Shown: piece after piece, positions 1 to 44,385 of the stretch | How the letters are laid out: each line of letters begins with the position of its first letter | How positions within the stretch are numbered: the first letter of the stretch is position 1 | DNA from: Planctomycetota bacterium | GTDB taxonomy: Bacteria > Planctomycetota > UBA8742 > JACQVU01 > JANLHZ01 | Assembly: GCA_024653775.1 (NCBI GenBank) | Contig: JANLHZ010000184.1 | Coordinates: forward strand, 1-44,385 | Direction of reading: 5' to 3' | DNA: 44,385 bases | Notes under the pieces: generated by a model | What the model was told of the DNA's origin: nothing | Database searches by the model: none | The model's input: the letters and a program-made list of their open reading frames with translations, nothing else | Position numbers and translations under genes: made by a program

Positions 1-71
1 CGTAGTGTGCTCGTGAGAGCATATTTTCGCGGTGTGGTGGATCGAATAAACGCCTTACGGCGCCACTACGA
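1..71. repeat. Edge-truncated inverted repeat
   Basis: The window opens with CGTAGTG (1-7), and its reverse complement CACTACG lies at 65-71, with GC-rich complementary bases just inside. It looks like the arms of a small palindromic element, but the left end may be cut by the window edge. No gene was found between here and the thioredoxin stop. Confidence 0.3.
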
Positions 72-131
72 ACGCGAACTACCCCGTGAACGGTTACGAT
101 ATTTCAATCTGAAATTCGGATAACCTTGGCG

Positions 132-464
132 CTAGTTCAAATTCTGCTCGATCACGCTTTTGATGTGATCTTTCGGATAAGCGCCGATGATGCGTCCGAC
201 CTCTTCGCCTTTTTTATAAAGCACCATCGTCGGGAACGCCTCGATCTCCGCGCGCATCATCGATTCCATCGAATAAGGCGCTTCCGCCTTGCAGACCTTC
301 ACCCGTCCCTTGAATTCCGTCGCCAGCGCGTCGATCGTCGGCGCTAGCCTAAGACAAGGCATGCACGTCTGCGACCAGAAATCCACAAACACGAGGCCAT
401 CGCCTTCGAGAACCTCTTCCTCGAAATTTTCGTCGTTTACGACAACAACCGCTTCAGAAGCCAT
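132..464 (-). CDS. Thioredoxin (CMPC active site)
   Basis: A 110-residue protein, the usual length for a single-domain cytoplasmic thioredoxin, which reduces protein disulfides and is recycled by thioredoxin reductase. Residues 34-37 are CMPC in the context DFWSQTCMPC, matching the WCGPC site with Met for Gly; the Trp before the first Cys is replaced by Thr. The cis-proline segment FPTMVLY lies near residue 77, followed by the final strand and helix. There is no signal peptide. The start has a GAGGA ribosome site 5-6 bases upstream. A strong terminator at 589-622 separates it from the flagellin gene upstream, so it probably has its own promoter. The family is clear; the substrate is unknown, and the altered dipeptide may shift its redox potential (inference). 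Confidence 0.9.
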   Translation of the reverse strand: MASEAVVVVNDENFEEEVLEGDGLVFVDFWSQTCMPCLRLAPTIDALATEFKGRVKVCKAEAPYSMESMMRAEIEAFPTMVLYKKGEEVGRIIGAYPKDHIKSVIEQNLN

Positions 465-588
465 GACATCCTCTATAAATGTGCCTGAAATGATTTACCG
501 CCCTATTTAACCGCAATTGTATCTCCCGTATTCCAGATGGAATCAAGTCATTGCTCATTTAACGTTCTTCGGGCGTCTTCCACCCCCC

Positions 589-622
589 AAAAAAAAGAAC
601 GGCTGGCAACGCACCAGCCGTT
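589..622 (-). terminator. Rho-independent terminator of flagellin 1
   Basis: On the minus strand a perfect 9-bp stem (AACGGCTGG with CCAGCCGTT, loop TGCGTTG) is followed by CTTTTTTTTGG. It lies about 45 bases after the flagellin stop and ends that transcript before the thioredoxin gene. Confidence 0.93.
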
Positions 623-665
623 CCTGGAACAGCACTCGGGATGAACCCGAAAAAAAAGAAAACCT

Positions 666-2156
666 TTATCCGCCGAGCAGCGAAAGCACCGCGGTCGACT
701 GCGCGTTGGCAGCCGCGAGGGTCGAAATCGCCGACTGGAACAGAACCTGGTTCTTGGTGAAGTCGGAGATCTCGGACGCGAAATCGACGTCCGTTATGCT
801 GCTAGCGACAGCCGACAGGTTGGAGATCTCGATACTGAGCTGATCCGCGCGGGTGTCGACGGTGTTCGCCTGTATCCCGCCGAGACGCGCCCTCGCAAGG
901 GTGAGCTGATCGAGCGAGAAATCGACGATCCTGATGGAATTCTCGAACTCGTCGCTCGAAAGGTCCATCGTGCCGCCTGCGCGGAGATCGGAAAGATATC
1001 CGCCTACCGTCTCGCCCGAGCCGCCGCGGGTGAAGCTGTCGAAACCGAGTTTCGCAGTGTTCAGCGTCGGCATGGCAAGGTTGAGCTGGTCCGCGGTGCT
1101 CCCTCCGAGCTGGAAGGTGAGTCCGCCCTTCTTCAGCACGAAGTTCGCGCTTGTGGAAGTGGTGACCGCTTCCGGATCGAGGTAGATTGAACCCGTGAAC
1201 GTACTCGTGGCGACTTCGAGGGAATAACCCGTTCCGCCTGCCGAGAACCCGCCGACCGTGCCGGCGAAGTTCTGACCGGAACCGGCGACGGAGTTTCCGA
1301 CGCTCGATCCCGCACCGAGAGTGACCGAACTGAACGTCCTGTCGCTTGTCGCGGTGAACGATCCGCTGATGGTTCCAGCGCTCGAAAGCTGGGTGATGCT
1401 GATGAAAGCGTCGCCGCCTGTCGAAACGGTGTATAGCGAATCGCCGCTCGCGAACACGCCGATCGACGACGTGCCGGAAGCGAAGTTCGCCGCGATGACG
1501 CTCGCGCCGGCGGTGTACGGGCCGGACGCAAGAGAAATCGTGACCGATCCTTCCTGCGTGGTGACGAGGAACGAAGGTCCGCCGCTCGTTAGCGTGAAGC
1601 TCGAATTCGTGAACGTCAGATAGGCCGCAGAGGCTTTCTGCGAGATCGAGACGTTGTACGTAATCGAAGCTTTAGTGCCGAAGTTCGCCGAGAGGATGCT
1701 TACGCCGGTGACGTTCGACTTCGAGGTTACAGCAATCGACGAGGAGCCGTCGAGGAGCGACATACCGCCGAACTTTGCGTTTCGGCCAAGACTGTCGATA
1801 CTCGAAAGCAGCGAGTCGATGGTTCCCTGCGAAGCCTGTACCGCCGAGGAGTCCCCCTGCGCAGTGACGATTTGCTCGCGAATGCGCAGCAACATGTCCG
1901 CGGCCGTCGCGAGTGACGATTCCGCGGTAGAAAGAATGTTGCTTGCCCGCGTGACCGTCTTCTCGGCCACCTGAAGCGAGTTGATCTGCGCGCGGAGACC
2001 TTCGGATATTACTAGTCCGGAAGGATCATCCGCGGCGGATCTGATGCGAAGACCGCTCGACAACCTTCCATTGTTGTCTGACAGCTTCGAATCGACCGCA
2101 TTCAGGTTGCGGATCGCATTGAGAGCATTGATGTTGGTGCCTACTCTGAGTCCCAT
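666..2156 (-). CDS. Flagellin 1 (short, divergent paralogue)
   Basis: A 496-residue flagellar filament subunit, exported by the flagellar type III system. The N-terminal D0/D1 helices are present (MGLRVGTNINALNAIRNLNA, then SAADDPSGLVISEGLRAQ near residues 41-58). The C-terminal helix region (VDFASEISDFTKNQVLFQSA, ending in STAVLSLLGG) is also complete. The middle, about residues 140-400, is rich in Ser, Thr, Gly and Ala like a variable surface-exposed domain. It is shorter than, and clearly different from, the two 562-residue flagellins at 35-40 kb, and no FlgM-like gene follows it. The start has AAGGAGG at good spacing. It may be a minor or specialised filament protein (inference). Confidence 0.95.
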   Translation of the reverse strand: MGLRVGTNINALNAIRNLNAVDSKLSDNNGRLSSGLRIRSAADDPSGLVISEGLRAQINSLQVAEKTVTRASNILSTAESSLATAADMLLRIREQIVTAQGDSSAVQASQGTIDSLLSSIDSLGRNAKFGGMSLLDGSSSIAVTSKSNVTGVSILSANFGTKASITYNVSISQKASAAYLTFTNSSFTLTSGGPSFLVTTQEGSVTISLASGPYTAGASVIAANFASGTSSIGVFASGDSLYTVSTGGDAFISITQLSSAGTISGSFTATSDRTFSSVTLGAGSSVGNSVAGSGQNFAGTVGGFSAGGTGYSLEVATSTFTGSIYLDPEAVTTSTSANFVLKKGGLTFQLGGSTADQLNLAMPTLNTAKLGFDSFTRGGSGETVGGYLSDLRAGGTMDLSSDEFENSIRIVDFSLDQLTLARARLGGIQANTVDTRADQLSIEISNLSAVASSITDVDFASEISDFTKNQVLFQSAISTLAAANAQSTAVLSLLGG

Positions 2157-2173
2157 TAAAAAAACCTCCTTGA

Positions 2174-2260
2174 GCCGGGCTTCCCCTTCCCGGGCATCAA
2201 ACCAGAGTCATGCGTCCCACTCTTTAAGGAGCGATAGTCATACTGCCCGTTCCCTCGGGC
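2174..2260 (-). promoter_or_regulatory. Structured flagellin 1 leader with GGA hairpins
   Basis: In transcript sense (minus strand) three hairpins precede the ribosome site. At 2245-2260 stem GCCCG/CGGGC holds the hexaloop AGGGAA. At 2204-2223 stem AGAGT/ACTCT has a loop starting GGGAC. At 2174-2195 a GC-rich stem with one bulged C has the loop AAGGGGAAG, ending about 8 bases before AAGGAGG. GGA presented in a loop, especially as A-N-GGA-N, is the known recognition feature of CsrA/RsmA translational repressors. The pattern is visible in the sequence; CsrA control is inferred. Confidence 0.55.
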
Positions 2261-3044
2261 TTTTGTTTTTGCAAAGTTCCCTGGAACGAATGACTCAAAC
2301 CTGTGAAACTACCAGAACTGGACTACCCCTCCCTTTTCTTCACCAATCGTCCAAGGAACGCCGACTAAGCGTCGGTCACACCCGGGACTTCGGAAATGAA
2401 CAAAGTCGATAAGCCCAGCAAGGCGGTCCGGACCGGTTAGGGCCCGGTTACGCCGAGCTAAGACTTGATTTGGATTGAGAAGGTTGGAGATAAATCTGAG
2501 AGAGGTTGTTGAGTGCGCTCTACCAAATTTTGATGCTCTGTCCCGTCTCTATCTAATACTTCGACATCCTTTCTTTAAAATTTCAATTTTTGCCATAAGT
2601 CTTAGTGTCGCTAAGCGAATTTGTTTTATCGCATCGCTAAAGGAAAAGATTGAACTCCCCAAATGACCCCGAAATCGTAAATAACTACTTTTAAAATTAT
2701 GTTTTGCGATATAAAAAAAGTTGAGTTCCGCTAAAGATTTAATTTTGGGACCATTCCGCCTCCTCACGACCATCAAACCGGCGTCCTCCCAGATCTTCAG
2801 CGCGGAGACGCGTGCATCGGCGTCCCGCCGATGTAACATGGGCAAGATGCCCGTGTCACCGCGCGATCTACTGCGACCTCGCCGGTAATATTTTACTTGT
2901 CGCACATAGTTTTTCGTGATAACATGTTTTATGCATAGATGGTTGTCTGGACATGCATTAGCTCGCCTGCCCCGCGTTGTGATTTTGGCGTTGAAGAAAA
3001 TTTTCTGAGTGCGCCCCACCCGGTTTTCAGCGAAACTGGTGACT
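2261..3044. other. Intergenic region without a convincing gene
   Basis: This is about 780 bases between the divergently transcribed flagellin 1 and giant-lipoprotein genes. It holds the distal flagellin leader (with an AAGGGAGGGG purine tract near 2325-2335 on the minus strand), an AT-rich stretch at 2560-2740, and a palindromic repeat near 2811-2863. Promoters for both genes must lie here, but no clean -35/-10 pair stood out. Open frames inside have no ribosome site or recognisable motif. Confidence 0.5.
2811..2863. repeat. REP-like double hairpin, copy 1
   Basis: Hairpin one is CATCGGCG-TCC-CGCCGATG (2815-2833), a perfect 8-bp stem. Hairpin two is GGGC-AAGAT-GCCC (2840-2852), followed by GTGTCAC. 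The same two-hairpin layout with the loop AAGAT recurs inside mnmG, and single-hairpin relatives are at 25.2 and 34.3 kb. Confidence 0.7.
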
Positions 3045-6000
3045 ATGAACTCAGCTTGTAAAACCAGATATTTAAGGTTCTTAGCGATATGCATGGTTTT
3101 TGCAATTGTCTCTTCGTGCGACCGGATCGCGGCCGATGGACTTCCAGGCGTCGGAATTCAGCAATCTCAGCCTGTTGAGCAGCCCGCCGGCGAGCAGGAT
3201 GTAGACGAACCTGGGAATTCTGGGATCGACGCTCCGTCTGAAACGCCGCTTGCGCTATTCGAGCAGGAAGTGCCGATTCCACAGTCCTTCTTCGCAGAAA
3301 ATGGCGTGACGATGGAAGACGAAGCGCTCGTGTTACGCGACGACAACTCCTTCACGTTCATGAAGGATGACGGTGCCGCAGTCAAGTACGTTTCGTCGGA
3401 AGCGCTCAATTACCGCGATCCGCAGGGCGACTTGCGGCCCATCAACACTATTCTGAATGCGACGCCGACGGGGTTCGAAAACGCCACGAACATTATCGCA
3501 AGCCGTTTTCCAGCGAACTCATCGTCGAAACCGATAGTGATCGATTCCACCATTGCAATGCCCATTCAAATGTGGACGGGAACGCATCTCGCGCTTCTGG
3601 ATGCGAATGGAAAGACTATGACCTCTATAGCCTCGAAATCCGTTCCCGGGAGGTCTGATGGTTCGGTTCTGACGTACATGGAAACGTATCCTTCCATCGA
3701 CGAGCGCTTCCGCGTTCAGCCGGGGACGATCAAATACGAGGTCGTCATTCGCGAACGTCCGAACGGAATCGCGGAAGGGGCTTTTCTGGCGTTTTCCGAA
3801 AATATCAACCTCCCCGAAGGCTATTACTTCACTGTGAACGAAGAGCGGGCGGGGTCGGATTTCTCGACGGCGGACGCGATCGAAATCCGAAGCGAAACGG
3901 GTGAAGTCGCCTATTCGCTGGCGGAACCGTTCGCGGAGGATTCCAATTTTTCGTCGCGGGAAGTGGCGCTGGCGCCGGAGAAACAGACGGACGAAGTAAA
4001 GACACAGATCGTCTCAAAACCCGCGCGCGTCGGGGCGATGTACTTTGTGTCTCACGTTGAAAAGAACATCTTTCGGATTCGGATCGCGGTCCCTGCTACG
4101 TTCATAAACGATCCCGCGCGAGTGTTCCCGATAGTCGTCGATCCGACCACGACTTATTCGACGACTCCGAACGCGGCGATCAGCGACTACACCTGGACCA
4201 CTTCGAACCTCGCGATATCGGACTCGGGAACAATCAACGACGTCAACGCCAAGGTTTGGATAACGCACACGTGGGACGGCGATATCGATCTATACGTCAG
4301 GCATCCGGACGCCACCGAAGTGCGCGTCTCGTTCTATAACGGAAGCTCAGGTGACAACTACGGTTCGGGCACTGGTACGCCGACGGTCTTCGACGACGAG
4401 GCGGCAACCATCATCTACAACGGTTCTCCGCCCTACGTCGGATCGTACAGACCGGAAAACGCGCTCTCGGCGTTCGACGGGAAGAACCTCAACGGCACCT
4501 GGCAATTCAAAGTCTACGACAACGGGGGCGGAGATACCGGGACTTTGAAGTGGTGGGCTCTCGCAATCGACTATACCGTGCAGACGCCGTCGATCAGCTC
4601 CGTCACTTATTCCGGCACATTCTACAAGGACAGGGGGAAGCAGATAACGATCAACGGTTCCAACCTGAGTTCCGCCACGGCGGTGAAGATCGGAGGCGCG
4701 GGCGGAGTGAGCTACGCCTCGATCGATTCGAACAGCTCGACGCAGATCGTCGCGACTTTCGCGGGGGGCGCTTACGCGAATGGAGACGTCTACGTTGCCA
4801 CTGCATGGGGTAACGCCACGTATGCGGGCGCGATTACGCTGAACTCCCGCAATACCATCGACGTTGGCGGCGGCTCCGAGTACCACACCACGATCTCGTC
4901 CGCAGTTTCCGGTCTGTACGCGGAGGTCGGCGCTTCGGCGTTTACCGCGACGAAAACCATCAGCATCTACGACAACTCCGGAGATTTCGCGGAGCAGGTT
5001 ACAGTCAACACGAACCTGAATCCTACTGCGAGTTACAGACTCGTCATCACCGAGGCAAGCAGTTCGGAGAACCCGGTGATCAACGCCACCGGGCAGACCT
5101 TCGGCATACGGGTCGATAACGTCGATTACGTCACGATCAAGGGTCTCGAGGTGAAGAACGCGAGCACCGACGGCATCTACACCCAGGGCGCGAATCTCAT
5201 AATCACCGAGAACGTCGTTCATAACAACGCCGGGGACAACATCTCCATCGCGGGCGGTGGAAATTCGAACGAGGTGAGTTACAACAAGGTCTACAGTTCG
5301 TCCGCGGCTGACGGCATTCAGATTAACGGCAGCCAGAGTTGCAACGTCCACCACAACCTCAGCTATTCGAACTTCGGCGACGGAATCGGGCTTTACACCG
5401 CTAGTAGCACGACGGTCGAAAACAACACAAGCTACGGAAACGGGCATAACACCGCTACGCTGCTCACGGAAGGTTTCGAGTCCGGGACTACAGGTTGGAC
5501 TCTCGGATCGGACCCGGGCGACAGCGACTGGAGACGACAATCGGGGCAGCAGCACACCGGTAGCTGGGACTGCGCCGTTTACGATCTCGGCACTTCGACC
5601 GCGTACGACTATTACTGGGATGCATCGAGCGGATCGCAGATCGATCTCACTAGAACCATCGACCTTACCGGCTACACGACGGCGACGCTTTCATTCTGGT
5701 GGAGGTGCGGCGGCGAGACTCCTTCATTCGATTACGGTCAGGTGCTGATCGACTCGACCGTCATCCAGAACACGATGAATAACCAGTATTCGTACACGTA
5801 TCAGTCGGGGCTGAATTTGAACGCGTATTGCGGATCTTCCCGCACGCTGAAGTTCAGGTTCATAGCCGATACCAACACCGGAAGCGCGCCGGGTTTCTGC
5901 GTGGACGACATCGTCATCACAGGGACGGGGCCAGACGTGGGTTCCGCGTGCTATATCGATTCGGGATCGGGCTACGTCGTCACCAACAACATTTTCCAGA

Positions 6001-9000
6001 GCAAGGGAGCGACCAACTACTACGCGACTTACGTGAACGCTGGGGCTTCGATCAGCGCGTCGAGCGGATACAACGACCAGTATTCCAGCGGCTCGAAACT
6101 TTGCTATTACAACGGAACCGATTGCACGACGCTTTCATCCTGGAATACCGCGCAGCCGGGGTCAGACGATATTTCCGCGGATCCGTACTTCGTGAATCCT
6201 GGGACGGATTTCCACGTGAAAGCTAGTGGAGGCAGCGCGACTTACGCCGGAGGATCGTGGCCGCCGACGTCGGCGTCAGGCGGGACCTGGACGGCGTACG
6301 CGGGGTACGATTCTCCATGCGTCGACGCGGGCACGGGAAGCGTTGGATCGGAGCCGTCGCCTAACGGAAGCATCCGGAATCTCGGCTGCTACGGAGGCAC
6401 GGTGCAGGCGACGAAATCGGTGAACATGAACTGCGATAACGTGACAGTCTCGCAGGCAAGCACAGGAAACGTAACTCCCGGAAACACGGACAAAGAGATA
6501 ATTTCGCTGCGGTTGTCTGTCTCTGGGACGCTTTCGCCGCTGACGCTTGCTTCGATCGTCGTGAAATCGGGCTGCACGAGCGACGCGGACGTCGCAGCCT
6601 CTGGAGTGAAGCTCTACTGGACCGGCAGTTCCGCGATATTCTCTACGACCACGCAACTTGGTTCCGGCGGGGATTTTTCATCCGGGTCGGTTACTTTCAG
6701 TTCGCTCGGACAAGCCCTTTCGAACGGATACAACTATGTTTGGGTCGTGTTCGACGTCAGCTACAGCGCGGTTGCGGGAAACGTGCTCGACGCGTACATC
6801 AACGCCGCGTCGGACATTACCGTGACTGGTGACGGCGACAGCTTCACGCTCACGACCGGAAATCCGGCGGGATCGAGAGCGATTCAGGATTATATCGAGC
6901 CGTTCGACGATACTTCGCACCGCGACGCCGCGACCACGGCGGCGTGGAGCACCACTGGTTATCTGAAGGCCGCCCCGAGCTACAGTACAGGCACAGGCGC
7001 GGACGGAGCGTACAGCAAGACGAGTGGTGGACCGTATTCCCTCGCCGCGGGGACTTACAACTATACAAGTTTCACGATCGCGTCTGGAGTTACCGTGAAC
7101 GTCACCGGCTCCGGAACCCTGACGATCTATGTGCAGGGAGCCGTCGATATTTCCGGAACCCTCAATTTAAAGGGCGGAAACGGCGGAAACGGCTATGCGG
7201 ATAACAATAGCCAGGGCGGGTCCGCGGGAAGCTCGAACAACGGCGGAGGCGGCGCCGGCGGTGCCGGAGGATACTGGGACGGAACCAGACCTGGAGGGAA
7301 CGGAAGCGGGACCGGTGCTGGAACGGGAGGTAGCTTCGGTGGCGACGATGCCGGCTACGGTGGCGGAGGAGGAGGTCACGGAACCGCGGGTAGCTCGGGG
7401 TCCGGCGGAGGCGGTGGGTCCGGCGGAAGCTCGCACAACAACACCGGAAGTCCGCCTACACTGATCGGCGGCGGTGGGGGCGGCGGGGGAGCTGACGAAG
7501 AAGATCCGTTCACGGACGAGAGCGGCGGCGGTGGTGGCGCAGGCGGCGGCGCGGTCGCGATTTACGCCGGCGGAAGCATCAGCGCATCCGGAACCATCAA
7601 CGCGAACGGCGGCACAGGCGGTAATGGCGGAAGCGGAGAGTCTGGAACCGAGAACGGCGGCGCAGGCGGTGGTGGCGCGGGCGGCGCGATTTTCCTGCTC
7701 GCGGGAGACGCGCTCAGCCTCGGAACCAACAGCACGCAGGTTTCCGGCGGATCAGGCGGATCGGGAGGCCACAACGGCGGAGCCGGAGGAAGAGGCGTGA
7801 TGTATCTCGCAGACTTCGGCAGCACGTTCAGCGCCACCGACACTCACATCGAACCCAACGGATATTCGGTCTCGACGGTAAATAGCTCTGCGACGACTAC
7901 GTACGGTTATTCCACCGCCTACGACTTCGGGACGGGACTGTTCAACTGGCTCGCTCCGTCGATGACGGATTCCGCGCCGGGTTCGTCCAGCATCGCGTAT
8001 GAATACGCGGGCAGCACCGACGCTGTCGCGTGGTCCGGGTGGACGTCGACAATCACGACGCTGAACGGAAACTCCTACAGGTATCTGAAGTTCAAGATAA
8101 CACTGACGTCCACCTCGGCGGATTCGCCTTACGTGGACGATATAACGTTCCCCGTCGAGGCTGTCGGGCTTGCGGGACTCTGGGACGGAAGCACTAGCAC
8201 CGACTGGAATCTCGGCGCCAACTGGGCGAACAACAGCGTGCCGAACGCGATAGCGGTGACGATTCCTGGAGCGCTTTCTAATTACCCGAATCTGACCGCC
8301 GCCGCGACGAACAGCGTCGCGAGCGTCACTATCCAGTCTGGCGGGCAGGTTACTCTTTCGACGAATGGTTCCGTCATCGTCACCGGAAACCTGGGCGTCG
8401 ACTCCGGAGGAACGCTCAGCTTCAATGGCGGGAACATTACCGTGCAGGGCGACATCACGAATGACGGCACGATCAACTCCGCGATAGGCGGGACGCTAAC
8501 CATGTCCGGTGCCAGCGCAGCGACGATCACGAATAGCTCGTCGATGAGCGTCTATCATCTGACGATCAATAAGAACGCGTCAGCCACGGAGGTCGCCACG
8601 TCAGGCAATCACTTCGACGCGGACGGAAACGTCACCGTGACGACGGGAAAGCTCACTCTGAGCGCAATCGATGCCGACTACGATTTCGACGGGAACCTCA
8701 CCGTCGCGACTGGCAACACGCTGAACCACACCGTCAACTGGAACGTAAACGCGTACAAGATCAAGGTAGGCGGCGACCTCGACGTCTCCGGCAGCTACAC
8801 CTACAATACCCGCGGGCACATCAATATGGACGCGAATGGCTCCGCCGTCACGAGGTACGTCCGCTGCCCGAACGGAGTCTCGATCCTGACTTTCAACTAC
8901 GGCGACTTCTATGCGAACGGCACCGTCTCCGCCGCGGACGACCTGTGGGCGATGTTCAATTCCACGGGCACTTTCCGCACGAACGGAAATACCGTTAGCA

Positions 9001-12000
9001 CAAGCACGACTCTCGTCGTTTCCGGCGGAACGTTCTATGCAAACGGCGGCGCGGTATCAGCGACGAACACTTACATCGGTTATTCCGCCAGTTCCGGGAC
9101 GTTCGATCTGAGCGCGGGGAGCCTCAGCGCGACGACGTTCCGCGTCGGCGGCGCGGCGGCGGCTCACGGCACCGTCTCTATCACGGGAGGCACGCTCACC
9201 TGCACCGACTATTTCAACGGCTACAACAAGGACGCTAACGGAGCTACCACTCTCGGCGCCGCGACGGTGAACGTTTTGGGCGACTTCTACAACCGCTACG
9301 ACGACACGGGAACGAGCACAAACACGTTTACGATGAATAACGCATCGAGCGTCCTCGATATTGGAGACGCGTTCACGAACAAAGCTGGCGCGACGTTTAC
9401 GATGAGCGCGTCCGGGAATACGTACATCGCAGGCGCGTATGTAAACGCGGGGACGATGGCGCTCAGCTCTGGGACGATGACCTTCGACGGCTCGAGCGCG
9501 CAGAGCGTCACCACGGGCGGCGTCAGCGCAAACGAGGACTTCTCTAACGTGACGATAAACAACGCAGCAGGCGTCTCGACGACCGGCGCAATAAAAATCG
9601 ACGGCACGCTCACGATTTCGAGCGGGAACTTCGCTCCCGCGGCGAGTTCGGATTTCTACTCGATTTCCATCGGCGCGAGCGGAACGTTCACTCCAGCCGG
9701 GGACGTCACAGTGAGCGGGTCGTGGTCGAATTCCGGCACGTTCGCGCCGGGGACCTACAAAGTGACGTTCGACGGAAGCGTGGGTCAGGCGGTTACCACC
9801 GGCGGCACCGGCGCGGGGAAGTCGTTCTTTGGCGTCACAGTCGCGAACACTTACGCCACGCCTGACGATTCGAACGACGTCGACACCACAGGCGGCATGA
9901 AGGTCGCCGGCACGCTGACGATCGCGGACGGGCAGTTCTCGCCGGCGACGGGTTCCGATTTCCAGGCGGTGGACGTTCAGACCAGCGGAATCCTGAAACC
10001 GGACGCGGACGCTTCGATCGTCGTAGGCGGAAGCGTCACCGTCGACGGTCAGTTGACGCTCTTCGGAGATACCGTCAGCGGACCCACCTGGGCGCAGGCG
10101 AACGGCACGATGATGACGGTTTCAGACACGGGTTATCTGAAGGTCGAAGGCACCTCAGCCGCGGACGCGCCGACCCTCGGCGGAATCAGCGGAGCGTGGG
10201 ACCTCGATATTTCGGACGCGACCGGCGCGGGGGGAATCTATCGGCTCTACTACGCCCATCTGGAGCGCTGCACCGTCAGCCTTATCGGCAAGCCAGTGAA
10301 CGACGGCTTTGAGTACGTCTGGTTCGATAGTCCGGGCGCAACCGGCGATCCATTCCTCGACTTCACGCAGAGTACGTACGGTTCGAGCGTCTGGACCACC
10401 TTCGAGCATGTTTATTTCGACAACACCTCGGCTACAGACGGCCCGAAGAATATCAAGGCGGACTCTGGGACGTGCCCGATAAGCGTATTCGGCGAGTGGG
10501 GCGACATCGGAGGCGAGCAGTTCGACGACGACCCCGCGTTCCTCGTGAACTGGTACGCGGAAGGCCCATCGTTCGTAAACGAAGACACCGGAGACGTTTA
10601 CACGGGCGCTCAGGCTCTCGAGGAAATTCTCACCGACGTGGACACGATTAACGGAAACACCGTCACGCAGGTCAACACCGTCCCCTTGTATGGAGCGACG
10701 GACATCGACTACTCAGGACTCCCGACCGGCATCGTTCTGAACCGGATGACGATATTCGGGGATATAGATTTCAGTAACGCAGGGTCATACACGCTTCAGA
10801 ACGGTTTCGTTTTCGGAAACGTGGGCGCGACGAACGCCTGTGCGAACGTTTATCACTGCAGCGTCGATGGAACCATAGACGCCACCACCGCGAAGTGGAA
10901 CCTCGGCTCAGGCGTTATCACAGCGACGACGAAAGAGGACAACCGAGAAAGCGCGACGCTGACGGATTTCGTCGGATCGGGCGCCCTGAACATGGATTTG
11001 CATCTGGACCTCGCGTCTTCGCTGACGACTCACTCCACCCTCGGCGCGGTCGGCCTCGCAACGAATTCCACGGTAGCGTACGACTACGACGGCGAGACGA
11101 GACCCGCGGTGCCCAGCATTGGCGCGGACGAAATCGTCAACTCGTCGTCGAATGTAGGCCAGATTCTCTGGAAACAAAGTTCGCTGTCGAGCGCGGATTC
11201 CATGGGTCCTGTTATGACGACTCGCTGGGATTCATCGGGTACGAATCTTATGTGGCTTGGAACGGGCACGCTCGACAGCACCACTCCGAGGTGGCAGAAC
11301 GGAGTCGTCGCTGTAAGCGTGACCGATGGCTCGGTGTACGCCGGGATTCGCGGCGCGATAAGCGCAGGCGCGGACAACAACGCGGCTTCGACCGAGGATT
11401 TCCCCGCGGCGTGGACGGTTCCAGGACCGGTATGCCAGTTCCTTATGTGGCCTAATAGAAGCGAAACCGGAGCCGACAACTTCTACGATATTTTTATCGC
11501 TTACGACGCCGACAGCGACGGCAAGAGCGACTCGGTGCGAAAGATCGCGATTCCGTATCTTAAGACGGGCGGACTGAGCGCCGCGAATCTGCGCTTCTCC
11601 GAGGCGACCATCGAGTGGACGTACAGCGTCAGCGAAGGTCCGCTGTCGTTCTGCACGTTCAACATTGGCGGGAACAACGATATCTGCTTCATAGCCGAAA
11701 GTCACTCCGGAGGCGCGTGGGGCAACTCGAACCCCGTCGCTATTATGATCAACAACGACGACGGCGCGGGCGCAAGCTACGGCGCAGTCAAGGATTATCA
11801 CCAGCGCGGGTCGGCGCCGCACTACGATTACCGGTACGGGCTTGGACAGTACACGATCGGTTCGTTCTTCGCGGCGCTGAAGTCGGACGGGTCCGACGCG
11901 TCGCCCGACATTGCGAAACTCGACGGAAATCTCGATCCGGTGGCGGAGCTTAACGTCACCGACGGTGCGTCGCGCACGCTAAACGGAATCGACCTTCCGC

Positions 12001-12584
12001 CAACGCCCGGACCGTATTCGAACATGGGCCGCGTGTGGCTGACCTCGAACGACGTCGATCACTTCTTCCTCGTGGAGTCGAATCTGTCGGGCGTGGTGTC
12101 TCCGTTCGATCCGTTCGATCTGTCGGACGAAAGCGTCACTGAAAGCACCGGCGCTGCGATGACTTTTTCGCCCAGGAGTTACTTTAGCGGCGCTCACGTC
12201 TTCGGAGGCTACACGGAAAACGGAAGGCACTACTTCCTGAAGGTGCAGGAATCCGGCGACGTCGATCCGGACTGGGCCTACGACGCGACGCCTCCCTCGG
12301 CGCGGGACTCGCAGGAACTCTTCGGCGACATCTGCTCGGGCGGCTTCCTTTACAACCGCCTCGAAGGTTACCTCTGGATCGTCACGGACGGAGGGCAGCT
12401 CTTCAAGTTCAGTTGCCCGAACGTTTCAACCACAGCCACCGCCGATGGCGTTCTCAGTTCCGGCTTCCCATTGAGGCTCGCGGACAGCAAGGTCAACAAA
12501 GTGACCTACATCTTCCAGGGAAACGATCAGGTCGCGATACTGTTCCTCGAAAACGGAACTATTCAGGCGGTGCGGATCAAGTAA
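3045..12584 (+). CDS. Giant multidomain surface lipoprotein
   Basis: About 3180 residues. I prefer the ATG at 3045 over a GTG at 3009 because it starts a signal peptide ending in the lipobox-like VSSC (Cys about 25), implying an exported, lipid-anchored protein. Domains by eye: a proprotein-convertase-type P domain (about 365-510); an IPT/TIG-like Ig fold (about 515-595); a right-handed parallel beta-helix like NosD/pectate-lyase repeats (about 610-800); a jellyroll-like segment with FESGTTGW (about 808-960); a segment resembling the N-terminal domain of BNR neuraminidases (about 1125-1265); a long Gly-rich tract (about 1370-1585); repeated GGTL/GGTF strands like adhesin passenger repeats (about 1710-2350); and a propeller-like C-terminal part (about 2700-3180). 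No catalytic residues were identified. Adhesion, polymer binding or surface-layer function is inference. It stands alone between two intergenic regions. Confidence 0.85.
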   Translation: MNSACKTRYLRFLAICMVFAIVSSCDRIAADGLPGVGIQQSQPVEQPAGEQDVDEPGNSGIDAPSETPLALFEQEVPIPQSFFAENGVTMEDEALVLRDDNSFTFMKDDGAAVKYVSSEALNYRDPQGDLRPINTILNATPTGFENATNIIASRFPANSSSKPIVIDSTIAMPIQMWTGTHLALLDANGKTMTSIASKSVPGRSDGSVLTYMETYPSIDERFRVQPGTIKYEVVIRERPNGIAEGAFLAFSENINLPEGYYFTVNEERAGSDFSTADAIEIRSETGEVAYSLAEPFAEDSNFSSREVALAPEKQTDEVKTQIVSKPARVGAMYFVSHVEKNIFRIRIAVPATFINDPARVFPIVVDPTTTYSTTPNAAISDYTWTTSNLAISDSGTINDVNAKVWITHTWDGDIDLYVRHPDATEVRVSFYNGSSGDNYGSGTGTPTVFDDEAATIIYNGSPPYVGSYRPENALSAFDGKNLNGTWQFKVYDNGGGDTGTLKWWALAIDYTVQTPSISSVTYSGTFYKDRGKQITINGSNLSSATAVKIGGAGGVSYASIDSNSSTQIVATFAGGAYANGDVYVATAWGNATYAGAITLNSRNTIDVGGGSEYHTTISSAVSGLYAEVGASAFTATKTISIYDNSGDFAEQVTVNTNLNPTASYRLVITEASSSENPVINATGQTFGIRVDNVDYVTIKGLEVKNASTDGIYTQGANLIITENVVHNNAGDNISIAGGGNSNEVSYNKVYSSSAADGIQINGSQSCNVHHNLSYSNFGDGIGLYTASSTTVENNTSYGNGHNTATLLTEGFESGTTGWTLGSDPGDSDWRRQSGQQHTGSWDCAVYDLGTSTAYDYYWDASSGSQIDLTRTIDLTGYTTATLSFWWRCGGETPSFDYGQVLIDSTVIQNTMNNQYSYTYQSGLNLNAYCGSSRTLKFRFIADTNTGSAPGFCVDDIVITGTGPDVGSACYIDSGSGYVVTNNIFQSKGATNYYATYVNAGASISASSGYNDQYSSGSKLCYYNGTDCTTLSSWNTAQPGSDDISADPYFVNPGTDFHVKASGGSATYAGGSWPPTSASGGTWTAYAGYDSPCVDAGTGSVGSEPSPNGSIRNLGCYGGTVQATKSVNMNCDNVTVSQASTGNVTPGNTDKEIISLRLSVSGTLSPLTLASIVVKSGCTSDADVAASGVKLYWTGSSAIFSTTTQLGSGGDFSSGSVTFSSLGQALSNGYNYVWVVFDVSYSAVAGNVLDAYINAASDITVTGDGDSFTLTTGNPAGSRAIQDYIEPFDDTSHRDAATTAAWSTTGYLKAAPSYSTGTGADGAYSKTSGGPYSLAAGTYNYTSFTIASGVTVNVTGSGTLTIYVQGAVDISGTLNLKGGNGGNGYADNNSQGGSAGSSNNGGGGAGGAGGYWDGTRPGGNGSGTGAGTGGSFGGDDAGYGGGGGGHGTAGSSGSGGGGGSGGSSHNNTGSPPTLIGGGGGGGGADEEDPFTDESGGGGGAGGGAVAIYAGGSISASGTINANGGTGGNGGSGESGTENGGAGGGGAGGAIFLLAGDALSLGTNSTQVSGGSGGSGGHNGGAGGRGVMYLADFGSTFSATDTHIEPNGYSVSTVNSSATTTYGYSTAYDFGTGLFNWLAPSMTDSAPGSSSIAYEYAGSTDAVAWSGWTSTITTLNGNSYRYLKFKITLTSTSADSPYVDDITFPVEAVGLAGLWDGSTSTDWNLGANWANNSVPNAIAVTIPGALSNYPNLTAAATNSVASVTIQSGGQVTLSTNGSVIVTGNLGVDSGGTLSFNGGNITVQGDITNDGTINSAIGGTLTMSGASAATITNSSSMSVYHLTINKNASATEVATSGNHFDADGNVTVTTGKLTLSAIDADYDFDGNLTVATGNTLNHTVNWNVNAYKIKVGGDLDVSGSYTYNTRGHINMDANGSAVTRYVRCPNGVSILTFNYGDFYANGTVSAADDLWAMFNSTGTFRTNGNTVSTSTTLVVSGGTFYANGGAVSATNTYIGYSASSGTFDLSAGSLSATTFRVGGAAAAHGTVSITGGTLTCTDYFNGYNKDANGATTLGAATVNVLGDFYNRYDDTGTSTNTFTMNNASSVLDIGDAFTNKAGATFTMSASGNTYIAGAYVNAGTMALSSGTMTFDGSSAQSVTTGGVSANEDFSNVTINNAAGVSTTGAIKIDGTLTISSGNFAPAASSDFYSISIGASGTFTPAGDVTVSGSWSNSGTFAPGTYKVTFDGSVGQAVTTGGTGAGKSFFGVTVANTYATPDDSNDVDTTGGMKVAGTLTIADGQFSPATGSDFQAVDVQTSGILKPDADASIVVGGSVTVDGQLTLFGDTVSGPTWAQANGTMMTVSDTGYLKVEGTSAADAPTLGGISGAWDLDISDATGAGGIYRLYYAHLERCTVSLIGKPVNDGFEYVWFDSPGATGDPFLDFTQSTYGSSVWTTFEHVYFDNTSATDGPKNIKADSGTCPISVFGEWGDIGGEQFDDDPAFLVNWYAEGPSFVNEDTGDVYTGAQALEEILTDVDTINGNTVTQVNTVPLYGATDIDYSGLPTGIVLNRMTIFGDIDFSNAGSYTLQNGFVFGNVGATNACANVYHCSVDGTIDATTAKWNLGSGVITATTKEDNRESATLTDFVGSGALNMDLHLDLASSLTTHSTLGAVGLATNSTVAYDYDGETRPAVPSIGADEIVNSSSNVGQILWKQSSLSSADSMGPVMTTRWDSSGTNLMWLGTGTLDSTTPRWQNGVVAVSVTDGSVYAGIRGAISAGADNNAASTEDFPAAWTVPGPVCQFLMWPNRSETGADNFYDIFIAYDADSDGKSDSVRKIAIPYLKTGGLSAANLRFSEATIEWTYSVSEGPLSFCTFNIGGNNDICFIAESHSGGAWGNSNPVAIMINNDDGAGASYGAVKDYHQRGSAPHYDYRYGLGQYTIGSFFAALKSDGSDASPDIAKLDGNLDPVAELNVTDGASRTLNGIDLPPTPGPYSNMGRVWLTSNDVDHFFLVESNLSGVVSPFDPFDLSDESVTESTGAAMTFSPRSYFSGAHVFGGYTENGRHYFLKVQESGDVDPDWAYDATPPSARDSQELFGDICSGGFLYNRLEGYLWIVTDGGQLFKFSCPNVSTTATADGVLSSGFPLRLADSKVNKVTYIFQGNDQVAILFLENGTIQAVRIK

Positions 12585-12647
12585 ACGGCATCGGCTATCG
12601 GTTCCGGGCGCGAATCGTGGAGCCGCCCTCAGACGTTTCCTGCCGAT

Positions 12648-12848
12648 TCACTTCGCGATTCCATCCGCGTCCATCTCTCTGCGCAGGATGTCATTAACAA
12701 TCCTTGTGAAGTCCGCGCCGGACTCCAGCGCTTTCTTCGCAAAAAAAGAACTCACGTCGGAATCCAGATAGAATTTGATCTTTATCTGTTCTTTCGGACG
12801 GGAGAACTTCCCTCGCTTGGAGGAAGAGAAGTCGTATTCCTTTTCCAT
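12648..12848 (-). CDS. Orphan BrnA/CopG-type antitoxin-like protein
   Basis: A 66-residue protein with a basic N-terminus (MEKEYDFSSSKRGKFSRPKE), a beta strand (IKIKFYLDSDV) and two helices ending FTRIVNDILRREM. This matches the ribbon-helix-helix layout of BrnA-like antitoxins, which bind DNA and repress their own operon. The start has a strong AGGAGA ribosome site. The expected BrnT-type toxin gene (about 90 residues, normally just upstream) is absent on either side: 12849-13026 holds no gene. It may be a solitary remnant or a regulator in its own right. The family assignment is by motif only. Confidence 0.7.
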   Translation of the reverse strand: MEKEYDFSSSKRGKFSRPKEQIKIKFYLDSDVSSFFAKKALESGADFTRIVNDILRREMDADGIAK

Positions 12849-12983
12849 CGTTTTCTCCTGTATGGAACTGAAGAAAATCTTAACCGCATGTGCCTCCCGG
12901 TTTCGCGGTCGAAATGAAATTTCACCCGTCTTGATTGATGAAATTGCGGTACAAACGGTTTAACGTATCCGGCTTGATAACAT

Positions 12984-13012
12984 GTGCCAGGCACTTTGAA
13001 AGTGACTGGCAC
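12984..13012. repeat. Palindrome upstream of mnmG
   Basis: GTGCCAG...CTGGCAC (7-bp outer stem) continues inward as CACTTT-G-AAAGTG with single bulges, a nearly perfect 29-base hairpin. It ends 14 bases before the mnmG start, so it would sit in the mRNA leader. A related string, AAAGTGCCAGGGAC, occurs near 19001-19015, suggesting a small dispersed repeat family rather than a gene-specific operator. Confidence 0.55.
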
Positions 13013-13026
13013 GTTGGTAAGCGAAA

Positions 13027-14919
13027 ATGACCAGAGCAAATCCACTGAAGAGCAGGTTCGACGTCATCGTCGTGGGAGCGGGGCACGCCGGATGCGAGGC
13101 CGCGTTCGCAGCGTCGAAGATGGGCATGGAAGTGATGCTCATCGCGATGAATCTCGATGCGATCGCAAAGATGAGCTGCAATCCGAGTATCGGCGGCCTC
13201 GCGAAGGGACAGCTCGCGCGGGAGGTCGACGCGCTCGGCGGGCTTATGGGCGTTGTCACCGACGCGACTGGAATCCAGTTCCGAATGCTGAATACGGGCA
13301 AAGGTCCGGCGGTCAGATCGCCTCGCGCGCAGAGCGACAAGGCGCACTACTCGCGGTTCATGAAACTCCTTCTCGAAAGGACGGATCGCATTTTCCTCCG
13401 ACAGGGGGAGGTCATCGATATCGTCACGGACAGTGGTACGGGCGTCTCGCCCGTGATGGACCGCGGACAAGATGTCCGTGTCACGACTCGATGTAATAAG
13501 ATCGTCGGCGTGAAGACCAAGGACGGCTGCTTCTACGAGGCGAGCGCGGTTGTGCTCACGACGGGCACCTTCCTGAAGGCATGCATGTACACCGGACTGA
13601 CGAGCGTCGCCGGCGGCAGGCAAGGCGAGGGCAGCGCGAACGCGATCTCCCAGTGCCTTCTCGATTTCGGGTTCGAGCTTGGAAGGCTAAAGACCGGGAC
13701 TCCCGCGCGGCTCAACGGCCGGACGATCGACTTCACGAACATCGAGCCGCAGCCGGGGGACGCGGACCCGACGCCGTTCAGCTTCCGCACGGAGAGAATA
13801 ACGCAGGAGCAGATGCCCTGCTGGCTGACCCGCACTAACGAGCGCACTCACGAAATCATCCGCTCCGGATTCGACCGCAGTCCGATGTTCACCGGACTCA
13901 TCAAAGGCGTCGGGCCGCGGTACTGCCCGAGCATCGAGGACAAGGTCGTCCGGTTCGCGGACAAAACGTCCCACCAGGTCTTCCTCGAACCCGAGGGCCG
14001 CGACACGATCGAATACTACGCGAGCGGGATTTCGACAAGCCTGCCCGCAGACGTGCAGGAGGACATGGTCCACAGCATTCCTGGGCTTGAAAACGCTGAA
14101 ATTCTTCGGTACGGCTACGCGGTCGAGTATGACTTCGCGCCGCCGCACCAGCTTCATGCGACGCTTGAAACGAAGCTCGTGGACGGACTTTTCCACGCGG
14201 GTCAGATCAACGGAACGTCCGGCTACGAGGAAGCCGCGGCGCAGGGAATCATGGCGGGCATCAACGCGGCGCTCAAAATCCGCGGCGAACCCGGATTCGT
14301 CCTTGGCCGCGACGAAGCGTACATCGGCGTGCTCATCGACGACCTCGTTACGAAGATGCACACGGAGCCTTACCGGATGTTCACTAGCCGCGCGGAATAC
14401 CGTCTGCTTCTAAGGCAGGATAACGCCGACCGCAGGCTGATGCCTTACGGACATAAACTCGGTCTGATCGATTCGAGCGCGTTCGCGCGGCTTACGCAGA
14501 AAAGCGCGGACGTCGAGCGTGCGCTGCAAATGCTCGAAAAGACGTTCCGCGAGCACAGAACTCTGCTTGCAAGGCTCCGCGACCCGAACGCGTCGATTTA
14601 CGACGTTGCGCGGGAGTTTCCGGAAACGGGGATCTCGGAACTCCCGCGGGACACGCTCGAGCAGATCGAGATCGAGGCGAAGTACGAGGGATTCATCCGA
14701 AGGCAGGCCGCGGAGATCGAGGCGCACCGCAAACTCGAATCGATGGAAATCCCCCGCGGCATCGTGTTTGCGCACATAGACACGCTTCGAATCGAGGCGC
14801 GTCACAAGCTTGCTACCTTCGAGCCGCGCACCATCGGTCAGGCTACGCGCATCGCTGGAATCACGCCCGCGGACGTCAGCAACCTTCTGCTGTATCTGCA
14901 CGAGAAGAGCTACGCGTGA
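13027..14919 (+). CDS. mnmG: tRNA uridine-5-carboxymethylaminomethyl modification enzyme MnmG (GidA)
   Basis: A 630-residue FAD protein that acts with MnmE to install cmnm5 on U34 of certain tRNAs. The Rossmann motif VIVVGAGHAGCEAA is at the N-terminus, followed by MSCNPSIGGLAKGQL, GTPARLNGRTIDF, a mid-protein YASGISTSLP, and FHAGQINGTSGYEEAAAQG for FAD and subunit contacts. The C-terminal helical domain ends in a Gly-poor, Leu-rich helix as in the family. Residues about 136-155 are an extra loop (SGTGVSPVMDRGQDVRVTTR) not expected in MnmG and encoded by a REP-like repeat. No strong ribosome site precedes the ATG. mnmE is not in the window. Confidence 0.96.
   Translation: MTRANPLKSRFDVIVVGAGHAGCEAAFAASKMGMEVMLIAMNLDAIAKMSCNPSIGGLAKGQLAREVDALGGLMGVVTDATGIQFRMLNTGKGPAVRSPRAQSDKAHYSRFMKLLLERTDRIFLRQGEVIDIVTDSGTGVSPVMDRGQDVRVTTRCNKIVGVKTKDGCFYEASAVVLTTGTFLKACMYTGLTSVAGGRQGEGSANAISQCLLDFGFELGRLKTGTPARLNGRTIDFTNIEPQPGDADPTPFSFRTERITQEQMPCWLTRTNERTHEIIRSGFDRSPMFTGLIKGVGPRYCPSIEDKVVRFADKTSHQVFLEPEGRDTIEYYASGISTSLPADVQEDMVHSIPGLENAEILRYGYAVEYDFAPPHQLHATLETKLVDGLFHAGQINGTSGYEEAAAQGIMAGINAALKIRGEPGFVLGRDEAYIGVLIDDLVTKMHTEPYRMFTSRAEYRLLLRQDNADRRLMPYGHKLGLIDSSAFARLTQKSADVERALQMLEKTFREHRTLLARLRDPNASIYDVAREFPETGISELPRDTLEQIEIEAKYEGFIRRQAAEIEAHRKLESMEIPRGIVFAHIDTLRIEARHKLATFEPRTIGQATRIAGITPADVSNLLLYLHEKSYA
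13431..13488. repeat. REP-like double hairpin inserted in frame in mnmG
   Basis: Hairpin one is ACGGGCG-TCT-CGCCCGT (13438-13454), a perfect 7-bp stem. Hairpin two is CGGAC-AAGAT-GTCCG (13464-13478), followed by TGTCAC. The loop AAGAT and the trailing GTGTCAC equal the copy at 2.84 kb, while the stems differ but still pair. The reading frame is kept and encodes TGVSPV...GQDVRVT, a peptide I recall as recurrent in some bacterial genomes rich in this repeat. Confidence 0.8.
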
Positions 14920-14970
14920 TCCCTGTTGTTTTAGACTCCTTAGGACAATCGTCCTGATCTAAAAAAGTGG

Positions 14971-15436
14971 ATGCCGGAGACAATAGTGTTCGGCACGTCT
15001 CCAGCGGTGAATTTTGCCGATTGCGTTTTTGTTCAGGATTGCCTGTCAATCCTGACATGATGACATCTAAACGCCATCATGATATGACCCGAAGGTAATG
15101 CAACCTTACATACAGGAAGTTCACAGTGACAACCCAGAAAGAAGTTGACGGAAAGATGATTGCATTCGGACGATATTCTTGTTAACCTGTATGCAATGAA
15201 AATTATAGATGAAGATTCAGCTTATAGATATATATGCAATAGTATTTTAAGAGTTATAAATACAATTAATAGTGAATTGTATTTATAACTCTTAAAATAC
15301 AGTACATATAGATTAGGTAGTATAAATGCCAACGTTCCAATTTTGGCGTGAGCGTTAAGTGAAACCGGTCGCCGGGTTTTCCCGGACGACCCAATAATTT
15401 TTAGCGCCGATCGTGCCGAACACTATTGATGCCGGA
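14971..15436 (+). mobile_element. MITE-like element copy A with flanking direct repeats
   Basis: The core is 14981-15428 (448 bases), bounded by a perfect 17-bp terminal inverted repeat, CAATAGTGTTCGGCACG at 14981-14997 and its complement at 15412-15428. ATGCCGGA occurs on both sides (14971-14978 and 15429-15436), fitting a target-site duplication of about 8 bp. A central perfect 26-bp inverted repeat (arms 15242-15267 and 15275-15300, 7-base loop) is flanked by blocks shared with copy B, such as AGGAAGTTCACAGTGAC (15114-15130). There is no open frame of note, so it is non-autonomous. The whole 14920-15546 gap is accounted for by this element. Confidence 0.85.
15242..15300. repeat. Central long palindrome of element copy A
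   Basis: A perfect 26-bp inverted repeat with a 7-base loop, AT-rich, containing TTAAGAGTTATAAATACAA and its complement. The equivalent hairpin in copy B is at 28102-28152. Confidence 0.9.
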
Positions 15437-15546
15437 TACGTGCCTCACCGATCGCATACATAGAATCGGATAAAAAATCGGGCCGATCCGTTGGATCAAC
15501 CCGATTCGTTACTTACCTTCAACTAATTGTCCGAGTGTTTTCTAGG

Positions 15547-17061
15547 CTAGAACTCCTCGCCTTCGTCGTCCGAAGGAGCTTCGTCGAAGGAGCGCGCGAA
15601 GAGCACGTTGACATCCTGGATTTTGCCGTCCCTGCGGATCGTCAGCTCGATAGTGTCGTCCCAGCTCACTCTCGAAAGCGCGGTTCGCAGCGCCGCGAGG
15701 TCGGGGACCTTGACGCCTCCGAAGGAGATGATGACGTCGCCCGCCAAAAGTCCGGCGTGTTCCGCGGGGCTTCCTGTCTGGACGCTCAGGACCTGGATTT
15801 CGCCTGACGAGGCTATCTGCACGCCGAGAGTCGGTCTTTCGCCCGGAGTCCACTCAGCGCTGTTTGTCGATCTCGGCGCGGTCGGAGTCGCGGGCGCGGA
15901 CTCCACGGTCGGCTCGTCCGCGGCACGCTCGCGCAGCGGTCTCTGAGGCTGTGGCTGTCCGCCCTGAAGTCTTTCGAGAAGTCCGCGAAGGAGGTCCTGG
16001 ATCGGATTCTGTCCCGGCTCGCCGCCTCCGAACATTTCGAATAACTGATCGAGGCCGCCCTGGGAGACCTGGACGTCGGGATTGAAAACGAGCCTTTCGT
16101 CGCGCCCTGCGATGTCATAGCAAATCTGGAAGCTACGCTTTCCGATCAGTTCCATCCCGTCGTAGTTGATTAGATCCGCGTCGTCGGCTGCGCGGTGGTA
16201 CTGGGGGTGCATTCCGGTGAAGAAGAACAGTACCGGCACCTGTTTCTGGAAGAAGCTGAAATGATCGCTGTTCATTATCATCGTCTGCGGGTAATCCGGC
16301 GCGAGTTCGTCCGCCGCGGTGAGGGTGGTCACGAGGTCCATCAGACCGTCCGCGGTGGGAGTGCCGTGAATTTCGACCGCGCCGTTATTTAGGCGTCCGA
16401 CCATGTCCATATTCATCATGAACACGGTGTCGCTGAGTGGGAACTTCGGGTTCGCGCAATAATGTCTAGAACCGACGAGACCTTCCTCTTCGGCGTCGAA
16501 TGCGATGAAAACGACGGTCCTGCGCACCGGGGTTTCGAGTTCACTGAAAGCTTCAGCGAGTTCGATAAGGACGCTTGTACCGCTGGCATTGTCGTCGGCG
16601 CCGTTGTGGATGTCGGTGTTCCCGAAATCGAGCGCGCCGACTGAGCCGTGCCCGAGGTGATCGTAGTGAGCGCCCATCACGATTACTTCGCGTCCGATTT
16701 CGTCGTCGCTGCCTTCGATATAGCCGATGACGTTCCTGCCGCTGACGTTACCCGCCTGTCCGAAGCCGCTGAAGGCCTGGAAGTACGTATCGTCGTCGCC
16801 AGCAGGAAGAAGTCCGCTCGCTTCGAACTGCTCCGCGATGTATTCGCCCGCAAGCCTGCCTCCGGGCGATCCCGCGAGTCTGCCTTCGAGTTCGTCGCTC
16901 GCGAGGTATTCGAGGTGTTCCTGCAACTCTTCGACGGTTATCGAATCCGTCGTTTCCGCGGGCGGAAGCGTGACTTCCGCGGCAAGAGCGATCGGTGCGG
17001 CAAACGAAACGGCTGCGATGGCCGTAAGATACTTCAGGTGTCTGATCGATTTTCCAAGCAT
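15547..17061 (-). CDS. Secreted M28-family zinc peptidase with C-terminal PDZ domain
   Basis: 504 residues from the chosen ATG at 17061, which has GGAAAGG upstream and begins a signal peptide (cleavage near IALAA, residues 25-29). An upstream in-frame start would bury that signal. The M28 aminopeptidase core shows the two-zinc ligands: HYDHLG (His132), NGADDNASG (Asp156), AFDAEEEG (Glu191/192), MNMDMVG (Asp219) and a late His in QYHRAADDADL. A Pro/Gln-rich linker (about 375-410) leads to a PDZ domain (about 420-495; LGVQI, AGLLAGDVIISFGG) that may bind peptide C-termini. The tail is acidic. It likely trims peptides outside the cytoplasm; the substrate is unknown. It is divergent from the small membrane-protein gene that starts 101 bases away. 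Confidence 0.92.
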   Translation of the reverse strand: MLGKSIRHLKYLTAIAAVSFAAPIALAAEVTLPPAETTDSITVEELQEHLEYLASDELEGRLAGSPGGRLAGEYIAEQFEASGLLPAGDDDTYFQAFSGFGQAGNVSGRNVIGYIEGSDDEIGREVIVMGAHYDHLGHGSVGALDFGNTDIHNGADDNASGTSVLIELAEAFSELETPVRRTVVFIAFDAEEEGLVGSRHYCANPKFPLSDTVFMMNMDMVGRLNNGAVEIHGTPTADGLMDLVTTLTAADELAPDYPQTMIMNSDHFSFFQKQVPVLFFFTGMHPQYHRAADDADLINYDGMELIGKRSFQICYDIAGRDERLVFNPDVQVSQGGLDQLFEMFGGGEPGQNPIQDLLRGLLERLQGGQPQPQRPLRERAADEPTVESAPATPTAPRSTNSAEWTPGERPTLGVQIASSGEIQVLSVQTGSPAEHAGLLAGDVIISFGGVKVPDLAALRTALSRVSWDDTIELTIRRDGKIQDVNVLFARSFDEAPSDDEGEEF

Positions 17062-17162
17062 TGAATTGCCTTTCCGTTGAAGAAGGACGTGGATGTCCGA
17101 TATGGTTTGATCAATACTTTTTTCGCACGAGAAATACAAATGTTGGGAACTCTCCGGTCTAT

Positions 17163-17621
17163 ATGAAAAGAATATTCGCGATGATCTGTTTCGGCCTCGG
17201 GTTCTGGCTTGTCGTTTGGCTGTTTTCGGGCGGTTCGGAAGACATTCTGACTGCCACAACCATTAACAGCGAGACTTCTCTGATTTCGAAAGTGCTCGAC
17301 GCGTACAAGATCGAGAAGGGCAGGTTTCCAGAAGACGAGGGCTGGCTCGATACCCTTGACGACTGGACCGCATCGAGGGGTGGAACTTTCGACGTCAGTT
17401 TCGTATTCAAAAGAAAAATCGAGCTCAGCGGCAAAATACTCAGCGTCCACTATCGCAAGGACCGCGGAAACGGATTCTACATTATCTATTCGCTGAAATC
17501 TCACGAGGAAGTCCTCGCGATCGATCTCGATGTTCTCGCGAATCAGCTACTTCCGGTGACGGACGAAAACATCAAAAAGCTCGAATCGGGCGCGATGGTA
17601 GGGAGAAGATTTTCGCGATAG
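17163..17621 (+). CDS. Small membrane-anchored protein, pseudopilin-like
   Basis: 152 residues. The start at 17163 puts an N-terminal hydrophobic anchor first (IFAMICFGLGFWLVVWLF, about residues 4-21). The soluble part has a helix with ISKVLDAYKIEKGRFPEDEG, the arrangement seen after the anchor in type II secretion GspG-like pseudopilins, where a helix precedes a short glycine/proline turn. A canonical prepilin cleavage site (G before FTLIE) is absent, so this is at most a distant relative. The ribosome site is weak. It is divergent from the M28 peptidase and followed by a heptamer repeat tract. Function unknown. Confidence 0.7.
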   Translation: MKRIFAMICFGLGFWLVVWLFSGGSEDILTATTINSETSLISKVLDAYKIEKGRFPEDEGWLDTLDDWTASRGGTFDVSFVFKRKIELSGKILSVHYRKDRGNGFYIIYSLKSHEEVLAIDLDVLANQLLPVTDENIKKLESGAMVGRRFSR

Positions 17622-17630
17622 CGAAAGGGG

Positions 17631-17742
17631 AGTTAAGAGTTAAGAGTTAAGAGTTAGGAGTTAAGAGTTAGGAGTTAAGAATTAGGAGTTAAGAATTAAG
17701 AGTTCTGATTTCTGACTTCTGCGCTCTGACTTCTGCATTCTT
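17631..17742. repeat. Tandem heptamer array and TTCTG stutter
   Basis: From 17631 to 17700 there are ten head-to-tail copies of AGTTAAG or one-base variants (AGTTAGG, AATTAGG, AATTAAG). The next 42 bases repeat TTCTGACTTCTG-type words. The array separates the upstream gene from tRNA-Ala. It is low-complexity sequence of the kind made by replication slippage and has no coding potential. Confidence 0.9.
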
Positions 17743-17818
17743 CACCACTCATCTCTATTTCCTAATTTTGATCTACAGGCTGGAATCGTCTGTATCATTG
17801 GTTTAACCTTTCGAGCAC

Positions 17819-17892
17819 GGGCCTGTAGCTCAGTCTGGGAGAGCGATGCGTTCGCAATGCATAGGTCAGGGGTTCGAGCCCCCTCAGGTCCA
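17819..17892 (+). tRNA. tRNA-Ala (anticodon CGC)
   Basis: A 74-base cloverleaf folds by hand. Acceptor GGGCCTG pairs with CAGGTCC (one G-T pair). The D arm is GCTC/GAGC. The anticodon stem ATGCG/TGCAT carries the loop TTCGCAA, giving anticodon CGC (reads GCG). The T arm is AGGGG-TTCGAGC-CCCCT, with discriminator A at 17892. CCA is not encoded. The next gene begins only four bases after the tRNA ends. Confidence 0.95.
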
Positions 17893-17895
17893 GAG

Positions 17896-18765
17896 ATGAA
17901 GTTCGTAGCCGCAATTCTATTCGCAAGTCTGATTTTCGGAACCACTTTCGTCTATATCGACACGAAAGATCGTCTGGACGATCTCGCGCTGAAAATAGAC
18001 GGTCTCGAGTCGAGCCTCGCTTTGATTGCGAGCGCAAGGGATTCCACAGCTGAAACGCAGCCCGCTGAAGAACCGGAGAGAGTTCGAATCCGCGAACCTT
18101 TTTCGGAAACCGGCGTTTCATCGTCGTCGGCATTGGAAAACAGCGCTCGCGACGATAGTAGGGTATCGCGCTCGATCGACAACCTCTCGGAAAGCGTCGA
18201 TAACCTCGTGACCACCGTCGGAGGCATCGAAAGCAGACTCTCCGACGTCGAACGCAGAGTCCACGGAGTCGATTCCGAGGTGGATTCGCTGATGGTGTAC
18301 CGCGACGATCTCGAAGCGCAGCGGGAAGAGCAGGCGCGGGACGAGCGATTCCGCTCTGAGTGGAAGGACCTCAGCCCCGAGGACCGCCAGCTTCGCGCGG
18401 AAGAGGAGAAGGAGAGTTACGTCCGCAGAATCGATCGCAACATCCAGACTTACGAATGGCTGATGGAGCAGACTCTCGACGACAATCAGAAGGAACGCGT
18501 TCGCGAGATGATGGAAAAACAGTACGACGTTCGCTACGAGTATCTGATCGGCGCGCTCGATCGCGGCGAGGAGATCAGCTATCAGGACGCTCGGAAGTAC
18601 GCGTTCGAGCAGATGAATCGCGAAGTCGCGACGGTTCTCAACTTCGAGCAGATGAAAGCCTGGGAGGAATGGTTGTTCATGGACGATCAGGCTCAGCGTC
18701 AGCGGTATCAGCAGCGCCAGCAGGCTGCCGACGGAAATCAGATGAACCCCCGCGGCGGCGGCTGA
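17896..18765 (+). CDS. Membrane-anchored coiled-coil protein of unknown function
   Basis: 289 residues from ATG 17896; an earlier in-frame ATG lies inside the tRNA and is rejected. An N-terminal hydrophobic segment (about 2-20, FVAAILFASLIFGTTFVYI) is followed by heptad-rich stretches (about 25-55 and 95-150, with repeated DNLSESVDNLV-type heptads). A highly charged helical region follows (about 150-265), and the tail is Gln-rich. No enzyme motif was seen. It is probably a bitopic protein with a long helical periplasmic or cytoplasmic domain. There is no ribosome site except tRNA sequence, so translation may depend on cleavage of the tRNA 3' end, giving a nearly leaderless message (inference). 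Confidence 0.8.
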   Translation: MKFVAAILFASLIFGTTFVYIDTKDRLDDLALKIDGLESSLALIASARDSTAETQPAEEPERVRIREPFSETGVSSSSALENSARDDSRVSRSIDNLSESVDNLVTTVGGIESRLSDVERRVHGVDSEVDSLMVYRDDLEAQREEQARDERFRSEWKDLSPEDRQLRAEEEKESYVRRIDRNIQTYEWLMEQTLDDNQKERVREMMEKQYDVRYEYLIGALDRGEEISYQDARKYAFEQMNREVATVLNFEQMKAWEEWLFMDDQAQRQRYQQRQQAADGNQMNPRGGG

Positions 18766-19397
18766 CGCGATTTTTGATCCACGATTCCGCCTGCGCCGGT
18801 TGCTAAGAGTTCGACGAACCACGGCAGAAAAGTCTCGAAACGTGGTCGCGTTGGGGTTGCACGGGCATCCTGCCAGTGGTTTCTCGGACGATGGCGAAAG
18901 TGCCACCTCGTTCACCGATCACCAGCATTAAATATGCCTTTAAGTATCATACGTTTTTTGTAAAAATGTATGGACAGATTTCTCAGCAAAAACTGCCTTT
19001 GTGAAAGTGCCAGGGACGTTCAGATTCGACGATGTTCGCCGAACCGACACGCCGGCTGTCGTGCCTGGTGTGCTGTAAATAACGCTTCGTTTAGAATCCC
19101 TTCTCCCACCGGGAGCGCACCTCGTGTGACAGGTGCCCGAAGGGCGGATGAGGGCGATTCAAAGAGTTTGTGTGCTACGATTCGCCCTTACCCCGTCCCG
19201 CCGCACGAGGTGTGCTCCCGTGGGGAGAGGGAGCATTGTTTCGACGTTTATTTACAAGACAGCACACTAGCAACGTTTCCGGCAGGTCCGCCGCGCAGTT
19301 GCGCGATCTGTAGCGACTCCAGGCTCTTCGAACAATCGATAACGTTTAAAGACTTCGTCTTTGTGTGCGCGGGCGCGAGCGGAGATAATAGGGTTGT
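18766..19397. other. Repeat-filled intergenic region
   Basis: No credible gene is present. On the minus strand near 18860-18885 is CTGGCAGGATGCCCGTG, a degenerate relative of the REP hairpin seen at 2.8, 13.4 and 25.2 kb. Near 19001-19015 is AAAGTGCCAGGGAC, similar to the palindrome before mnmG. An inverted repeat lies at 19098-19233. Open frames here lack ribosome sites and overlap these repeats. Confidence 0.5.
19098..19233. repeat. Long imperfect inverted repeat, REP/BIME-like
   Basis: The left arm 19098-19126 and right arm 19204-19233 are imperfect complements over about 28 bases (CCACCGGGAGCGCACCTCGTG against CACGAGGTGTGCTCCCGTGG). The loop contains a second pairing of GAGGGCGA with TCGCCCTT. 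CCCTCTCCC-type arms are typical of dispersed bacterial palindromes. It could also act as a transcription or mRNA-stability element upstream of the epimerase gene. Confidence 0.7.
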
Positions 19398-20369
19398 ATG
19401 GAATCGAAATTCGATAAACTCGTGCGCAAAAAAGTTCTCGTCACCGGAGGTTTCGGCTTCATCGGTAGCCATCTCGTCGACCGTCTGCTCGGTCTCGGAT
19501 GCCGGGTGCGGGTGTTCGACAATCTTTCGACGGGATTCGAGGCGAACCTTTCGCACGCCAGAGGAAAATTCGAAAGCGTCATCGGCGATCTGCGCGATCT
19601 GATGAGCCTTCGAAACGCTACCCGTGGTTGCGATTACGTGTTCCACCTCGCGGCGCTCAATTCCGTTGTGCGCTCGATCGACGATCCTCTCAGCACGATC
19701 GAGGTGAACGTCACGGGCACCGCTAACATCCTCGAAGCCGCGCGGGAGGCGAAGGCGAAGCGAGTGATCTTCTCAAGCTCGTCGAGCGTCTACGGCGATT
19801 CGAAGGAACTCGTCAAATCCGAGGCGGTGCGCGGAAGGACGCTTTCGCCCTACGCGCTGACGCAGTACATTGGCGAGGAACTCTGCCACCAGTGGCATCT
19901 CCATTACGGACTTCAGTCGGTGTCGCTCCGCTACTTCAACGTGTTCGGGCCGCGGCAGTCGAAGACGAGCGCCTACGCCGCGGTGATTCCGAGGATCATC
20001 GAAGCCATCGAAACGGGGGGGACGTTCACGATTTTCGGCGATGGCCTGCAGAGCCGGGATTTCACTCCCGTGGCGAACGTCGTCCTCGGAAACCTCCTCG
20101 CGGCGGTGAGCGACAATGTCCGCGGCGGCGAGATATTGAACGTCGCACTCGGCAAAACGATTTCCCTCCTGGAGTTGATCGCGAAAATCGAGACCATCGC
20201 GCAAAAAAAATTGAAGGTCGTTTTCGCGCCGGAGAGAAAGGGCGACGTCCGGAACTCGAAAGCCGATATCTCCCTTGCGTCGGGGATTTTGGGGTACAGC
20301 CCGATCATAACGCTGGACGAAGGGCTGCGCGAACTCGTGAGCCAGCGCGGATCGAATCCGAAACCCTGA
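19398..20369 (+). CDS. NAD-dependent epimerase/dehydratase-like protein (extended SDR), altered active site
   Basis: 323 residues, like GalE or WbpP-type nucleotide-sugar epimerases that remodel UDP-sugars for surface polysaccharide. The NAD-binding motif is VTGGFGFIGSHLVDRL (residues 15-30), with FDNLSTG after it, HLAALNSV (83-90), SSSSSVYGDS (126-135), and the substrate-region RYFNVFGPRQ. The catalytic motif should be YxxxK but reads YALTQ (Tyr152, Gln156; codon CAG), so the conserved lysine is missing. RDFTPVANV and the C-terminal strand are normal. It may be inactive, be adapted to another reaction, or use another residue. The neighbouring PilZ gene starts 85 bases downstream on the same strand, and co-transcription is possible. 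Confidence 0.88.
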   Translation: MESKFDKLVRKKVLVTGGFGFIGSHLVDRLLGLGCRVRVFDNLSTGFEANLSHARGKFESVIGDLRDLMSLRNATRGCDYVFHLAALNSVVRSIDDPLSTIEVNVTGTANILEAAREAKAKRVIFSSSSSVYGDSKELVKSEAVRGRTLSPYALTQYIGEELCHQWHLHYGLQSVSLRYFNVFGPRQSKTSAYAAVIPRIIEAIETGGTFTIFGDGLQSRDFTPVANVVLGNLLAAVSDNVRGGEILNVALGKTISLLELIAKIETIAQKKLKVVFAPERKGDVRNSKADISLASGILGYSPIITLDEGLRELVSQRGSNPKP

Positions 20370-20453
20370 TATTTCGGCTTAAGTTCGCGGGGTATTTTTT
20401 CGAAATCTTCAGCGAGGAATGGACCTGATTCCGACTTCGCCGGAGGAAATTAC

Positions 20454-21230
20454 ATGTCAAATCTCAGAAGCGTTAGCGATTCGTTGCTCGATAAGGTGCT
20501 CGATGAGTGCGAGAAGGTTCGAACGGAAGTGTTCTTCCGGGCAAGCGACGACGGGGACATCGACTCCCTGTACCAGAGTTATCTTCTTTGCTACGAGCCG
20601 GGCGAGAGGCGAATCCTGATTCACATTCCGGAAGGCACCGCGCACATGCCGTTCCTTGCGAACGAGACGATCGACCTCACGATCCAGCTTGCGAACGTCG
20701 TGTACGCGCTCGAAGTGAAGTACATAGGCGAGTGGAGGAGCGTCGAAATCGGGAAAAGCTCGCTCCGGACCTTCGCCGTGACGCTGACGAACCACTGCTA
20801 CCGGATGCAGCGACGCGAGCACTTTCGAATCAACATGGCCGGAAGCGGCGGCTACGCTGCGAAACTCAGCACGATGATAGAGGACGACGCGATCGAGGTA
20901 GAAGGAATGATCTTCGACCTCTCCGCCGGCGGAGTTGCGATCCGCCTCGATCCGGGCGCGATGGACGACTTGGCGCTCTTCGAAGTAGGCGCGGACGCGA
21001 GCGTGATCTTCACCGTCAATCACAGCGAAGGCCCGATCGCGCTCGATTCGAAGGTTTCGCAGGTCCGCACCGTCAACGGACGTCACGCGCTTATCGCGCT
21101 CCAGTTCGACGACGAAACGCCCTCGGTCGTCCAGAGCCGGAATCTTTCCCGCGTCGGCTCGTTCGTGGCGTGGTACGATCGCGAACGGAGAACGCGCTTC
21201 CAGAACGAGCGCAAACGCCGGGCGGTGTGA
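20454..21230 (+). CDS. PilZ-domain c-di-GMP effector, YcgR-like
   Basis: 258 residues with two domains. The N-terminal half (about 10-120) has the split beta-barrel look of a YcgR-N domain. The C-terminal PilZ domain starts at MQRREHFRIN (about 118-127), supplying the RxxxR c-di-GMP motif, and continues with DLSAGGVAIRL, the D/NxSxxG motif. YcgR-type proteins bind cyclic di-GMP and slow the flagellar motor, which fits three flagellin genes in this window (inference from context). GGAGGAAATTAC precedes the start. The last 24 bases, including the stop, are repeated at 22401-22424, so the Toll-like/PIN cassette appears to have inserted at this gene's end. Confidence 0.9.
   Translation: MSNLRSVSDSLLDKVLDECEKVRTEVFFRASDDGDIDSLYQSYLLCYEPGERRILIHIPEGTAHMPFLANETIDLTIQLANVVYALEVKYIGEWRSVEIGKSSLRTFAVTLTNHCYRMQRREHFRINMAGSGGYAAKLSTMIEDDAIEVEGMIFDLSAGGVAIRLDPGAMDDLALFEVGADASVIFTVNHSEGPIALDSKVSQVRTVNGRHALIALQFDDETPSVVQSRNLSRVGSFVAWYDRERRTRFQNERKRRAV
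21207..21230 (+). repeat. Left direct repeat of the cassette (end of PilZ gene)
   Basis: A 24-base string encoding the last residues ERKRRAV and the stop of the PilZ gene. It matches 22401-22424 at 22 of 24 positions. The two differences are one silent (AAA/AAG) and one Ala/Val change. Confidence 0.85.
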
Positions 21231-21250
21231 AGAATGTCGATGTAATGGTT

Positions 21251-21280
21251 TTGAATGACACGTCGGTTTGGTGGTACAAT
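21251..21280 (+). promoter_or_regulatory. Probable sigma-70-type promoter of the cassette
   Basis: TTGAAT (21251-21256) and TACAAT (21275-21280) are separated by 18 bases, a fair match to TTGACA/TATAAT. It lies inside the left direct repeat and 44 bases before the first cassette gene, so the cassette would carry its own promoter. Confidence 0.55.
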
Positions 21281-21323
21281 TAAAGAGAAAATCTAATAAT
21301 CGCCTAACGGGATAACTCGATAT

Positions 21324-21830
21324 ATGCCTGCCACTATGAGAAGAACCACGAGACTGCCTGTGATATTCGTCTCGTATAATCCGAATTCAAAGCTCGAACA
21401 ATCTACCGCGTTCAGGCTGCAAACACTGGCGGCTCTTTATGGCGCGGAAGTTCGACTGCCTGATAGGTTTGGCGAGCCGTGGTTGAAAGACAGCACGAAG
21501 TCGAGGATCGACGAGTCAGATTACTACCTGTTGTTCTCGGATGGCGTATTATCTTCAGCGGTAGTGGCCGAACTCGATTACGCGGCTTCGAGAGGAATCC
21601 CCGTACACGTATTCTATACAAGAAAAGTCAAATACAAAAAAATCGACGGCGTGAATCAATGGTATTTCGATCCGTACAGCGCGAATTTAGGAGAGGCGAT
21701 CGACAAAGTTGTGTCTGAACCTCCGAGAAGCAGAAGACAGATTCGTGCGGATGGCGCGCTAAGGGCGATGGTTGGCATCGGTCTTGGAATGTTTGCACTC
21801 TGGCTATATACGCACAATGCTAAGAAGTGA
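21324..21830 (+). CDS. Toll/interleukin-receptor-fold-like protein with C-terminal membrane helix
   Basis: 168 residues. The first strand LPVIFVSYNP (11-20) resembles the opening strand of bacterial Toll/interleukin-receptor (TIR) folds. AEVRLPD follows as the second strand. The segment STKSRIDESDYYLLFSDG then leads to SSAVVAELDYAASRGIPVHVFY, where Glu83 sits where the NADase glutamate lies in active TIR domains. A hydrophobic helix at about 147-163 (MVGIGLGMFALWLY) ends the protein, so it is probably membrane-tethered. Bacterial TIR proteins often deplete NAD or make cyclic nucleotide signals in anti-phage defence. The fold assignment is by eye and moderate. The following PIN gene overlaps it by 14 bases, implying translational coupling. 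Base composition is visibly more AT-rich than the flanks. Confidence 0.6.
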   Translation: MPATMRRTTRLPVIFVSYNPNSKLEQSTAFRLQTLAALYGAEVRLPDRFGEPWLKDSTKSRIDESDYYLLFSDGVLSSAVVAELDYAASRGIPVHVFYTRKVKYKKIDGVNQWYFDPYSANLGEAIDKVVSEPPRSRRQIRADGALRAMVGIGLGMFALWLYTHNAKK

Positions 21831-22359
21831 CAGTATCGCTATCGTCGATACAACCCTGCTTAACGCTTTCTATTACATGGACAATCTGCGCCTTCTGGCT
21901 CAGATTTTTTCAACGGTACTCGTGCCAATGGAAGTTGAAAAGGAGTTTTGCATCAATGCCGAAAAGAGGCATCGTTTCCTGATCAACGCCTATGCGAATT
22001 TTCTGTGGTTGCAGAAATGTACGGCAGACCAGAAAACTGTATTCGATCTCTTGAAGGAAGGTTTGAACGGAGGAGAGTCGGAGACGATTTCCCAACAAAG
22101 ATCATTATCCACTCTGATGGACGAATCTTCACTCACTATCATTCTCGACGACAGGTTCGCCAGAAAATGCGCTGAACGGATGGGACTACGATTCAAAGGG
22201 ACGCTTCGAATCATTGCCATCCTTCACTTTCAGGGATACCTCGATTATTGGAAATCGGTCAAGACGCTTCAGACCAATAAACAGCACTTTGGCAAGAAGA
22301 TCGCGTCAGAGGTTTTTGAATCCGAGAAAGAAAAATTTCTCCGCGGGTTGTCCGATTAA
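21817..22359 (+). CDS. PIN-domain ribonuclease-like protein (DUF3368 type)
   Basis: 180 residues from the ATG at 21817; an upstream in-frame ATG at 21772 lies deep inside the previous gene. The first strand and acidic residue are IVDTTLLNAF, then a Val-Pro turn and Glu (VLVPMEVEKEF), GGESETI in the middle, and ILDDRFARKCAERMGLRFKG near 120-140. This is the usual order of acidic metal ligands in PIN nucleases of the DUF3368 class, which normally serve as toxins with a UPF0175 antitoxin. No such antitoxin is present; its partner here is the Toll-like membrane protein that overlaps its start. It may be the nuclease arm of a defence or toxin pair (inference). Confidence 0.75.
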   Translation: MLRSDSIAIVDTTLLNAFYYMDNLRLLAQIFSTVLVPMEVEKEFCINAEKRHRFLINAYANFLWLQKCTADQKTVFDLLKEGLNGGESETISQQRSLSTLMDESSLTIILDDRFARKCAERMGLRFKGTLRIIAILHFQGYLDYWKSVKTLQTNKQHFGKKIASEVFESEKEKFLRGLSD

Positions 22360-22400
22360 TCGATATCTGGTCCATTTCGAGGCTGAAACCTGCTCATTAA

Positions 22401-22424
22401 GAGCGCAAGCGCCGGGTGGTGTGA
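22401..22424 (+). repeat. Right direct repeat of the cassette
   Basis: Matches 21207-21230 at 22 of 24 bases and still reads as ERKRRVV plus a stop, as though it were the original 3' end of the PilZ gene displaced by the insert. It ends 11 bases before the argG stop codon. Confidence 0.85.
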
Positions 22425-22435
22425 GTCGCGCGGGG

Positions 22436-23638
22436 TCAGTCGCCATCGCGCTGGTCTTCCGCGTCGTGGGAATGGAGTGATGCGAGATAATCATGCGCGT
22501 CAGTGTCGGCGAGGAAGAACGGATCGACGCCGCTTCGGAAAGTGCGCGGATTGTAGAGGCTTAACTGGCTCTTCTTGCCTGTGACGATCGCCTGGCCTTT
22601 GTAGAGCTTTACGACCACCACGCCCGTCACGAACTCGGTTATCCGTTTGAAGAGTTCGTCTAGCGCCTCGCGAAGTTCGTTGAACCATAGCCCGCTGTGA
22701 ACGAGTTCCGCGTACTTCGCGCTGCATATCCCCTTGAACTGTCGTGCCGACCTCGAAACGGTAATCTCCTCGAGCGCCCGGCGGGCCTTGTACAGAATCA
22801 CCGCGCCTGGCATTTCGAAGAGCTTGCGCGTCTTTGTACCGTTGATCCGATCCTCGACCACGTCGTACCTTCCCACCGCGTGTCTTCCGCCGGCGGAATT
22901 CAGCGTGGTAACGAGTTCCAGCGCGGACATACGTTTCCCGTCGATGCCTACCGGAATTCCACCATGGAACTCGATCTCGATCGTCTCCGCCTTGTTCGGC
23001 GCCTTCTCGGGCGAAACCGTCAGAATGAAAAGATCCTCCGAAGGCTCCTGGCTCGGATCGACGACCGTCCGGAACTCCACGACCCTGCCCCAGACGTTGC
23101 TGTCGATGCTGAGAAGATCGTCCCGGCGCTTCTGATACTGAATCCCGAACTTCTGCGCTTCGTCGAGAAGCTCCTCCCGCGTTTTGTAGCGCCAGTTGTC
23201 GAGGGGATTGATCACGATCAAATCCGGCGCGAGTCCTTTGACGGTATTTTCAAACCTGCGCGCGTCGTTCCCGCTCGGCGTCGAACAATGCGCGATATAA
23301 CGAATTCCCTGCTCTCGCGCCAGATCGACAAGCTCCGACACGATCAGAGGCCGCGAGAGAGCCGCGGAGAGAAGGTCGAAAGTCTGGTACGCGGCGTCTG
23401 CCCGGAGCGCGGAAAACGCGTAGTCGGTGAGAAGGACCTCCTTCAGGTCCGCAATGTGTGCGCTCTGTGCACCGCCGGAGGAATAGAGCGAATTTTCGCT
23501 CAGGGATTCGAGGTCCGACCCCTGACCGAGATCGGCGAGGAACGTCGTGACCTTGGCGTTCTTGCTGTATTTCAGCCAGTGGACGCCGAGCGCGGTTTCC
23601 AGCCCGCCGGAATAGGATAGCAATACCCTGTCGACCAT
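22436..23638 (-). CDS. argG: Argininosuccinate synthase, divergent
   Basis: 400 residues, normal length. The enzyme joins citrulline and aspartate using ATP in arginine synthesis. Family blocks are visible: the P-loop-like SYSGGLETA (8-16), ADLGQGSDLESL, ALRADAAY, SGNDARRFE, IDSNVWGRVVEF, GRYDVVEDRINGTKTRKLFE and VKLYKGQAIVTGKKS. Several positions differ from the common pattern: SGGLDTS reads SGGLETA, and GKGNDQVRFE reads TPSGNDARRFE. It may be a fast-evolving true ArgG or a paralogue with changed substrate. AAAGGG lies just before the ATG. No other arginine gene is nearby. Confidence 0.85.
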   Translation of the reverse strand: MVDRVLLSYSGGLETALGVHWLKYSKNAKVTTFLADLGQGSDLESLSENSLYSSGGAQSAHIADLKEVLLTDYAFSALRADAAYQTFDLLSAALSRPLIVSELVDLAREQGIRYIAHCSTPSGNDARRFENTVKGLAPDLIVINPLDNWRYKTREELLDEAQKFGIQYQKRRDDLLSIDSNVWGRVVEFRTVVDPSQEPSEDLFILTVSPEKAPNKAETIEIEFHGGIPVGIDGKRMSALELVTTLNSAGGRHAVGRYDVVEDRINGTKTRKLFEMPGAVILYKARRALEEITVSRSARQFKGICSAKYAELVHSGLWFNELREALDELFKRITEFVTGVVVVKLYKGQAIVTGKKSQLSLYNPRTFRSGVDPFFLADTDAHDYLASLHSHDAEDQRDGD

Positions 23639-23867
23639 AAACCCTTTCCGCTACAGTCCGGAGCCGGGAACTCCAGACAATCATCTATATAATTTTAACC
23701 GTCGGTGTTTTAACAGATTCCTAAAAACATTTGTTCAGGATAGTGAAAGAGGTCACAAATTTCGGAGTTTGTAACTTTTCACACAAGCGTTTGCTGAATC
23801 GTAATCGAATCCTGGCTTACTACCTCGGGTTTCCCTTCCGAAGTAAACGATCTATATAGTTACATCG

Positions 23868-23894
23868 GTGTTTTCGACTTGTGAGTCAAAACAC
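23868..23894. terminator. Hairpin between argG and moxR
   Basis: GTGTTTT(C)GACT pairs with AGTCAAAACAC, an 11-bp stem with one bulge and a TGTG loop, lying 31 bases beyond the moxR stop. There is no clear U-run on the minus strand, so it is a possible 3'-end hairpin for moxR rather than a classic terminator. The rest of 23639-23924 is AT-rich and probably carries the argG promoter. Confidence 0.45.
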
Positions 23895-23924
23895 TTGTCT
23901 CTTTCTGAGAACGCATACAGAAAT

Positions 23925-24878
23925 TCAGTCGTCGAGTTTGACCGGCACGGGTTCCTTTTTCAGGATTTTCGAAATCACCCCTGCCGCGGTGATTCCCTGC
24001 AATCGCGACTGCGGTTTCAAAATGAGACGATGGCTCAAAACGAACGGCGCGACCGCCTTGATGTGGTCCGGCGTGACGAATTTCGAGTTCTCTACCATCG
24101 CAAGCGCCTGGCTCGCGCGCATCAGCGAGAGGCTGCCGCGGGGACTCGCGCCTAGGACGACGTCCGGAAAATCGCGGGTCGCTGTCGATATTCGCACTAT
24201 GTAGTCCTTCAGCGACGACGCGATATGCATCCTCCGGCAGAAGTTCTGAATCTCCGTTACCTCCCCGGCGCTGAGGACCGGGGAGAGGTTGTTGAGCGGA
24301 TCGTCGTGCTCGCGGGTTGTGAGAACGTTGACCTCCTGGTCGCGCTCCGGATAGCCGATGGAAATCTTGAGCATGAATCTGTCGAGCTGCGCTTCGGGCA
24401 GCGGGAAGGTTCCTTGCTGCTCGACGGGATTCGACGTTGCGACTACGAAGAAAAGTCCTTCGAGCGGATTCGGTATTCCATCGACGGAGACGGTGCGTTC
24501 CTCCATGCATTCGAGCAGCGCGCTCTGCGTTCTCGGAGTGGTACGGTTGATTTCATCCGCTAGAAGGACGTTGCAGAACACCGGACCTCTCTTGAACTCG
24601 AACTCGACTGTCTTCTGATTGAAGATGAGGCTTCCTGTTATGTCGAGCGGCAGCATATCCGGCGTGCACTGAATCCTCCTGAACGTGGCGCCGAGGCTCT
24701 TCGCGATGGATTTCGCGAGCATCGTCTTTCCGACGCCGGGGACGTCCTCGATGAGGAGGTGACCTCCGGAAAGGAGCGGAATCAGGGCGAGCTTGATCCT
24801 GGATTCCTTGCCGAGAAGGACGGAACCGAGCGCGGTCCGAAGTCGGTTCAGTTTTGCGAAAATTTCGTCGTGGTTCAT
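23925..24878 (-). CDS. MoxR-family AAA+ ATPase
   Basis: 317 residues, normal for MoxR chaperone-type ATPases that help assemble or activate partner proteins. Walker A is EDVPGVGKTMLAK (Lys51), Walker B is VLLADEINR (Asp108-Glu109), and sensor 1 and arginine-finger regions follow (ATSNPVEQQGTFPLPEAQLD, then GASPRGSLSLMRASQA). The usual neighbours, a DUF58/VWA protein and membrane VWA proteins, are not next to it; argG lies downstream on the same strand after 286 bases. GGGGAAAACGA precedes the start. Its client is therefore unknown here. Confidence 0.93.
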   Translation of the reverse strand: MNHDEIFAKLNRLRTALGSVLLGKESRIKLALIPLLSGGHLLIEDVPGVGKTMLAKSIAKSLGATFRRIQCTPDMLPLDITGSLIFNQKTVEFEFKRGPVFCNVLLADEINRTTPRTQSALLECMEERTVSVDGIPNPLEGLFFVVATSNPVEQQGTFPLPEAQLDRFMLKISIGYPERDQEVNVLTTREHDDPLNNLSPVLSAGEVTEIQNFCRRMHIASSLKDYIVRISTATRDFPDVVLGASPRGSLSLMRASQALAMVENSKFVTPDHIKAVAPFVLSHRLILKPQSRLQGITAAGVISKILKKEPVPVKLDD

Positions 24879-24910
24879 TCGTTTTCCCCGCGTGCGATAG
24901 CACGCAGAGG

Positions 24911-25105
24911 TTATCGCATTGGATCGTCGATTAAGGTCGCACTTCGCTCATCTTGATCCAGAGCGTTAAAGCTGAACAAGCGTCCGCAGTCTTCACATTG
25001 GTAATCCAGAGATAGTAAGCGGTCGCCCGGAACGATTTCAATGCCGATGATGAAATTAGATTCTATGCTATCGAGCAGGCATACGCGTCCTAAGCGTACC
25101 CGCAC
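24911..25105 (-). CDS. Possible small zinc-ribbon-like protein
   Basis: 64 residues from a GTG. The only notable motif is YQCEDCGRLFSF, a CxxC pair like half a zinc ribbon, preceded by strands (FIIGIEIVPGD). It sits between the large HEAT/TPR gene and moxR, on the same strand, ending 32 bases before the moxR start. No ribosome site is visible, and codon choice is less GC-biased at third positions than in the neighbours, so it may be spurious. I do not recognise a family. Confidence 0.33.
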   Translation of the reverse strand: MRVRLGRVCLLDSIESNFIIGIEIVPGDRLLSLDYQCEDCGRLFSFNALDQDERSATLIDDPMR

Positions 25106-25145
25106 GATATTTCAGCGTTCTTAGTGGCACATCCGCCATCGCCTA

Positions 25146-25206
25146 CCAGTGCGTGTCCGCACGCAGACAGACCCGCGATTTCACGGACAAGATGCCCGTG
25201 CCACGC
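25146..25206. repeat. REP-like hairpin, copy 3
   Basis: Hairpin GTGCG-TGTC-CGCAC (25149-25162) is followed at 25181-25204 by CACGGACAAGATGCCCGTGCCAC, which matches the second hairpin of the mnmG and 2.8-kb copies (loop AAGAT, trailing GTGxCAC). It lies just after the stop of the large HEAT/TPR gene. Confidence 0.65.
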
Positions 25207-25214
25207 GCGCGAGA

Positions 25215-27878
25215 TCATTCCGGCGGGGATTCCGTCGAGCCGCCTGAAGTTTCGGGATCGCGATTCCGGGCGTCCTGCAGTTGCTCGTGAGATCGCTTCG
25301 CCTCCTCGAACTTTCTGAGCTGGCGCTCGTAGTAGGGTCTGTAAGTTGGGTGGAAGGTGAGCGCATTTCGGGCGTTTTCCACCGCAAGCTCGAATTCGCC
25401 TCTGACGAAATGCAGCTCTGCAAGGGTATCGAGATACGCCGAATGAAGTCCTGTGGTGCTGTAGTAGCCGTCCGAGTCCCTTATGATGACGCAGCATTTT
25501 CTGGAAAGGATCAACGCGTCGTCGAGCTTAAGGCCGGTTTTAGCGCAAAGCCAGGCAAGCTCATTCGAAATATTGATCGGAATATCGTTAAGCGCGGTCG
25601 TCCGCTGCTGGTAGTTTCCGGCGCGGTATACGAGGCCGGTAAAGGCGTCGCCAAAAATGTTTTCGAACCGGGAGTCGCCGCTGCGCTTCAGAACCATCGC
25701 GAAGTCGCTCTTCAGTCTTTCCGCGTCGGAGGCGGACTCGCGCATCGCGAACTCGAAAAACCTGATCAGCGCTTCGTCCGCGGACGTATCTTCCATCGCA
25801 ACGAGGTGGTGAGCTATGTCCCGCTTGCGAAGGATGTCCCGCTCGGTCTCCATGCGTTCGAGCAGAATTTTGGTTGCGTCCGTCGCTCTGAGGTTGACGA
25901 GCGTCCCCGCGGCGTGGGTGAAGACTCCCCAGTTGTCGCTTCGAAGTCTTTCAAGGTAGATGTCCTTGCTCTGCTGGCAGTCGATTTCCTTCAGCAGGTC
26001 GAGGGCGAGAAGCCCGGTTTTATCGCCGTCGCTGTAGGTGACTGTCGCGGCGCCGTAGTCGTAAAGCTCGTCGAGGGATTTTTCGTCGCGAATCCTGTAA
26101 TAGATCGTGAGCAGCGCCATGGTCACGTCCTTTTCGTTCTGATTTCCGCTGATTTCGGTCAGATACCGCCCGAGCCTTTCGTCGTCCTTCAAAACTGAAA
26201 GCAGGGCTATCGCGTAAAGTAGCTTCCTTTTATATGCTCTCCGGTGGGATGCGTTATCCGGGCTGCCCTGCATCAGCGATCGTTTTTCGTCGAGTTCGGA
26301 AATCGTTTTCGCGAGGAAGTTTCCGTACTCCTCTTCTTCTATGGTTTTGCGGAAGAATTCGAGTCCGTCGAAGAATCTTCCAATGTCGTAGACGACGTTC
26401 TGGCCGTATTCTCCGTACGACGCGATTTGATCGAGAAAGAGCAGGAACAGAAATTCCATCGCGCTCTGATCTCCGAGCACGGCCTTGTATCTGAAATACT
26501 CGACGCCGACGGTGGGGTTGTATTTCTTGTCCGGCTCGAGCTTGAAGCTGTCGAAAAGTTTGAAGCAGGTTTCGAACTTTCGCGCTTCGTCGAGCCTTTT
26601 CGCTATCTGGGTCCACTCGAGGATTCTCGTTCGGGTGTCCGCGAGGATTTTCTTGTCCGCCACCTTGAATTCGCACAGCACGCCCAATTCATTCGCCGCG
26701 TCATCGAGCCTTCCGAGTTCCACGAGGGTGCGGACAAGGGCGTGGAAGTAGCCTGCGATGAAATTCTTGTCGACGCTTCGTTCAACCTTCGTGCGCACCT
26801 GCATAAGCGCGGGCAGAAACGGTTCGAACTGTCCGAGTATGCAGGCGTTTACGAGCGCGGTATCGAGAATCGCAGCGTCCAGTTTCTCGGAGAGCGCGCG
26901 TCCGACGATGCCGAAGTAGTATTCCGCCTTCTCCGCGTTGTACTGAAACTCGTAGATGGTCTTTTGCAGGCAGAAAACGTCGTCGCCTTCCTCGTTCAGT
27001 CTGACGAGCAGGGTTCTCGCGAAGTTTTCGTCCTTCGCCTTGAGCGCGCCGAACGCCCGCTCGCGGATGTTCAGAAGTTCCTCGTAACGGACGACCTTCT
27101 CGAGAATGATCACGGCAACGTCTTTTTCCAGCGTTTCGTAGGTTCGAAGTTTCGCGTCCTTCTGGGTCCAGTCGAGACTGAAAAACCTCTGGAAGTCCAG
27201 CGCGACGTTTTCCGGAAACCCGGGCGGGAAGTGCCACGAAAGCCGCGAAAACAGACTCTCGATCCTCCAACGGGTTTCGTAATCGATTTCGTCCGACTCC
27301 ACCGCCTCCTGGAGTCGCGGGATCGTCGGCTCACCGATCTTCGAGAGTTCAATGTACGCGCTTTCTCGCACCGACCATTCATCGTTTCCAAGAAGCCCGA
27401 TCAGTTCCTCGATGCGCTCCGCGGCGGACTGTTGAGGCTCTTCCGGAGCTTCAGCCTCGACCAGCGCTTGCGATCCCTGATCCTCCTGCTCCCCGCCTTC
27501 GAGCGGCGGGTCGTCCTCCGCGCTGACGTCCCCCGTCGCCGCGTCGCCTGAAAGCGCGGCTTCCTCGCCGACTGGTTCAGACTGCGCCGCCGCGTCTTCG
27601 TTCGAAGACAATTCCGCGGAAATGTCTTCATCCGAAATATCGTTCGCTGCGGATTCCTCCACGGCAGGAGTTTCTTCCATCGTGACGGATTCTTCCGGAA
27701 CAATTTCTTCTTCCTCAGTTGGAGTCGATTCCTCGTCCGGATTTTCTTCCGCTACGGAATCTTCCCGCGGCGTTTCGATTTCCTCCGGAGGGTCTTCCTC
27801 CTGCGCGAAGGAAAGCGGAACTAAGGTCGTCGCGAGCGCCGCGGCGAGGATCGCTAAAATTGTTATTCGCATAGACAT
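25215..27878 (-). CDS. Large secreted protein: acidic linker, HEAT-like and TPR segments
   Basis: About 887 residues from ATG 27878, chosen because it begins the signal peptide (ITILAILAAALATTLVPLSFA). A Glu/Asp/Ser-rich disordered region follows (about 27-150). A HEAT-like pair (WSVRESAYIELSKIGEPTIP) is near 165-215. The long central part is alpha-helical repeats without a named motif. The last 90 residues contain a TPR unit (LAELHFVRGEFELAVENARNAL). Such proteins are typical scaffolds in the periplasm of PVC-type bacteria; no enzyme motif was seen. An upstream in-frame start would add a basic extension encoded near the mobile element and is rejected. Function unknown. Confidence 0.8.
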   Translation of the reverse strand: MSMRITILAILAAALATTLVPLSFAQEEDPPEEIETPREDSVAEENPDEESTPTEEEEIVPEESVTMEETPAVEESAANDISDEDISAELSSNEDAAAQSEPVGEEAALSGDAATGDVSAEDDPPLEGGEQEDQGSQALVEAEAPEEPQQSAAERIEELIGLLGNDEWSVRESAYIELSKIGEPTIPRLQEAVESDEIDYETRWRIESLFSRLSWHFPPGFPENVALDFQRFFSLDWTQKDAKLRTYETLEKDVAVIILEKVVRYEELLNIRERAFGALKAKDENFARTLLVRLNEEGDDVFCLQKTIYEFQYNAEKAEYYFGIVGRALSEKLDAAILDTALVNACILGQFEPFLPALMQVRTKVERSVDKNFIAGYFHALVRTLVELGRLDDAANELGVLCEFKVADKKILADTRTRILEWTQIAKRLDEARKFETCFKLFDSFKLEPDKKYNPTVGVEYFRYKAVLGDQSAMEFLFLLFLDQIASYGEYGQNVVYDIGRFFDGLEFFRKTIEEEEYGNFLAKTISELDEKRSLMQGSPDNASHRRAYKRKLLYAIALLSVLKDDERLGRYLTEISGNQNEKDVTMALLTIYYRIRDEKSLDELYDYGAATVTYSDGDKTGLLALDLLKEIDCQQSKDIYLERLRSDNWGVFTHAAGTLVNLRATDATKILLERMETERDILRKRDIAHHLVAMEDTSADEALIRFFEFAMRESASDAERLKSDFAMVLKRSGDSRFENIFGDAFTGLVYRAGNYQQRTTALNDIPINISNELAWLCAKTGLKLDDALILSRKCCVIIRDSDGYYSTTGLHSAYLDTLAELHFVRGEFELAVENARNALTFHPTYRPYYERQLRKFEEAKRSHEQLQDARNRDPETSGGSTESPPE

Positions 27879-28101
27879 TCGGTCCCGGACGTTGTCGCTA
27901 GATATCGGGCGCTCTTTATTTAAGCGAATAAAGTCTAATCGAAGTTTGAAAAAAATTAAACGAGTAATACCAATAGTGTTCGACACGATTGGCGCGAAAC
28001 ACTATTGGGTCGTCCCAGAAAACCCGAGACAGGTTTTACTGACCGCTAGCGTTAAAATTGGAACGTCGGCATTTGTGTAAACAAAGCTATATGTATTGTA
28101 T

Positions 28102-28152
28102 TTTAAGAGTTATATATACAATTAATTATTAGTTGTATATATAACTCTTAAA
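28102..28152. repeat. Central palindrome of element copy B
   Basis: A perfect 20-bp inverted repeat (28102-28121 with 28133-28152, 11-base loop). At one position copy A has ATAAAT/ATTTAT where this copy has ATATAT/ATATAT, a paired change that keeps the stem. Confidence 0.9.
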
Positions 28153-28334
28153 TAACATTACAATTTTTCCATAATGTGAACTATTATCGATTGTTTTCAT
28201 TGACGGCAGGTTAGCAAGAATATAGTCCGAATGCAAACATCTTTCCGTCAACTTTTTTTCTGGCACTGGTCACTGTGAACTTCCTATATGTCAGGTGGCA
28301 TTACCTTTGGGACATACATGATGGTGTTTCGATG

Positions 28335-28373
28335 GTTTTTGTTCAGGATTGCCCAGCAATCCTGAACAAAAAC
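28335..28373. repeat. 18-bp perfect hairpin inside element copy B
   Basis: GTTTTTGTTCAGGATTGC, loop CCA, then its exact complement. Copy A keeps a 9-bp version (15033-15055). It lies about 155 bases before the TPR-peptidase gene and could also act as a terminator. Confidence 0.85.
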
Positions 28374-28526
28374 GCAGGCGACAAAATTCACCGCGGGAGG
28401 CATGAAGAACACTATTCCGAGTAACACTTCGATTGATCGAAAATCATCCTTCGGCAATAATAGAGGAACGATCCCGCAACGTGGGAGTATAATATTGTGG
28501 CGTTTAACACTCGGACCCGGGAAGAA

Positions 28527-31454
28527 ATGAAAATACTTCACACGATTCTGTTCGCATCGTTCGTTTTAACGTTTTTCATTGCGGGCGCGTCCGCAAGGGA
28601 TATCGAGGACGTCTACTACGAGGGTCTCGAACTGCTGGACGAGGGCAAATATCAGTTTGCGGTGTCGAGGTTCGAAAGGGTTCTTCGCGCCGACGAAAGC
28701 CACTACGAAGCCCACGTCGCGCTCATCGAGACGCGGCACGTGATCGGCGAGCTTACCGAGGAAGAGGCCGCGATCGAGAGCGCACTCCAAATTTTCGGGG
28801 ACGAGAGGGAACTTCGCTTCCTGAAAGCGCGGCTGCTTTTCGACACGGGACGGTACGACGAGGCGAAACTGATTCTAGCGAAGGCGCTCGAGGAAAGTTT
28901 CGACGTCGGAATGAGGCTCTATCATTCGAAGATTCTGTGGAACACCGGAAATCGCGACGAAGCTCTGGGCGGATTCAGCGCGATCCTTTCGTACGCGAAT
29001 GCAAACCGCGGGGATCTCGACGCGCGCGCGCATCCGGAGAAATACACCGAGATTTCGAAGGTCTGGATGTACGTCGGCGAAGCGCTAGTCTATCTTGCGG
29101 AGCGTAGCGACGATCTCTATCAGGACGCGCAGAAGGCGTTTCTAAACGCCATCTCGGCGAACGAACGAAATTACGACGCGATCGTCAGCCTCGGTTATCT
29201 GTACCTCTGGAACGATCTCGACGTAGACGCACGGGACCGCGCTCTCAGCGTAATCGGGAAGAACAATCACCATCCGGGCGCGAACCTTCTTGCCGCGTTG
29301 TGCTTTCTCGCGAAGCACAATAGACCCGAGGCCGACAAGCATTTCGTGGAACTCGAAACCCAGAACCCGAACCTGATGGAGTTTTTCGTGTTCCGGACCG
29401 AAACCGCCCTTGGAAACGAGGACTACGACGGCGCACTCGAACTCGCCGGCACCGCGCTCGGGATCGATCCCGTTCATCCGAAACTCCGCGCGCTTCACGC
29501 GGTCTGCAAGTTCATGCTGGGAAAGACGGACGAATTCGAGGCGGAGATGAAGCAGATGATAGAGTTCAATCCCTCGGCAAGCGACATACCTCGTGAACTC
29601 GCTGGAGTTCTGAACGTTCATCATCGCTTCGACGAGGCACTCGCCTTTGCGGAGAAGGCGCTAGAGCTAAGCGAGTTCGACTGGCGCGTGTACGTCCACC
29701 TCGGCGACGCGCATTTCAGGCTTGGAGATCTCGAAAAAGCCCGCGAGGCGTATCAGATCGCGTACCGCCGGGACAGCTTCCGCAATCGCCTTCACACGAG
29801 GAACAAGCTCCAGCTTCTCGAAAAGATTCTCGGCTTCGACCGAAGGACTTCGAGCCATTTCAACATCTTCTGCCCCATAAAGGAGCGGGAGGTCTTCGGA
29901 CGGCTTGCGACGGATTTCGCGGAGGAGGCGTACCGCGAACTTTCCGCGAAGTACGAGTTCGAGCCGCGCACTCCGATAAATCTGGAGCTGTACGACTGGC
30001 ACAACGATTTCGAGGTGCGCATTCTCGGGCTGACGGGCGTTCCGGGTATCCTCGGCGTGTGTTTCGGGCAGGTTGTCGCGATGGATTCGCCGACCGCGCG
30101 CCTTGCGTTCTCGGGAGGAAGCGGCCGGCCGGACACGGTGTGGGCGAAGACGCTCTGGCACGAAATGGCGCACGTCTATCAGATCCAGATTTCGAGAGGA
30201 CGGGTGCCCAGGTGGCTCGCGGAAGGAATGAGCGTTTACGAGGAATGGAATCGAAACCCGGAATGGCGCAGGGAAATGGATCTCGAACTCGCGAACGCGT
30301 ACAACCGGAAGGACCTTCTGAAGCTCGCGAACATCGACTCGGTGTTCCAGACGGCCAACATCATGTTCGCGTACTATCAGGGCGGCGAGATGGTTACGTA
30401 CATCACGCAGCGCTGGAACGGAGTCAGGACTCTGAAGGAAATGCTCGAGCGCTTCGCGGACGACTACAGCCTCGAATTCGTGATCGAGAACGTGCTTAGC
30501 GTTTCCGTCGAGGAATTCGACGAGGGTTTCCGGACGTTCGTCGGAGAAAAGGTCGGTTCGTTCAACGTCCCGAAACTCGTCAGCGCGGAGGAATTCGACG
30601 ACTTAGACCTCGCGGTCGAGGAAAAGCAGGACGCCCACGCCGCGGGGGTGATCGCGCTGAATCACTATCTGACGGGCAATAAGGGAGACGCGGAAATCTA
30701 TTCCGGGCTTGCGCTGATGTGGGATCCGAAAAACATCGAAGCCCGCGTCGTCCGCGCGCATCTTGCCTACGAGCGCGGCGACATCGACAGCGCCACCTTG
30801 CTGTACGAAGAAGTTCTCGCGGGCGGCTACCGCGACTTCCTTCTCGAACTTCGTGTCGCGAGGATTTACGCGAGAACGGGCAATGTGCGGGGAGCGGAAC
30901 AGATGTTCAAACAGGCAATCGAGAGCTTTCCGTACTTCGTCGGCGAAGGCAACGGTTATCTGATGCTCGCGCAGTTCGAAGAAGTTCAGGGCAACCAGAA
31001 GCGCGCGCTCGATTACTATGAGAAATATCTCGCGATCGCGGAATCCGACTACGAGGTCAGGACCGCGGTGGCCGACATCTATAAATCGCTCGGTCAGCCC
31101 GAGGCAGAACTGCACCATCGAAAACATCTTTTATGGATGTGGCCTTTCGACTCGCAACTCCATCTGAGACTGTCCGAACTTTGCGATGCAGCCGGAGATT
31201 CGGAATTGCGCATAAAGCACCTGGAACTCGCGATCGCGTGCGATATGGAAGACCCTGCGGAGATCGCGGCTCGCATAGAACTTGGCGGGCTTTACCTTCA
31301 ATACGATCGGCTGTTCGACTGTAGGGATCAGATCGAGCGCGTCGAATTCCTCTCAGGCGGAACGCTGCCCGCAGAGGCCGAGGAACTGAAAAAGAAACTG
31401 AGGGAGCGGGCGGACGAGCTGGGTGTCAACATCGACGGTCCGCGTCCGCAGTAG
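28527..31454 (+). CDS. Secreted TPR protein with MA-clan (gluzincin) metallopeptidase domain
   Basis: About 975 residues. I favour the ATG at 28527 over a GTG at 28497 because a signal peptide starts there (ILHTILFASFVLTFFIAGASA). TPR units run from about 25 to 420. A peptidase domain follows with LWHEMAHVYQ (HExxH, His545-His549) and RWLAEGMSVYEEW, giving the downstream Glu ligand of gluzincins. More TPR units run from about 690 to 960. Similar TPR plus peptidase-MA proteins occur in Planctomycetes and delta-type bacteria with no known substrate. A TATAAT at 28488-28493 lies just upstream, but no clear -35 was found. Element copy B ends about 100 bases before the start, so the promoter region abuts it. 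Confidence 0.88.
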   Translation: MKILHTILFASFVLTFFIAGASARDIEDVYYEGLELLDEGKYQFAVSRFERVLRADESHYEAHVALIETRHVIGELTEEEAAIESALQIFGDERELRFLKARLLFDTGRYDEAKLILAKALEESFDVGMRLYHSKILWNTGNRDEALGGFSAILSYANANRGDLDARAHPEKYTEISKVWMYVGEALVYLAERSDDLYQDAQKAFLNAISANERNYDAIVSLGYLYLWNDLDVDARDRALSVIGKNNHHPGANLLAALCFLAKHNRPEADKHFVELETQNPNLMEFFVFRTETALGNEDYDGALELAGTALGIDPVHPKLRALHAVCKFMLGKTDEFEAEMKQMIEFNPSASDIPRELAGVLNVHHRFDEALAFAEKALELSEFDWRVYVHLGDAHFRLGDLEKAREAYQIAYRRDSFRNRLHTRNKLQLLEKILGFDRRTSSHFNIFCPIKEREVFGRLATDFAEEAYRELSAKYEFEPRTPINLELYDWHNDFEVRILGLTGVPGILGVCFGQVVAMDSPTARLAFSGGSGRPDTVWAKTLWHEMAHVYQIQISRGRVPRWLAEGMSVYEEWNRNPEWRREMDLELANAYNRKDLLKLANIDSVFQTANIMFAYYQGGEMVTYITQRWNGVRTLKEMLERFADDYSLEFVIENVLSVSVEEFDEGFRTFVGEKVGSFNVPKLVSAEEFDDLDLAVEEKQDAHAAGVIALNHYLTGNKGDAEIYSGLALMWDPKNIEARVVRAHLAYERGDIDSATLLYEEVLAGGYRDFLLELRVARIYARTGNVRGAEQMFKQAIESFPYFVGEGNGYLMLAQFEEVQGNQKRALDYYEKYLAIAESDYEVRTAVADIYKSLGQPEAELHHRKHLLWMWPFDSQLHLRLSELCDAAGDSELRIKHLELAIACDMEDPAEIAARIELGGLYLQYDRLFDCRDQIERVEFLSGGTLPAEAEELKKKLRERADELGVNIDGPRPQ

Positions 31455-31461
31455 CGTTTAC

Positions 31462-31560
31462 ATTACATTATATTCGTACCGTCTACGAATTATTCGTACG
31501 ATTCTTCGACAACGGAAGTATAGCACAGTAAATTCGTAGACGGTACGAATATAATGTAAT
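31462..31560. repeat. 99-bp palindromic element with 30-bp arms
   Basis: Arms 31462-31491 and 31531-31560 are perfect 30-base complements (containing TTCGTACCGTCTACGAATT) around a 39-base spacer. It starts 8 bases after the TPR-peptidase stop. A one-armed relative is at 34133-34169. The size and arms suggest a tiny non-autonomous mobile repeat; in RNA it would be an extremely stable 3' hairpin. Confidence 0.9.
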
Positions 31561-31699
31561 ACCACTCAATGCTTCGACTTTGGCGCGGATCGCACCTGTG
31601 CGATTTTCCTTTTGCATCGGGTTTTGAAACTGTTAGAATCCTCACACACGATAGGATCCCCTTATTACTCCCGATTTTGGATTATTGAGAATTTGCGCT

Positions 31700-33055
31700 A
31701 TGACTAGAACAAAGTTCCTGATTGTATTGGCTATGTTTGCATGCTCCACGCTTACCGGATGCAGCGTGTGGGACTGGATGTTCGGGAGCGAACCGGAACC
31801 GCAGCCGAATAACGCGAATGCGGGAAACGAGAACACCGGAGGGATAGTTCCCGCGGCGAACAACACCGCCGTCACGAATATGATGTCCGGCGCTTACATC
31901 GTTGCGCCCGATCCGATGACGCCGTTTGTGGGGCGCCCCGGGATCGATGAAAATATGAGCGCAACTCCTATCCGCGTCGGCGTGATCAGCTTCGCGGGTG
32001 CGCTCGCTACGAGCGATGACGCCGGGAGCAGGTCGGTCCTGCTGCGCTGCTTCAAGGAGAAACATGGCGCTAACACGGTCGAGGTCGATATTTCCAAGTT
32101 CTCCGGATATTTCAAGGATACGGAATCGCTCGAAAACGTTTTCAAGGATAAGACCACGGGACATGCGTTCCGGACTTTCGTTGCGAGGTTTGCCGGTCTG
32201 GAGGCGCAGTGCCACGTCATCGGTTTCGCGTACAAGGGCGTTCTCGGAATCTACTCGGTCGTTCCGGACAAAGCCGCGTTTACGAACTCCGAGGTGACTC
32301 CGGTTCTCTACGAAGCAACGTTCACGACTCCGGCCGATCTGTACGCCAAGCTGAACCTATACACTCCAGCCTGGAGATCGGTGCTGCACTATCTCCATCC
32401 GAACATGATGATGACGACGGATTACACCGTTCTCGTTGCGCCTTATTTCAGCGCGTTCGAAAACGCGACGGAAGCCGATTTCGGGACTTACAGTTTCGAG
32501 ACCGCGCTCGCAACGGAGCAGAATCGCAACCCTGCGAGCTACATCGGCGGGACTCTCGTTAGTTCGCTTGCGGACGCTCTTGGCCGCTGGAATTCGAAAC
32601 GCCAGGCCTGGGCGCTCGATCAGCTCACGGCGTTTGAAACCAAGGTGAAAAGCGACATGGTTTCCACGAACGAATCGCTTACGGAGGAACTCGACGCACT
32701 CGCCGCGAAGTTTGCGGGAATCGAAGCGGCGGAAGCGAAGGTCGCGGACATTCGCAGTTATCTGCAGACGCGCGCGCCTGCGAGTTCGACTCCGAGCTGG
32801 GGCGGCGGTCAGCCTGCGACTCAGCCGAGCACTACTCCCGGCTGGGGCAACCAGCCCGCGAGTCAGCCTGCGACTCAGCCGAGCACTACTCCCGGCTGGG
32901 GTAACCAGCCCGCGAGCCAGCCCGCAAATCAGCCAAGCTCTGCGCCTGGCTGGGGCAACCAGCCCGCGAATCAGCCCGCGGCGAATGAACCCGCGAATCC
33001 TCCGGCGAATGAACCCGCGAGTCAGCCGACCAACAGACCCGCGTGGGGAAGATGA
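31700..33055 (+). CDS. Lipoprotein with Gln/Pro/Trp-rich tandem-repeat tail
   Basis: 451 residues from ATG 31700; an upstream TTG is in frame but would precede the signal. The signal peptide ends in the lipobox LTGC (Cys about 21), giving a lipid-anchored protein. Asn/Pro/Glu-rich linker residues follow, then a globular domain (about 65-340) that I do not recognise, with a helical segment before the tail. The last about 80 residues carry imperfect 18-residue repeats around QPSTTPGWGNQPASQPA, encoded by nearly identical 54-base units between 32811 and 32975. Such tails suit cell-wall or protein binding. A good terminator follows. Function unknown. Confidence 0.85.
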   Translation: MTRTKFLIVLAMFACSTLTGCSVWDWMFGSEPEPQPNNANAGNENTGGIVPAANNTAVTNMMSGAYIVAPDPMTPFVGRPGIDENMSATPIRVGVISFAGALATSDDAGSRSVLLRCFKEKHGANTVEVDISKFSGYFKDTESLENVFKDKTTGHAFRTFVARFAGLEAQCHVIGFAYKGVLGIYSVVPDKAAFTNSEVTPVLYEATFTTPADLYAKLNLYTPAWRSVLHYLHPNMMMTTDYTVLVAPYFSAFENATEADFGTYSFETALATEQNRNPASYIGGTLVSSLADALGRWNSKRQAWALDQLTAFETKVKSDMVSTNESLTEELDALAAKFAGIEAAEAKVADIRSYLQTRAPASSTPSWGGGQPATQPSTTPGWGNQPASQPATQPSTTPGWGNQPASQPANQPSSAPGWGNQPANQPAANEPANPPANEPASQPTNRPAWGR

Positions 33056-33078
33056 ATCGAATGACGGAGTGAATCTTC

Positions 33079-33108
33079 GAAAAGGGCGGACGAGTTCCGC
33101 CCTTTTTC
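33079..33108 (+). terminator. Rho-independent terminator
   Basis: AAAGGGCGGA (33081-33090), loop CGAGT, TCCGCCCTTT (33096-33105), then TT. A 10-bp stem 24 bases after the lipoprotein stop, with T residues following. Confidence 0.9.
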
Positions 33109-33112
33109 ATTT

Positions 33113-33222
33113 AGAAACTATCGCGGGCAAGCGAACAGGACATTTCGGAACCGTCAAACGAGACGTTAGACGGCTTGTGCGGACGAGGACGTCCGCGGTC
33201 CCGGGAGTCTCCGATAGTTTCT
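33113..33222. repeat. 110-bp repeat unit with 11-bp terminal inverted repeats
   Basis: AGAAACTATCG (33113-33123) and CGATAGTTTCT (33212-33222) bracket smaller hairpins, including GCGGACG-AGGA-CGTCCGC (33179-33196). It sits between the lipoprotein terminator and the PHP gene. It resembles the REP hairpins elsewhere but lacks the AAGAT loop. Confidence 0.6.
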
Positions 33223-33270
33223 TACTCGCGAACGGTTGCGCTTAGCCTGTAATGATGCGATGCTCTGCAA

Positions 33271-34107
33271 GTGACATCAAACGAACTCAAAGTCGATTTT
33301 CACTGCCACTCGACGATTTCCGACGGCGCGGTCAGTCCCGATGAGGTTGTCCGCAGAGCGAAACGAAACAAGGTAGACGTTCTTGCGCTGACAGACCACG
33401 ACTGCGTCGACGGCTACGAACGCGCCAAACGCGTAGCGGATGAAGTCGGGATCAGACTTGTCCTCGCGGCGGAGTTCAGTTGCTATCTGGGCGAGGAACC
33501 GTCGGAGAAGGAAATCCACGTTCTTTCGTTTTTCGCGGACGACGCGTTCGAGGGCGTTCGCGAATACTGCCAGAGGATGATGGCGTGGCGTCAGGAACGA
33601 GTTCGCTCGATTTTGCGCGGTCTTGCGTCGAAGGGCTTCGGAGTGAGCGAAGGCGACGCGAATGCGGCGGTGGGGGACTGCCCCGCGCCGACGAGGCTTC
33701 ATCTGAAAAACTTCCTCAGAAGCCGCGGGCTTGTGCGCGAGGATACCGTCTGGGATCATCTCGGCAACCACCACGAATACGTCACGCAGCCGCCGGTGAC
33801 TTCGCGGGAGCTTTTTGCGGACATCGCGAATCTGGGCGGAGTGACCGTCTGGGCGCATCCGTATCCGAATCATTTCGAAAAGTACGCGGAAAGGCTCGCG
33901 GACGAGGGGCTGCAAGGGGTCGAGATTCTGAACGTGGCGAAGAGCAGCCTTCCAGGAGACGTATACCAGAGCTTCGCGGTCAAGCGCGGTCTTTTCACAT
34001 CCTGCGGTTCCGACTGGCACGGAAAGCCGCCGGACACGATCAAGGGACCGCTCGCGCTGTCGTCGAGCCTCTGCGAGTCGCTTCTCGAACGGCTCGGCGT
34101 GCTTTGA
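33271..34107 (+). CDS. PHP-domain phosphoesterase
   Basis: 278 residues from a GTG start. The PHP metal motifs are in order: DFHCHSTISDG (His11, His13, Asp18), LTDHD (Asp42, His43, Asp44), AAEFSC (Glu68), WAHPYPNHF and the C-terminal CGSDWHG. This set matches the small PHP hydrolases related to RNase AM and 3',5'-nucleoside bisphosphate phosphatase (YciV), which remove phosphates from pAp or trim RNA 5' ends. No polymerase or other domain is attached. There is no clear ribosome site, so the start is uncertain. It is flanked by small repeats, not by an operon. Confidence 0.88.
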   Translation: MTSNELKVDFHCHSTISDGAVSPDEVVRRAKRNKVDVLALTDHDCVDGYERAKRVADEVGIRLVLAAEFSCYLGEEPSEKEIHVLSFFADDAFEGVREYCQRMMAWRQERVRSILRGLASKGFGVSEGDANAAVGDCPAPTRLHLKNFLRSRGLVREDTVWDHLGNHHEYVTQPPVTSRELFADIANLGGVTVWAHPYPNHFEKYAERLADEGLQGVEILNVAKSSLPGDVYQSFAVKRGLFTSCGSDWHGKPPDTIKGPLALSSSLCESLLERLGVL

Positions 34108-34132
34108 CCGGGACTTGATACTGTGCGCACCG

Positions 34133-34169
34133 CATTACATTTTATTCGTGCCGTCTACGAATTATTTGT
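34133..34169. repeat. Single arm of the 99-bp palindromic element
   Basis: ATTACATTTTATTCGTGCCGTCTACGAATTATTTGTA here differs at only a few positions from the left end at 31462-31498. No complementary arm follows. It starts 25 bases after the PHP stop. Confidence 0.75.
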
Positions 34170-34274
34170 AAAATTATTGCCAATCGCTCGATAACCCACA
34201 TTCGCGGCAATTGCAACACCCGCGTCCTCGCCTGCTCCGGGAGTGCAGACGTCCCGTCCACGCATTATTTTTTG

Positions 34275-34295
34275 CTGTAGGCGAGACGCCTACAG
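34275..34295. repeat. Perfect 9-bp hairpin, REP-like
   Basis: CTGTAGGCG-AGA-CGCCTACAG, followed by GCGTCCGTGCCACG, which resembles the tail of the REP copies at 13.4 and 25.2 kb. It lies just after the 3' end of tRNA-Val in transcript direction. Confidence 0.6.
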
Positions 34296-34324
34296 TCCCG
34301 TTAGCGTCCGTGCCACGTACAATC

Positions 34325-34398
34325 TGGGCGTTACTGGACTCGAACCAGTGACCTCATGCGTGTGAAGCATGCGCTCTAACCAACTGAGCTAAACGCCC
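34325..34398 (-). tRNA. tRNA-Val (anticodon CAC)
   Basis: A 74-base cloverleaf on the minus strand. Acceptor GGGCGTT/AACGCCC, D arm GCTC/GAGC, anticodon stem CATGC/GCATG with loop TTCACAC giving CAC (reads GTG), T arm ACTGG-TTCGAGT-CCAGT, discriminator A. CCA is not encoded. Confidence 0.95.
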
Positions 34399-34438
34399 GA
34401 AATGAGTGACGGATTATATCGCTGCGTTTCGCAGAGGT

Positions 34439-34517
34439 TCAATCTGAAATCTGAAAACTGAATTTACTCGACCCTCGCCGCTCGATCCTCGACCCTCGAT
34501 CCTCGACCCTCGATCCT
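34439..34517. repeat. Low-complexity stutter upstream of tRNA-Val
   Basis: CTGAAATCTGAAAACTGAA is followed by about three copies of the 14-mer CTCGATCCTCGACC. It is similar in style, though not in sequence, to the tract beside tRNA-Ala and the one before the flotillin gene. Confidence 0.75.
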
Positions 34518-34522
34518 AAAAC

Positions 34523-34553
34523 AAAAAAGGGGGTCTCTTTCGAAACCCCCTTT
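34523..34553 (-). terminator. Terminator of the flagellin 2 - FlgM-like 1 unit
   Basis: On the minus strand AAAGGGGGT pairs with ACCCCCTTT (9 bp), followed by TTTG. It lies 23 bases after the FlgM-like stop. Confidence 0.88.
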
Positions 34554-34576
34554 CAAGAAGTTAACCGCCAGTGCGA

Positions 34577-34759
34577 TTAGTGGTGCTTGATGTCTTCTAA
34601 CAGCTCCTCGAAGATTGCCTCGAATTTTCCATCAACGTCATAAGACCCGCTGCGGATCAGTTCCCGAAGTTTGAGAACCTTCTGCTTGCGGTCGTCATCG
34701 AAGGAACGGAGGGCATCCTCTCGGCGCTTTTGTGCACGCTTCTTTGCTTGTGACACCAT
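34577..34759 (-). CDS. FlgM-like anti-sigma-28 factor 1
   Basis: 60 residues from ATG 34759, which has GGAGG seven bases upstream; the longer in-frame extension is out of keeping with that site. The N-terminal half is basic and probably disordered. The C-terminal half, QKVLKLRELIRSGSYDVDGK and IFEELLEDI, follows the FlgM pattern (helix, G-x-Y-x-V-D, helix), the part that holds sigma-28 inactive until FlgM is exported through the finished hook. It follows flagellin 2 after a strong hairpin. Its partner at 37.9 kb shares YDV(D/E)GK and IF(E/D)EL. It is short for FlgM, so this is a family-level inference. Confidence 0.6.
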   Translation of the reverse strand: MVSQAKKRAQKRREDALRSFDDDRKQKVLKLRELIRSGSYDVDGKFEAIFEELLEDIKHH

Positions 34760-34992
34760 GGGTTTGCCTCCATTAATGTCCTTGCAACGAGGGAGCGCGC
34801 CCTTCGTTTCAAAAGAGAGATCATCCCTTTTTCGAAGAAGGACGAGGCATGTACCGACTTCGGACGTCGAATTAGGAGAGACTCCCTCCGCGGTCTGGTG
34901 GACCGTCCAGAGCGAGACGCTCGCCGCTTCGATTATCCGATGAGTTTCCATACCTTTAACTTCCACGATCGCCAGGATATGACGAGGAGCCT

Positions 34993-35021
34993 GCCGGGGC
35001 GGTTTTTACGCCCGCCCCGGC
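34993..35021 (-). other. Strong hairpin just after flagellin 2
   Basis: A perfect 10-bp GC stem (GCCGGGGCGG/CCGCCCCGGC) starts 8 bases after the flagellin stop, without a U-run. It probably protects the flagellin mRNA 3' end or lowers read-through into the FlgM-like gene. The same arrangement follows flagellin 3. Confidence 0.7.
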
Positions 35022-35028
35022 CTCTCCA

Positions 35029-36717
35029 TTAACCAAGAAGACTGAGGACAGCCTGAGGCGCCAGATTTGCAGAAGCAAGCGTGGACACCGCCGCCTGGAA
35101 CAGGATCTGTGACCGCACGAAGTCGGTGGTCTCGGACGCGAAGTCCAGATCTCTGATTGAAGACTCCGTCGCGGAGAGGTTCTCGATCGCTACGTTGAGA
35201 CTGTCGATGTTTGGATCGATAGTGTTCGACTGGAGCGAGCCGAGGGCGGCTCTCGTTGCGGAAACCTGCGAAATCGCGGCGTCGATGATTCCCAGCGCGT
35301 TCTGCGGGTTTGCGCTGAGGTCGTTGTCGCCGCCGGTACGAAGAGAGCTGAGGAACCCGCCTTCGAGCGTGCCGCTGTTCGCGTTCGCCGTCGAGTCGTC
35401 GTTCTCCCTGCTGACTTCGAGACCGAGGTCCGCGGTGCGGATCGAGTTGATTCCAACCGTGATCCTGTCGCTCGGCAGCGCAGACTCGCTGAGCTGGAAC
35501 GAAAGACCGCTGTTCGAGGTGTTTGCGACTTTGAACAGGGTTCCCGACAGGAAGTTGGTAGAGCTCTCGACCTGACCGAGGTACTGATAACGCTGGCTGA
35601 ACGTGATGTCCGCCTGAAGTGTCGGCAGGTTCACGCTCACCTTGTTACCGTTGCCCGTGACCGGCGTAGAGCCGACGCGGACGACGATATCGGTACCGGA
35701 ATCGGAAATGATCTGCCCCGCCGCGCTCATGGTGCTGGTTCCATCGGTGGTGAAGTCGTTGTTGACCTTGTTGTAACCACCCGTGATGAAGGAATCGGTA
35801 ACCACGATCTTGAGCGAGGAGCTCGAAGCAGTGAGCCTCTCGAGGCTTATGGACTGGTCGGAGCCGTAGCCCGTGGAGAACAGCGCGAAGGACGCTCCTG
35901 AACCGCCGGTCGACATTCCCGACACCGAGGAGTTGGTCGCCGATGCGTACACGCCGGTCGCCGAGGTGTTGGCGTTGACCTGATCCATGAAGTCCTGGAA
36001 GGTGGAACCCGAAGCGAGGGAGATTTCCGCCACTCCGAGGTTTCCGGTGATGCGGAACTTGATCACGTCGCCCGTGCCGCCCGACGAAGCGGGGAGACCC
36101 GGGGAGCCGGAGATCAGTCTGCTCGTCGCGGCGACGCTGCCGCCGGTCGAAGCGAGACGGATAACCGCTCTCGAAGCGATCTGGGTGACTCCGAAGGTGA
36201 AAGACACGCTGGACGCGTTGTTCGCGAACTGCACGTTGTTCACCGCGAGGCCGTCGATCGCGCTCGACTTGTTCGTGATCTTGAACGCACTGCTTCCATC
36301 GAGAAGCGACTTGCTTCCGAAACGTGTCGCCGCGGCGATGCGATCGATGGCGTTCAGAGCCTGGTCGACCGATGCCTGTTCCGCGGCGATCTGTTCGGAG
36401 GTCAAGCTGCCTCCGTTAAGAGCGAACACGACGGACTCGCGAATCCCGACGAGTAGCGAGGAGACCTCGTTCAGAGCCGCTTCCGCGGTTCCGATGAGGT
36501 TCGACGCGAACTCCGAGTTGCGCACGGCCGCCTTCAGAGAGGCGGTCTGAGCCCGAAGCTGCTCGCTGATGACGAGCCCTGACGGATCGTCGGCAGCGGA
36601 GTTGATGCGAAGACCCGAAGAGAGTCTCTGCATGTTCTTCTGCTGTTTTCCATCGACAATATTGAGTTGCCGAAGGGCGGACATAGCCGCTGAATTGGTG
36701 TTAATCCGAAGTCCCAT
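35029..36717 (-). CDS. Flagellin 2
   Basis: 562 residues, a filament subunit. The N-terminus MGLRINTNSAAMSALRQLN and INSAADDPSGLVISEQLRAQ form D0/D1; the C-terminus LDFASETTDFVRSQILFQA to APQAVLSLLG completes them. The central region (about 150-430) is Ser/Gly/Thr-rich and would be exposed on the filament. It has the same length as flagellin 3 and is alike at most positions by eye, so the two arose by duplication. AAGGAGGAT lies at ideal spacing. A 10-bp hairpin and a FlgM-like gene follow. Confidence 0.96.
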   Translation of the reverse strand: MGLRINTNSAAMSALRQLNIVDGKQQKNMQRLSSGLRINSAADDPSGLVISEQLRAQTASLKAAVRNSEFASNLIGTAEAALNEVSSLLVGIRESVVFALNGGSLTSEQIAAEQASVDQALNAIDRIAAATRFGSKSLLDGSSAFKITNKSSAIDGLAVNNVQFANNASSVSFTFGVTQIASRAVIRLASTGGSVAATSRLISGSPGLPASSGGTGDVIKFRITGNLGVAEISLASGSTFQDFMDQVNANTSATGVYASATNSSVSGMSTGGSGASFALFSTGYGSDQSISLERLTASSSSLKIVVTDSFITGGYNKVNNDFTTDGTSTMSAAGQIISDSGTDIVVRVGSTPVTGNGNKVSVNLPTLQADITFSQRYQYLGQVESSTNFLSGTLFKVANTSNSGLSFQLSESALPSDRITVGINSIRTADLGLEVSRENDDSTANANSGTLEGGFLSSLRTGGDNDLSANPQNALGIIDAAISQVSATRAALGSLQSNTIDPNIDSLNVAIENLSATESSIRDLDFASETTDFVRSQILFQAAVSTLASANLAPQAVLSLLG

Positions 36718-36746
36718 GACTTCTTATCCTCCTTGACAATTGGTGA

Positions 36747-36768
36747 TTGGGTTCGTCCGTGAACCCAA
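36747..36768 (-). promoter_or_regulatory. ANGGAN hairpin next to the flagellin 2 ribosome site
   Basis: TTGGGTTC-ACGGAC-GAACCCAA: a perfect 8-bp stem with hexaloop ACGGAC, ending about 14 bases before AAGGAGG. A hexaloop of form A-N-GGA-N is the optimal CsrA target. Confidence 0.65.
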
Positions 36769-36937
36769 GTGAAATGGATCGTCACCGGACGAGGTTGGGA
36801 AATCCTCGATCCTGAAACGCTCCTTAAAGTTTTTTCCGGTTGACAGCCTTCCGACACGGATGCCCCGAGCGACGTTTTTGGGGAAGGTCGCAAGGATGGA
36901 CCCGAGCAGAACTCGCACGCATCCGGAAAACCCCCGC

Positions 36938-36988
36938 TGGATGTCCCTATCCACGAGGGCACGTTTGCTTCATAGGCAACTCCTCCTT
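36938..36988 (-). promoter_or_regulatory. Leader peptide and ANGGAN hairpin of flagellin 2
   Basis: A strong ribosome site (AAGGAGGA, 36981-36988) precedes ATG 36973. The frame MKQTCPRG then stops at UAG (36947-36949). That stop lies in hairpin TGGAT-AGGGAC-ATCCA (36938-36953), whose loop is again A-N-GGA-N. A translating ribosome would open this hairpin. The flagellin start is about 230 bases further on. Confidence 0.5.
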
Positions 36989-36990
36989 TC

Positions 36991-37707
36991 TATCAATACC
37001 AACTTGCATGAAAGAAATTAGAAATCTATCGATGACTCCGCGAATCACAGTCAGCGCGCAATCGAACCTTGAACGTCCGGCATCGCGCAGCCCGCGCTCA
37101 GCGCATCCTTAGTAACTATCTCAAGCTCCGGGAATGCTTCCGCCATCGTCTGCGCAAAAGCCTTCGGACGCCTCGTTCAGAGGCTCCGAAACCTCAAATC
37201 TTTCTGCTTGAGACAGTTCCTTAAGCGTTTCCGGCTTGTAACCGTGCCTTCGTCCGCTTGTTCGCCGGAAGAGCCAGGACTCCAGATTTATGGACTCGCT
37301 ATAGCTCTACCCGGGTCGTAAGTGAACGAACTCATCAACCTTGCCGGATACCCGCTCCTTCCGCGCATATCGGACTTAGAAAGCCCGCACCAATGTCGAA
37401 TCGTTTCGAAATTTGCGCGCACGATCCATCGTCTGTAACGCATGGAGCCGATTTTGAACCCCCGGCGGATCGAACTGGAGAGGAATTCGACCCTTGCAAC
37501 CAGGAATTATTTGTAGCTTGTACGTCGAAGCCTTAAAAGGTTTGGACGCGATAGTCAGACGTCAGCCCCGAATTGCGGAGCCTGGTCCCGTGAATTGGTC
37601 CGGCGAAGGCGATCCGTCGCCCCCGTGGTTCCAGCCATTATTGAGGCGTCCCTCCGTGAACGCTCCTTGAAAACGCCGCGTCCGGTGCGTGCGGACGAAA
37701 CGTCGAA
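36991..37707. other. Untranslated region upstream of flagellin 2
   Basis: No convincing gene. Minus-strand reading shows many GGA triplets, some in hairpin loops: GGCG-ACGGAT-CGCC at 37608-37621 and a stem with loop containing ACGGAGGG near 37645-37670. Frames such as the one at 37258-37536 have no ribosome site. It probably holds the flagellin 2 promoter, and perhaps an old leader or a small RNA (inference). Confidence 0.4.
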
Positions 37708-37769
37708 CCAAAAAAAATGGTTCCTCTCGATTCGCACGGCCTGCGTGGACGCGCGTATCGGGAGGAACC
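37708..37769 (-). terminator. Terminator of the flagellin 3 - FlgM-like 2 unit
   Basis: On the minus strand GGTTCCTC (37769-37762) pairs with GAGGAACC (37726-37719), and ATTTTTTTTGG follows. The loop is long (35 bases). It lies 85 bases after the FlgM-like stop. Confidence 0.7.
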
Positions 37770-37854
37770 TCAGAATGTTTCAGGCATTTTAGAAGAAGCA
37801 TTTTCTTGCCCGAGTCGTTGTTTTGTAACTCATATCGAATTCGTTCTTAGAAGG

Positions 37855-38043
37855 TCATTTCCTCATCGCGTCTTTGCACAGCTCATCGAAAATGAGGTCG
37901 AGTTTTCCCTCGACGTCGTAGTTGCCTTCGAGAATCTGTTGTCTGATTCGAAGCACGCGAAGATCGCGATCCTCCTGGGACAACTTCGAGCGATGTCGCA
38001 CGTTCTTATCCAGGTCGGATCTTTTTTTACCCAGTTTCGGCAT
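37855..38043 (-). CDS. FlgM-like anti-sigma-28 factor 2
   Basis: 62 residues. A basic N-terminus (MPKLGKKRSDLDKNVRHRSK) precedes LRVLRIRQQILEGNYDVEGK and LDLIFDELCKDAM, the FlgM-like helix-turn-helix tail shared with the protein at 34577-34759. AAAGGA is 8 bases before the ATG. It stands directly after flagellin 3, mirroring the other unit. If it does bind sigma-28, a second copy coupled to a second flagellin would tie anti-sigma dosage to filament production (inference). Confidence 0.6.
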   Translation of the reverse strand: MPKLGKKRSDLDKNVRHRSKLSQEDRDLRVLRIRQQILEGNYDVEGKLDLIFDELCKDAMRK

Positions 38044-38103
38044 ATTGACAGTCCTTTCAGATCACGGTGGTACTTCAGTAGTCGGGTCGAAAGTCAGAGA
38101 GCC

Positions 38104-38128
38104 GGGGTGGGAGGAATTCTCCCACCCC
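38104..38128 (-). other. Strong hairpin just after flagellin 3
   Basis: GGGGTGGGAG/CTCCCACCCC, a perfect 10-bp stem with a 5-base loop, 23 bases past the flagellin stop, with no U-run. Same position as the hairpin after flagellin 2 but unrelated sequence. Confidence 0.7.
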
Positions 38129-38151
38129 CATATCTCTCTTGACCATCCCTA

Positions 38152-39840
38152 CTACTGCAGCAGTGAAAGCACGGTCTGCGGAATCAGGTTCGCCGAGGCG
38201 AGGGTCGAAACCGCCGCCTGGAAGAGAATCTGTGACCGCACGAAGTCCGTGGTCTCGGACGCGAAGTCGAGATCGCGGATCGCGCTTTCCGTGGCGCTGA
38301 GGTTCTCGATGGCGACGTTGAGGCTGTCGATGTTCGGATCGAGAGTGTTCTTCTGGAGCGAGCCCAGCGAACTCCTGATTCCGGACACCTGCTCGATAGC
38401 CGCGTCGACGATCTGAAGAGCGTTCTGCGGGTTAGAGCTGAGGTCGTTGTCGCCTCCGGTGACGAGCGAACTGAGGAAGCCTCCCTGGAGGACTCCGGCG
38501 TTCGCGTTCGCCGTTCCGACTTCGTTCTCCCTGCTGATCTCGTATCCGAGAGCCGCGGTCCTGACGGAATCTAGACCGACGGAAATGCGATCGCTCGGAA
38601 GCGCGCTTTCCGCGAGCTGGAAGGTCAGTCCGCTGTTAGAACTGTTCAGCACGGTGATGAGATTTCCGGAGAGGAAGTTAGTCGTGGGCGAGGTCTGCCC
38701 GAGCACCTGGTAGCGCTGGCCGAACACGACATCCGCCTGCAGAGTGGGCAGGTTCACGGAAATCTTGTTGCCTTTGCCGGTGACGGGAGTCGATCCGACG
38801 CGAACGACGATATCCTGGCCGATGTCGCTGACGATTTCGCCCTTCTGGCTCATTGTGCTGATGCCGTCGGTGGTGAAATCGCCGTTCACCTTGTTGAAGC
38901 CGCCTGCGACGAACGCGTCGGTAAGGACGATCTTCGTGGTGGACGAACTCGCGGTGATGCGCTCCATCGAAATCTGCTGGTCGGAACCGAATCCCACGCT
39001 GAAGAGCGCGAAGGACGCACCGGACCCGCCCGAGCTCGCCCCCGATAGAGAGCTGTTCGTGCCGGACGCGAAAACGCCCGTCGCGGAGGTGTTCGCGTTG
39101 ACCTGATCCATGAAATCCTGGAAGGTCGAACCCGAGGCGAGCGAGATTTCAGCGACGCCGAGGTTTCCGGTGATGCGGAACCTGATGACTTCGCCCGTTC
39201 CGCCCGAAGAGGCGGGAAGACCCGGAGAACCGGAAATCAGCCTGCTCGTCGCCGCGACGCTTCCACCGGTGGAGGCGAGACGAATTGTCGCGCGCGATGC
39301 GACCTGCATCACTCCAAACGTAAAGGTAACGCTGCTTGAGTTTGCGTTGAACTTCACGTTCCGAAGCGAGAAGCTGTCGATTGCGCTCGACTTGTCACTG
39401 ATCTTGAACGCGGCGCTACCGTCGAGGAGCGACTTCGAGCCGAACCTCGTCGCAGCCGCGATGCGATCGATCGCGCTGAGTGCGCGGTCGACCGTGGACT
39501 GCTCGGCGGCGATCTGTTCGCTTGTGAGCGTTCCACCGTTTAGCGCGTAAACCACGGATTCGCGTATCCCGACTAGCAGCGAAGACACCTCGTTAAGAGC
39601 TGCCTCCGCCGTACCAATCAGGTTTGAAGCGAATTCCGAGTTTCTCACCGCCGCTTTAAGACTGGCGGTCTGCGCGCGTAGCTGCTCGCTGATCACCAGA
39701 CCCGACGGATCGTCGGCGGCGGAGTTGATTCGGAGTCCCGTGGAAAGTCTCTGAAGATTCTTGCTTTGTCCGCGATCTACTATTGCAAGTTGGCGCAGAG
39801 CGGACATAGCCGCAGAATTGGTATTGATTCTAAGTCCCAT
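38152..39840 (-). CDS. Flagellin 3
   Basis: 562 residues from ATG 39840 (AAGGAGGAT just upstream; the longer in-frame extension is rejected). The ends match flagellin 2 closely (MGLRINTNSAAMSALRQLA; LDFASETTDFVRSQILFQA; tail IPQTVLSLLQ). Differences cluster in the middle, as expected for paralogues with different surface domains. It heads the second flagellin/FlgM-like unit and has the longest structured leader in the window. A candidate sigma-28 promoter lies at 40194-40221. Confidence 0.96.
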   Translation of the reverse strand: MGLRINTNSAAMSALRQLAIVDRGQSKNLQRLSTGLRINSAADDPSGLVISEQLRAQTASLKAAVRNSEFASNLIGTAEAALNEVSSLLVGIRESVVYALNGGTLTSEQIAAEQSTVDRALSAIDRIAAATRFGSKSLLDGSAAFKISDKSSAIDSFSLRNVKFNANSSSVTFTFGVMQVASRATIRLASTGGSVAATSRLISGSPGLPASSGGTGEVIRFRITGNLGVAEISLASGSTFQDFMDQVNANTSATGVFASGTNSSLSGASSGGSGASFALFSVGFGSDQQISMERITASSSTTKIVLTDAFVAGGFNKVNGDFTTDGISTMSQKGEIVSDIGQDIVVRVGSTPVTGKGNKISVNLPTLQADVVFGQRYQVLGQTSPTTNFLSGNLITVLNSSNSGLTFQLAESALPSDRISVGLDSVRTAALGYEISRENEVGTANANAGVLQGGFLSSLVTGGDNDLSSNPQNALQIVDAAIEQVSGIRSSLGSLQKNTLDPNIDSLNVAIENLSATESAIRDLDFASETTDFVRSQILFQAAVSTLASANLIPQTVLSLLQ

Positions 39841-39866
39841 TACTTCAATCCTCCTTGATTGATAAA

Positions 39867-39888
39867 ATTTGGACGTCCCTGTCCAAAT
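39867..39888 (-). promoter_or_regulatory. ANGGAN hairpin of flagellin 3
   Basis: ATTTGGAC-AGGGAC-GTCCAAAT: a perfect 8-bp stem with hexaloop AGGGAC, identical to the loop of the distal flagellin 2 hairpin, about 9 bases before AAGGAGG. Confidence 0.68.
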
Positions 39889-39925
39889 GGACAATGCAAA
39901 TAGCACGGTCCACAACGAAGCGACG

Positions 39926-40071
39926 CAGGTTTCCCTAACCTGAACCGCTTAACGCCTGCCTCGCGCAATTGTCCCAGAGCGCGGGGAAAACGTTTTTGAC
40001 TCCGCGGAATCTCGTCCCATGAGATTGGTTCCGCATTGTCGGATAGAGTTTTTTCTCTACATCACCTCCTT
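39926..40071 (-). promoter_or_regulatory. Distal leader of flagellin 3 with GGA hairpins and a decoy Shine-Dalgarno
   Basis: CAGGTT-AGGGA-AACCTG (39926-39942) and AATCTC-ATGGGAC-GAGATT (40008-40026) present GGA in loops. At 40061-40071 AAGGAGGTGAT matches the expected 16S 3' tail over 11 bases but is followed only by an ATG-TAG pair with too-short spacing, so it cannot start a useful protein. Confidence 0.5.
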
Positions 40072-40193
40072 CTGAATTTAAATGAAAAGAGTAGGCGCCC
40101 GGTCTTCGAGTACCTTTGGTGATGCGCTGGAGTCCCAATTCCATCGCTTCACCTTCAGCGTCGTGTCCCAGGCTGAAAATAAACTTATTCCAT

Positions 40194-40221
40194 ATTTCGG
40201 CGAAATCTGTTTACGACTTGA
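40194..40221 (-). promoter_or_regulatory. Possible sigma-28 promoter of flagellin 3
   Basis: Minus strand TCAAGTCG (-35) and GCCGAAAT (-10) with 12 bases between, against consensus TAAAGTTT-N11-GCCGATAA (5 of 8 and 6 of 8). It would give a leader of roughly 345 bases. No equally good match was found before the other two flagellins. Confidence 0.35.
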
Positions 40222-40338
40222 GAGAAAATAATTTTTTTCTCCGAAATCGACGAATTCAGCCGCTATGGGCGATTTCGATGGGAACCGCTTAGCTCACCTC
40301 GGTACTCCGCACGCCCGGCGCGGGTTCGACGACGGGAT

Positions 40339-41223
40339 TCATCCACCCGAGGCAGTTTCCGCCGGCGGGGCGCCGATCCACGCGAGGAGCTGTTCCGCTG
40401 CGGCCTTGTACTCGTCCGGCTTCTTGTAAAGAGTGTCCGGCGTGTGCGAAACGTTCTCGAAGCCGACGAACTTCTTTTCTCCCGCGTAGAGATCGCAGAC
40501 TTCGCTCGATGCGTCGTAGCTGCAAATCGGGTCCGCGTCGCCGTGGACGAAAATCGCGGGAACCTTGCACAGAGGCGCAAGGCTGCGCACGTCCATCTCC
40601 ACAGGAACCTGCGCGGAAAAGCAAAGTGCGAGCGGGTACAGCACGAACATATCCCGCGCGTGAATCTCGTAGGGAATGTCCGCGAGGCCGTCGAGGAAGA
40701 CGCCCGCGACCTTCTTTTCCTTCGCGAGGTGCATCGAAACGGTAGTTCCGAGGGAAATGCCGACGCCGACGATCTTCTCCGGGTCGACGCCTTCGAGAGT
40801 CAGGAGTTTCGCGAGCGCGGATTCCGCGTCGTGTGCGAGCACGTCGACGTCTATGTCGCCTTCGCTTCCGCCGAAGCCGGTATAGTCGTAGAGCATGGCG
40901 CTACAGCCGACGTCATTCCAGAATTTCGCAAAGATGCGGAAGCTTCGCAGCGAACGCGCATTTCCGTGGGAGATCAGCGCGGTAGCGCGCGGGCTTTCCA
41001 CCGGGAACCACGCCGCGTCGAGCCTATAGCCTCCGGACTCCTCGATTTCGATCTTCGCGCCGGACTCGCTCGCCTCCGCGATTTCAGAGGCGGAGATTCC
41101 GCCGTCGATTTTCTCAGGGTGGAGCAGGAAGTATTCGATGCACCCTGGAAGAAACGTCAGCGCGCACACGCAGACGTACGCAAACGAGAGTAAATACAAA
41201 GATCGCTTCGCCAGGTTCTTCAT
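40339..41223 (-). CDS. Alpha/beta hydrolase lipoprotein
   Basis: 294 residues from ATG 41223 (GAGG upstream). The signal ends in LPGC, a lipobox, so the protein is lipid-anchored. The fold shows SHGNARS (oxyanion region), the nucleophile elbow GVGISLGTT (Ser in GxSxG), Asp in FVHGDADPIC and His in NVSHTPD, completing Ser-Asp-His. It resembles the YfhR/BEM46-type hydrolases that cleave esters or amides at membranes; the substrate is unknown. It is divergent from the NfeD-flotillin operon, with about 210 bases between. Confidence 0.9.
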   Translation of the reverse strand: MKNLAKRSLYLLSFAYVCVCALTFLPGCIEYFLLHPEKIDGGISASEIAEASESGAKIEIEESGGYRLDAAWFPVESPRATALISHGNARSLRSFRIFAKFWNDVGCSAMLYDYTGFGGSEGDIDVDVLAHDAESALAKLLTLEGVDPEKIVGVGISLGTTVSMHLAKEKKVAGVFLDGLADIPYEIHARDMFVLYPLALCFSAQVPVEMDVRSLAPLCKVPAIFVHGDADPICSYDASSEVCDLYAGEKKFVGFENVSHTPDTLYKKPDEYKAAAEQLLAWIGAPPAETASGG

Positions 41224-41435
41224 TTTAGGCCTCGATATGATATTGGATTTCGAACGGCGGCGCCGATTCCGGAAATTGCGATTCCGGCCCGCAGGTCTTC
41301 CCACTATCCACTTTCCCCGGACTTCTGGCAACAGGGAACTTTCGGGTTGTCTCCGCATTGCGACATACTTCGTTCTTCGTTGAACCTTTCGTTTGGTCGT
41401 GCGTACAATGAGTATCACAAACCCGGAGGCTCGAA

Positions 41436-42062
41436 ATGACGCTTTCAATTCTCGCTGAACTCCCCGAAGAATTGCAGACCACGTTTAACGTGTACATTGC
41501 GATGCTCGTTTTCGGAGGGGTGTTCATCGTCCTTTCCGCTGTTCTGGCGTCCGGACTAGGCCACGGGGACATCGGGCACGGCGGAGACGCGGGGGGCGCG
41601 GGGCACGCTGGGGATTCGTCCGACTCCGGAGGCCACGGCGGCGGGTTCAATTTTCCGCAGGTGACTGTCTGGTCGCCGCTGATTATCAGCTTCTTCATCG
41701 CGTTCACCGCGGGAGTCGGCGCGGCGGTCACGTACTATTACGAAGTCTCCGCGATGTATTCCGCGCCCTGCGGGGTCGTCGGCGGCGCGATCGGCACGAT
41801 GCTGGTCCTTTATATGATCAACGATATTATAGGTCGGATGCAGGGAACGAGCCACATCGCGGACGCTGACTGCGTCGGAGCGATCGCGACGATCATCACT
41901 CCCGTGCCGGAAAACGGCCTCGGCGAAATCCGCTATGAACTCGGCGGCGTGCTTCAGACTTCGCCCGCGCGGTCCGCGACTTCCACGGCGATCGAGCGGG
42001 GCGCGAAGGTGAAAATTCTGAGCGTGAATTCAGGAAACTGCGTGGTACAGACCGAGAGCTGA
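41436..42062 (+). CDS. NfeD-like membrane protein (YuaF type)
   Basis: 208 residues. One hydrophobic helix is near 18-40, then a Gly/His/Asp-rich loop (HGDIGHGGDAGG), two further helices (about 88-110 and 118-137), and a C-terminal beta-barrel OB-like domain (about 150-205). This is the layout of NfeD-family partners that sit beside flotillin genes and help organise membrane microdomains. GGAGG is six bases before the ATG. The flotillin gene begins 66 bases after its stop, on the same strand. Confidence 0.85.
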   Translation: MTLSILAELPEELQTTFNVYIAMLVFGGVFIVLSAVLASGLGHGDIGHGGDAGGAGHAGDSSDSGGHGGGFNFPQVTVWSPLIISFFIAFTAGVGAAVTYYYEVSAMYSAPCGVVGGAIGTMLVLYMINDIIGRMQGTSHIADADCVGAIATIITPVPENGLGEIRYELGGVLQTSPARSATSTAIERGAKVKILSVNSGNCVVQTES

Positions 42063-42068
42063 GAAACG

Positions 42069-42112
42069 CAAACAACCAAAAACCAACAACTGACCACTAA
42101 CAACTATCCACA
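42069..42112. repeat. AC-rich stutter between NfeD and flotillin
   Basis: Repeated CAAC and ACCA words (AACAACCAAAAACCAACAACT) with no coding potential, like the tracts near both tRNA genes. Confidence 0.6.
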
Positions 42113-42128
42113 ATTACTGGAGGAATGA

Positions 42129-43694
42129 ATGTTCGCATATTTTCTTGAGGCCGAATTCGATCCGACTCTGCCCGCTCTGGGCGCGGTTCTCGGCGGGCTG
42201 CTGCTTCTGGTACTCGTCATCATCCTGACGAGGTGGAAGCGCGTCGGACCGAACGAAGCCGCGGTGATCAGCGGTAAGGGTAAGTTCCGCATCATCACGG
42301 GCGGAGGCACTTTCGTGTGGCCTGTGCTCGAGATGGTGCAGTACCTGAACCTCGAAATTATGACGATCGACATTCAGCTTAAGGACATCTACACCGCCGC
42401 GGGAGTGCCCGTCAGCGTCGACGGCGTCGCGCAGCTAAAAGTTCGCGGCGAGGAAGGTTCGATCCGCACCGCGGCGGAACGGTTCCTCGGAAAGCGCACG
42501 GAGCAGATTCGCCAGATCGCGCTCCAGACCCTCGAAGGCCACCTGCGCGCCATCGTCGGCAAGATGAGCGTCGAGGAGATATACCGCGATCGAGACAGGT
42601 TCGCGCAGGAGGTTCAGCTCGTCGCAGCGGACGATATGGCCGGGATGGGACTGATGATCAACAGCTTCGCGCTGCGGGACATCAAGGACGATGAAGGATA
42701 CCTCGAAGCGCTCGGCAAGCCGCAGATCGCGAAGGTCAAGCGCGATGCCACCATAGCCGAGGCGGACATGAGCCGCGACGCGAGGATCAGGAAAGCCGAC
42801 GCCGAGAAGGACGCGAAGGTCAAGGAAGCCGAGGCATTCCGCGCAGGCGAGCAGGCGCGTTACACCGCGGAAACGGAAATCGCAATGTCGAAACGCGACT
42901 ACGAGATGAAGCAGGCCGAGTACGACCAGGCCACAGCGCTCAAGAAGGCGGAGGCCGACCTCAGCTACGATCTGCAAACGCACCGCTCTATGCAGGCGGT
43001 CAAGGAACAGGAAATGCAGGTCCAGATCGTCGAGCGCGAAAAGCAGATCGAAATCCAGGAGCGCGAAATCAGAAGGCGCGAGAAGGAACTCGAAGCGAGC
43101 GTCAATCGTCCCGCGGAGGCGGAACGCTACAAGATTCAGCAGATGGCCGAGGCTGAGCGATTCAAGCGAGAACAGGAAGCCACTGGTCAGGCGAACGCGG
43201 ACAGGGCGCTCGGTGAAGGTGAAGCCGCGGCGAACAAGGCGCGAGGTCTCGCGAAGGCGGACGTCGAGCGCGCGGAAGGTCTCGCGAAGGCGGACGTCAT
43301 CCTCGCGCAGGGCGCAAACGAGGCGGAAGCGATGGCGAAGAAGGCGCTCGCGTGGCGTCAGTACAACGAGGCCGCGATCCTCGAAATGCTCATCGCGAAA
43401 CTCCCGGAGATCGCGCGCGAAGTCGCTGCGCCGCTTTCGAACATCGGCAACATCACGCTCGTCAGTACAGGCGGCGAAAACGGGTCCGACGGCATGGCGA
43501 GCAGGATTTCCGGCGAGGTCACGAAAGTCCTTGCGCAGCTCCCGCCGACGGTACAGGCCCTAAGCGGCGTGGACCTCCTCGATCTGTTCAAGAAGCTCCC
43601 AGCGCTCGCAAAGAGCGGGGACGCCAATGCCACCCGCGAAGCCCGCGACGCCCTCGACAAGATCAAATCCGGCGCGGACGTGCTGGAGGAATAA
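42129..43694 (+). CDS. floT: Flotillin (FloT/YuaG-like)
   Basis: 521 residues. An N-terminal membrane segment (about 11-33, LGAVLGGLLLLVLVIIL) leads to an SPFH/PHB domain (about 35-205, with VSVDGVAQLKV and ALRDIKDD). A long Ala/Glu/Lys coiled coil follows (about 200-400, many EAE and KAD heptads), and a conserved tail. Flotillins form oligomers at the inner membrane and scaffold signalling and transport complexes. GGAGGA precedes the ATG. It follows an NfeD partner, the classic pair. Confidence 0.95.
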   Translation: MFAYFLEAEFDPTLPALGAVLGGLLLLVLVIILTRWKRVGPNEAAVISGKGKFRIITGGGTFVWPVLEMVQYLNLEIMTIDIQLKDIYTAAGVPVSVDGVAQLKVRGEEGSIRTAAERFLGKRTEQIRQIALQTLEGHLRAIVGKMSVEEIYRDRDRFAQEVQLVAADDMAGMGLMINSFALRDIKDDEGYLEALGKPQIAKVKRDATIAEADMSRDARIRKADAEKDAKVKEAEAFRAGEQARYTAETEIAMSKRDYEMKQAEYDQATALKKAEADLSYDLQTHRSMQAVKEQEMQVQIVEREKQIEIQEREIRRREKELEASVNRPAEAERYKIQQMAEAERFKREQEATGQANADRALGEGEAAANKARGLAKADVERAEGLAKADVILAQGANEAEAMAKKALAWRQYNEAAILEMLIAKLPEIAREVAAPLSNIGNITLVSTGGENGSDGMASRISGEVTKVLAQLPPTVQALSGVDLLDLFKKLPALAKSGDANATREARDALDKIKSGADVLEE

Positions 43695-43767
43695 CGGATC
43701 TTCATTGCCCGAATTCAATATGGCAGGTATAATTCAATGTCATATATATAAATGTCGAGGCAAAATA

Positions 43768-44187
43768 ATGGCTGCTCGAAAAACAGACAATCTGGAACTT
43801 GCTCCGCCTGATAATTCTACCAGGACGGATCGCATTAAATCGAGACTCAAAGAGCTCGCGCAAATGAAGGACGGCTGGCTCGACAACGAAGGCAAGGCGC
43901 CTTCGAAGGAAGGTCTGATCTGGCTCGAATCGGCGATGGCTCTTTACTATCCAAGTGATGCTCCTAAGCCATACATTTATCCGACAGAAGCAGGCGGGAT
44001 TCAGATCGAGTGGAAAGAAAGTGGGCACTATTTCTCGATCGAGATCGATCTTGAAGAGAAATCCGGGTATTGGCACGATCTCAACACAGTGACCGACGAG
44101 GACTATGAAGAGGTTATGGATTTGTCCGGAGCCGTGGGATGGTCGAGACTTTGCCTTTTGCTAGCGGAAAACGATTCGGATGCTTGA
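43768..44187 (+). CDS. First gene of a two-gene module, conserved DGWLD-type protein
   Basis: 139 residues from ATG 43768 (GAGG upstream). It contains MKDGWLDNEGKAPSKEGL, YIYPTEAGGIQIEW and FSIEIDLEEKSGYWHDL. I recall this pattern from a widespread bacterial family of small proteins found next to a second short gene in toxin-antitoxin-like arrangements. No enzyme motif was seen. The next gene overlaps its stop (ATG at 44180), so the two are translationally coupled. Composition is more AT-rich than the flotillin gene upstream, suggesting acquisition (inference). Confidence 0.7.
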   Translation: MAARKTDNLELAPPDNSTRTDRIKSRLKELAQMKDGWLDNEGKAPSKEGLIWLESAMALYYPSDAPKPYIYPTEAGGIQIEWKESGHYFSIEIDLEEKSGYWHDLNTVTDEDYEEVMDLSGAVGWSRLCLLLAENDSDA

Positions 44188-44359
44188 CCCCGAAACTTTG
44201 CTCCATCGTCAGATTCATCCAAGTTGGATTATGGATGACGAAATAACATCCCAGGCATTCAAGCCGACGCTTAAGGATAATGGCAAACGGCTTTGTTGCA
44301 TAAGTGAAAGCGATACAAATTCCTTCAATGGTGGGCAAAACCGAACGTGGGAGTACTAG
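44180..44359 (+). pseudogene. Second gene of the module, apparently truncated
   Basis: 59 residues, starting in the overlap with the previous gene. The N-terminus LLHRQIHPSWIMDDEITSQA and FKPTLKDNGK matches what I recall of the partner family (HP...TSQAFxPTxKD), which normally runs to 100 or more residues. Here the frame turns unfamiliar after LCCISESD and stops at TAG 44357. A premature stop or frameshift is likely; the downstream sequence is outside the window. Confidence 0.5.
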
Positions 44360-44385
44360 CGAACCGTCAAAAATGCCAGATTTCT

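Follow-up and report, generated by a model that had tools for sequence, protein, structure and literature searches.

Elements of the IS4 family are moved by a DDE transposase acting on their ends, with a staggered cut in the target which the host then fills in. Classic MITEs have TA ends or TA-type duplications. The DDE residues and the YREK motif are the hallmarks of the IS4 family (PMC2266710). Two of its subgroups are relevant here: IS4, whose ends follow the consensus -AATR--------WTW----, and IS4Sa, with ends CA------T, a length of 1150-1750 bp and repeats of 8-10 bp (PMC2266710). Bacterial MITEs such as Correia/NEMIS, RUP, ERIC, Chunjie and QMITE are short and dispersed, have terminal inverted repeats (TIRs), lack a transposase and are driven in trans, and several of them carry hairpins or conserved internal motifs (PMC10969869, PMC2229807). 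The word IS4 is absent from a 2024 review of prokaryotic MITEs (PMC10969869). REPINs, which are tied to RAYT transposases, are also dispersed, non-autonomous and hairpin-forming, and compensatory changes were reported to be common in their hairpins (PMC3116915). Finally, the creation and repair of hairpins by template switching has been documented (PMC8794818).

The window, that is the whole stretch of 44,385 nucleotides that was analysed, contains an element (copy A) which resembles these bacterial MITEs in the respects listed above and was probably, like them, driven in trans. Its features are collected in Table 1. The perfect 17-bp inverted terminus and the 448-bp core described in the first-pass annotation were both recovered exactly, and no ORF of at least 100 aa was found within the element, as had also been stated. 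Copy A has a GC content of 38.6%, against 56.6% for the window. It differs from classic MITEs, with their TA ends or TA-type duplications (PMC2229807), in having 10-bp duplications of the IS4 type. Just inside its right end lies a second terminus-like sequence, which by inspection reads CAATAGTGTTTAGCGCC in other copies and is absent from the ends of the insertion sequence described below. The internal block TTCGGRCKATATTCTTGTTA was found at 20 places in the genome, and at none when reversed. The most conserved stretch of the whole family (0.99) is ATATTCTTGTTA, at 15173-15184; it lies a short way upstream of the central palindrome, in the portion without IS homology. A candidate promoter, TTGCAT-17-TAACCT, was unsupported, since the promoter scan of the element found 2 for 2.1 expected.

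Table 1. Coordinates of copy A, copy B and the second subfamily (window positions unless a contig is given)
Feature	Position	Strand	Sequence or remark
Left target site duplication (10 bp)	14971..14980	+	ATGCCGGAGA
MITE copy A, 448 bp	14981..15428	+	
Left terminal inverted repeat	14981..14997	+	CAATAGTGTTCGGCACG
IS-derived left end	14981..15140	+	68% identity to first ~160 bp of IS C252
Conserved internal block	15161..15184	+	..TTCGGACGATATTCTTGTTA; 20 genome places, control 0
AT-rich palindrome, 5' arm, 26 bp	15242..15267	+	perfect in copy A
AT-rich palindrome, 3' arm	15275..15300	+	co-varies with 5' arm between copies
Second inverted terminus-like sequence, just inside right end	15392..15408	+	CAATAATTTTTAGCGCC; by inspection
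Right terminal inverted repeat	15412..15428	-	reverse complement of left
Right target site duplication (10 bp)	15429..15438	+	ATGCCGGATA
Copy B target site duplication	27961..27970	+	CGAGTAATAC
MITE copy B, inverted	27971..28417	-	81% identity to A over full length
Copy B other target site duplication	28418..28427	+	CGAGTAACAC
Second MITE subfamily member (L069, L070 pair)	C196:13484-13935		perfect 10-bp duplication CCTTTCGACT
Second MITE subfamily member (L069, L070 pair)	C239:8971-9421		

The genome to which the window belongs (5.42 Mb, fragmented into 331 contigs) was searched with copy A. The search gave about 15 copies of nearly full length and several partial ones; altogether the MITE is present in about 20 copies, which are diverged (75-91% identity to copy A). 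One of them is the inverted copy at 28 kb, copy B, and its reported end-to-end match to copy A was confirmed. On each strand the 17-bp terminus, with at most 2 mismatches allowed, has 26 occurrences; the reversed pattern gave none, so that this count is not due to chance. Several single ends and a second MITE subfamily of 451-452 bp account for some of these termini; the subfamily has the same ends and a similar terminus-like sequence at its right end, with a core unrelated to that of copy A. Parts of this second subfamily were also seen on C188, C30 and C288. The further copies that the first-pass annotation had proposed to look for thus exist in the genome itself, but not in the 59 other genomes of the phylum that were searched, the nearest of which shares the order only. 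Neither a distant blastn of copy A against plasmids, nor a search of viral contigs with the left-end pattern, nor a literature search with the terminus sequence gave a match. One copy (C43:8447-9117, L024/L018) is split by an insert of ~218 bp, at the edges of which ~7 bp of the MITE are repeated. This insert is possibly another small mobile element, and sequence similar to it adjoins truncated copies on C178 and C166.

The first-pass annotation had reasoned that an element devoid of any open frame would need a transposase in trans, and had predicted a transposase gene with the same termini. Such a gene is present in the same genome, within an insertion sequence of 1502 bp (C252:1313-2814, IS C252) that has CAATACTGTTCGGCACG at both ends, is flanked on both sides by the 10-bp duplication CCTGCTGACG, and encodes an intact ORF of 411 aa. 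The protein scored 85.1 bits against PF01609 (cut-off 23) and 191.6 bits against the IS4 model NF033592 of NCBIfam (cut-off 115). IS4 membership was examined through three features, D(60-110)D(100-150)E, Y(2)R(3)E(6)K and direct repeats of about 10 bp, and all three were found: the DDE residues, assigned by motif and not by structure, are D157, D222 and E327 (spacers 64 and 104), and the Y(2)R(3)E(6)K motif is YRHRWHVELFFRWFK. The family, which had not been recognised at first, is therefore IS4, as judged from these sequence features. Sixteen of the 17 terminal bases are common to IS C252 and the MITE, and the single end present in another IS copy, on C106, matches the MITE terminus at 17 of 17; this C106 copy is decayed, with a stop codon, and is cut off by the contig end. 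Similarity extends beyond the terminus. The first ~160 bp of IS C252 are 68% identical to the MITE left end over 140-160 bp, and the last ~30 bp of the MITE also match the IS. The middle ~260 bp have no counterpart in it.

In end consensus and duplication length, the closest subgroups are IS4Sa and IS4 (De Palmenaer et al. 2008, PMC2266710). As in IS4Sa, the ends of IS C252 begin with CA and have T at position 9, and its ends, length and duplication agree with that subgroup (CAATACTGT, 1502 bp, 10 bp). As in the IS4 subgroup, AATR is present at positions 2-5; WTW is absent from the ends. The single ORF, the DDE spacers, the YREK motif, the size and the 10-bp duplication are all those of the IS4 family, from whose members the MITE differs by its lack of a transposase gene. 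Other genomes of the phylum encode IS4 transposases related to this one, whose elements end in the same type of terminus, CAATNCTGTTCGGC or a near variant, with duplications of 9-11 bp where these could be read. In one relative (L100) the terminus is exactly CAATAGTGTTCGGC, with the duplication ATGCCGGAAC. The best named match is a plasmid IS of Isosphaeraceae bacterium EP7 (Planctomycetota, pEP7_02), with ends CAATCGTGTTCGGCACC. These elements resemble IS C252 in the type of terminus (CAATNCTGTTCGGCAC and near variants), and the best transposase matches are 34-49% identical; unlike the MITE, they are gene-bearing and 1.3-1.6 kb long. A query of the genome contig collection with the transposase gave one distant match, at 28% identity.

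The element is thus short and without a transposase gene, has TIRs in common with an autonomous IS, is flanked by a target duplication and exists in dispersed copies, all of which are criteria for bacterial MITEs. We conclude that it is almost certainly a MITE which derives from an insertion sequence of the IS4 family, is not autonomous and was presumably moved in trans by a related transposase. A REPIN/RAYT identity was ruled out by the 448-bp unit, the 17-bp IS4-type ends, the 10-bp duplication and the IS4 partner. What the MITE retains of the IS is its left end, as far as the region of the transposase start codon, and ~30 bp at the right terminus; the left part seems to run just past this start codon, a putative GTG at 15126. 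The rest, AT-rich palindrome included, is not IS-like. The core beyond ~160 bp is without IS match, so that a simple internal deletion of one of the observed IS copies does not account for the MITE. As for its movement, the DDE transposase of IS C252, or that of a related element (the decayed C106 copy, for instance), would bind the 17-bp ends in trans, excise the MITE and join it to a target whose strands are cut 10 bp apart; gap filling by the host would then yield the duplication. A complete MITE-IS pair is in this way available for an IS4 lineage, with ends, 10-bp duplications, empty sites (see below) and transposase. In kind, such an IS4-family MITE is ordinary; its less ordinary feature is the covarying palindrome.

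The palindrome at the centre of copy A folds, as DNA, into a very stable structure (z -10.7). Its 21-pair core was followed across 20 copies. Of all cells, 85% are paired, and 12 of the 21 pairs have changed on both sides. Cells with a double change number 41, compared to 17.9 in shuffles and 7-11 in slid controls. On a copy tree that is weak in places, with ancestral states from a simple model and one fixed arm register, 23 paired double changes were counted, 19 of them on end branches, where about 2-4 were expected from a simulation of independent evolution. The arms have undergone 3.0 changes per site, against 2.3-3.4 in the AT-rich neighbours and the loop. Since the arms change as fast as their surroundings, it is the pairing that is kept, and not the sequence. 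Mispaired cells comprise 17 G-U and 20 A-C, with no wobble bias on either strand, which argues against selection acting on an RNA of either strand. The palindrome is therefore likely to be maintained at the DNA level.

We hypothesise that template switching between the two arms during replication is the simplest form of such maintenance. Our tentative reading, held with limited confidence, is that in these dispersed and mostly immobile copies template switching during replication homogenises the arms where they lie (or else the palindrome is selected as a DNA cruciform), and that covariation arises here without any RNA function. Covariation without wobble is what template switching predicts (PMC8794818). 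The one-base insertions present in copies A and C290, where the stem is longer, fit copying from the opposite arm.

It is possible, though rather doubtful, that the palindrome is selected as DNA, being a cruciform, a protein-binding site or a transposition enhancer, with no homogenisation by template switching. The pairing held without conservation of sequence, the arm rate matching that of neighbours and loop, and the missing RNA signature would all suit this explanation. Yet no long palindrome comparable to that of copy A is seen in the second subfamily, which has the same size and ends. Timing also counts against it. The two arms of the target duplications differ at 11 of 150 positions (10-bp cases), about 7%, or about 4% per lineage, and in the copy tree the median length of the end branches is 0.052. 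The changes on each end branch may therefore largely postdate insertion, at a stage when selection for mobility should be relaxed. From the same divergence of the duplications, and from the 75-91% identity of the copies to copy A, most copies are probably old, with activity past or rare.

Selection of the palindrome as an RNA carried by the MITE (a small RNA, a terminator or an RNase III site) appears unlikely. It would account for pairing being kept despite altered letters, as seen in the two-sided pairs and the excess of double changes, as well as for the stability of the copy A fold, itself computed for DNA, and for the conserved block directly upstream; stem-loop RNAs have moreover been described for other MITEs (PMC2229807). 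The lack of wobble bias among mispairs nevertheless speaks against it, and so do a promoter scan no higher than in shuffles, an Rfam scan of the window that returned tRNAs only and nothing for the element, and the much weaker stems of several copies. Maintenance of the palindrome at the DNA level has a bearing on RNA discovery, where caution is called for: strong covariation is possible in selfish DNA without a wobble signature. With about 20 separate copies the template-switch idea is testable, and if in-situ homogenisation of the arms or cruciform selection is true, the family would constitute a replicated natural experiment on 'compensatory' covariation.

Flanks were compared for 18 elements (17 MITEs and the IS), with registers between 8 and 12 bp. 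Fifteen of these have duplications of 10 bp, the other 3 duplications of 9 bp. In the 10-bp register left and right flanks are 82% identical, compared to 27% when the flanks are taken from different copies, and identity falls to 22-36% in the other registers. Wherever both ends of a copy are present, it has a duplication of its own, of 10 bp or sometimes 9 bp, and homology between copies stops at the termini. Copy A does carry a repeat on both sides, as the first-pass annotation had reported, with a length of 10 bp and one mismatch instead of 8 bp: the 8-mer noted, ATGCCGGA, corresponds to the first 8 bases and stops 2 bp before the left terminus. Taken alone, this 8-bp match in copy A would suggest another transposase family, one making 8-bp duplications, as the driver of the element; such an origin is very improbable, given the 10-bp duplications of 15 of the 18 elements, the same termini on an IS4 element, and IS4 relatives elsewhere with the same ends.

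Empty sites were searched in the same genome, using flanks joined minus one duplication. The target of the C142 copy was found uninterrupted at C177 and C21 (97.7%), and that of the C160 copy at C303, C173, C147, C60, C53 and the far end of contig C142; all these sites have a single 10-mer, which demonstrates insertion. Both copies sit in members of other repeats, so that these empty sites are paralogous. For copy A no empty site was found in this search; the proposed check on empty sites was thus answered for C142 and C160 only. In a copy tree built with the hairpin left out, A groups with C142 and B with C170, and not being nearest relatives, A and B are not the products of one local duplication. 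Segmental duplication or gene conversion of one locus without transposition, for which the A-B similarity alone could be invoked, can be dismissed, since homology stops at the termini, both-ended copies have their own duplications, A and B do not pair in the tree, and the single-copy targets of C142 and C160 refute it. The initial preference for transposition over segmental duplication is upheld by the same evidence, together with the about 20 copies.

Other repeats were observed in the window. Positions 1-70 are the end of another multi-copy repeat, which recurs at 7 or more other sites, most of them contig ends. The C160 copy of the MITE sits inside a member of this repeat. An inverted repeat of ~46 bp, 85% complementary, occupies 31461-31560, and a single arm related to it (87% identity) lies 2.7 kb away, at 34133-34178. 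Together they look like a further dispersed palindrome family. Two minus-strand ORFs, at 35029-36717 and 38152-39915, contain DNA blocks that are 78-81% identical, in the same register and 3123 bp apart, and represent a gene duplication. Finally, a 54-bp repeat is present three times in tandem within an ORF, at 32808-32969.
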